Below, piece by piece: positions 1 through 38,733 of a stretch of 38,733 nt of DNA. The position numbers were made by a program, and so were the translations under genes. This stretch comes from an uncultured Deferribacteraceae bacterium (GTDB taxonomy: Bacteria; Chrysiogenota; Deferribacteres; CAMZNJ01), in assembly GCA_947313855.1 (NCBI GenBank), contig CAMZNS010000008.1, positions 1 to 38,733 of the forward strand. The letters are read 5' to 3'. Below the pieces are notes generated by a model. That model made no database searches and was not told where the DNA came from. It was given only the letters and a program-made list of their open reading frames with translations. Positions within the stretch are counted from its first letter, which is position 1. Each line of letters starts with the position of its first letter.

Positions 1-594
1 GGTAGCTGTGTTGGCGTTGGCACCATGATACCGCTCCGCCATAGCCTTCTCGCGTGAGGCAAGCTCCATAGCAATCATTTCATCAATGTTCATCTCACCC
101 GCATTGGCGGCATCGGTGCTCGTGTCGGTAGCTGTGTTGGCGTTGGCGTCGGTGCTCGTGCTGGTGTCGGTGCTCGTGTCGGTAGCTGTGTTGGCGTTGG
201 CGTCGGTGCTCGTGCTGGCGTCGCCACCACCGTCGCCACCACCGTCGCTGTTGCTGTGTGCACGGGACTGTGTGTCATCGTAGGAGTAGGCATGGGCATA
301 GTGTATCATCTCGAAGACCATGCTCAGTCGTGTGTAGATTTCGGGTGTGTCGAGGTAGTGGGCGTAGTTGAGGTCTTCATGGAATGTAATAAGTTTGTGT
401 AGGTCGGAGTTAGTTTTGTAGTTGAGGTGGATTGTTCCGGGGATGTGTCGAACTAGGACACTGTTTTTGTTTGCGATGCTTGGGACAAATAGTTTGATGT
501 TGCCGTATTTTTCGGTGTAGGCAAAGGCAATGGCTGCACGGTCGGAGTATTTGTTGAATTTGTAGAAAATCCCCCTAGTAACGACGATATGCAT
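1..594 (-). CDS. RecO-like protein, N-terminal part (runs off window)
   Basis: The reading frame opens at the ATG at 594 and stays open to base 1 (198 codons, no stop), so the 3' end lies outside the window. An AGGAAG ribosome site sits nine bases upstream. Residues 1-105 resemble the RecO N-terminal OB-fold and helical start: a short strand (VVTRGIFYKFNKYSDR), then FAYTEKYGNIKLFVPS, which matches the 'FTEKYGKIxxxAKG' region of RecO, then a helical segment. RecO loads RecA in RecF-pathway repair. From about residue 112 the protein becomes Gly/Asp-rich and then a Ser-Thr-Asp-Ala-Asn repeat (STDANANTATDT), which is not usual for RecO, followed by a charged helix and the start of another repeat. 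The RecO call rests on pattern only; the conserved C-terminal zinc region is not visible. Confidence 0.45.
   Translation of the reverse strand, partial: MHIVVTRGIFYKFNKYSDRAAIAFAYTEKYGNIKLFVPSIANKNSVLVRHIPGTIHLNYKTNSDLHKLITFHEDLNYAHYLDTPEIYTRLSMVFEMIHYAHAYSYDDTQSRAHSNSDGGGDGGGDASTSTDANANTATDTSTDTSTSTDANANTATDTSTDAANAGEMNIDEMIAMELASREKAMAERYHGANANTAT
110..240. repeat. In-frame tandem repeat inside the RecO-like gene
   Basis: Imperfect repeats built from GTCGGTGCTCGTG and GTAGCTGTGTTGGCGTTG units (plus-strand reading) encode, on the minus strand, Ser-Thr-Asp and Ala-Asn runs at residues 119-162. The GTAGCTGTGTTGGCGTTGGC unit returns at 2-21. All units keep the frame, so copy-number change would alter length without frameshift. 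Confidence 0.85.
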
Positions 595-641
595 TGCGGT
601 ATTCTTCCTGTTGCGGTGTTGGTGTTGCGGGGTGTTTATGA

Positions 642-1520
642 TTACAGTTCGGTGTCGTACCCCTGTGCGTCCCTTGAGGCGTAGGTTGTGTTTCGGTTAA
701 GGTTGTCTAGTTCCGTCATCTGTTTCGGTGTGAGGGAGAAGTTGAAAATGTTAATATTTTCGGCGATACGGTTGTGAGCTGTTGCTTTCACGGCTAGTGC
801 GGCGTTTTTGTCGAGGCTCCACCGTAGCAGTACTTGTGCGGGTGTTTTGTTACATTCTTTGGCGATGTTGACAACGGTTGTGTCTGTTAGCATTTTGCCT
901 TGTCCTAGTGGTCGCCATGATTGTGTTAGAATGCTGTGTTGTTGGTGGAATTGGTGTAGTTTTGGTCTTAGGTGGTGTGGGTGCATTTCTATCTGGTTGA
1001 GCACGGGGAAGACTCCTGTTTCGTCGTGCAGTCGTTGCAGTTGTTGTTCGACGAAGTTGCTGACACCGACGCCACGTAGTACACCTTGTTGGTTGAGGTG
1101 TATGAGAGCTTTGTATGTTTCGATGGACAGTGTTTTGATCGGTCTGTGAATGAGGTACAGGTCGATGTAGTCGACTTGCATGCGTTTTAGTGATTTTTCG
1201 AATGAGCGTAATGTGTTGTCGTAACCTTGTTCGTCAGCCCAAACTTTTGAAGTGATGAAAACCGTATTTCGTTGGACTAATCCGTCAGCAATGGCGTCTG
1301 TAAGGGCACGCCCCACGGTTTCTTCTGATTTGTAGTACACGGCGGTATCGATGCTACGGTATCCTAGTTTGAGGCTGTTGAGTATTGCGTTGTAGCAGTG
1401 TTTGTCGCTTTGGAAGGCGTATGTGCCGAAGCTAACAGCGGGGATTGTTTGATCGTTGTGCAGGGTGTATTCGGTGCCATTGAGTTTGTGTGCATCTGTT
1501 GCATTAGTCATATTAGTCAT
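642..1520 (-). CDS. Aldo/keto reductase
   Basis: A 292-residue NADPH-dependent oxidoreductase of the aldo/keto reductase superfamily (about 280-320 residues is usual), a TIM barrel that reduces aldehydes and ketones. The catalytic tetrad is visible: Asp58 in YRSIDTA, Tyr63 in VYYKSEETVGRAL, Lys92 in FITSKVW and His125 in YLIHRPI. GVSNF and the C-terminal cofactor-binding region also fit. The closest look is to the 2,5-diketogluconate reductase/YvgN-like group, but the substrate cannot be told. The start at 1520 follows an AGGCAGG sequence; an ATG three codons further in is an alternative. It lies downstream of the glycogen genes on the same strand, separated by a 14-bp repeat array, so co-transcription is uncertain. 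Confidence 0.9.
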   Translation of the reverse strand: MTNMTNATDAHKLNGTEYTLHNDQTIPAVSFGTYAFQSDKHCYNAILNSLKLGYRSIDTAVYYKSEETVGRALTDAIADGLVQRNTVFITSKVWADEQGYDNTLRSFEKSLKRMQVDYIDLYLIHRPIKTLSIETYKALIHLNQQGVLRGVGVSNFVEQQLQRLHDETGVFPVLNQIEMHPHHLRPKLHQFHQQHSILTQSWRPLGQGKMLTDTTVVNIAKECNKTPAQVLLRWSLDKNAALAVKATAHNRIAENINIFNFSLTPKQMTELDNLNRNTTYASRDAQGYDTEL

Positions 1521-1548
1521 AACCGTGCCTGCCTTTTCGGTTTTGGTT

Positions 1549-1604
1549 GGTTTGCCGTGTTCGGTTTGCCGTGTTCGGTTTACCGTGTTTGGTTTGCCGT
1601 GTTC
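1549..1604. repeat. 14-bp tandem repeat, four copies
   Basis: Four near-identical copies of GGTTTGCCGTGTTC (1549, 1563, 1577, 1591) followed by a decayed fifth fill the gap between the aldo/keto reductase start and the branching-enzyme stop. The unit is not a multiple of three and no gene is evident. The copies lie in the leader of the aldo/keto reductase. Confidence 0.9.
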
Positions 1605-1642
1605 AGTTTACCATATCTGTGCTGAAAATAAAAGTAGTACCC

Positions 1643-3805
1643 CTAATTTTTGCCATGGAGTACGATTGCGGTGAACGTGGGCAGGTAGAGTTGTATATTG
1701 TAGGTATTGTTGTTTGTTTGTGTGCCTGTGTATGTGGGTGTGTTGTTGTGTTTGAGTCGTTGGAATCCGCCAAAGCGTTTCTCGTCGCTGTCGAACACAT
1801 GCACAAGGGTTTTGTGTGCGACTTCTAGGTGGTAGTTGTCGTAGGAGTTGTGTTGGCTGAAGTTGATTACGAAGTAGTAGTTGCCCCGTTGAAACACGAT
1901 AACGTTGTCGTCGTTGAGGATGAGAACATTGGCGAAGTTAAGGGTTAGTGTTTTGGAGTTGTGAGCGAATTGGATTATTTCGCGATCAAACTCCATGAGC
2001 ATGTTGTAGTTGAGTGATTTGTCTAGTGCGATGCTCCAGAGTCGTCGTGCATGTTTGTGGGAGAAGCTGTTTTCTTCGCGGGGGAAGTCGAGCCATTCGG
2101 GGTGTCCCCATTCGTTTCCGATGAAGTTGAGGTAGCCGTTTTGTGCACTGTAGAGGGTGGTGAATCGGGCGAGTTTGTGGAGTGCGAGGCTAGTGTCTAG
2201 GTGGAGATTGCCCCCTACAACGTTCATGTGGTCGTACATGGATGAGTCTGCAATGGTGAAGATGAAGGTTTTGCCGCCAACAAGGGATTGGTCATGGCTT
2301 TCCACGTAGGTGATGGTGTATTCCTCTTGTCGTTTGGTGGTGAGTTCGTGCCAGATGTAGAACATGTTCCAGTTTTCGTAAGGCATATCCAGTAGCTTGA
2401 ACCACATGTCGGATACCCCCATTGCCATTCGGTAGTCGAACCCCATGCCACCTTCGGCAACAGGGGCACACGTGCCGGGCATACCGCTAACATCTTCGGC
2501 GATGCTGATGGCGTTGGGGTCGAGGGAGTGTAGCAGTAGGTTGGCTAAGGCGAGATAGGTGTATGCTTCGTCGTTGACTTCGTTCGGATCGAAGTAGTCG
2601 TCAACACTTGTGAACGCCTTGTTTATGCCGTGGGAGTGGTAGAGCATGCTTGTTACCCCGTCGAAGCGGAAGCCGTCGATGCAGAACTCCTCTTTCCAGT
2701 ATTTAATGTTGGACAGCAGGAAGTGGAGTACTTGATCTTTGCCGTAGTTAAAGAGGTAGGAGTCCCATAGTTCGTGATACCCTTTGGCACCGGGGTAGAA
2801 GTACTGTTCTTGCGTGCCGTCAAATTTGGCGAGCCCTTCGGCTTCATTTTTTACGCTGTGTGAGTGGATAATATCCATGATGACAGCTATCCCCATGCTG
2901 TGGGCGGTATCGATGAGGTGTTTGAGGTCTTCGGGGGAACCAAAACGGGATGATGGGGCGAAGTAGTTGGACACATGGTAGCCGAAGGAGCCGTAGTAGG
3001 GGTGCTCGGCGATGGCCATGAGCTGTATGGCGTTGTACCCTAGGGATTTGATGTAGGGGAGGGTGTTCGCCGTAAATTGTGCGTAAGTACCCACGTCCTC
3101 GGCTTCTTGGGCGATACCGATGTGTGCTTCATAAATGAACAGGGGTTGGCGTGCTTGACTAGGCGTGGTGGTGGTGGGCACGGTTACAGGCACAGTCGCA
3201 GTCGCAGTCGCAGGGTGCTGGTCGGTGGCGGCTACAGGCACAGTCGCAGTCGCAGTCACAGGGGTGTCCACGGGGGTGCCCACAGGGGTGGGGTGCTTGA
3301 AAACATAACGGAGTTTAGGGTGGTGTACTTGAGCACAAAAAACCTTGGTGGACTCATCCTGCACAGTGCGAACAGCGTACGATGGTAGCCGATCAACGAT
3401 GCCGCTGTTGTGAATAATACGCAATTTGTACAGTTGACCGTGTGAGAGGCTCCCCTTGGGGAGGATCAACTCCCACACACCACCGCCAATGTTGGTGAAG
3501 GCGTACTGAGTGCGAACACGCCAGCCACTAAAGTCGCCAAAAAGGTACATGCTAATGGCGTTCGGTGCCCACTCTCGCACTACCCAACGAAATGAGTTAC
3601 CACGACCTATTTTGTGCAGTCCGAAGTAGTGGTAACCGTTGGCAAAGTTTTGTAGTTGTTCGCCGGAGTGTTGATTTAGTGGTGTTCCGGTGAGTCGTTC
3701 CAGCGTGTTGCTAACATTTTGCACACGGGTGTTTAGAGCCTCTTGGTGCGATTCGAGGAATGGATCGTTTCGAAACGACACTGCGTTGCTGTTCTGTTTA
3801 TTCAC
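1643..3805 (-). CDS. glgB: 1,4-alpha-glucan (glycogen) branching enzyme
   Basis: It makes alpha-1,6 branches in glycogen. With the GTG start at 3805 it has 720 residues. Residues ~50-150 form a CBM48-type beta-sandwich (FRWVVREWAPNAISMYLFGDFSGW). The GH13 barrel shows the nucleophile Asp in GFRFDGVTSM (~379), the acid/base Glu in SIAEDVSGMP (~436) and the third carboxylate in VESHDQ (~503). The wording of these motifs looks like the eukaryotic-type GH13_8 branch rather than E. coli-type GlgB. Residues ~168-213 are a Pro/Thr/Val/Ala low-complexity linker encoded by CAGTCG-type repeats (3170-3300). I chose GTG 3805 because AAGAGGCG lies just upstream; a TTG start at 3853 would add 16 residues that arise from a duplicated copy of the start region. 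It is last of the GDE-glgP-glgA-glgB group. Confidence 0.92.
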   Translation of the reverse strand: MNKQNSNAVSFRNDPFLESHQEALNTRVQNVSNTLERLTGTPLNQHSGEQLQNFANGYHYFGLHKIGRGNSFRWVVREWAPNAISMYLFGDFSGWRVRTQYAFTNIGGGVWELILPKGSLSHGQLYKLRIIHNSGIVDRLPSYAVRTVQDESTKVFCAQVHHPKLRYVFKHPTPVGTPVDTPVTATATVPVAATDQHPATATATVPVTVPTTTTPSQARQPLFIYEAHIGIAQEAEDVGTYAQFTANTLPYIKSLGYNAIQLMAIAEHPYYGSFGYHVSNYFAPSSRFGSPEDLKHLIDTAHSMGIAVIMDIIHSHSVKNEAEGLAKFDGTQEQYFYPGAKGYHELWDSYLFNYGKDQVLHFLLSNIKYWKEEFCIDGFRFDGVTSMLYHSHGINKAFTSVDDYFDPNEVNDEAYTYLALANLLLHSLDPNAISIAEDVSGMPGTCAPVAEGGMGFDYRMAMGVSDMWFKLLDMPYENWNMFYIWHELTTKRQEEYTITYVESHDQSLVGGKTFIFTIADSSMYDHMNVVGGNLHLDTSLALHKLARFTTLYSAQNGYLNFIGNEWGHPEWLDFPREENSFSHKHARRLWSIALDKSLNYNMLMEFDREIIQFAHNSKTLTLNFANVLILNDDNVIVFQRGNYYFVINFSQHNSYDNYHLEVAHKTLVHVFDSDEKRFGGFQRLKHNNTPTYTGTQTNNNTYNIQLYLPTFTAIVLHGKN

Positions 3806-3899
3806 GTTTCGCCTCTTGTGTGTTACTCTAGTGCCCAAACTAGATTCATTCAAGGGAATCTTTGTTCTGTTTATTCACGTTTCGCCTCTTGTGTGTTAC
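3790..3899. repeat. Direct 37-bp repeat, 73-bp period, duplicating the glgB initiation region
   Basis: Bases 3790-3826 and 3863-3899 are identical (37 bp). On the minus strand each copy holds a TAA, the AAGAGGCG ribosome site and GTGAATAAACAGAACA. The upstream copy supplies the glgA stop codon and a GTG-initiated ten-codon minigene (VNKQNKDSLE, stop TGA). The downstream copy is the real glgB start. Confidence 0.93.
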
Positions 3900-5374
3900 G
3901 CCATGAGATCGCTGTAAATGGATTTGTAGTTGTGGGCAACCTTGGAGCTATGGAATGTTTTGTAGGAGTTAAACATAATTTTGCGTATGTGTTCATTTTT
4001 GGTTTCAGGTTTTTGTTTGTAAAAGCGAATGGCTTCATCGATACCCCAAGCAAGGCTTGATGGGGTGTAGTGTTCGAAGACAAACCCGCTACCCGTACCT
4101 TTTTTCAGGTCGATATGTTTGACGGTGTCCACTAGTCCACCTGTTGCGTGAACAATGGGTAGTGTGCCGTATTTTTGTCCAACCATTTGAGGCAAGCCAC
4201 ATGGCTCAAATTTGGATGGCATCATGAGGAAATCGCTGGCGGCGTAGCCTAGGTTTGACATCCGTTCGGAGAAGTTGACGACGGCGATGCGGTGTTCGAG
4301 GTTGTGGAATTTTGCGATTTTCTGGAAGTTTTCGAAGTAGGGTCCGTTGGCAACGATGGCAACCTGCAGATTATCTTTCCAATATTTGCGTACGGTTTGG
4401 TAAAGGATATCGGAGAACAGACTGCACCCTTTTTGCACAGGATCGAGTCGGTTTGGCCAAAAAAGGATGGGTGCATTCGGTTTGATTTCGAGTCCGACCT
4501 CTTTTTGAAAGGAGGCTTTGTTTCTCTTTTTCCCTTTCAAAAACCCTTTGGAGTTGTAGTTCATGACAATATGCCTATCTTTTCGCGGATCTTGGTTAGA
4601 CTGTGGCACATTGATGACGCCCAAGGCGTGTCCATGGGAGTGTTTGGAGATGACCTCTTTGCGGACATCCCAATCGATAAAGCTGTGCATACCTGTAACA
4701 AGCTCCTCCAAAAATGTGGTACTGACAGTGTTGACCTTATCGGAGGCGAAGATACCACTTACGAGGAGGTTGACGAGTGGATCGTTGGGGTTGTTTTCGT
4801 TTTCCGATAGGTAGAGGTGCTGTTCGAATTCGTCGGTATTGATGCCCGCCTCTTTGAGAGACGACAGTGGTGTGTAGTTGGTGTGGATATTGTGCAGTGT
4901 GAAGAGGGTTTTGATACCTTGAGACTTGGCGTAAGCGGGGATGAGTCCTGTCATCCAGTCGTTGCAGTGGATGATGTCGGGTTTAACGCGGGGGATGATG
5001 GTGTTGATAACTTCCCGCTGAAAGGCAACTGCAACGCTAGTGTCGTTTAGGGTGTAGCTACTATAAACCTGTTCACGTTCGAAGAATAGTTCGTCGTTGG
5101 CAAGGTGGATACGGTTTTCGGAGAGTTTGGAGAAGTACTTATTTTTTTCACGCAAAATAACACGGTGTAGCGGTCGGGTATGGGAGGAGTCGCGGTACAT
5201 TTTTCGGTAGTGTGGTATGGCAACATGGATATCGGTTCCGAGGGAGAACAGCTCACCAGCAATGGACGATGATATGTCGGCAAGTCCGCCACCTTTGGCG
5301 TAGACGTAGTTGGCAAGGTTGCCCATCCCTTGAGGTAAGTATGTTATTTCAGGGGTTACGATTAGAACTTTCAT
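3896..5374 (-). CDS. glgA: Glycogen/starch synthase (GT5)
   Basis: It elongates alpha-1,4-glucan from a nucleotide-glucose donor (ADP-glucose in most bacterial GT5 enzymes). It has 492 residues, typical length. The donor-binding K-G-G-G-L-A-D motif is at residues 27-33, about 12 residues later than in E. coli GlgA because of an insertion after the first strand (TPEITYLPQGMGNLANYVY). HCNDWMTGLIP and the C-terminal SKFEPCGLPQMVGQKYGTLP with ATGGLVDTV complete the GT-B fold. The start at 5374 was chosen because GGAGG sits eight bases upstream; an ATG at 5389 would overlap that ribosome site. No glgC is in the window, so the donor source is unknown. The gene lies 40 bases after glgP and runs into the duplicated glgB start region. 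Confidence 0.94.
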   Translation of the reverse strand: MKVLIVTPEITYLPQGMGNLANYVYAKGGGLADISSSIAGELFSLGTDIHVAIPHYRKMYRDSSHTRPLHRVILREKNKYFSKLSENRIHLANDELFFEREQVYSSYTLNDTSVAVAFQREVINTIIPRVKPDIIHCNDWMTGLIPAYAKSQGIKTLFTLHNIHTNYTPLSSLKEAGINTDEFEQHLYLSENENNPNDPLVNLLVSGIFASDKVNTVSTTFLEELVTGMHSFIDWDVRKEVISKHSHGHALGVINVPQSNQDPRKDRHIVMNYNSKGFLKGKKRNKASFQKEVGLEIKPNAPILFWPNRLDPVQKGCSLFSDILYQTVRKYWKDNLQVAIVANGPYFENFQKIAKFHNLEHRIAVVNFSERMSNLGYAASDFLMMPSKFEPCGLPQMVGQKYGTLPIVHATGGLVDTVKHIDLKKGTGSGFVFEHYTPSSLAWGIDEAIRFYKQKPETKNEHIRKIMFNSYKTFHSSKVAHNYKSIYSDLMA

Positions 5375-5381
5375 AATCAAT

Positions 5382-5391
5382 GCCTCCATGC
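5382..5391 (-). promoter_or_regulatory. CsrA-like site over the glgA Shine-Dalgarno
   Basis: GCATGGAGGC on the minus strand agrees with the CsrA consensus ACANGGANGU at eight of ten positions and contains the glgA Shine-Dalgarno. It shares the 8-mer CATGGAGG with the two flagellin leaders at 37143-37159 and 38135-38151. No good hairpin is seen here, so the call is weak. Confidence 0.35.
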
Positions 5392-5414
5392 GTTGTATTT
5401 TGCGTACTTATTGG

Positions 5415-7976
5415 TTATTCTGACCAAGAGACAAATCCGGGGTAGATAGCCGCCCAGTTTTCAACATTGGGAACAAGTCGCGAGGTTACGCCAAATTTCC
5501 CTGCCACACCGAGTTTGATATTTGTTGTGAAGGTGTAGTTGCCGTCGCCGAGGTTGTCTTTGAGTGCCATGATGCTGTAGCTACTGCTTTCAATATTCCC
5601 TTCTTTGTCCATTGAACCGTAGTATGCTTGCACTAGTACTGTGTCGGGGTCGAGTTCGCCAAGGAACACATGGCTTGTGACATTTAGGCTTGAGCCGACC
5701 ATAAGGATATCTTCGTGTGTTTTGGTTGTGATAATTGTTTTTTCGATGTGGCATTTGGGGAACATTTGGTAGACGTGTTCCCTTGCTTCGAGTTTGTATT
5801 TGAGGTTGGTGCAGTTGTCGTTAGTGAGTCTTGTAAATTCAGCGGTAGCGGGTTTGTAGAAGTTTTTGTTGTAGTCGGAGACCATGCGATGGGAGGAGAA
5901 CTGTCCTAGGCTCATTTTGATGGAGTTTTTCATCATTGTGACCCAGCGGTGTGGTATTCCTTCCGTTCCGCGGTCGTAGAACAGTGGTACTACTCTGTTT
6001 TCCAGTAGTGAGTAGAGGTTTTGTCCTTCGACGAAGTCGCGGTATTCGGGGGATGCGTTGTTGTTGTGTGCAACGTCGATGCACCAGCCGTTGCCGGGGT
6101 GGTATGCTTCGTCCCACCAGCCGTCGGGGATAGATAGGTTGAGGGCACCATTCATGGCGGCTTTCATTCCGGATGTACCGCTAGCTTCTTCGGGGCGAAC
6201 GGGGTTGTTGAGCCAGACGTCAACACCTTGAACGAGCACACGGGCGATACTAATGTCGTAGTTTTCCACGAATAGAAGTCGGTCTTCAACATTATTTTCT
6301 TTGGCGAATTCGATGATTTCGCGAATAATATTTTTCCCTGCAACATCGGCGGGGTGTGCTTTTCCGGCGAAGATGAATTGCACGGGGTGAGCTTTGTTGG
6401 TGAGGATTTTGAGGAATCGTTCTTTGTCTTGCAGTAGTAGTGAAGCACGTTTGTAGGTGGCGAATCGTCTTGCGAAGCCGATGGTTAGTGTTTCGGTTGA
6501 GAGTAGTTTTTGCACATCGGAGATTACGTGTGAGGGTACGGAGTCGAGTAGCAGTTTATTTTTGATACGGCGACGTAGGCTGTTGATGAGGATTGTTCGG
6601 CATTTTTCATGCACGTTCCAGAGTTCCCCTTCAGGTATTTTGTCGAAGTTATTTTTCCAAATGGTGTTGGTGTGGGTATTGTTTTGCCAACCGTATCCGA
6701 GGTGTTTGTTGAAAAGGGCGTAGTGGTGGCTTGATATCCAAGACATGGCATGGACCCCGTTTGTGATGGCTGCGATGGGCACTTCGTCTTTGGGTAGGTT
6801 TGGCCAGAAGTGTTGCCACATACCTTGGGCAACTTTGGCGTGGAGTTTGGAGACGCCGTTGACGTAGAAGGCACTAGATAAGCCGAGGATGGTCATGGAG
6901 ACAGGTGCGTCGTTGGGTTCGTTGGGAGCATGTCCGCGTGTGATGACGCTATCGCTGGGGATTTTTGTTTGTTCGAAGAGACCGTCGATATATTTGCGAA
7001 CACGCCATGCGTCAAAGCGTTCGTTACCGGCAGGCACAGGTGTGTGTGTGGTAAACACGGTGGTGCGGTAGTGTAGGATGGATGCTTCGTCAAAGGTGAG
7101 GTTAAATGTACGCATGAGGTGTGCGGTGCGTTCGACGCTAACGAAGGCGGCGTGTCCTTCATTGAGGTGGCATACGGTGGGTTCGTATCCGATGGCTACT
7201 AAGGCACGGAATCCCCCCACACCGAGGAGTATCTCTTGAGTAAGACGCATGTCTTCGTCGCCTCCGTAGAGGGATGATGTGATGTTTCTGAGGTCGTGTG
7301 GGTTTTGTGGGATATTGGTGTCCATGAGGTAGAGGGGGGCGCACCCAACATCGATACGCCATACTTTGGCGTGCACAGAGCGGTTGGCGATGGGTATTTC
7401 GATGATGAGGGTGTTGCCGTCTTTGTCGACCTCTTCGTTGATGGGCAGGAATTCGTTGCTATTTGAGAAGTAGATCTCTTGTTGGTAGCCGTTGCTGTCC
7501 ACAACTTGTTTGAAGTAGCCGTAGTTGTAGAGGAGTCCGACGCCGACGAGTGGTAGTTTGAGGTCGGTGGCACTTTTGAGGTGATCGCCGGCTAAAAGTC
7601 CGAGTCCGCCGGAGTAGATGCGAATACTTTCGTGGAGTCCAAATTCTAGTGAGAAGTAGGCGATGCACCCTTTGGAGGTATCGGTGAGGGCTTTGTTTGT
7701 GGGTGATAGTGATTTGAACTGCTTGTGGATGTTGTTTAGGCGTGACAGGAATAGTTTGTCGGTGCTGAGGTCTTCGAAGCGTTGTTGTGGTAGCATGGAC
7801 AGGAATTCTTTGGGGTTGTGTCCTGAGGCGTGCCATGTGCAGCTATCGATGCCATTAACGAATAGGTCGACCGCTTCGGGTGTCCAGCACCAAGCAACGT
7901 TGTTGCAGAGCTCTTCGAGGAACTGTATATTTGCGGGCAGGTTGGGTTTTACGTTAAATACGTTTAGGTTTTTCAT
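5415..7976 (-). CDS. glgP: Alpha-glucan (glycogen) phosphorylase, GT35
   Basis: It releases glucose-1-phosphate from glycogen by phosphorolysis, using pyridoxal phosphate. It has 853 residues, the size of the 'alpha-glucan phosphorylase' subgroup with a short N-terminus (NVKPNLPANIQFLEELCNNVAWCW, the DUF3417-type start). YFSLEFGLHESIRIYSGGLGLLAGDHLKSA, THTPVPAGNERF, TNGVHAMSW and the PLP-lysine region EEASGTSGMKAAMNGALNLS are visible. The start at 7976 has AGGAG nine bases upstream; an in-frame ATG at 8006 is less likely. It has its own promoter upstream (8123-8151) and is followed closely by glgA, so glgP-glgA-glgB probably share a transcript. Confidence 0.95.
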   Translation of the reverse strand: MKNLNVFNVKPNLPANIQFLEELCNNVAWCWTPEAVDLFVNGIDSCTWHASGHNPKEFLSMLPQQRFEDLSTDKLFLSRLNNIHKQFKSLSPTNKALTDTSKGCIAYFSLEFGLHESIRIYSGGLGLLAGDHLKSATDLKLPLVGVGLLYNYGYFKQVVDSNGYQQEIYFSNSNEFLPINEEVDKDGNTLIIEIPIANRSVHAKVWRIDVGCAPLYLMDTNIPQNPHDLRNITSSLYGGDEDMRLTQEILLGVGGFRALVAIGYEPTVCHLNEGHAAFVSVERTAHLMRTFNLTFDEASILHYRTTVFTTHTPVPAGNERFDAWRVRKYIDGLFEQTKIPSDSVITRGHAPNEPNDAPVSMTILGLSSAFYVNGVSKLHAKVAQGMWQHFWPNLPKDEVPIAAITNGVHAMSWISSHHYALFNKHLGYGWQNNTHTNTIWKNNFDKIPEGELWNVHEKCRTILINSLRRRIKNKLLLDSVPSHVISDVQKLLSTETLTIGFARRFATYKRASLLLQDKERFLKILTNKAHPVQFIFAGKAHPADVAGKNIIREIIEFAKENNVEDRLLFVENYDISIARVLVQGVDVWLNNPVRPEEASGTSGMKAAMNGALNLSIPDGWWDEAYHPGNGWCIDVAHNNNASPEYRDFVEGQNLYSLLENRVVPLFYDRGTEGIPHRWVTMMKNSIKMSLGQFSSHRMVSDYNKNFYKPATAEFTRLTNDNCTNLKYKLEAREHVYQMFPKCHIEKTIITTKTHEDILMVGSSLNVTSHVFLGELDPDTVLVQAYYGSMDKEGNIESSSYSIMALKDNLGDGNYTFTTNIKLGVAGKFGVTSRLVPNVENWAAIYPGFVSWSE

Positions 7977-8061
7977 ATTCGATGTCTCCTTTTGGGTGCG
8001 ATACAAATGGTATCGATTGGGATGTTAGCGTAGGGGGCACTGTGGGGCGAGAGATTGGTGG

Positions 8062-8097
8062 TGGCAGAAGGGCAGAATAGCAGAATAGTAGAATAGG
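8062..8097. repeat. Short GCAGAATA repeat in the glgP leader
   Basis: Imperfect copies of an 8-9 bp unit (GGCAGAAG, GGCAGAATA, GCAGAATA, GTAGAATA) lie between the glgP promoter and its start. Confidence 0.7.
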
Positions 8098-8122
8098 TAA
8101 GTGCGAACATTCCAACAATATT

Positions 8123-8151
8123 ATTGTAACACACAAAGTTTATTTAGTAAA
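8123..8151 (-). promoter_or_regulatory. Sigma-70-type promoter for glgP
   Basis: On the minus strand TTTACT (8151-8146), a 17-base spacer and TACAAT (8128-8123) sit in an AT-rich stretch about 150 bases before the glgP start. It matches the consensus at 4/6 and 5/6 positions. Confidence 0.6.
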
Positions 8152-8280
8152 TATAATGTTAAAAAATAATTCATATTATAACTTAGGCGAAGGATGGTTA
8201 TGATAACGCAGAGGGTGCGTCAATATTGAACATTACCCATCTCGCTGAGGGGATTCTGCTCTCTAAGGTGTTAATAAAAT

Positions 8281-11200
8281 TTACGACAAGGGGGATATTT
8301 TATCAGAATTTTGGAGCAACAAAAATACGCGAAGTGCCTCGGTGGACGACCAAGCTTGGGCGTATGTGCCTCGTGTGTAGTGTGGTGCGTCGGCGTCTTT
8401 CACTTCATCCATAAAGCCCACAGCACCGCTAGAGTAGGGTTTGACCATGGAGATAAGCATGGATAGGCAGGCGTCGCGGTGTGCTGTTCCCCCCAAGGTG
8501 AGAACGCTTTCGATGAATAGTGGTAACATGAATGTCCAGACAGTACCGTTGTGGTATGCGAGTTTGCGTTGTGTGTCTTCGTCCCCTTCGTATGTTCCGC
8601 GGTAGAGGTTGCGGATATTTTCCACGGGGTGACCATCTTTTGCATAGGTGTACAGGGGAACGCCAAGGGTGCGGTTGGAGAGGGATCGGATACCCCCTTC
8701 CACCACTAGATCCCAGCATTGTGCCACAACGCTACGACTTTTTTCGGGGTTAATGATTCCTAGGGAGATGAGGTAGAGTTGGTTGGGTCTGAGGGCGTCG
8801 TCGAGTAGTCCGTCTTGTGGGCGTTGTCCGTGGTGGGCATGGATGCAGTCGCCGTAGTAGCCGAGGTGTTCGTGGTAAAACAGTGTGTCCACGGAGCTTT
8901 TAACGTTTGTGTACATGGTTTTGTAGCGTTGGTTGTTGGTGATGGTGTGTGCGAGGTTGAGTGCGTATGCCCAGAGTGCTTGTATTTCGATGGGGAAGCC
9001 TTGTCGTGGTGTTCCGGCGGGGTAGTTGGTGTCCATCCATGTGTAGTGTGAGGGGCTGAAGATGAGGTGTGTATCGGTGTCCATGTAGACGCCTACGGGT
9101 GTGCCGGCGATGTACCCTTCTACAATGGATATGATGGTGTGTGCGAGTGTGTTGCCGTATTTGTTGTGTTCGTTGTGTTCGTTGGTGCTGTGCACTATTT
9201 CGCTGAGGATGCTACTGTTCCCCACTTTGTGGATGTATTCGCCGACAGCAAGGATGAATAGTAGTGGAGCGTCGGAGGTTTCGCGATTGTTGGAGTTGTT
9301 TCCGGCAATCATGTTTGGTAGGGTGCCGTTGAGTTCGAATTTGGCGAATGTGTGTAGAACTTGGTGGCTTTCGTGTAGGAATCCGCCAGCGATGTAGCCT
9401 CTCAGGCAGATGAGGGTGTCTCGTCCCCAGTCGAGGAACCATGGGAAGCCAGCAATGACGGTGTATCCGTCGTCACGTTTTGCGAGGAATCGCCAAGATG
9501 AGTGTCGTAGTAGTATTTCGAGTTGTGAGGCGTTGTTTGGGTTGTTGTTGTTTGTGGGCAGTACGGAGTGTAGTTTTTGGCTGTTGTATTTGTTGGTAGA
9601 TTGTTGTGATAGTTGTTCTTGGAGTTGGTCGAGTAGAGTGTTTAGGTGTAGTTTGTCTTGTGTTGCGTGGCAGGTTATGGTTCCTTTGTTGTGTTTAGTT
9701 AGGTCGAGTTGGAAGAAGCCGGGTGAGTGCAGTGCGATATGTTCGCCTAGTGCTCGGCTGTGGTCTTGGGCGGTGTAGTTGTTGTGTTGTGATTCGATGC
9801 TGTGGTGGAAAGTTGCTTCTTGTGATTCGATGGAGACGTTGTAGTTGTTGTTGATGTCGAACTGCAGTGATTGGGCGTCGTATTTGAGGTGGTTTGCCAT
9901 TTCGTTGGGGAGTATTCCGGGTTGTTGATGGTGGTTTGTTCGTCTGTCGATGAAGGGTCGCATGATGATGGTGAAGTTTGGGTGTGTTGTGTTTAGGTAT
10001 TTTTGTAGGTTGGGTGAGGTTTCTAGGAGTTCCACGGCGATGCTGACACGGTTTGTGGTTTCGGAAAATATAACGTCGAGGCGAATGGGTATTTCGCCGT
10101 ATTCGCCCATGTGTGGTGTGAATATCCATGATAGGTGGTTTGTTACGGATGCGGTGAAGGTTTTTTGTACAGTTTTGTTGAGTGGCGAGGAGTAGTTGTT
10201 GATGCGTAGCCAGATGTCCATTTTGCTCAAGACGATGGTACGGTCTACGGGGTATTTCGGGTTGCAGTTTGCGGCTAAGAGAGCGTCGTATTTGCTGTCG
10301 TACTCCCCCCAGCTCCCGCGGATTTGGGCGTATCCGCCAAGGTTGTTGGTGCAGACCCCCACAGGGTCGATGAGGTGGTTGGAGGCTAGGGGATCGCTTT
10401 GGGTGTGTTTTTCGAGGTTTGCGGCTAGGGTTGTGTTGTTGCTGAGGAATACGCTGTGGAGGGTGGTGCTGATATTGGCACTGTGGTCGGTGTGGTCGGT
10501 GTGGTCGGTGCTGACTAGTTTGCTACGGAGCATGGCGATGTGGTAGCTACGGTACTGTTTCTCATCCATGTCGCCCATGGGTGGCACGATAAATACGTAG
10601 GAGTTGTCATTGAGTTTGGTTGCGAATGTGTTGGCGTTGCGGTATTCCTGAACGTAAAAGGGTAGGTTGTGTTTGACAACAAGGTAGTAGTTGGTGGGTA
10701 CGATGATACGTTTCTGTTCGTGGGAGCGGTTGTAGTGCGGCGTATCGGTTGTGTTGTTGGTGTTGGTGTTGGTGTTGGTGTTGTTATTATTTAGGTCGAC
10801 AAAGATGGCTGGTGGTATGGGTGTTTGGTGTAGTTTGCAGAAGAATTTTGCCATGTTGGTGCAGAAGAGGTGGTAGAGTGTTTCGTTTTCCTGTTGGTTG
10901 TGCACTTTGGTGACAATGTCGTGGTAGAGGTCGAGCCTCATCTGGTATTCCATGATTGTTTGGTTGATGCCTGGTATCTGTTCGAGTTGTTGTAGTTGTG
11001 CGAATTGTGTTGTGCTTTCGCTGAGGCAGAGTATTGTTAGTGGTGGTAGTGTCATGGTGAAGTTGTTGTGTTGGTTGCTGTGTAGGGTGTATTTCTCTCC
11101 TGTTAGTAGGTCGACCGTTTGTAGATCTGTTTTTGTGTTTGATCCGTTGCACCATTTTGTGTTGTGAGTATTTTTGAGATATTGGTTGAGGGAGAAAGTT

Positions 11201-13023
11201 GTTGTTGCTTGTTGGTTTGATGGGTTTGCGAGTATGACAAGTGGTAGGTTCATGCTATCTTTGTACATGATGGGTGGTTGTATTTCGCCTTTGTTTGCTG
11301 CGTGGTGTAGAGTGTCTTGGTTTCGGTTGAAGTATTTGACGTATGCTAGTGTTTGGCAGTTGTGGTTTTGGTTTATGTTTTTGGTTTGTGAGTGTGGTGT
11401 AAAGCATGGGTGTGTTGCGAGTAGGGTGTTGAGTTGGCAGAGTTGTTGTGTCATGTTTGGGGATTGTCCCCATGATATTGAGCTTGCTTTGTGTACGTCG
11501 AATTTTTCGGTGGCGAACCATTCCACACCGCTGTGAATTCCGTAGCTTCCGTTGCTACTGAGTAGTGCACAGAGTTGTACGCGAAATAGGGCGTAGTTGT
11601 GTCCTTGTGTTGCGAGTCTGTTGTTGTCGTGTGTTTCGGCGAAGTTGAGTAGCATCCCCCCTTTGCTGAGGTAGTTGTCGGTGTTGCTGATGTATCGGTT
11701 GATGTTTTCGGCGGAGTATGTTTGGAATAGTTCTGAGTAAGCCCAGTCCATGTGTGCTTCAGTGAGTAGTGCGTAGGTGTCGTCCCATGATCCGCCTAGT
11801 CCTTCGAGTAGGAATAGTGTGTTTGGGTAGGTGGTTCTTACTCGTGCGATGATGTATGCCCAGATACGTTTGTCGATCATGTATCCGGCATCGCATCGGA
11901 AGCCGTCCACACCTGTTTTGCACCAGAAGAGGAAGACTTCGGCCATGTAGTCCATGAGTTCGGTGTTGAGGTCTTCGAACCGTTTGGAGCCGAGTTCGCC
12001 GTAGTGTGTGGTTGTTGTGGCGGAGTTTGTTGCGTTGTTTGAGTAGTAGGTGTTGTATTGGGTTTGCATTTGCGAGAGTTTGTTGGATTTGGAGTATTGT
12101 AGTTCGACTAAGTCGCTCCATTCGATGCCCCACGCACCGGGTGATTTGAAGTTGTTGTTGTTGCGAGCGAACCATTGTGGGTAGCGGTTGTGCGCGGATG
12201 ATGCCCAAGAGGTGTGGTTTGCGGGTAGGTCGAGGAATACGCGTGCCCCTTTGCCGTGGATGTGTGCTACAAGGTTGACGAATTGTTGCACAGGTGTGTA
12301 CTGTTTGCTGAAGGTTGCGTAAGCGGGGTCAACGGAGAAGTAGTCTTGTGGTGCGTAGTATGAGCCGTAGTCGCCCATTCGTCCGTAGTGGACTGGTACG
12401 GGGAAGATGGGCAGAAACATGAGGATGTTGAATTTGAGGTTATCGATGATGTAGTTGATGTGTGGCAGGGAGCTTTGGAATGTGCCTGATGGGTGGTTGG
12501 AGTCATGGTTGTTCCCCGTCGTGTTTTCGTCTGTGTTTGTGTTTGCGTTTGCGTGGAATACTCGCGGGGTTAGGGAGTACACAGCGTTGTAGGATGAGTA
12601 GTACGAGGGGATAACTTTCACGGTAATATTTTGGTCGATAAGCCAGTGTGTTTTGCCTGTGGAGTCTGTGTAGTAGAGGGTGCATTCGTAGTTGCCTGAG
12701 TCGCTCACGGGTACGTGTATGTTGTAGGTCGCCCCCTGAGTGATTCCCTGAGTGCTTCCCTGAGTGTTCCCCTGAGTGCTCGGTGTTAGCTGATGGTTGC
12801 TCCACCCGATGGACGACAGTGTTTGCAAGTTGCCGTATGTGTTGACCAAGTGTTTGCGTCGTTCGGGGATACCCCCCAAGTTTGTGCGTAAAAACACTTC
12901 ACCTTGGATGGGTTGGCTAAATGTTACTTGGAAGTTGATGATATCGCCACTGTAGGCGGCGATATGTGCACCGGAGTTGGGTTTGGTGGTTACGTCGATG
13001 GTTTGGTTGTGGATATGCAACAT
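8281..13023 (-). CDS. Glycogen debranching enzyme, GH13 + GH133 (GDE) fusion
   Basis: A 1580-residue two-module enzyme. Residues 1-150 are a beta-rich leader. Residues ~185-560 are a GH13 barrel with GFRCDAGY (Asp ~377), LLEGLGGSW (Glu ~407) and NFAETHDNNR (~463), fitting a 4-alpha-glucanotransferase. Residues ~930-1580 are a glycogen debranching (amylo-1,6-glucosidase) module with FPWFLDWGRDTLICLRG (~1195), YTWMDTNYPAGTPRQGFPIEIQALW (split here: key residues Trp-Met-Asp and Glu-Ile-Gln) and GTVWTFMLP. The layout recalls the bifunctional eukaryotic-type debranching enzyme. Low-complexity inserts come from tandem repeats: TQG units (~82-97), Asn/Thr runs (~745-760) and TDH units (~840). AAGGGG seven bases before ATG 13023 supports the start. 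It lies upstream of glgP on the same strand, with 304 bases between coding regions. Confidence 0.9.
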   Translation of the reverse strand: MLHIHNQTIDVTTKPNSGAHIAAYSGDIINFQVTFSQPIQGEVFLRTNLGGIPERRKHLVNTYGNLQTLSSIGWSNHQLTPSTQGNTQGSTQGITQGATYNIHVPVSDSGNYECTLYYTDSTGKTHWLIDQNITVKVIPSYYSSYNAVYSLTPRVFHANANTNTDENTTGNNHDSNHPSGTFQSSLPHINYIIDNLKFNILMFLPIFPVPVHYGRMGDYGSYYAPQDYFSVDPAYATFSKQYTPVQQFVNLVAHIHGKGARVFLDLPANHTSWASSAHNRYPQWFARNNNNFKSPGAWGIEWSDLVELQYSKSNKLSQMQTQYNTYYSNNATNSATTTTHYGELGSKRFEDLNTELMDYMAEVFLFWCKTGVDGFRCDAGYMIDKRIWAYIIARVRTTYPNTLFLLEGLGGSWDDTYALLTEAHMDWAYSELFQTYSAENINRYISNTDNYLSKGGMLLNFAETHDNNRLATQGHNYALFRVQLCALLSSNGSYGIHSGVEWFATEKFDVHKASSISWGQSPNMTQQLCQLNTLLATHPCFTPHSQTKNINQNHNCQTLAYVKYFNRNQDTLHHAANKGEIQPPIMYKDSMNLPLVILANPSNQQATTTFSLNQYLKNTHNTKWCNGSNTKTDLQTVDLLTGEKYTLHSNQHNNFTMTLPPLTILCLSESTTQFAQLQQLEQIPGINQTIMEYQMRLDLYHDIVTKVHNQQENETLYHLFCTNMAKFFCKLHQTPIPPAIFVDLNNNNTNTNTNTNNTTDTPHYNRSHEQKRIIVPTNYYLVVKHNLPFYVQEYRNANTFATKLNDNSYVFIVPPMGDMDEKQYRSYHIAMLRSKLVSTDHTDHTDHSANISTTLHSVFLSNNTTLAANLEKHTQSDPLASNHLIDPVGVCTNNLGGYAQIRGSWGEYDSKYDALLAANCNPKYPVDRTIVLSKMDIWLRINNYSSPLNKTVQKTFTASVTNHLSWIFTPHMGEYGEIPIRLDVIFSETTNRVSIAVELLETSPNLQKYLNTTHPNFTIIMRPFIDRRTNHHQQPGILPNEMANHLKYDAQSLQFDINNNYNVSIESQEATFHHSIESQHNNYTAQDHSRALGEHIALHSPGFFQLDLTKHNKGTITCHATQDKLHLNTLLDQLQEQLSQQSTNKYNSQKLHSVLPTNNNNPNNASQLEILLRHSSWRFLAKRDDGYTVIAGFPWFLDWGRDTLICLRGYIAGGFLHESHQVLHTFAKFELNGTLPNMIAGNNSNNRETSDAPLLFILAVGEYIHKVGNSSILSEIVHSTNEHNEHNKYGNTLAHTIISIVEGYIAGTPVGVYMDTDTHLIFSPSHYTWMDTNYPAGTPRQGFPIEIQALWAYALNLAHTITNNQRYKTMYTNVKSSVDTLFYHEHLGYYGDCIHAHHGQRPQDGLLDDALRPNQLYLISLGIINPEKSRSVVAQCWDLVVEGGIRSLSNRTLGVPLYTYAKDGHPVENIRNLYRGTYEGDEDTQRKLAYHNGTVWTFMLPLFIESVLTLGGTAHRDACLSMLISMVKPYSSGAVGFMDEVKDADAPHYTRGTYAQAWSSTEALRVFLLLQNSDKISPLS

Positions 13024-13094
13024 GGTGTATCCCCTTGGTTGGTGTAAAGTGTGACGTAGCCGAAATGTGTGTTAAGATGCGTTAATGTACATTA

Positions 13095-14807
13095 TTAGTA
13101 GAGCCCTCGAAACAGTCGCAATAGTTGATCGTCTGGTGTTGCAGTGGGTGTCATGGTTAGGGGTGTTTCCACGGTAAAGGTTTCCATGACGGTGTTGTCG
13201 AGGCTAACCTGTCGATAACCATCAGACACGGCAATAGTGGCGTTAATATTGGGACTACTGTACATCTTGTCGAATAACGATAGGTAAACTTGGCATGGTG
13301 CTGATTTTAGGTTTATAACAAAGCTGTCGGTGTATTCCATGTGGGTAAAAATCAGTATGTCCAAGTTATCAGCGGCAATACGGCTACGTAACCCTTCTGC
13401 ACTTTCGGCAAATGTGCTGAAGAGGGGGTGTGGGTGGGAGTAGTAGTTGTCGCCGAGTAGGGTGTGGAAAGTGTGTTCGATCCCCGTGTCGCTACTGCTT
13501 CGGAAGCTCTGTTCGTTGTAGAGGTGCAGGGTGAAGTCTTCGTCGAAAAGCTTGATGTGTGTGGCGAGTTTGAAGATTAGGGCGGAGTACTCGCTGTTGG
13601 GCAGGGAGTATGCCATGATGCCGATACGTAGGAGACGTTCTGCAGAGTTGTCTCGCGGGGTGTCCAAGGGCTCCATGTGTTTTACGATGTAGGATTGCAG
13701 AATATCTTCAGCGTTGGAGGTTGAGGGGGTGTTGCCGATGAAAGCCATCTGGTCGCTGGCAAGGCGATGGTAGTAGGAGATGAGGAGGGCGGCGTTGAGG
13801 TGGTGAACGCTGTTGGAGTGTGTGCTGATGAGGGATGCTTGGAGGGTGTTGACGATGTCGTAAAGGCGAGGGATAACGCTGGAGTTCTGACTGCAATGGT
13901 CGAGAAGAACGTGGAACGACCACAGCATAGCTGATGTTTGTACCTCGGGGGCATGATCCCAAAACGATATTGTGTCTGACTGGGAGTCGGTATCTGTAAA
14001 TAGGGCGTTGGCGGTGGGTGTGACGTTGTCTTTGAGGTAGGCAGTTTCGAGTATGTCGAGGTAGAGGTGGTAGTTGCTGTTGAGGATGTCGCCAAATATT
14101 AGGGTTAGGGTTTGTCTGTATTCGGCGGGGGAGAGAACTTTTGGGGTGTAAACTTTGGCAATATTGGTAATTAATTCTTGGGTTGTGCGAGTGTTGTCTG
14201 TGCCCATGAGCATGCGTGTGTAGTAGAGTTGTATTTGGGTGTAGAAGTATCGTGATTGTGATCTTGCGGATAGTTTGAAGTTGTTTATGCGATCTTGCTC
14301 AAGGGGGGGGAGTTCTGTGGCGTCAGGGTCAGGGTCAGCATTAGGGTCAGGGTCAGCATCAGCATCAGGGTCAGGGTCAGGGTCAGGGTCAGGGTCAGGG
14401 TCAGCATCAGCGAAGGGGCTGTACTCCAGAGTCTCTGGGTTATATTTTTCTAGGTCGTCCAGTATTTGTTGTTCAAGGTCTTGTAATTCTTGGTGGTTGC
14501 ATTCAACTTGGAAGTATTCGAAGAGGAAGAAGCACCGGACAATCTGCATGGGTATGACCCCCACTTGCGACCGTGCAAATCCTAGGGCGATATTTTGGAG
14601 TACGTGGTTGTATTCGTTGGTGTATCGTGCGTCTTTGTGTATGGAGTAGGTTTTTTCCAGTTCCCCCATTAGTCCGGCACAGACGGCTATTTCGTCAAAG
14701 GTTGACGTTTCGGTAATATATTCTGTTAGTGTTGCCACGTAGTCTTTGGCGTTAACAAGGTGTGCATATTCTTTGAGTTTTTTTTCATAGTTTTGCAATG
14801 ATTTCAT
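13095..14807 (-). CDS. Unrecognised 570-residue protein with Asp-Pro/Asp-Ala repeat
   Basis: I do not recognise a family. The protein is mostly helical-looking (EKKLKEYAHLVNAKDYVATL, LEQQILDDLEKY, LLDHCSQNSSVIPRLYDIVN) with no signal peptide or membrane segment, which suggests a soluble cytoplasmic protein with repeat-like helices. Residues ~132-166 are a run of Asp-Pro and Asp-Ala dipeptides encoded by GTCAGG/GTCAGC hexamers, followed directly by Glu-Leu-Pro-Pro encoded across a C8 tract. The C-terminal third (DNLDILIFTHMEYTDSFVINLKSAPCQVYLSLF) looks beta-rich. Its start overlaps the stop of the DUF2292-like gene by ATGA, implying translational coupling, and GDE follows 71 bases downstream. 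A link to glycogen metabolism is only suggested by position. Confidence 0.8.
   Translation of the reverse strand: MKSLQNYEKKLKEYAHLVNAKDYVATLTEYITETSTFDEIAVCAGLMGELEKTYSIHKDARYTNEYNHVLQNIALGFARSQVGVIPMQIVRCFFLFEYFQVECNHQELQDLEQQILDDLEKYNPETLEYSPFADADPDPDPDPDPDPDADADPDPNADPDPDATELPPLEQDRINNFKLSARSQSRYFYTQIQLYYTRMLMGTDNTRTTQELITNIAKVYTPKVLSPAEYRQTLTLIFGDILNSNYHLYLDILETAYLKDNVTPTANALFTDTDSQSDTISFWDHAPEVQTSAMLWSFHVLLDHCSQNSSVIPRLYDIVNTLQASLISTHSNSVHHLNAALLISYYHRLASDQMAFIGNTPSTSNAEDILQSYIVKHMEPLDTPRDNSAERLLRIGIMAYSLPNSEYSALIFKLATHIKLFDEDFTLHLYNEQSFRSSSDTGIEHTFHTLLGDNYYSHPHPLFSTFAESAEGLRSRIAADNLDILIFTHMEYTDSFVINLKSAPCQVYLSLFDKMYSSPNINATIAVSDGYRQVSLDNTVMETFTVETPLTMTPTATPDDQLLRLFRGLY
14303..14410. 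repeat. GTCAGG hexamer array next to a G8/C8 tract
   Basis: The array at 14322-14410 consists of GTCAGG, GTCAGC and ATCAGC hexamers within the 570-residue coding region. Eleven bases away is a run of eight G (14303-14310; C8 in the coding strand). The hexamers keep the frame; one-base slippage in the G8 run would cut the protein at about residue 170. Confidence 0.9.
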
Positions 14808-14992
14808 GGTAGTTTTATCGACTCTGTTTTTTTGATAATAGTTATCTGTCCGTTTTCGAGTTTGACTTCCACCGAGCCGTAAAAGCCGTTATTCATGGCT
14901 GTTTCGAATACATTCATGAGTGGTGCAAGTTGTTTGTGTTGTTTATTATTTGTGTTGTGTTTGTGTTTTGTTTGTGCGTATGTTTGCGTCAT
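14804..14992 (-). CDS. Small DUF2292-like protein
   Basis: A 62-residue protein. The C-terminal ~38 residues (FYGSVEVKLENGQITIIKKTESIKLP) match the pattern of DUF2292 proteins, in which 'GSVxxxxxxGxxxxIxxTExxRL' is a short beta hairpin; their function is unknown. The N-terminus is a Gln/Lys/His/Asn-rich tail. The ATG at 14992 was chosen because AAGGGG lies six bases upstream; a GTG at 15034 would add 14 residues. The stop overlaps the next start as ATGA. Confidence 0.65.
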   Translation of the reverse strand: MTQTYAQTKHKHNTNNKQHKQLAPLMNVFETAMNNGFYGSVEVKLENGQITIIKKTESIKLP

Positions 14993-15081
14993 AGTTTGCC
15001 CCTTTTTCTTCCCCTTAGGTGTACATATTAGCACGAATATTTTAGTGTTGCATTAAAATAGTTACCAGCAAGCGTTTATGT

Positions 15082-17394
15082 TTAGCGTTGTAGCAGGGTT
15101 AAAACTTTGTTTGAGTTTTGGTTAGACTGTGCGAGGAGTGCGATGGCAGCCTGTTGTAGCACTTGGTAACGTGTTAGAGCTGTTGTTGCTTGTGCAATAT
15201 CGGTGTCCATGTAGTTTGCGCGGGATGCGTCGAGGTTTACTTCTGTGGAGGAGATGTTTGTTTCGGCACTTTGTAGTCGTTGTATTTTGATGCCGATATC
15301 GACGCGAACTTTGGTTGTGGTATCCATGGCTTTGTCCACTGCAAGGAGGCTTTTTTCGGCATGATCCATGGTGCTGACATCGGAGTTGGCGAGCCCGAGG
15401 GATTTTAGTGTAACTTCGGGTATGGATACGTCTAGGATGTCTCCTTTGGATATGCCTATCTGCATGATGGTGCGATTTTCGTCCACGTGGTAGTTGAATT
15501 CGCGGTTGAGTGAGTAGGGGTCTTCGTGGTGTGTTACACGATTGTTGGCACTATCCCACAGTGGGTTAACGCCGATACCGTTTTTGAGGTACACGCCGAT
15601 ACCGTCGACGCCGTGGGTTTCGCTGCTAGATGTTACTGTGTCGAGTACAAGTTCTTTCGTGTCGTTGTTGGTGATTTTTATATTGTAGGAGTGTTCTGTG
15701 GGTTCGGAAACAACGGAGAAGCCTAGTGCGTTTACGAGTTGTTCCCCAGAGAGGAAGGATATCTCCCCTTGAAACCCAGCCAACGCCGATTGCAGTATGA
15801 ATGTTCCTTCAACAGTGTTGGTTCCGTCGGGGGTCGGGATGCTGACAAACTTGCTGAGGTTTTTGTCTACAGCGAAGGAGGAGCTACCGCCGTTAGCATT
15901 GACGATGGCATCGATAAATTTTTGGTTAAGCCGTTCCATGGTGTCCCCCGGATCGATATTGATCGTAGCCAGAGTATCACCTATCTTGAACGATATTGCG
16001 GGGCTAACGTCGAGAACAGCAACGCCGTTGGCATCGTAGAAGCTAGAGATATCGCGAACAGTTGTGGTGCGAGTTGCGGTTGTGCCGCCACCACGGACAA
16101 TAATCTCGGAGCTACCAGTAACAGTTTGGGGTACGCCGGTGGTAGCGTTGTTGTTTTCGGCAAACTCTATGGCCATGGAGCCAACGCTGATGGCACCACT
16201 GCTGTCGAGTTCGGCAATGAAGTAGTTAACGCGGTTTGTGTCGATGATGCCGTCGAAGTTATCCTGTGGCGTAAGGGAGGAGGCACCGGTGTAGGTAACC
16301 ACGGCACCAGTGGCACCAGTGGGGGAGGTTAGGGCGATTGTACCGCCACCACTTGCGGCGAAGTCGGTGGTTACGCCTGTTCCAGCACTAACGCTCATGA
16401 GGATCTTGTCCCCCTGCTCGATAGCCCCTAGGGAGGTGAGGTCTAGGGATACGGAGGACGATCCTGCTAGTACGGTGAAGGAGGTGGCAGTTGCGGTCCC
16501 GTCTGTCCAAGCACTTTGCTCGCCTGTTATGGCATCGACGAACCTTGCTCGGTAATCGAGACCAGCACCTAGGGAGTTGCCGGAGCTGAGCCACTCAAAC
16601 TCAACATACCCACTGTTTGTGGAGACCGGCTGAGTTGTACCGGAAACATCTATCGTCCAAGATGAGTTGCTACTGCGGTATTCACCGGTAATGTTTGCGG
16701 TGGTATTTTGGTGGTTGCTCCCGATATCAACGGTGTAGTTGCCGGTGTCGGCATGGAGGTTGTTGGGTGCGTAAATGTCGTGTATGTTGGTGGTGTTGGT
16801 GGTGTAGTCCAAGCGGGATGAGATGGCGTCGGGGGTTAGTTGCATAATGTTCGACTTGTAAACAGCGTTGGTGCCCGCCTCCACAGACAAGTCAACTTTG
16901 TAGTTGCCACCCTGAGGAAGACCTGTGATGGCCAAGTCGATACCTGAGTTGTCGGTGTTGTAGAGAGCCGTGCTTGAGCCGTCGAAGAGGGTTTGACGAT
17001 TGAACTCGGTTGTAGAGGCAATGCGATCGATCTCGTTGCGTAGTTGGTTGAACTCCTGATTCATGTAATCACGATCGTCGGCGGTGTACGTTCCGTTGGA
17101 AGCGGCAACAGCAAGCTCTCGCATGTTGAGGAGAAGATCGCTAATGGCTCCGATACTCCCCTCGGCTGTTTGCAACATGGACATGCCGTTTTGAGCATTG
17201 GCACGTGCTTGACGTAAGCCGTCGATTTGCAGGGTGAGGAACTTGCTGATGGACATGCCAACAGGGTCGTCGGATGAGCGATTGAGGCGTATCCCAGACG
17301 ATAGCTGTTCAACGGTGGATGATAACCCTTTTCCGAACCCGGAAAGATGAACCTGAATAGACGATGATGTTAAGTTTGGAGTGATTCCAACCAT
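15082..17394 (-). CDS. Giant divergent flagellin
   Basis: A 770-residue filament protein. The N-terminal D0/D1 region (residues 1-150: VEQLSSGIRLNRSSDDPVGM, ARANAQNGMSMLQTAEGSIG, MRELAVAASNGTYTADDRDYMNQEFNQL split here) and the C-terminal D1/D0 region (last ~100 residues, ending SNQNSNKVLTLLQR) are clear. Between them lie ~500 residues of Gly/Ser/Thr-rich beta domain, far larger than in common 280-500-residue flagellins. It differs from the other three flagellins at both ends (N-terminus MVGITPNLTSSSIQVHLSGF, not [10 protein letters not shown]), so it is a separate paralogue. The ATG at 17394 follows AAGGGGGC by seven bases. A sigma-28 promoter lies 89 bases upstream and no flagellar gene adjoins it. 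Confidence 0.93.
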   Translation of the reverse strand: MVGITPNLTSSSIQVHLSGFGKGLSSTVEQLSSGIRLNRSSDDPVGMSISKFLTLQIDGLRQARANAQNGMSMLQTAEGSIGAISDLLLNMRELAVAASNGTYTADDRDYMNQEFNQLRNEIDRIASTTEFNRQTLFDGSSTALYNTDNSGIDLAITGLPQGGNYKVDLSVEAGTNAVYKSNIMQLTPDAISSRLDYTTNTTNIHDIYAPNNLHADTGNYTVDIGSNHQNTTANITGEYRSSNSSWTIDVSGTTQPVSTNSGYVEFEWLSSGNSLGAGLDYRARFVDAITGEQSAWTDGTATATSFTVLAGSSSVSLDLTSLGAIEQGDKILMSVSAGTGVTTDFAASGGGTIALTSPTGATGAVVTYTGASSLTPQDNFDGIIDTNRVNYFIAELDSSGAISVGSMAIEFAENNNATTGVPQTVTGSSEIIVRGGGTTATRTTTVRDISSFYDANGVAVLDVSPAISFKIGDTLATINIDPGDTMERLNQKFIDAIVNANGGSSSFAVDKNLSKFVSIPTPDGTNTVEGTFILQSALAGFQGEISFLSGEQLVNALGFSVVSEPTEHSYNIKITNNDTKELVLDTVTSSSETHGVDGIGVYLKNGIGVNPLWDSANNRVTHHEDPYSLNREFNYHVDENRTIMQIGISKGDILDVSIPEVTLKSLGLANSDVSTMDHAEKSLLAVDKAMDTTTKVRVDIGIKIQRLQSAETNISSTEVNLDASRANYMDTDIAQATTALTRYQVLQQAAIALLAQSNQNSNKVLTLLQR

Positions 17395-17482
17395 GGCAAA
17401 TGCCCCCTTTGAGTGTTTCAATAGAGTTGCACAATTGTGAGTCTGCTAGTTTTGGCAGATGGTAATAGTAGTTATGAATGAT

Positions 17483-17509
17483 ACATCGTCTGAGGTTGCC
17501 GAAACTTTA
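17483..17509 (-). promoter_or_regulatory. Sigma-28 (FliA) promoter of the 15082-17394 flagellin
   Basis: On the minus strand TAAAGTTT (17509-17502), 11 bases, then GACGATGT (17490-17483). The -35 box is identical to the FliA consensus and the -10 box keeps the CGAT core. Confidence 0.85.
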
Positions 17510-17540
17510 GTGTGAATATGCTTCAGGCGGAATTATTTGT

Positions 17541-17580
17541 GTTGCGTGCGAGTGTGTTGCGTGCGAGTGTGTTGCGTGCG
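17541..17580. repeat. 15-bp tandem repeat after the ricT stop
   Basis: GTTGCGTGCGAGTGT at 17541, 17556 and a partial copy at 17571, immediately beyond the stop codon of the PSP1 gene. Confidence 0.9.
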
Positions 17581-17581
17581 G

Positions 17582-18253
17582 TTACCACTTTTCGCAACAT
17601 AAAGTTTTGCCACATGGTCCTACTCGTACCCCTTTTGCGGAGCGTGGCGGTGTGGTGTTGTTGCATAAGTGGTGGTGTTGGCTGCAACATGTTATGCGAC
17701 CGCAGGAGCCGAGGGTTCCGTGTTGTCGTATTTCGTATTCGATGGGGATTTGGCGGATCTCAATACGGCTACGGAATACCTTGGAGAGGTCTCTGGCTAG
17801 GGCACGGAAGTCGATACGCACCTTGGCGGTAAACGAGAAGATTATCTTGGTGCGATCGAAGGTGTAGCGAACGCTCACGGGTTTCATGGCATCGAGGTTG
17901 TGGTCGTCGATGAGTTTGGCGAATATTAGTTTGGCGATGGTACGGTCTTGGTCGTTTTGTTGTAGGGTGAGTAGGTCGTTGCTGTTTGCGAGGCGTATTG
18001 CGGGTGAGGCGGTGATCTTGGAGTTGTTGTTGATGTGTGATGCCACAATCCGTCCGGAGTCGATGGTGTCGCCGAGGGCGAAGATTACTTGTGATCGTAG
18101 TGCAATGGCGAGTTGAGCGGATTGCGGTTCTATATTTTTGATGCAGCATAAAACGTGGTCTGTTATGCGTGACACAGGTTGCACCCACACTAGGTTTGGG
18201 GGTGCTGTTTCCAAGTCAGCCACTGTGTTGTCGATTTCAGTGGTGTTGTTCAT
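17582..18253 (-). CDS. ricT: PSP1/RicT (YaaT) family protein
   Basis: A 223-residue PSP1-domain protein. In Bacillus RicT is part of the RicAFT complex, which holds Fe-S clusters and influences RNA processing; the role elsewhere is less clear. Residues ~115-165 hold the PSP1 core (VSVRYTFDRTKIIFSFTAK, VRIDFRALARDLSKVFRSRI). The Cys-rich tail has two Cys motifs, LGSCGRITCCSQ and GPCGKTLCCEKW, as in the family, although the spacer between them (HHHLCNNTTPPRSAKGVRV) is unusual. AAAGGAGGG upstream fixes the start. It follows holB, a common bacterial neighbour pair. Confidence 0.88.
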   Translation of the reverse strand: MNNTTEIDNTVADLETAPPNLVWVQPVSRITDHVLCCIKNIEPQSAQLAIALRSQVIFALGDTIDSGRIVASHINNNSKITASPAIRLANSNDLLTLQQNDQDRTIAKLIFAKLIDDHNLDAMKPVSVRYTFDRTKIIFSFTAKVRIDFRALARDLSKVFRSRIEIRQIPIEYEIRQHGTLGSCGRITCCSQHHHLCNNTTPPRSAKGVRVGPCGKTLCCEKW

Positions 18254-18324
18254 GAGCCCTCCTTTGTATGGTGTTGCGTTGGGGCAGCGTTATGCGTGTT
18301 TGCGTCAGTTTGTTACCGTGCGTT

Positions 18325-19278
18325 TCAGCCTGAACTGGGAGTGGGCGTAAGTGTTGCCAGTTTCGACAGGAAGTCGAGTTTGACTGTTTCCAGGTTGATG
18401 TTGTAGTCGCATCGGTTTAGTAGTTCGAGTATGTGATCGGCGAACATAATTATATTGATATGTTCCATGTTTTTGGAATAATTATCAAGACATTTTTTAT
18501 ATGTGGCAGTGCATATGTGTCGGAAGGTTAATTTGTCGTCCAGTTTCCAGAGCAAGTCGAGCATCTGCTGAACTCCGCCGGGTGTGCCGTTGAGTATGTT
18601 TTCCACAATATCACAGGTTTGGAAATATATGTTAGCGTCGATTTTTTGGGCACCCATTGTTCCGTCGTAGAGTTCGTCCCTTAGTTTTTGTTGTAGAGAG
18701 TGGTGGTTGCTGTGGTGGTTGCTATCTTGGTCTTGGTTTTGGTCGATCTGTTTGTAGATTTCGTTAACGTTATCGTGTGAGAGGGTTTGCATGGGCACGA
18801 CGGTTGATCGGCTTATGATTGTTGGCAGAACGTCGTTGAGGCTACTTGTTGTCAGGAAGATGACGGTGTGTTCGCCGGGTTCTTCGAGTGTTTTGAGCAT
18901 TGCGTTGGCGGTTTCGTTGTTTGCGAGGTGTATGTTTTCGATGATGATGATGTTCCAGCTGTTGTTGTTGTGTGCTACAGCCAGTTGTGCGTTAGGGTTT
19001 ATGACGTCTTTGACGGTTCGTATGGAGAGGTTTTCCTGTTGGATGAGTGTGGTTTGTAGTTCGCCGCCGTTGTTGTTGTATTGTGAGCATGGTTGGCAGT
19101 TGCAGTTGTTGTAGTTGCTTTTGTTGGTACACCTTAGCATTCGTCCTGTTTCCATGGCGAAGAGTATTTTGCCGATGCTTTCCCTGCCGTGTAGTAGGTA
19201 GCAGTGTGCGATACGGTTGTTCTCTTTTGCTTTGATAAAGATGGATTTGGTGTGTTGGTGTCCTACAACAAGGTTCAC
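18325..19278 (-). CDS. holB: DNA polymerase III delta' subunit
   Basis: A 317-residue clamp-loader subunit that helps open the beta clamp. Visible are the P-loop-like HGRESIGK (residues ~30-37), the zinc-module cysteines (C..CxC..C around NNCNCQPC), a degenerate Walker B IIIIENIHLA, ANAMLKTLEEPGEHTVIFLTT and sensor-1-like SRSTVV in place of the classic SRC. An Asn/His repeat (SNHHSNHHS, ~186-197) encoded by GGTTGCTGTG-type repeats inserts in the linker to the C-terminal domain. Start is GTG at 19278 after TAAGGGGGC. Delta' from many bacteria is about 320 residues. The downstream neighbour is ricT, separated by 71 bases. Confidence 0.9.
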   Translation of the reverse strand: MNLVVGHQHTKSIFIKAKENNRIAHCYLLHGRESIGKILFAMETGRMLRCTNKSNYNNCNCQPCSQYNNNGGELQTTLIQQENLSIRTVKDVINPNAQLAVAHNNNSWNIIIIENIHLANNETANAMLKTLEEPGEHTVIFLTTSSLNDVLPTIISRSTVVPMQTLSHDNVNEIYKQIDQNQDQDSNHHSNHHSLQQKLRDELYDGTMGAQKIDANIYFQTCDIVENILNGTPGGVQQMLDLLWKLDDKLTFRHICTATYKKCLDNYSKNMEHINIIMFADHILELLNRCDYNINLETVKLDFLSKLATLTPTPSSG

Positions 19279-19327
19279 GATGCCCCCTTAGTTTTTGTGT
19301 TCAGTGCGAATTGTTTACTAATATTGT

Positions 19328-19356
19328 TTGCAATTTTACAGTGAATTGAGTATAAT
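19328..19356 (+). promoter_or_regulatory. Sigma-70-type promoter for the AI-2E family gene
   Basis: TTGCAA (19328-19333), 17-base spacer, TATAAT (19351-19356), in the divergent region between holB and the AI-2E gene. Confidence 0.75.
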
Positions 19357-19420
19357 TTCAAGTACGTCGTCTCCGCTGTGTTAAGTTTTTGTAGTGAGAG
19401 GTGTATTTTTAGGGGGCAGT

Positions 19421-20566
19421 ATGAATATTACATTTACTACCATGTTCAAGGTATTCTTTTTTCTGATAGCTCTGTACACCTTGTATTACATACGTGCCAC
19501 CGTATCGATCCTGTTGATAGCCCTTGTGTTGGCATTTTTGCTTGATCCATTGGTAACGTTCCTGCATCGGAAGTTGCACATCCCTCGTTTAGCCTCTGTT
19601 TTCATGGTTGTGTTGGGGATGGTCAGCATTATGCTTATGTTGGTGCTCACGATAATCCCTATCTTGCTTTCGCAGCTACTATTTTTGGCTTCACAGGCAC
19701 CTCAGCTGGTTCAAATGGCTATTGCTGCTGTTCCTGATGATATTGTTGATGTGTTGCCCGACGACTACATAGACAGGACGAAGTTGTTGATAACAGATAG
19801 TGCAAAAGATCTGTCGAAAATAACACTGACAACACTTACAAAGCTGTCGAACTCGTTTATTTATACCCTGATTGCTGCTGGGAAGTTGGGTATTATAATG
19901 ATACTGCTTTTCTATCTCATGAAGGATTTTGTGAAAGTGAAGGGGGTATTTCTTGCCCTTATCGCCATTAAAGTGCCAAACGGTGAGTACTATTACGATC
20001 AGATGAGTCAGAAAGTTGTGGGTTTTTTCCAAGGACAAATACTGGTTGCCACCTTCCTTGCAATAATGTACACCATCGGGTTGAAGATTGGTGGTGTGGA
20101 CATGTGGTTCATATTAGGGGCATTCTTTGGTTACCTGTCCATCGTGCCCTACTTGGGGGCGTTAACCGCCTTCACCCTTGGCACAAGCCTCGCATTTATT
20201 CACAATTTTGATCTTCTGCACCCCTTAATGTTTGTGCTATGGTTGATGTTTACCCAAGCCCTCGAGGGGTATCTGGTAACACCGCGAATCATGGCGAACA
20301 GGATGAATATTCACCCTGTGGTCGTAATAGTGTCCCTGTTTATCGGTGCGAAGCTTTATGGTCTTGCAGGGATGATAATTGCCCTCCCAGTGGCAGCGTT
20401 TTTAGTACAGCTACTCCTCGCCTACCTTGATGCACGGGAATCATCGATGAAGGCACCGCAAGTCACCACTGATGAGCCTCCTCAGGGGGCTGCCCATGTG
20501 GAGGGTTGTACTTGCAGTTGCCACGGCACACACGGCACACACGGCAGTGCCACTGAAAGGGAGTAG
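19421..20566 (+). CDS. AI-2E family transporter (PF01594)
   Basis: A 381-residue polytopic inner-membrane protein. The pattern fits the AI-2E/UPF0118 family: two or three N-terminal hydrophobic helices (FKVFFFLIALYTLYYI, VSILLIALVLAFLLDPLVTF), a soluble segment with DDYIDRTK, then further helices with GQILVATFLAIMYTIGLKIGG and ALEGYLVTPRIMANRMNIHP. Members export small molecules or ions (TqsA, Na+/H+ antiport in some), so the substrate is open. The start at 19421 has AGGGGG just upstream. The tail after the last helix is hydrophilic and ends EGCTCSCHGTHGTHGSATERE, a Cys/His-rich repeat that could bind metal. A hairpin terminator follows. Confidence 0.9.
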   Translation: MNITFTTMFKVFFFLIALYTLYYIRATVSILLIALVLAFLLDPLVTFLHRKLHIPRLASVFMVVLGMVSIMLMLVLTIIPILLSQLLFLASQAPQLVQMAIAAVPDDIVDVLPDDYIDRTKLLITDSAKDLSKITLTTLTKLSNSFIYTLIAAGKLGIIMILLFYLMKDFVKVKGVFLALIAIKVPNGEYYYDQMSQKVVGFFQGQILVATFLAIMYTIGLKIGGVDMWFILGAFFGYLSIVPYLGALTAFTLGTSLAFIHNFDLLHPLMFVLWLMFTQALEGYLVTPRIMANRMNIHPVVVIVSLFIGAKLYGLAGMIIALPVAAFLVQLLLAYLDARESSMKAPQVTTDEPPQGAAHVEGCTCSCHGTHGTHGSATERE

Positions 20567-20617
20567 TTGGTCGTAGCCACGGTTGCCATAGCCATTGCAC
20601 TAAATATGAGAGTGAAG

Positions 20618-20656
20618 CAGTCCACGTAACCGCCCCATGGTTGTGTGGACTGTTTT
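20618..20656 (+). terminator. Rho-independent terminator after the AI-2E gene
   Basis: CAGTCCAC-GTAACC (20618-20631) pairs with GGTTGT-GTGGACTG (20639-20652), with two G-U pairs and a 7-base loop, followed by TTTT. Confidence 0.8.
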
Positions 20657-20797
20657 GCGTCCCCACGTCTGCACGTCCCCACGCTTGCACGTCCCCACGC
20701 TTGCACGTCCCCACGCTTGCACGTCCCCACGCTTGCACGTCCCCACGCTTGCACGTCCCCACGTCTGCACGTCCCCACGTCTGCACGTCCCCACCCC
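20657..20797. repeat. 16-bp tandem repeat array, about nine copies
   Basis: Copies of GCACGTCCCCACGCTT run head to tail, with the first and last two ending in TCT rather than CTT. The array begins at the terminator poly-T and lies in the 342-base gap before the Sel1-repeat gene. Peptides that can be read through it in every frame are products of the repeat, not genes. The rest of that gap (20798-20908) shows nothing else. Confidence 0.92.
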
Positions 20798-20908
20798 TTA
20801 CAAAAATGCTCCAGAGTTGGCACGGTTATTGCTTGCTAAGTATGCGTACCACGTAGCGACAACCCTGTACGCTGTCGGTGCCTAAGAGTAGTATCGAGGT
20901 GTTCAAGA

Positions 20909-21736
20909 ATGGTGAAGTATTTTCGTGTAGCCGCCAAAAAACGCAAGAACACGACAACAAAAATACCCACCCCATACCGCAAAATCTTTAGGCGAACAGG
21001 CTTCCCTATGGAGGCGGTGGATACCCTTCTAAACCAAGGCGACTTTCGAGGAGCATACCAACTACTGCGAAAGGGGCTCAAGGGGGCAACATCCCCAAAA
21101 GAGCACGCACGTATTGCAACCATGCTAGGGGTTTACCACTACTACGGTCTAGGGGCGGAAATTAACTACAACGACGCACTAGCATACTTTCAGCAGGGTA
21201 CAGATATTTCGCGGAAGGGGCAACAAACCACCGACTACGCCCCCCAACACGCAGAAGCATTCTACTACCTCGGACTAATGCATATTCACGGCAACGGTGT
21301 GGATGCCAACGTAAACAAGGGACTGACCTACTACCATCAGTCGGCAAAACTAGGATACGACGAAGCTCAATACAAATTGGGCATGATTTATAAAACAGGT
21401 AAAGGGGTACGGAAAAATGAAAACACTGCTTTTAAATACTTTCAAGAAGCGTCACATCAAGGTCATTCAAAGGCGCAAAATCAGCTCGCTATGATGTTCG
21501 CCGCAGGCACCGGTGTGGAAAAGGATGACAAACAGGCAGTACACTGGTATACTTGTGCGGCAAACCAAGGGAACGATATTGCACAGTACAACCTAGGATA
21601 CATGTATTGCGAAGGTCGCGGAGTGGCACAAAGCTACACCGAGGCGAATCGATGGTTCATGAAGGTTGCCGAAGCCAACGGATACACTAGATCGAAAAAT
21701 GTAAACGGGGACGATGCTGTCCTCTCGTTGGTGTAG
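20909..21736 (+). CDS. Sel1-repeat (TPR-like) protein
   Basis: A 275-residue protein with about five Sel1-like repeats from residue ~75 on, each with the A-x-x-x-L-G-x-x-Y-x-x-G-x-G-V pattern: ATMLGVYHYYGLGAEINYND, AFYYLGLMHIHGNGVDANVN, AQYKLGMIYKTGKGVRKNEN, AQNQLAMMFAAGTGVEKDDK and AQYNLGYMYCEGRGVAQSYT. Such alpha-solenoids act as protein-protein adaptors. The first ~30 residues are basic (KYFRVAAKKRKNTTTKIP) and no signal peptide is seen, so it is probably cytoplasmic. GAGGT lies nine bases before the ATG. Its codon use favours A/C-ending codons, unlike the G/T-rich cdsA and dxr that follow. It is bracketed by a 16-bp array upstream and a hexamer array downstream. Confidence 0.88.
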   Translation: MVKYFRVAAKKRKNTTTKIPTPYRKIFRRTGFPMEAVDTLLNQGDFRGAYQLLRKGLKGATSPKEHARIATMLGVYHYYGLGAEINYNDALAYFQQGTDISRKGQQTTDYAPQHAEAFYYLGLMHIHGNGVDANVNKGLTYYHQSAKLGYDEAQYKLGMIYKTGKGVRKNENTAFKYFQEASHQGHSKAQNQLAMMFAAGTGVEKDDKQAVHWYTCAANQGNDIAQYNLGYMYCEGRGVAQSYTEANRWFMKVAEANGYTRSKNVNGDDAVLSLV

Positions 21737-21895
21737 TTGCAATCGCCGTCGCAGTTGTCGTTGCAGTTGTCGTTGCAGTTGCAGTTGCAGTCGCCGTCGC
21801 AGTTGTCGTTGCAGTTGCAGTTGCAGTTGCAGTTGCAGTTGCAGTCGCCGTCGCCGTCGCAATCGTAGTTGCAATCGCCGTCGCAGTCGCAGTCG
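21737..21895. repeat. GTTGCA/GTCGCC hexamer array between the Sel1 gene and cdsA
   Basis: About 26 hexamers of GTTGCA, GTCGCA, GTCGCC, GTTGTC and ATCGCC start directly at the Sel1 stop codon and end about 75 bases before cdsA. All are read open on both strands, which makes spurious Arg/Gln and Thr/Ala peptides. Confidence 0.93.
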
Positions 21896-21970
21896 AGTCA
21901 TGCACGGGCGTGCACCTTGTGTGCAAGTATTTGGGATTCTACAGACAAAATAAAGTGGCGGGTGTCCATT

Positions 21971-22777
21971 ATGACCAAACTTTTGAACGTAAATTTCGCA
22001 TTACGAGTTGTATCCACGTTAGTGTTGGTGCCCCTTGCGGTGTATGTTTTTTTCTATGCTCCCGTTTTGATATTCATGCTAGGTCTTGCTCTTCTTGGTT
22101 CTTTGGCTAGTTTTGAGCTTTGCAAGATGCTAGATATCGATGGTAATGCTAGTGTTGTGGTTGTGGTTTTGGGCATGTTTACGCCATGGTTTATTTACGT
22201 TAGGTCTTACGATATTGTTTCTGTGTCCACAGTAGTGGTTTTGATGTTCGTCTTTTTTATTTTGAAGATATTTTCGAGGACGCCCACAGGTAGTGTTCCC
22301 CAGAGTGTTGGTTATCCGTTGTTTGTTTTGTCGTATGCTGTTTTGCCCTTCACATTTTTCATTACGTTAAAGTCTTATGGCGATGTTTATATTGTTCTGT
22401 TATTTTTGGGTGTTTGGGGGTTCGATACAGGTGCTTACCTTACCGGTTCACTGTTTGGTCGTCGCAAGATTGTGCCCCTGATTAGTCCTTCCAAGACTTG
22501 GGAGGGGTTGATTGGTGGTTATGTTGTGTCGTTCGTTTTTTTAGTGGTGGTCAACATATTTTTGGGCAACATATTCCTTTATAGCAGTGTGGCAACGTTT
22601 GCTGTGGTTATTGCGACTTCGGCGTTTTTTGGTGATCTGTTTGAGTCCATGCTCAAGCGATCTGTTGGTGTGAAGGATAGTGGTCGTACTATCCCTGGTC
22701 ATGGTGGTATTTTGGATCGTATGGATTCGATTATTGTTGCTTTGCCTGTGTTTACGCTGTATTTGATGTATTCCTAG
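21971..22777 (+). CDS. cdsA: Phosphatidate cytidylyltransferase
   Basis: It makes CDP-diacylglycerol from phosphatidate and CTP in the inner membrane, the branch point of phospholipid synthesis. With the ATG at 21971 it has 268 residues, typical. Several hydrophobic helices precede the family signature at the C-terminus: SAFFGDLFESMLKRSVGVKD followed by SGRTIPGHGGILDRMDS, with Asp, Lys-Arg, Lys-Asp and Asp-Arg-x-Asp in place. An upstream in-frame start would add 34 residues of hydrophilic, repeat-derived sequence and is unlikely. The ribosome site is weak (GGCGGGTG). It heads the cdsA-dxr-rseP cluster found in many bacteria after uppS, but uppS is not here. Coding strand is G/T-rich. Confidence 0.95.
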   Translation: MTKLLNVNFALRVVSTLVLVPLAVYVFFYAPVLIFMLGLALLGSLASFELCKMLDIDGNASVVVVVLGMFTPWFIYVRSYDIVSVSTVVVLMFVFFILKIFSRTPTGSVPQSVGYPLFVLSYAVLPFTFFITLKSYGDVYIVLLFLGVWGFDTGAYLTGSLFGRRKIVPLISPSKTWEGLIGGYVVSFVFLVVVNIFLGNIFLYSSVATFAVVIATSAFFGDLFESMLKRSVGVKDSGRTIPGHGGILDRMDSIIVALPVFTLYLMYS

Positions 22778-22819
22778 TGTTTAGTTTTTTCGATACAAGT
22801 TTTATTTAGAGTATATTTT

Positions 22820-24064
22820 ATGATTCGTTTAGGTATAATAGGTGCTACAGGTTCTATTGGTGAGCAGGCCATCGGTGTTTTGAACAGCAACCGTGGTCGG
22901 TTTCATTTGAAGTTTGCGACGGCACATACTCGACGCTCTGAGCTTGAGTTGCTTACTTGCAATCATGGTTCCCATGGTGTGCCCGAGCTGTTTGTTACGT
23001 CTGAGATTGGTAGTCAGCCTGTTTTGGATGCCATTCATTTGGAGAATATCGACCTATTGTTGGTTGCTTCAGAGGGTGTTAGCGGTTTGGAGTACACCTA
23101 TGCTGCTGCTAATGCTGGTGTTCCCGTTGCTTTGGCGAATAAAGAGTCTTTGGTTCTGGGTGGTCATATATTGATGCCCATATTTGCGGAGATGGGCGGG
23201 GGTTCTCAGATGTTTGGTGGTGTGTCGGGTGGTGGCGTCTCGGGTGTCTCGGGCGACACGTTTGGTGCCATGTTCGGAGGTGCTGGCACTGGTGCTGGCA
23301 CTGGTGCTCAAATTGTTCGTCCGGGTGTTATCCCTGTTGACAGCGAGCATTCCGCCATTTTTCAGAGCCTTATGGGTCAGGATACCTCTTCGGTTGCCAA
23401 GATTGTTCTTACGGCGAGCGGTGGTCCTTTCCGCAAATTTACTCCGAGCATGATGGCTGGGATTACGCGTGAGATGGCGTTGTTTCATCCCAACTGGAGC
23501 ATGGGTCAGAAGATTACCGTTGATTCGTCTACAATGATGAATAAGGGTTTGGAGCTCATCGAGGCACGTTATTTGTTTGACATGCCTGGTGACAAGATAG
23601 ACGTTGTTGTTCATGGTGAGAGTATTGTACATTCTTACGTTGTTTTCAAGGATGGTGCGACTATTGCCCAGATGGGTGTTCCGAGTATGTTGGCACCCAT
23701 TGCGTTTGCGTTAGGTTACCCCTATCGTCTTGAGACGGGGTTGCCCACGTTTGACATGTTGAAGTATCCGACACTGAGTTTTGAGGCACCCGATACGGCA
23801 CGTTTCCCTGCATTGGGGTTGGCACAGGAGGCGTTGAAGGTGGATAGCCCTTGCGTTTATATCGGTTTGAATGCTGCCAACGACATGGCAGTTGCCGGTT
23901 TGCTAAACGATACCATAGGGTACAACGATATTGCTAGGGTGGTGGCTCACATCCTTGATTCGGAGTTTTTGTACAAGACCGATACGGGTACGATAGATGG
24001 TGTTCAGTCCCTTGTTGACGAAGTACAGCACAAATCGACGCAATATATGAAAAGATTAAGGTAG
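22820..24064 (+). CDS. dxr: 1-deoxy-D-xylulose 5-phosphate reductoisomerase
   Basis: It converts DXP to MEP, the committed step of non-mevalonate isoprenoid synthesis, with NADPH and a divalent metal. It has 414 residues; ~380-400 is usual. Seen are GATGSIGEQAI (NADPH loop, 8-18), ANKESLVLGG (~108), IPVDSEHSAIFQ (metal-binding Asp/Glu, ~171), LTASGGPFR, MGQKITVDSSTMMNKGLE and FDMPGDKIDVVVHGESIVHS. Residues ~125-168 are a Gly/Ser/Ala-rich insert (SGGGVSGVSGDTF, GGAGTGAGTGA) encoded by short repeats, between the NADPH domain and the metal-binding motif, where other DXRs have only a short loop. All catalytic motifs remain. It lies 42 bases after cdsA. Confidence 0.95.
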   Translation: MIRLGIIGATGSIGEQAIGVLNSNRGRFHLKFATAHTRRSELELLTCNHGSHGVPELFVTSEIGSQPVLDAIHLENIDLLLVASEGVSGLEYTYAAANAGVPVALANKESLVLGGHILMPIFAEMGGGSQMFGGVSGGGVSGVSGDTFGAMFGGAGTGAGTGAQIVRPGVIPVDSEHSAIFQSLMGQDTSSVAKIVLTASGGPFRKFTPSMMAGITREMALFHPNWSMGQKITVDSSTMMNKGLELIEARYLFDMPGDKIDVVVHGESIVHSYVVFKDGATIAQMGVPSMLAPIAFALGYPYRLETGLPTFDMLKYPTLSFEAPDTARFPALGLAQEALKVDSPCVYIGLNAANDMAVAGLLNDTIGYNDIARVVAHILDSEFLYKTDTGTIDGVQSLVDEVQHKSTQYMKRLR

Positions 24065-24071
24065 GTTTGTA

Positions 24072-25409
24072 GTGTTTGAAATAATTATAGCCATTTTAGT
24101 ACTGTCTGCACTCATTTTCGTCCATGAGTTGGGTCATTTTGTGGCTGCAAAAATTGTTGGCGTTCGGGTGTTGGATTTTTCCGTAGGGTTTGGTCGCCCT
24201 ATCTATTCGATTCGTATTCGCGGAACTATGTTCAAGGTTGGAATTATTCCCCTTGGCGGTTACATACGCATGCTCAACAATAGCAATAGCAACGAGGTTC
24301 AGGGTATCTCCGATGCTATTGTGCGTAAGGAGTCGTATAGCACGAAAACGGGGTGGCAGAAGGTTTTCATACTAGTTATGGGTCCCTTGGCAAATATTGC
24401 TACAGCATTTGTATTGTTCTTTTTCTTATTTTTACTAGTGGGCTCACCGAGACAGCTCCCCGTTGTTGGTAGTGTTCAGGTCAACTCCTTTGCCGCTGAA
24501 GCAGGTGTAGAGTCTGGGGACATTATTCTTCTTGTGGACAACAAACGTGTCAACTACTTAGGGGATATCAACGCATACCTAGCAAATATCAAGGACGATA
24601 CAACAACGATTGAATACTTCAGCCATGGTGAGGTGAAAAAGTGGCAGGTTGATATTAGCACCCTCAACAAAGGTACCGATTTGGCAGTACAGCTGGGGAT
24701 TGAGCCCACCTACACACCTGTGGTTCTTCGCACTATCGATGATTCCCCCGCTTCTGTGGCAGGTGTTTCGGCTGGCGACAGGATTGTTAGCATCGACTCG
24801 CGGGTTATCAATTCTTGGATGGATGTTGTTCGATCGGTGAATAACCGTGGTGGTGGCAGCAATAATATCGACGTGGTGGTTTTGCGTGATGGTGACTATG
24901 TGGACATACCCATAGAGCTGGGGGTTGTGTATGGTGAAGGCAACACAACACGTCCGTGGCTTGGTATTCAGGCTACCCCCAACTACCTTTACATTAAATA
25001 TGGTGTTGTCGAGTCGGCGATTCTTTCTGTGAGTCGTTTGACGAAGATGGCCGTTAACATCCTTGGGATGGTGTGGGGGCTTGTAAACGGTTCCCTGTCT
25101 CTGACCGCCCTAGGTGGACCCTTGGCGGTGATTACGCTAACGGCAGACTCAACAGCCGGTGGGGCGTACTCAACCCTCATCTTCCTCGCCTACATTAGCA
25201 CAAACCTTGCCATACTAAACATGTTGCCCATACCCCTTTTGGATGGAGGTAATATTGTGGGCACCATCCTTGCGGGCACCACACGGAAGTATTTCCCCAA
25301 CTCGAACACACTCAAAGTACTAGGGAATGCGTCCTTGTATGCAGGGGTATTTTTCCTACTAGGGTTGTTCGCTTTTGTGTTTATAAACGATATTCGAAAT
25401 ATATTGTAG
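24072..25409 (+). CDS. rseP: RIP-family site-2 protease RseP
   Basis: An inner-membrane zinc metalloprotease that cuts anti-sigma factors and signal-peptide remnants inside the membrane. It has 445 residues, as in the family. The zinc site HELGH is at residues 18-22 of the first helix; the third ligand motif is NMLPIPLLDGG (~386-396). Two PDZ-like domains lie between (~125-200 with AAEAGVESGDIILLVDNKRV, and ~225-290 with ASVAGVSAGDRIVSIDSRVI). The GTG start is seven bases after the dxr stop, with AAGGTAGG upstream, so it is co-transcribed. The stop codon is the first base triplet of a 15-bp direct repeat. Confidence 0.95.
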   Translation: MFEIIIAILVLSALIFVHELGHFVAAKIVGVRVLDFSVGFGRPIYSIRIRGTMFKVGIIPLGGYIRMLNNSNSNEVQGISDAIVRKESYSTKTGWQKVFILVMGPLANIATAFVLFFFLFLLVGSPRQLPVVGSVQVNSFAAEAGVESGDIILLVDNKRVNYLGDINAYLANIKDDTTTIEYFSHGEVKKWQVDISTLNKGTDLAVQLGIEPTYTPVVLRTIDDSPASVAGVSAGDRIVSIDSRVINSWMDVVRSVNNRGGGSNNIDVVVLRDGDYVDIPIELGVVYGEGNTTRPWLGIQATPNYLYIKYGVVESAILSVSRLTKMAVNILGMVWGLVNGSLSLTALGGPLAVITLTADSTAGGAYSTLIFLAYISTNLAILNMLPIPLLDGGNIVGTILAGTTRKYFPNSNTLKVLGNASLYAGVFFLLGLFAFVFINDIRNIL

Positions 25410-25436
25410 CACAGGACGCTGTAGCACAGGACGCTG
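25407..25436. repeat. 15-bp direct repeat containing the rseP stop
   Basis: Two exact copies of TAGCACAGGACGCTG (25407 and 25422); the first TAG is the rseP stop. A C7 run (25447-25453) follows. Confidence 0.93.
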
Positions 25437-25512
25437 TAGGGCTGTGCCCCCCCATGACCACGCTACCATACTCCCACACTCCCATTGCGACGAAAATTGT
25501 GAGGTTCACATT

Positions 25513-27450
25513 ATGTCTTCATTGCTAGAAAAAAACTTGGCGGTACTCAACATAAAGTACAGCGATATCGTATCGCAAATACGCGAAATCGAAGCATCTG
25601 AAACAAGGCGATACACTGTTGTAAAAAGGGGGGGCGGGGAGGCGAACCTATTCGACAAAATCACAAACGAATTTGTCTACGATCCTAGTCGTCCCAAAGG
25701 TTCGTCGCTGGATGATGTGCGTCAATCAAAAACATACCTCAACAGGTTGGTTTATGTTCTTGGGTTCGGGCTAGGCTACCACATGAACGCCTTTGTCAGT
25801 ACCAAATACACAGACAAAGCCACATTCTTCATAGTGTACGAGGCAGACGTGGAGATACTGTTTCATGCACTCTCCGAACGCGACCTGACGGCATTCTTAG
25901 CACACCCTCGACTAAAAATATTTGTGGGCAAGGTTGACGACAACAACGTTTCACGTACCCTTGTGGAACTATTCAACGGCGATATGGCAGACCTGAAATA
26001 CTACATAAAATCACAGTCGTTTGTGGAAACACCATACCTTTTCAGTGCCTACAAAGACAGGTACTCCACGTTTTTCAGCGGGATGAGAATGGCGTACGCC
26101 AACATCCTAAACCACTACGGTAACGATCCCGAAGACTCACTAATCGGTATCGTCAACACAATCAAAAACATCGACGTTATCATCAAAAGCCCCGGTATCG
26201 ACTCGCTGAAAGGGAAGTTTGCAGGGCGGGTCGGCGTTGTGGTGTCCACAGGTCCATCGCTGAAGAAAAACATACACCTGTTGAAGAGTATTCAGGATCA
26301 GGTTGTAATTGTTTCCGTGGATGCGTCCGTGCGTATTTTGCAGGAGTATGGCATCAAACCCCACGCCGTAACCTCGTTGGAACGTGTACTAGAGACCGCC
26401 AAACTGTTTGACGGTGTCGAACCCGGCTTTGTTGAAGACACATTGTTCACCGCATGCCCTGTGGTACGACCAGAAACATACGCCAACTTCCCCGCAAAAC
26501 CGGTGATTGTCTACCGTGACTTCGCAACATTCAAATGGCTTGGAATAGAACGTGGACCATTAATAGAGATTGGACCATCATCATCCAACATGGCGTTCAG
26601 TATCCTCGAATACATGGGATGCGACAAGATTATCCTCATCGGACAGGACTTCGCCTACGCACCTGATGGCAAAACACATGCGGAAGGAACAACATACGGA
26701 AGTCAGCAAGACAAACAGTTCGCACATGCTTATGTGGACTTGGAAGTGGAGGGGAACTATGTTCCGACACTGCGTACAACCCAAGTGTGGGATATGTTTC
26801 GCAGATACATGGAGAAGGATGCACTGAAGTTTGCAGGTGGTGTCATCAATGCCACTGAAGGGGGGGCTAAGATAGAAGGGACAGAGCTGTTGGCACTTTC
26901 CGAGGCAATAGACAAGTATGTTACGCCCAAGGGGTACGCAAACGATGTAACAAGCATAATTAACGACAGCACCACCCCCCTTAGCCAAAGTGTTATGGAT
27001 AACGACTTGGCGATGGTGAAAAAGCGTCTCAAAGAGGGGGTATCGTACTGCCAATACACAATGGGTAGATATGCTGAAGTTATTAGCATTAACGATCAGA
27101 TTGAGGCGGGGAAACTCAACCTAGCAGGTGGCAACTCCAGATCTGTTGATCACATGAAGCTAACGGATGCTTTCAATAAGGTGCAGAGCAGTATGGTGGG
27201 CATGTTTGCTGAGGAGAGTTTCTACCTTATTATCATGCACTACGTTCAGCCCTACCTTGTCAACATTATCATGGATTTGTGCAATATTCAGAACAGCGTC
27301 GAGGATGTGCAAGAGCGTATGCTTCGCTACATCAAGCTTTCAGCTGTGTCTTCCGTAACCATGATTCAGCTAATTGAAAAGCTAGAGGATTTATTCGCTT
27401 CTTCCCTTGAGAGTCTGGCGGATAACCACTTGGAGGCAGCTGAGGCTTAG
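25513..27450 (+). CDS. Maf-type motility accessory glycosyltransferase (DUF115)
   Basis: A 645-residue protein of the MAF_flag10/DUF115 family. Members transfer nonulosonic-acid sugars to flagellin in several bacteria. The signature region is at ~235-300: GRVGVVVSTGPSLKKNIHLL, QDQVVIVSVDASVRILQEYG and IKPHAVTSLERV; later GPSSSNMAFSILEYMGCDKI and LIGQDFAYAPDGKTHAEGTT also fit. The start at 25513 has GAGGT seven bases upstream; a GTG at 25444 would add 23 residues coded over a C7 run. Two G7 runs lie in the gene (25628-25634, about codon 40; 26869-26875). Gene context with flgF-flgG-flgA and four large flagellins supports flagellin as the acceptor; the sugar is not known and no nonulosonate synthesis genes are in the window. 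Confidence 0.88.
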   Translation: MSSLLEKNLAVLNIKYSDIVSQIREIEASETRRYTVVKRGGGEANLFDKITNEFVYDPSRPKGSSLDDVRQSKTYLNRLVYVLGFGLGYHMNAFVSTKYTDKATFFIVYEADVEILFHALSERDLTAFLAHPRLKIFVGKVDDNNVSRTLVELFNGDMADLKYYIKSQSFVETPYLFSAYKDRYSTFFSGMRMAYANILNHYGNDPEDSLIGIVNTIKNIDVIIKSPGIDSLKGKFAGRVGVVVSTGPSLKKNIHLLKSIQDQVVIVSVDASVRILQEYGIKPHAVTSLERVLETAKLFDGVEPGFVEDTLFTACPVVRPETYANFPAKPVIVYRDFATFKWLGIERGPLIEIGPSSSNMAFSILEYMGCDKIILIGQDFAYAPDGKTHAEGTTYGSQQDKQFAHAYVDLEVEGNYVPTLRTTQVWDMFRRYMEKDALKFAGGVINATEGGAKIEGTELLALSEAIDKYVTPKGYANDVTSIINDSTTPLSQSVMDNDLAMVKKRLKEGVSYCQYTMGRYAEVISINDQIEAGKLNLAGGNSRSVDHMKLTDAFNKVQSSMVGMFAEESFYLIIMHYVQPYLVNIIMDLCNIQNSVEDVQERMLRYIKLSAVSSVTMIQLIEKLEDLFASSLESLADNHLEAAEA

Positions 27451-27460
27451 CCTATTTTTT
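27443..27460 (+). terminator. Weak terminator at the Maf gene end
   Basis: AGGC-TTA-GCCT (27443-27453) then A and T6. The stem is only four pairs and the loop includes part of the stop codon, so this is tentative. Confidence 0.35.
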
Positions 27461-27553
27461 GGGCAACAGTAGGGTGGCATGATAATTGCTACTACCTTTA
27501 CATATTAAATCAGGTTCGCAAAACATGTGAATCGATGTGTGTGTGAGGGTATT

Positions 27554-28162
27554 ATGAGACAACGAGTTATTAGACTGCTACTACTATCTGCTGTTATGAT
27601 TTGGGGATTGGTGCTATCATCTTGCACCGTTGTGAGCACCACCGGTTTGGTCGCCTACACAGCTGTGACCTTAGAGGATCGTGCTAGCGTATCGTCATTG
27701 GTTCGCGACAAAACAGCCCCCTCTTACATGGATTTTTCCTACGAAATATTCTCCATGATACCAAGCGGTTCACGGGTGTACGTTGCCCCTGTCCGCGTTG
27801 AGATTAACGACGGTCAAAATCAGAGTCGATTCGACTCCTACGCCATGAATATTACCAAAGCCTTTTTCAACACAAGATACTACGGTAGCGTTGTCAACAA
27901 CATCGACGACGCAGAGTATGTTGCGTTGGTGTCGGCTAGGGAGACCGTATCTTCCTACCGTGCAAATCTTTCCCATGTTGACGTGAAGGTTATTGATAAG
28001 CGTGACAAGGTTGTTGTTTTCCAATCGTCGATAATCGCACGCAGTGTCAGCGATCCGGGGTACTACACACAGTTCTCCACGTCGGCAAATCGTGCTGAGT
28101 CGTTGTCTTACGCTGGTCTCAACAAAATACTAAACGATGGCGTAAGCAACCTGCTTCAGTAA
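27554..28162 (+). CDS. Lipoprotein of unknown function
   Basis: A 202-residue protein with a type II signal peptide: basic start MRQRVIR, hydrophobic core LLLLSAVMIWGLVL, lipobox LSSC with the lipidated Cys at 24. The mature part (SGSRVYVAPVRVEIND, DSYAMNITKAFFNTRYYGSV, DDAEYVALVSARETVSSYRA) reads as an alpha/beta fold; I do not recognise a family. The ATG at 27554 follows GAGGG and places the signal correctly; an upstream GTG (27527) would add nine residues. It is 54 bases ahead of flgF and may belong to that operon, which raises the possibility of a flagellar envelope role; this is inference. Confidence 0.8.
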   Translation: MRQRVIRLLLLSAVMIWGLVLSSCTVVSTTGLVAYTAVTLEDRASVSSLVRDKTAPSYMDFSYEIFSMIPSGSRVYVAPVRVEINDGQNQSRFDSYAMNITKAFFNTRYYGSVVNNIDDAEYVALVSARETVSSYRANLSHVDVKVIDKRDKVVVFQSSIIARSVSDPGYYTQFSTSANRAESLSYAGLNKILNDGVSNLLQ

Positions 28163-28216
28163 GTTTTTAGGTTTCGGTATTAGTAGATTAATCGGTTTTA
28201 TTGCGAGGTACGTTAA

Positions 28217-28993
28217 ATGTTAAACGGTATTTACACCACAGTGGGCGGTATGGTTGCTTCGGAGCGTCGCCTTGACGTGATATCCAACAACCTGGCCAAC
28301 GTTAACACCGACTCATACAAAAAAGACAGACCTGTGTTCACCCTTTACCAGCCGAACGATCCACGGTTCCCCCAAAATGCTGTTCGTGAAACCTTGTACA
28401 ACAAAACCATCAACTCCACATCGCGAATGGACAACATCTACACCAATTTCGACAGGGGCACCATGCGTGAAACACACAACCCCTTCGACATTGCCATCGG
28501 CAACAGTGAAGCATTCTTCGCCATCGATGCACCCATGGGTGTTCGATACACTCGCGACGGTGCCTTTACCATCAACAACGATGGGCTTCTGTCCACGCGT
28601 GAAGGGTTCCCCGTGATTATTCGCAACACTGATGGCGAACTAGACACCTTGGCAGTGGATGGAGTAGGTCAGGGTGATGTGATTGTTGCCAAAGATGGGG
28701 GGATATATTTCGACGGCGAACTAATGGGCAACTTCGAAATGAGCTCCTTCGACAACGTGGACAAATTGCAGAAACAGGGCAGAAACCTTTACGCCGCAAT
28801 AGGAACATTCCCACGAGGAACCGCAACGCCAAACATTATGCAAGGTTTTTTGGAGGGGAGCAACGTCAACCCTGTGGACGAAATGGTGCAAATGATCGAC
28901 GCCACACGCTCGTTTGAAATGTATGGTCGCCTTGTGCGTACCCATGACGAGATAAACGGCAAGGCATCCTCTGAAATCGGAACGGTACAATAG
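28217..28993 (+). CDS. flgF: Flagellar rod protein FlgF-like
   Basis: A 258-residue proximal-rod protein of the flagellar basal body. The N-terminal rod motif is clear (RRLDVISNNLANVNTDSYKK) and the C-terminal coiled-coil motif also (EGSNVNPVDEMVQMIDATRS, FEMYGRLVRTHDEI). Size and the central GDG/YTRDGAFTINNDGLLSTREG region fit FlgF (called FlhO in some lineages). GAGGT lies upstream of ATG 28217. flgG follows after 94 bases. Confidence 0.9.
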   Translation: MLNGIYTTVGGMVASERRLDVISNNLANVNTDSYKKDRPVFTLYQPNDPRFPQNAVRETLYNKTINSTSRMDNIYTNFDRGTMRETHNPFDIAIGNSEAFFAIDAPMGVRYTRDGAFTINNDGLLSTREGFPVIIRNTDGELDTLAVDGVGQGDVIVAKDGGIYFDGELMGNFEMSSFDNVDKLQKQGRNLYAAIGTFPRGTATPNIMQGFLEGSNVNPVDEMVQMIDATRSFEMYGRLVRTHDEINGKASSEIGTVQ

Positions 28994-29027
28994 CCGAATA
29001 GCCGAACAACCGAATAGTCGAATAACC
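28991..29027. repeat. CCGAATAG-type repeat after flgF
   Basis: Four imperfect 8-9 bp units (TAGCCGAA, TAGCCGAACAA, CCGAATAG, TCGAATAA) begin at the flgF stop codon. Confidence 0.75.
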
Positions 29028-29087
29028 ACAGAAGCTAACTAACGAACGAATAAATAAAATAACCAGAAACTACTACGGAGCGACATT

Positions 29088-29876
29088 ATGTTGAGATCAC
29101 TATGGACAGGGGCAAGTGGCATGACATCCATGCAACTTTACATCGACACCATTTCCAACAACCTAGCAAACGTAAATACCATCGGGTACAAGCAGGACAA
29201 AGCAAACTTTCAAGATCTCCTTTACGAAGAGGTGTTGCCCAGCGGTGCTGTTACCAGTAGCGGCATCAACCACCCCACAGGGATACAGGTCGGGCTCGGC
29301 GTAAAACCTGCCTCCATCACCAAAATATTTACCCAAGGCTCACCTGTTGTTACCGAAAACGATTACGATATTGCCATACTCGGACGAGGGTTCTTCCAGA
29401 TAGAGCTACCCAATGGGGATACGGGGTACACCCGTGATGGCTCGTTTAAGCTAGACTCCGACGGCTCCGTGGTTACCTCCGATGGGTACTACCTCCTACC
29501 CCGCATTACCGTTCCACCCGATGCCACACTCTTCACCGTCGGTCGTGATGGTACTGTTACTGTTTCCACCCCCGGTAACGTCAACCCTGTGGAGCTTGGA
29601 CAGATAGAGCTTGTAACATTCATCAACCCACAAGGGCTACACGCCATGGGACAAAACCTATTCCTCGAATCCACAGTTTCAGGTGCACCACAAGTCGGCT
29701 TGCCACAGTCGGAACACTACGGCTCGCTAATGCACAGAGCAACGGAGTCCTCCAACGTCAACGTGGTTGCAGAGATGGTTGACATGATATCCGGTCAGAG
29801 GGCGTACGAGTTTAACTCACGATCCATTCAGTCCAGCGATGATATGCTACAAACGGTAATCGGTCTGAAACGTTAG
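29088..29876 (+). CDS. flgG: Flagellar distal-rod protein FlgG
   Basis: A 262-residue rod protein. The start LRSLWTGASGMTSMQLYIDT, SNNLANVNTIGYKQDKANFQ and DLLYEEVLPSGAV are the FlgG pattern; the inner IELPNGDTGYTRDGSFKLDS and terminal ESSNVNVVAEMVDMISGQRA YEFNSRSIQ also fit. A GGAG ribosome site lies nine bases before the ATG. It ends the flgF-flgG pair, followed by a strong terminator. Confidence 0.93.
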   Translation: MLRSLWTGASGMTSMQLYIDTISNNLANVNTIGYKQDKANFQDLLYEEVLPSGAVTSSGINHPTGIQVGLGVKPASITKIFTQGSPVVTENDYDIAILGRGFFQIELPNGDTGYTRDGSFKLDSDGSVVTSDGYYLLPRITVPPDATLFTVGRDGTVTVSTPGNVNPVELGQIELVTFINPQGLHAMGQNLFLESTVSGAPQVGLPQSEHYGSLMHRATESSNVNVVAEMVDMISGQRAYEFNSRSIQSSDDMLQTVIGLKR

Positions 29877-29928
29877 TTATTGCTATGGGTACTGTGCACA
29901 GTGCACAGTGCTGTACAATAGTTGCAGG

Positions 29929-29970
29929 GGTGTTGGTGGAGCATTTAAGTGTTGCATCAACACCTTTTTT
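29929..29970 (+). terminator. Rho-independent terminator after flgG
   Basis: GGTGTTG (29929-29935) pairs with CAACACC (29958-29964); the stem can extend inward (GTGGAGCA with TGTTGCAT, one mismatch) and T6 follows. Confidence 0.88.
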
Positions 29971-30007
29971 GCATCATACTGTTGTTAGTTGATTGGGGTG
30001 CGGTGGA

Positions 30008-30040
30008 AGTACCGTAACAGTACCGTAACAGTACCGTAAC
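30008..30040. repeat. 11-bp tandem repeat, three copies, upstream of flgA
   Basis: Exact copies of AGTACCGTAAC at 30008, 30019 and 30030. The period equals about one DNA turn and the site is 35 bases before the flgA start, so it could be a protein-binding array, or one more slippage repeat. Confidence 0.9.
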
Positions 30041-30074
30041 AGTCAATCAAGGTGCGAAACTGGAGGAGGCTAAT

Positions 30075-31028
30075 TTGAGTCCAAATACTACAGCTTCAAC
30101 TAGGGGCAACAACAGGAGCAACAACAGGAGCAACAACAGGAGCACACCCCCCCTTGTAGCCAACCCTGTCACACTCATGCTTCTCACGATGGTAGTGCTA
30201 ACGTTGCTACTCCCTAGCATCGCACGAGGTGCAACGGTCGTCTACATCTCCTCCGACTGCCTCGTCGCCTCCGACCTAGGTATTGTGTCTGACGAACCCC
30301 TTGTGTGCGGTATTAAATACGGCGAAACAAGGAAAATTTTGCGTAGCGAGATGGACAGGATTACAGCACAGAAAAATATTGTCTACAAATCCGACAACAT
30401 CATAACCGTTATTCGTGATGGTTATAAAGTTGGCGAAGACGAGGTTGCAAAGGCGGTGGTTGCTTACTACGGCGAATACTACCCGTCGTACAATGTTTCC
30501 GTGGAGCGTGTGAACATTCGACAACCCATCTACATCGGCAACAGTTACGGCGTCTCAGCCACGCTCACCAGTGCCTCACCACTAGGCAACACAGTTTTCC
30601 AACTCCAAAGTGGTGGCGAAGATGTTGCAAAGGTCAACGTCTACGTGCGTGCCTACCAAGAAGGGTATGTTTCATCCATGCCCATATCTCGGGGGGAAGC
30701 ATTCCGAGGAAGGGTAGCTCGTAAGGCGGTGGACATCACATTCCTCAAAGGGGACCTAGCAACAAATATCGACAAATTTGTGGCAACGAAATACGTCGGC
30801 AAGGGGAAACCCATACTCGAAGAACACCTAACACGTGCACCAAGTGCCAAAAAAGGTAGTATCGTCCCTGTGCGGTACTCCAGCGGTGCCATTGTTGTAG
30901 AATCCAGCGGACAATTGGTGGAAGACGCCTACATCGGCGAACCTGTTAGCGTAAAAAATATGGACACAAACAAAACAATCACAGGGGTGTACGACGCCTC
31001 AGGAACCGTACTCATTGGCACACCATAG
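30075..31028 (+). CDS. flgA: FlgA-like P-ring assembly chaperone
   Basis: A 317-residue exported protein of the SAF-domain FlgA family, a periplasmic chaperone for FlgI (P-ring) assembly; E. coli FlgA is ~220 residues, so this is long. Residues 12-23 are three NNRS units coded by a 12-bp repeat, then Thr-Pro-Pro across a C7 run, then the hydrophobic signal (VTLMLLTMVVLTLLLPSIARG). The C-terminal FlgA motif is visible: ISRGEAFRGRVARKAVDITF, KKGSIVPVRYSSGAIVVESS, GEPVSVKNMDTNKTITGVYD. Start TTG 30075 is preceded by GGAGGAGG. flgH and flgI, usual partners, do not follow. The repeat and C7 run before the signal are odd and would alter or abolish export if they slip. Confidence 0.85.
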   Translation: MSPNTTASTRGNNRSNNRSNNRSTPPLVANPVTLMLLTMVVLTLLLPSIARGATVVYISSDCLVASDLGIVSDEPLVCGIKYGETRKILRSEMDRITAQKNIVYKSDNIITVIRDGYKVGEDEVAKAVVAYYGEYYPSYNVSVERVNIRQPIYIGNSYGVSATLTSASPLGNTVFQLQSGGEDVAKVNVYVRAYQEGYVSSMPISRGEAFRGRVARKAVDITFLKGDLATNIDKFVATKYVGKGKPILEEHLTRAPSAKKGSIVPVRYSSGAIVVESSGQLVEDAYIGEPVSVKNMDTNKTITGVYDASGTVLIGTP

Positions 31029-31072
31029 GAGTATGATTACAAATATAACAGAAGGCATGGCGGAATATATTT

Positions 31073-32008
31073 ATGATAACAAAAAAACAGGCACAAGATT
31101 TAGTCAACGCACCACTGCAAGAGGTACTCAACGCCGCATCAGAAATAAACAATCCAAACAAAGAGCTGGAGCTGTGTGCCATCATTAACGCAAAATCGGG
31201 AGGGTGCTCCGAAAACTGCTCATTCTGCACACAGTCCGCCTTCTTCAAAACAGAGGCACCGAAATACCCCATCCTACCCTACGATAAGGTTGAACAGGGT
31301 GCAAAATTCATGGAAGCGGCAGGCGTCCATCGCTACTGCCTTGTCATGCAGGGTGGTCGCCTACGCAAAGCCGACGAAAATACCCTAGTAGACTACTACG
31401 AACAACTAAGCGAATCCACAAACATGAGCTACTGCTCCTCAGTGGGGATGATCGATCGCAACCAAGGGGAACGACTCAAAAAAGCAGGACTCACGCGATA
31501 CCACCACAACCTCGAAACAAGTGCAGAATTCTACCCCAAAATATGCACCACCCATACGCACCAAGACCGTATCAACGCCATCGTTGCCGCAAAAGAGGCA
31601 GGGCTGGAAATATGTAGCGGAGGTATTGTGGGGCTCGGCGAATCCTGGAACGATCGCTTCAGCATGATAGACGATATTCGCAACCTCGAAGTGGAATCTG
31701 TCACATTCAACATACTCAACCCCATGCCCGGCACCCCCATGGCGGGGAATCGTCGCCTCGGTGAGGATGAGTTGTTGCGTGCCATATCCATCTTTAAGCT
31801 GATGCTCGGCAAGACGTCCCTAAGGTTCTGTGCAGGCAGACAGGCGTTGTCGTACGACTTCCAACGTCAAGCCTTGGAAGCAGGGTTCTCGGCAGTTATG
31901 GTCGGGGATTACCTCACCCTCAAAGGGAATCGTTTGGAGGAGGATGTGGCGTTCATGAAGGGTGCGGGGTACACCATGAAGATGGAGGGTGGGGGCGGTA
32001 ACTCGTGA
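31073..32008 (+). CDS. bioB: Biotin synthase
   Basis: A radical-SAM enzyme that inserts sulphur into dethiobiotin. It has 311 residues, within the range of the family. The 4Fe-4S cluster motif CxxxCxxC is Cys45-Cys49-Cys52 in NAKSGGCSENCSFCTQS. YHHNLETSAEFYPKI, CSGGIVGLGESWNDR, NPMPGTPM and RFCAGRQALS are family landmarks. The ribosome site is weak, a plausible sign of low expression or a missed start. It does not overlap other biotin genes. The stop codon sits inside the first unit of a 20-bp direct repeat. Confidence 0.93.
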   Translation: MITKKQAQDLVNAPLQEVLNAASEINNPNKELELCAIINAKSGGCSENCSFCTQSAFFKTEAPKYPILPYDKVEQGAKFMEAAGVHRYCLVMQGGRLRKADENTLVDYYEQLSESTNMSYCSSVGMIDRNQGERLKKAGLTRYHHNLETSAEFYPKICTTHTHQDRINAIVAAKEAGLEICSGGIVGLGESWNDRFSMIDDIRNLEVESVTFNILNPMPGTPMAGNRRLGEDELLRAISIFKLMLGKTSLRFCAGRQALSYDFQRQALEAGFSAVMVGDYLTLKGNRLEEDVAFMKGAGYTMKMEGGGGNS

Positions 32009-32044
32009 CCCACGGCGGTAACTCGTGACCCACGGCGGTAATTC
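31996..32044. repeat. 20-bp direct repeat over the bioB stop
   Basis: CGGTAACTCGTGACCCACGG at 31996 and 32016, with a partial third copy. The first unit encodes the last residues and the TGA of bioB. Confidence 0.92.
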
Positions 32045-32065
32045 ATAACGAAAGGTAGGTTTGGT

Positions 32066-32662
32066 GTGAAAGTTTTTGTTGGTGTTGGTGGTGCTAGCGG
32101 TTCGATTTACGCACGGTCGTTGATACGTGCTCTGGATTCGGCTGGCGTAGAGCTACATTTGTCGTTCAGTCGTGCGTCTTTGATTAATGCGTCTTTAGAG
32201 TTTTCCGCGGAAATTTTGTCGCCACAGGATTATATTCGCCATATTGGTGTTGATGCACCTTACTACGATTGCGATGATATTGGGGCGAAACCGGCTAGTG
32301 GATCGTTTTTGATAGACAACTATGTGATTATACCAGCCTCAGCAGGTTTTGTTGGTCGCTTAGCGGCTGGCGTTAGTTCCGACCTGCTACAGCGTGCATC
32401 TGATGTTGCATTAAAAGAGGGTCGCAATCTGACTATTGCATTTCGCGAAACGCCCCTGTCGCTCATACACCTTCGTAACCTCACAACCATAAAAGAGGCG
32501 GGTGCTAATGTTGTTCCCTTAATGCCAGGGTTTTACACTAATCCGATAAACTTGGAGGATGTTGCGTCATTCATGACAATGAAGCTTATGGACATTATGG
32601 GAGTGCACCCTAAAAGTGGTGGTACTATTGCCAGCCCCAAGCGTTGGGGTGGGGTGGGGTAG
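32066..32662 (+). CDS. ubiX: UbiX-type flavin prenyltransferase
   Basis: A 198-residue flavoprotein that prenylates FMN to make the cofactor of UbiD-type decarboxylases (quinone or aromatic acid pathways). The N-terminal GVGGASGSIYARSLIRAL and central PASAGFVGRLAAGVSSDLLQ, ALKEGRNLTIAFRETPLSLI and HLRNLTTIKEAGANVVPLMP (last split here) are diagnostic; length is typical (185-210). The GTG start follows AAGGTAGG. Coding strand is T/G-rich, unlike bioB just upstream. No ubiD or quinone gene is in view. Confidence 0.93.
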   Translation: MKVFVGVGGASGSIYARSLIRALDSAGVELHLSFSRASLINASLEFSAEILSPQDYIRHIGVDAPYYDCDDIGAKPASGSFLIDNYVIIPASAGFVGRLAAGVSSDLLQRASDVALKEGRNLTIAFRETPLSLIHLRNLTTIKEAGANVVPLMPGFYTNPINLEDVASFMTMKLMDIMGVHPKSGGTIASPKRWGGVG

Positions 32663-32716
32663 AGGGGTTATTCTACACCCACCCCTATAGATATGAGCAA
32701 CTATGTGTGGTTTTGT

Positions 32717-32733
32717 TCATAAAACTTTTATGA
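32717..32733. repeat. Palindrome between convergent ubiX and flagellin
   Basis: TCATAAAA-C-TTTTATGA is a perfect 8-bp arm inverted repeat. It could be a weak terminator or a protein site; the AT-rich stem makes terminator function doubtful. Confidence 0.6.
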
Positions 32734-32765
32734 GGACGTATTGACTTAGAGGACGTATTGACTTA
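32732..32765. repeat. 17-bp direct repeat over the flagellin stop
   Basis: GAGGACGTATTGACTTA at 32732 and 32749; the second copy's final TTA is the stop (TAA on the minus strand) of the frameshifted flagellin. Confidence 0.93.
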
Positions 32766-34674
32766 AGAGGGACTAAGGTTAAGCAAGAGGGACAGGGACG
32801 ATTGGGGTAACATGTTTGCTTGCACCAGCATGGCAGTGGCAGCATCGCGTAGCACCTGATTGCGTATGAGTAGTGTTGTTTCGGCAGCAATGTCAGCGTC
32901 CACTATCCTTGAGTGTGCAAATATCAAATTTTCACGCATTGTGTCGAGATTGACTGTTGTGTATTGCAGTCGGTTCATTTGTGCCCCAACAGTTGCACGT
33001 GAGCTCCCCATTTTTGTGAGAGCACTGTCTATTTTGGATAACGCGATTTGTGCCTCTTTCTGACTGTAAACGTACGCATCGTTAATTCCTAGCCCAGCTC
33101 CGTCCAGTTGTTTTATGGAGATGCCTATTTGTTGTCCAGCGTTTCCGCCGATTTGCATGTTGGTGCTTTTGTCTGTAAGGTGGATAAATGCGACTGTGTT
33201 GCCACCTTTGAAGGCGATGTTCCCGTTGTTGGCAGTAGCTGTTACGCCTGCGTTTAAAACTTCGATGGTGGTTCCTTGAATGGAGTTGCTGAGGTAGGCT
33301 GAGGCAAGTGTTTCTTGTGCGATGATGTTCCCTGTTCGCATGTCTGAAGTGATAATGCTTACGACTGAATTCAGTTCTTTGATACTTTTGTCGAATCCGA
33401 AGGCGTTGACGATTTCGTCTGATCCAACGATTGCTAGTGTTGAGGATGATCCGAGTAGTGCGGTGCGTAATTGTAGTGTGCCTGTTGTGAAGTGTACCAT
33501 TACTTTGCTGAGATCTTCCAGTCCGTCGTAGTTATTTTTTTTGGTGAGTTCCCCAGGGTCGTACTTTACGGCTATGGTTCCGCCACCGATTTGTGAGTGT
33601 TCCCCCCCGTCGCTATTGATAACGATTACGCCACCGCCGTCTGCTAGGTTTGATCCACTAGTATCCCCTTGTATGCGTACGAGGGTTTTCGATGTTAGGG
33701 CGATGTTGCCACTGATACCAGCCTTTCCAGCTGCGAAAGCGGTTCCTGATTCGAGTTTGAAGTCCACGTCGAAGTTGTTGTTGTTTTGTATTTGGGGGAT
33801 GGTAATTGTGCCGAAGATTGAGTTGAGGTCGCCGTTAGCAGTTCCTTTGGCGAATTCACCGATTTTTATTCCGGGAAGTTTCTTCATATCGTTGCTTACT
33901 TCGTTTTTGAGGTATGTTGCCACGGCAGAGATGAGGAATGTTTCCAGTGCTGTTGTGATAATTTGTTCGTATGTATCTTTGATACCGGAGTCGTCAGTAA
34001 CGTGTATGTTGTAGAAGTCGCCTTTGGTTCCGAAGGTTTGTCCTTCGAGTGTGCCGACGTAGGCGATGTTTTCTTTGTCGCCGGTAACACTTGCGGCGAA
34101 TTCGCCACCTTTGAGACGCATGATATGTGAGGAGTATTGTGCCGATCGTCCGACTGCTGTTGAGATGTCCAGTCGGTAGTCGCCAGCACGAACGTTTGAG
34201 TTGATGATGAGGTTGACTTTGTCGGTTGAAGAGGACCAGAGTGCTGTAGCGTTGCCGTTGAGGAGTTTTTTTGTGTTAAATTCGGTGGCACCGGAGATAC
34301 GATTAATTTCGTTTTTGAGTTGGTTCATCTCTTTTTGCAGTTCGGCACGGTCGGATGTGGTGTAAGTGCCGTTGCCAGACTGAACAGCTAGTTCACGCAT
34401 TCGAAGTAGCATATCGCTAATGGCTCTCATCCCCCCCCTCAGCCGTTTGCAAGAGTGAGATGCCGTCTTGAGCATTGCGAGAAGCCACAGCCGCTCCCAT
34501 GATTTGCGACTGTAGTTTTTTGGAAACAACGAGTCCAGAGGCATCGTCGGAAGCGTGGTTGATACGCATTCCTGACGATAGCCTCTCCATGGACTGTCGT
34601 AACGCAGCTTGTGAGCTGGTTAAGTGATTTTGTACCAAGAAGGCAGTCGGGTTGCTAAAAATCCTTAAAGCCAT
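32763..34674 (-). pseudogene. Flagellin, frameshifted at a G8 tract (possibly phase-variable)
   Basis: The start (ATG 34674, AGGGG upstream) encodes [36 protein letters not shown] and ends wrongly after [12 protein letters not shown]. The rest, in the -1 frame from [18 protein letters not shown], is intact to 32763. The break is at eight G on the coding strand (34431-34438); seven would restore GAG-GGG-GGG-ATG and a 636-residue flagellin. D0/D1 ends match the 34734-37139 gene, and the variable centre differs. The C-terminus, QSSLSLLLNLSPS, is six residues longer than in its paralogues (QSALTLIR), because a 9-bp unit GTCCCTCTT is duplicated at the stop. It lies 59 bases downstream of another flagellin on the same strand and would share its transcript. 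It may be a decayed copy, an off-state variant or a one-base sequencing error. Confidence 0.9.
34431..34438. repeat. C8/G8 homopolymer at the flagellin frameshift
   Basis: Eight C on the plus strand, flanked by CAT and TC. The paralogue 34734-37139 has GAAGGCGGAATG at the same codons and the 15082-17394 gene has GAGGGGAGT, so the long run is specific to this gene. Confidence 0.95.
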
Positions 34675-34701
34675 AGTGAATAACCCCTATTTCACTAGCC
34701 T

Positions 34702-34722
34702 GCAGTATCTTTAGCGTACTGC
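34702..34722. repeat. Inverted repeat between the two tandem flagellins
   Basis: GCAGTA (34702-34707) and TACTGC (34717-34722) with a 9-base loop; no T-run follows on either side. It could reduce read-through or mark RNA processing. Confidence 0.5.
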
Positions 34723-34733
34723 TTCCCTAGCGA

Positions 34734-37139
34734 TTAACGTATGAGTGTCAACGCTGACTGTGGCAATGCGTTTGCTTGTGCCAACATAGCCGTTGCTGCT
34801 TGTTGCAACACTTGGTTACGTGTGAATAGTGTTGTTTCAGCCGCAATATCTGCGTCAACAATCCTTGAGTTAGCGGAAATAAGGTTTTCACGCATGGTGT
34901 CAAGGTTTGTTGTTGTGTACTGCAAGCGGTTAACTTGCGCACCCACGGTAGCACGGGAGCTGTTTACCCTTGTAAGAGCACTGTCGATTTTGGAGATAGC
35001 TTCGCCAGCTTTCTCTTGGTCGTAAACATATGCACTTTCGATACCCAAGGCTTTGCCGTCGAGCTGTGCAACGGAGACGCTAATTGTTTGTCCAGCGTTA
35101 CCACCAATTTGCAGGTTAGTGCGGTTGTCCACAAGGTGGATGGTTGTGGTTTCGTTGCCACCCGTGAAGGATATGACGTTCCCTGCTGCCGATGCACTAA
35201 CACCTGCGTTGAGTACTTCGATTGTTGTGCCCTCTATGGAGTTGCTAAGTCGTGAGAACGATGTAGTTTCGGTGCTGACAACTTTGCCTGTTCCAAGGTT
35301 GGTGGTTGTGGTGTTAATGATGGAGTTTGCTTCAGCGGTGTGTTTGCTGAAGCCGAAGGCGTTAACAAGCTGTTCGCCACCAACGGTTGCGATTGTTGAT
35401 TCGTCTCCGAGGATGGCAGCACGCATGTTGAGCGTACCAGTACTTCCATCAAACAGCACAAGGTTGTTGTTGATTGTTCCTGCACCGGAAACAGATCCTG
35501 CAAGCTCTTGAGTTGCACCCATCTCCATTGTAACGAGGGCTTGTGTTAGTGCTACGTCGAAATCTCTGAGGGTCATGCTATTTTGTGTGTAGACATTTGC
35601 TTGTTGTCCGTTACCGCCGTAAATTGTTAGGGTTTCGATACCGGGTAAAACGTCCACACCGTCGGCATTGATGAAGTTATTGAGCTGACCAAGTCGTGTT
35701 GTGGCAGTTGCCAGCTCTCCACCTTCACGTACTACAACTTGAGCATCGGCACCAGCAGCGGCTGTACTACCAGTAGCACCATTTGAAGTTTCGTTGAAGG
35801 AGATCTGAAGCTTACCGTAGTCGACCTCTCCGGTAGTGCTGTTTAGTACAGTAAAGTGGTACTGAGCGTCGATAGTGTCTTCAACGCCGTCAAGGTTGTC
35901 TTGGAGTCCGAGTTCGCCAGCGCCATAAAATGCAGTAACACTACGTCCAGCGTTGTTTGCTGCAACATTTAGAATAGCATTGCTTCCGGCAGCACTAAGA
36001 GATATGGCACCACCACCATCTTGGAGTGCAGCAATGTCTGCTGTAGCATTGCTTTGTATAGCAACGAGAGCTTTGGTGCCTACAGCAGTGTCGGATGCAG
36101 AGCCCGCAGTAAGAGAGCCCAATCCCACTGTGATGTCGAAGGTTGCTGTTCCAGCGGCATTAGCAAGGGAGATGGTTGCTGTTGCTGTTCCAGCGCCATT
36201 TACGAGAGTTGCTGTTCCTTCAAGAACTTCACCTGTTTTGGCATCAACAAATTTATAATTGAGAGTGGCAATAGTGCTGGTTGCTCCTGTTGTGCCACCA
36301 TCGGTCAAAGCACCAACAGTTACTTCGAGGTAACCAGATCGGTCAACGTCAGCAGGAGTTGCTGATCCGACCATTTCGAAGTTAGAGGATGTTCCCTGAG
36401 CTTTGAAGGTAGATACTGTAGTTGCTCCTCCATTTGCAGTGGCATGTTGCCCTACATTTATGTTGTAAGCATCACCTTTGGTTCCAAAGGTTTGTCCCTC
36501 TAGTGTGCTCACGTAAGCGATGGAGCGTTGGTTGGGAGAAGTTGCTGTGTTTATGCCAGCTGCAAATTCGCCATCTTTAATACGCATGATGTGGGAGGAG
36601 TATTCTGCTGATTTGCCCACGGATGTGGTGATATCGAGTTGGTAGTCCCCCGCCTGTACGTTGGAGTTAACAATAACGTTAACTTTGTCGGAGGATGATG
36701 ACCACAACGCTGTTGAGTCACCGTTGAGTAGTTTTTTGGTGTTGAATTCGGTTGCGACAGTAACGCGGTCAACCTCTTGTTTGAGTTGATCCATCTCTTT
36801 TTGCAGTTCAGCACGGTCGGATGTGGTGTATGTGCCGTTCCCTGCCTGTACAGCAAGTTCACGCATACGAAGGAGCATGTCGCCTACGGCTTTCATTCCG
36901 CCTTCAGCAGTTTGTAGCATGGATATGCCGTCTTGAGCGTTGCGGGCAGCCATTGCGGCACCCATGATTTGTGCTTCGATCTTTTTGGATACAACTAGTC
37001 CTGAAGCGTCATCGGATGCGTTGTTGATCCTCATTCCTGAAGAGAGCCTCTGCATAGACGTGCTGAGAGTTTTCTGTGTATTTGTCAGGCTGTTCTGTGC
37101 AGTAATCGCTGTTGGGTTACTAAAAATCCTTAAAGCCAT
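34734..37139 (-). CDS. Giant flagellin
   Basis: An 801-residue filament protein. N-terminal D0/D1 ([60 protein letters not shown]) and C-terminal D1/D0 (SSRATVGAQVNRLQYTTTNL, ETTLFTRNQVLQQAATAMLA, QANALPQSALTLIR) are complete. A ~450-residue Ala/Gly/Thr-rich beta insert (residues ~190-640) is the variable, surface-exposed part and could be a glycosylation target of the Maf enzyme. The ATG at 37139 was chosen because GGAGG lies seven bases upstream; an ATG at 37154 would overlap it. Transcription probably starts from a sigma-70-type promoter at 37373-37401, and a CsrA-like hairpin covers the ribosome site. It leads into the frameshifted flagellin. Confidence 0.95.
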   Translation of the reverse strand: MALRIFSNPTAITAQNSLTNTQKTLSTSMQRLSSGMRINNASDDASGLVVSKKIEAQIMGAAMAARNAQDGISMLQTAEGGMKAVGDMLLRMRELAVQAGNGTYTTSDRAELQKEMDQLKQEVDRVTVATEFNTKKLLNGDSTALWSSSSDKVNVIVNSNVQAGDYQLDITTSVGKSAEYSSHIMRIKDGEFAAGINTATSPNQRSIAYVSTLEGQTFGTKGDAYNINVGQHATANGGATTVSTFKAQGTSSNFEMVGSATPADVDRSGYLEVTVGALTDGGTTGATSTIATLNYKFVDAKTGEVLEGTATLVNGAGTATATISLANAAGTATFDITVGLGSLTAGSASDTAVGTKALVAIQSNATADIAALQDGGGAISLSAAGSNAILNVAANNAGRSVTAFYGAGELGLQDNLDGVEDTIDAQYHFTVLNSTTGEVDYGKLQISFNETSNGATGSTAAAGADAQVVVREGGELATATTRLGQLNNFINADGVDVLPGIETLTIYGGNGQQANVYTQNSMTLRDFDVALTQALVTMEMGATQELAGSVSGAGTINNNLVLFDGSTGTLNMRAAILGDESTIATVGGEQLVNAFGFSKHTAEANSIINTTTTNLGTGKVVSTETTSFSRLSNSIEGTTIEVLNAGVSASAAGNVISFTGGNETTTIHLVDNRTNLQIGGNAGQTISVSVAQLDGKALGIESAYVYDQEKAGEAISKIDSALTRVNSSRATVGAQVNRLQYTTTNLDTMRENLISANSRIVDADIAAETTLFTRNQVLQQAATAMLAQANALPQSALTLIR

Positions 37140-37142
37140 GTG

Positions 37143-37159
37143 TATAACCTCCATGTTAT
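37143..37159 (-). promoter_or_regulatory. CsrA-like hairpin over the flagellin ribosome site
   Basis: ATAACATGGAGGTTATA on the minus strand: ATAAC and GTTAT pair around a loop that shows GGA, and ACATGGAGGT matches the CsrA consensus ACANGGANGU at every position. GGAGG is also the Shine-Dalgarno. The same 17 bases recur in the divergent flagellin leader. Confidence 0.7.
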
Positions 37160-37372
37160 GTGCTTTGTTAGCACCTCGAAGTTACTTTGGCAAGATAAGT
37201 ATTTAGCGATATTTAAAAAATTGATGGCAAATGGGAAGTAGTTGTGTAGCTAATCCGTCAGCTGATACAAGTACTAGAGATAAACCATAAACCTTTAAAT
37301 AAGGTACTTATGTTGCCTTGAAAGGAACGTCGTGTTGCTTCAAAGCTAGTTTTAAATTCGTCCTACTTAGGG

Positions 37373-37401
37373 ATAATAAGCCGAAGTAAAACAAAAGTCA
37401 A
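37373..37401 (-). promoter_or_regulatory. Sigma-70-type promoter for the 34734-37139 flagellin
   Basis: On the minus strand TTGACT (37401-37396), 17-base spacer, TATTAT (37378-37373): 5/6 matches to each consensus. No sigma-28 box was found for this gene. Confidence 0.75.
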
Positions 37402-37410
37402 CTTTTTTAC

Positions 37411-37437
37411 TAAAGTTTTGTTCACTTCTGCCGATTA
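37411..37437 (+). promoter_or_regulatory. Sigma-28 promoter, distal
   Basis: TAAAGTTT (37411-37418), 11 bases, GCCGATTA (37430-37437), one mismatch from the E. coli FliA consensus. Start of transcription would be near 37445, giving a leader of about 700 bases. Confidence 0.88.
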
Positions 37438-37480
37438 CGTCCTTTCTGTTTGTTGCTTTAGGGCGCAAAAGGTTCATAAA

Positions 37481-37505
37481 AATTATTTCAGAGTTGGAAA
37501 TAATT
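37481..37505. repeat. Inverted repeat after the distal sigma-28 promoter
   Basis: AATTATTTC and GAAATAATT with a 7-base loop, perfect 9-bp arms; it lies in the early leader of the distal transcript. Confidence 0.7.
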
Positions 37506-37598
37506 CCGCCTACGTTGATTCTGTTGTCTTGCGTGGTGTTTGTTCGTGAGTTTCCCCTGCAATAATAAATATTGAAAAAAATATTATGAAAGATGGAG

Positions 37599-37625
37599 TA
37601 AAGTTTTGCTGAGGGTGGGCGATAG
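37599..37625 (+). promoter_or_regulatory. Sigma-28 promoter, proximal
   Basis: TAAAGTTT (37599-37606), 11 bases, GGCGATAG (37618-37625). The leader to the flagellin start would be about 520 bases. Confidence 0.8.
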
Positions 37626-37789
37626 TTGTAGTAGCTTGAAATTTCGCCTTGTTTTGTCTTGTGCGGAAGCTCGGTTATTATTAGCCATAGAGTTAAGCTG
37701 TGTGTGCGGCAATGAGATGCCAGCAGTCACAATACTTGAAAGCCTAGGACTTTGAGCCATGGCAAGGGTATGTTTCTGTTTAATATAAA

Positions 37790-37901
37790 AGTAGGGCGAT
37801 TGACCCTGCTAGGTATTATCTCACTGTGTCGCTTTGGTTCGGACTCCAAGAGATCTGGTCAAGGCTTGGGTGGTATCCACTTGTTCCCTAAAAAACAGGT
37901 G
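37790..37901 (+). ncRNA. Possible structured leader RNA of the plus flagellin
   Basis: Two hairpins: AGTAGGG/CCCTGCT (37790-37796 with 37804-37810, one G-U pair) and CACTTGTT/AACAGGTG (37878-37885 with 37894-37901, one G-U pair). The CCAC of the second can instead pair with GTGG at 37869-37873, so alternative folds are possible. I cannot assign a known family, and no aptamer core was recognised. Confidence 0.3.
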
Positions 37902-38134
37902 CGAAATTAGTCAAATCCCCTTCCTAATCTTTTTGTAGCCCTTAAAATTTAGTCGGACTGTTAAGCATGCTGTTACGCTAACACCATGCATTTAGGTTAA
38001 CAATTCGCCTCTGTTTTGCCATAGCTACTTACTTTGCAACGCTGCGTTCGGCAGGTTTTGCGGGTACCCACCCACATCTTCACCCTAAAACTACTAACTA
38101 TCCTGCTTTTGCCCATGAAATTCAAGGCTCTCGT

Positions 38135-38151
38135 ATAACATGGAGGTTATA
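38135..38151 (+). promoter_or_regulatory. CsrA-like hairpin over the plus flagellin ribosome site
   Basis: The same ATAACATGGAGGTTATA as at 37143-37159, here with a full TATAAC/GTTATA dyad (38134-38151). The ribosome site GGAGG ends seven bases before the ATG at 38154. Confidence 0.7.
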
Positions 38152-38153
38152 TC

Positions 38154-38733
38154 ATGGCATTTAGGATTTACAGCAACCCAACGGCTATTACAGCCCAAAA
38201 CAACTTGACGAAGTCACAAAATATGCTGAGCACATCGATTCAACGACTATCATCTGGACTACGTATTAATAGTGCGGTGGATGATGCTTCCGGCTTGGCA
38301 GTTTCGAAGAAGATTGAAGCACAAATTAACGGGCTAGCAATGGCGAACCGCAACGCACAAGACGGCATATCCATGCTGCAAACTGCTGAAGGTGGCTTGA
38401 AAGCCATCGGCGACATGTTGCTTCGTATGCGTGAGTTGTCCGTGCAGGCTGGTAACGGCACATACACCACGTCCGATCGTGCTGAGCTACAAAAAGAGGT
38501 TGACCAATTGAAACAAGAGGTTAACCGCGTGTCCAGTGCTACCGAGTTCAACACAAAGAAGCTCTTGAATGGTGATGCTACAGCGTTGTGGTCATCATCT
38601 TCCGACCGCCTCGAAGCTATTATTACTGGCGAGGTTGACGAAGGTAACTACCGCGTAGATGTTTCTGCTCAAGGTGGTCAGGGTGCTGTTTACAAGTCTC
38701 ATATTATGCGTTTGTCTGCCGATCAGTTCGCTG
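38154..38733 (+). CDS. Flagellin, N-terminal part (runs off window)
   Basis: The 193 codons seen encode [60 protein letters not shown] and TTSDRAELQKEVDQLKQEVN: D0 and D1 of a flagellin closest to the 34734-37139 gene. The 3' part, including any variable domain, is outside. The start follows the CsrA-like hairpin and GGAGG; sigma-28 promoters drive it from far upstream. Confidence 0.93.
   Translation, partial: MAFRIYSNPTAITAQNNLTKSQNMLSTSIQRLSSGLRINSAVDDASGLAVSKKIEAQINGLAMANRNAQDGISMLQTAEGGLKAIGDMLLRMRELSVQAGNGTYTTSDRAELQKEVDQLKQEVNRVSSATEFNTKKLLNGDATALWSSSSDRLEAIITGEVDEGNYRVDVSAQGGQGAVYKSHIMRLSADQFA

Follow-up and report, generated by a model that had tools for sequence, protein, structure and literature searches.

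An extra G in a short homopolymeric run divides a flagellin gene of an uncultured Deferribacteraceae bacterium, probably as a recent loss of a redundant copy

Analysis of a 38,733 nucleotide stretch of DNA from an uncultured Deferribacteraceae bacterium (contig CAMZNS010000008.1; hereafter ‘the window’, at its full length) revealed a flagellin gene, which we term flaA, that is divided between two reading frames by a run of eight G residues on its coding strand. We believe that flaA is probably a recent null, generated by slippage in a flagellin that was redundant and may already have been rearranged. If so, it illustrates on a small scale how a reduced genome loses one of its redundant flagellins. 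A sign that flagellin sequence may have been exchanged between sister symbiont species is the more useful by-product of the analysis.

The genome comprises 1.34 Mb in 49 contigs, with a GC content of 48.5% across the window, and displays about 87% nucleotide identity to that of a sister species. The bacterium is probably a shrimp-gut symbiont; Deferribacteres genomes assembled from the midgut of Rimicaris exoculata (from Illumina HiSeq3000 reads, using MEGAHIT) are 1.25–1.36 Mbp in size and 46.7–47.6% GC, with average nucleotide identities down to 87.0% (PMC9636832). Long, imperfect arrays of short repeats (HATRPRHTTT and similar) are found near contig ends (L104:2500–3100 and L140:1400–1992) and are probably what breaks the assembly. 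A search of the whole window produced no Rfam match. The window also encodes a 1580-residue protein (8281–13023) that combines an alpha-amylase catalytic domain with a glycogen debranching enzyme (GDE_N and GDE_C), adjoining genes that resemble glycogen synthase, branching enzyme and alpha-glucan phosphorylase.

The G8 run occupies positions 34431–34438 on the minus strand (and thus appears as C8 on the plus strand), exactly where a first-pass annotation of the sequence had placed the splitting of a flagellin. The open reading frame upstream of the run (34417–34674, minus strand) is brought to an end by the run and encodes 85 residues, 82 of them native, that were assigned to Flagellin_N in a domain search (E=1.6e-20); this corresponds to the short N-terminal fragment that had been anticipated. 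Downstream of the run, the shifted frame (32763–34430, minus strand) extends from an ATG at 34430 to position 32766, with its stop codon at 32763–32765, and contains 555 stop-free codons that encode the remainder of Flagellin_N and a full Flagellin_C domain. By its domains flaA is a bacterial flagellin, with both signature domains present and divided between the two frames. The description of both flanking frames as intact was therefore accurate, as was the predicted length of the product if the frame were restored (81 + 555 = 636 residues). The 59 bp gap that separates flaA from the upstream gene flaB (34675–34733, minus strand) is nearly the same in the sister species and places a ribosome-binding-like AGGGG sequence 5' of the flaA ATG. 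The gene contains a further run of seven G on the coding strand (33602–33608), which keeps the frame and has the same length in the sister species.

The two species were compared using one genome for each, namely the window genome and a second genome of the same genus (G001). The flaA orthologue in the latter is found in the same gene order, contains seven G residues at the run, and encodes 942 residues in one uninterrupted frame. Since the orthologue with seven G is open throughout, the single extra G can be identified as the cause of the frame break, in agreement with the first-pass annotation; the window gene is thus broken where its sister orthologue is intact, as in a frameshifted pseudogene. 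That annotation had suggested that tract length be determined in related genomes, and had considered that eight G in relatives together with other disabling changes would indicate a dead gene: we did find other damage in the window copy (described below), but the related genome carries seven G rather than eight. The seven-G form is read as GAG GGG GGG ATG within a conserved EGG motif, such that the run results from two GGG glycine codons that follow GAG; in a set of 21 genes of the window, GGG accounts for 149 of the 747 glycine codons. The claim that the run is missing from the paralogues held for flaB (GGC GGA) and flaC (GGT GGC) but not fully for flaD, in which the same site is GAG GGG GGA and forms a six-G run.

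The genome encodes five flagellin-family genes, four of which (all except flaA) are intact. The paralogue directly upstream of flaA, flaB (34734–37154, minus strand), encodes 806 residues. The flaC gene (38154–38733, plus strand) runs off the contig and continues on contig C42 to give an intact protein of 806 residues; the two contigs are joined by the last 141 bases of the window (38593–38733), which are identical to the end of C42 on its reverse strand. A fourth flagellin-family gene of the window (15082–17421, minus strand) encodes 779 residues, and flaD is located on contig 17.

In addition to the frameshift, comparison with the sister orthologue revealed two large in-frame deletions and an altered C-terminus in flaA, which the earlier annotation had missed, and no further stop or shift in the gene. 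The first deletion removes 534 bp (178 codons), with its junction at 33848..33849 (minus strand) and a 5-base microhomology (TTCGC); the second removes 399 bp (133 codons), with its junction at 33489..33490 (minus strand) and a 6-base microhomology (CACAAC). By reading, the missing stretches are present in flaB, and the deletions therefore correspond to derived losses in the window copy. Both preserve the reading frame, an outcome with a chance of 1 in 9 if the gene had already been dead. The C-terminus of the window copy (32763–32810, minus strand) reads LPQSSLSLLLNLSPS before its stop codon, and is five residues longer than the corresponding end (LPQSALTLIR) of the sister copy and of flaB. 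The last approximately ten codons and the first bases past the stop are unalike between the two species, and no second copy of the flaA 3' end was found when both genomes were searched. A 17-bp tandem repeat, comprising two copies of TAAGTCAATACGTCCTC on the minus strand (32732–32765), begins at the flaA stop codon and was not seen in the sister species.

The AlphaFold model of the full-length protein indicated that residues 551–770 are the best-predicted part of its outer region (block means of 72–90). The second deletion (residues 574–706) begins within a predicted strand and takes out most of that best-predicted outer domain, and the confidence of the flanking pieces drops from about 77–89 in the full-length protein to about 43–55 in the shortened one. 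These models, which are based on 11–12 sequences and are of low confidence, point to the second deletion as structural damage to the protein. The outer domains of flagellins are freely variable, and the deletions therefore need not kill the protein.

Substitutions between the two species still appear to be constrained in flaA. The 80 codons that precede the run contain 2 synonymous and 0 non-synonymous differences, while the region after the run displays a dS of 0.12 and a dN of 0.020. For the whole gene (dS 0.11, dN 0.018) the dN/dS ratio is about 0.16, as compared to 0.06 and 0.08 in two other orthologous flagellin pairs, with all three values far below 1. Given this ratio, and as the 555 codons contain no additional stop or shift, either the frame break is recent or the gene remains in occasional use. 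A clean remaining frame, in-frame deletions and a dN/dS below 1 would also be expected if the gene were still read from time to time.

The synonymous divergence of flaA (0.11, and 0.04 in the first 80 codons) is itself three to four times lower than in 20 other gene pairs from the same two species (0.30–0.62), comprising 19 other genes shared in the contig and the flaD pair located elsewhere. The low-divergence comparison covered positions 32830–34863 of the window and L037:1–2980 of the sister. The 3' end of flaB is also near identical between the two species, and the block of low dS stops close to the 3' end of flaA, with dS rising to 0.37 there. Flagellin codon bias was considered as a cause and rejected, as the flaD pair and the pair corresponding to 15082–17421 display dS values of 0.36 and 0.49. 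The pattern of divergence suggests that the flaB–flaA stretch may have been exchanged between the two sister species after their split; the main alternative would be that the low divergence originates from a chimeric contig.

A pattern search of the genome identified 83 G/C runs of at least eight bases; the stretches taken around them contain 84, with 47 inside likely reading frames. For each run, codon usage was scored on both sides in the surrounding stretch and doubtful cases were read in all frames, with three loci (L089, L091 and L099) judged by eye only. No shift was seen at any of the other 46 coding runs, leaving flaA as the only clear frame change. Nine candidates for a second split gene (L082, L089, L091, L099, L123, L126, L129, L135 and L140), which had been flagged by a simple frame test or by a low coding score, were rejected: upon reading in all frames, most gave an apparently intact gene end, including those of an aminotransferase, LspA, FlgI, an SbcC-like protein, a carboxypeptidase and a DUF2914 protein. 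The tracts are not concentrated in surface or variable genes, and many of the 47 are found in housekeeping genes; runs of 8–10 bases are carried by DnaK (C9), RF-1 (G9), FlgI (C10) and LspA (G9), as well as by Lon, SecD, a Mur ligase, FlhA, MotB and chorismate synthase. A run of eight is ordinary in this genome and is tolerated in usually essential genes, and the presence of unshifted runs in housekeeping genes indicates that a run of this kind is no marker of a switchable gene.

Six coding runs that are eight or nine bases long keep the same total length in the sister species, with 0 indel changes, in a comparison that was made only where the sister stretch was available and that is biased to runs that are long in both genomes. 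Among the other runs of at least six bases in the 36 kb that the species share, those that differ do so mostly by substitution rather than by length. MutS and MutL are both present, above cut-off and without stops. The two proteins are usually missing in Campylobacter and Helicobacter, and their absence is not required for phase variation. The window also contains an MptE-like/Maf flagellin glycosyltransferase gene (25444–27450) with three in-frame G/C runs of seven (at 25447, 25628 and 26860); of the seven runs of this length or longer in the window, five are in this gene and flaA. Genes of the maf family are phase-variable in Campylobacter. The longest G/C runs seen in a contig interior are a C11 and a C13 run separated by 9 bases (G000:C10:61965–61997, corresponding to L092:1198–1230), which have no clear coding signal and may represent a promoter-type variable tract.

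The first-pass annotation had proposed the run as a candidate phase-variation switch. In such a reading, the gene would alternate between an on state with seven G and an off state with eight, in a mixed population whose consensus happens to be the off genome. The underlying observations (the frame break, the intact frames on either side and its one-base cause) are all sound; the analysis produced no positive evidence for the switch itself. The only break in the frame is a one-base difference in homopolymer length, tract length alone toggles the frame, and both states are seen, albeit one per species and not within a strain. A G8 run inside a reading frame satisfies the minimum length of seven G/C that has served as a cut-off for Campylobacter tracts (PMC6321876), and so short a run can switch, as illustrated by C. 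coli flhA, in which T8 changes to T7 at 3e-4 and T7 to T8 at 7e-6 (PMC2831843). The purifying selection and the in-frame deletions further suggest recent use of flaA. Against these points, there is no sign of a phasome, as the 46 other coding runs of at least eight bases (many in housekeeping genes) were not seen shifted; the genome encodes intact MutS and MutL; the paralogues do not conserve the run, and codons account for its seven-G form; the same flaA copy has sustained added damage; and the study that used the cut-off itself warns that mutability at such lengths may be under 1e-5 (PMC6321876). We consider phase variation to be unlikely, and somewhat less likely still a broader scheme in which a G7/G8 switch would reversibly turn one filament variant on and off in a gut symbiont whose sister species also trade flagellin alleles. 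Were a switch to be true, this uncultured Deferribacterota symbiont would carry a contingency locus of the homopolymer type within the structural gene for a flagellin.

An error of consensus or assembly, in which the true sequence would have seven G and the contig one too many, appears to us about as improbable as phase variation. The assembly is divided into 49 contigs, the present contig breaks off within a flagellin gene, and the repeated flagellin locus may combine sequence from two close species; however, no shift was seen in the other 46 coding runs of eight to ten bases, corresponding to an upper 95% bound of about 6% on the rate of error per run, and the deletion junctions share 5–6 bases only, too short for an assembler misjoin. 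The 141-base contig overlap, which matches the largest k of MEGAHIT, fits a short-read assembly of that type, in which homopolymer errors at such lengths are few. Partial read-through of the G8 run by transcriptional or ribosomal slippage, producing some full-length flagellin from unchanged DNA, would agree with the clean downstream frame and the low dN/dS, but the sister species has no need of slippage and a minor contribution of one filament protein would add little to the four that are intact. G runs also slip less readily in transcription than do runs of A or T. We regard read-through as very improbable.

The frameshift, the two large deletions and the altered end, taken together, make a newly decaying spare copy likelier than an on/off switch. 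According to this explanation of flaA as a recent null, the gene was originally an ordinary flagellin, as it still is in the sister species, and a replication slip within the pre-existing seven-G run of the EGG motif may have added the extra G. Translation now ends after 85 residues, and the short D0/D1 fragment would probably be degraded, or exported without function. The loss would be tolerated because the four other flagellins are intact.

Several known systems offer comparisons with this locus. Termitispirillum, a Deferribacterota symbiont, encodes up to 40 flagellins, as compared to 0–7 in other Deferribacterota (PMC12887300). The bacterium described here resembles it as a probably host-associated member of the Deferribacterota with several large, divergent flagellins, but its five flagellin genes fall inside the 0–7 range of the other members (PMC12887300). 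The flaA run is similar to the poly-G loci of Campylobacter (cj1295 and maf) and to the poly-T tract of C. coli flhA, in that the length of a mononucleotide run close to the start of its gene changes by one base, the gene belongs to the flagellar system, and on and off forms are both seen. It differs from those tracts in that the flagellin gene itself is affected, the on and off forms are in different species, no switchable gene set is seen, and mismatch repair is present. Unlike the frameshifted pseudogenes found in the reduced genomes of symbionts, flaA is very recent, its frame is otherwise open, and its substitutions still look constrained; like those pseudogenes, it combines a single indel in a short homopolymer with extra deletions in the same copy, next to intact paralogues in a small genome of about 1.3 Mb.
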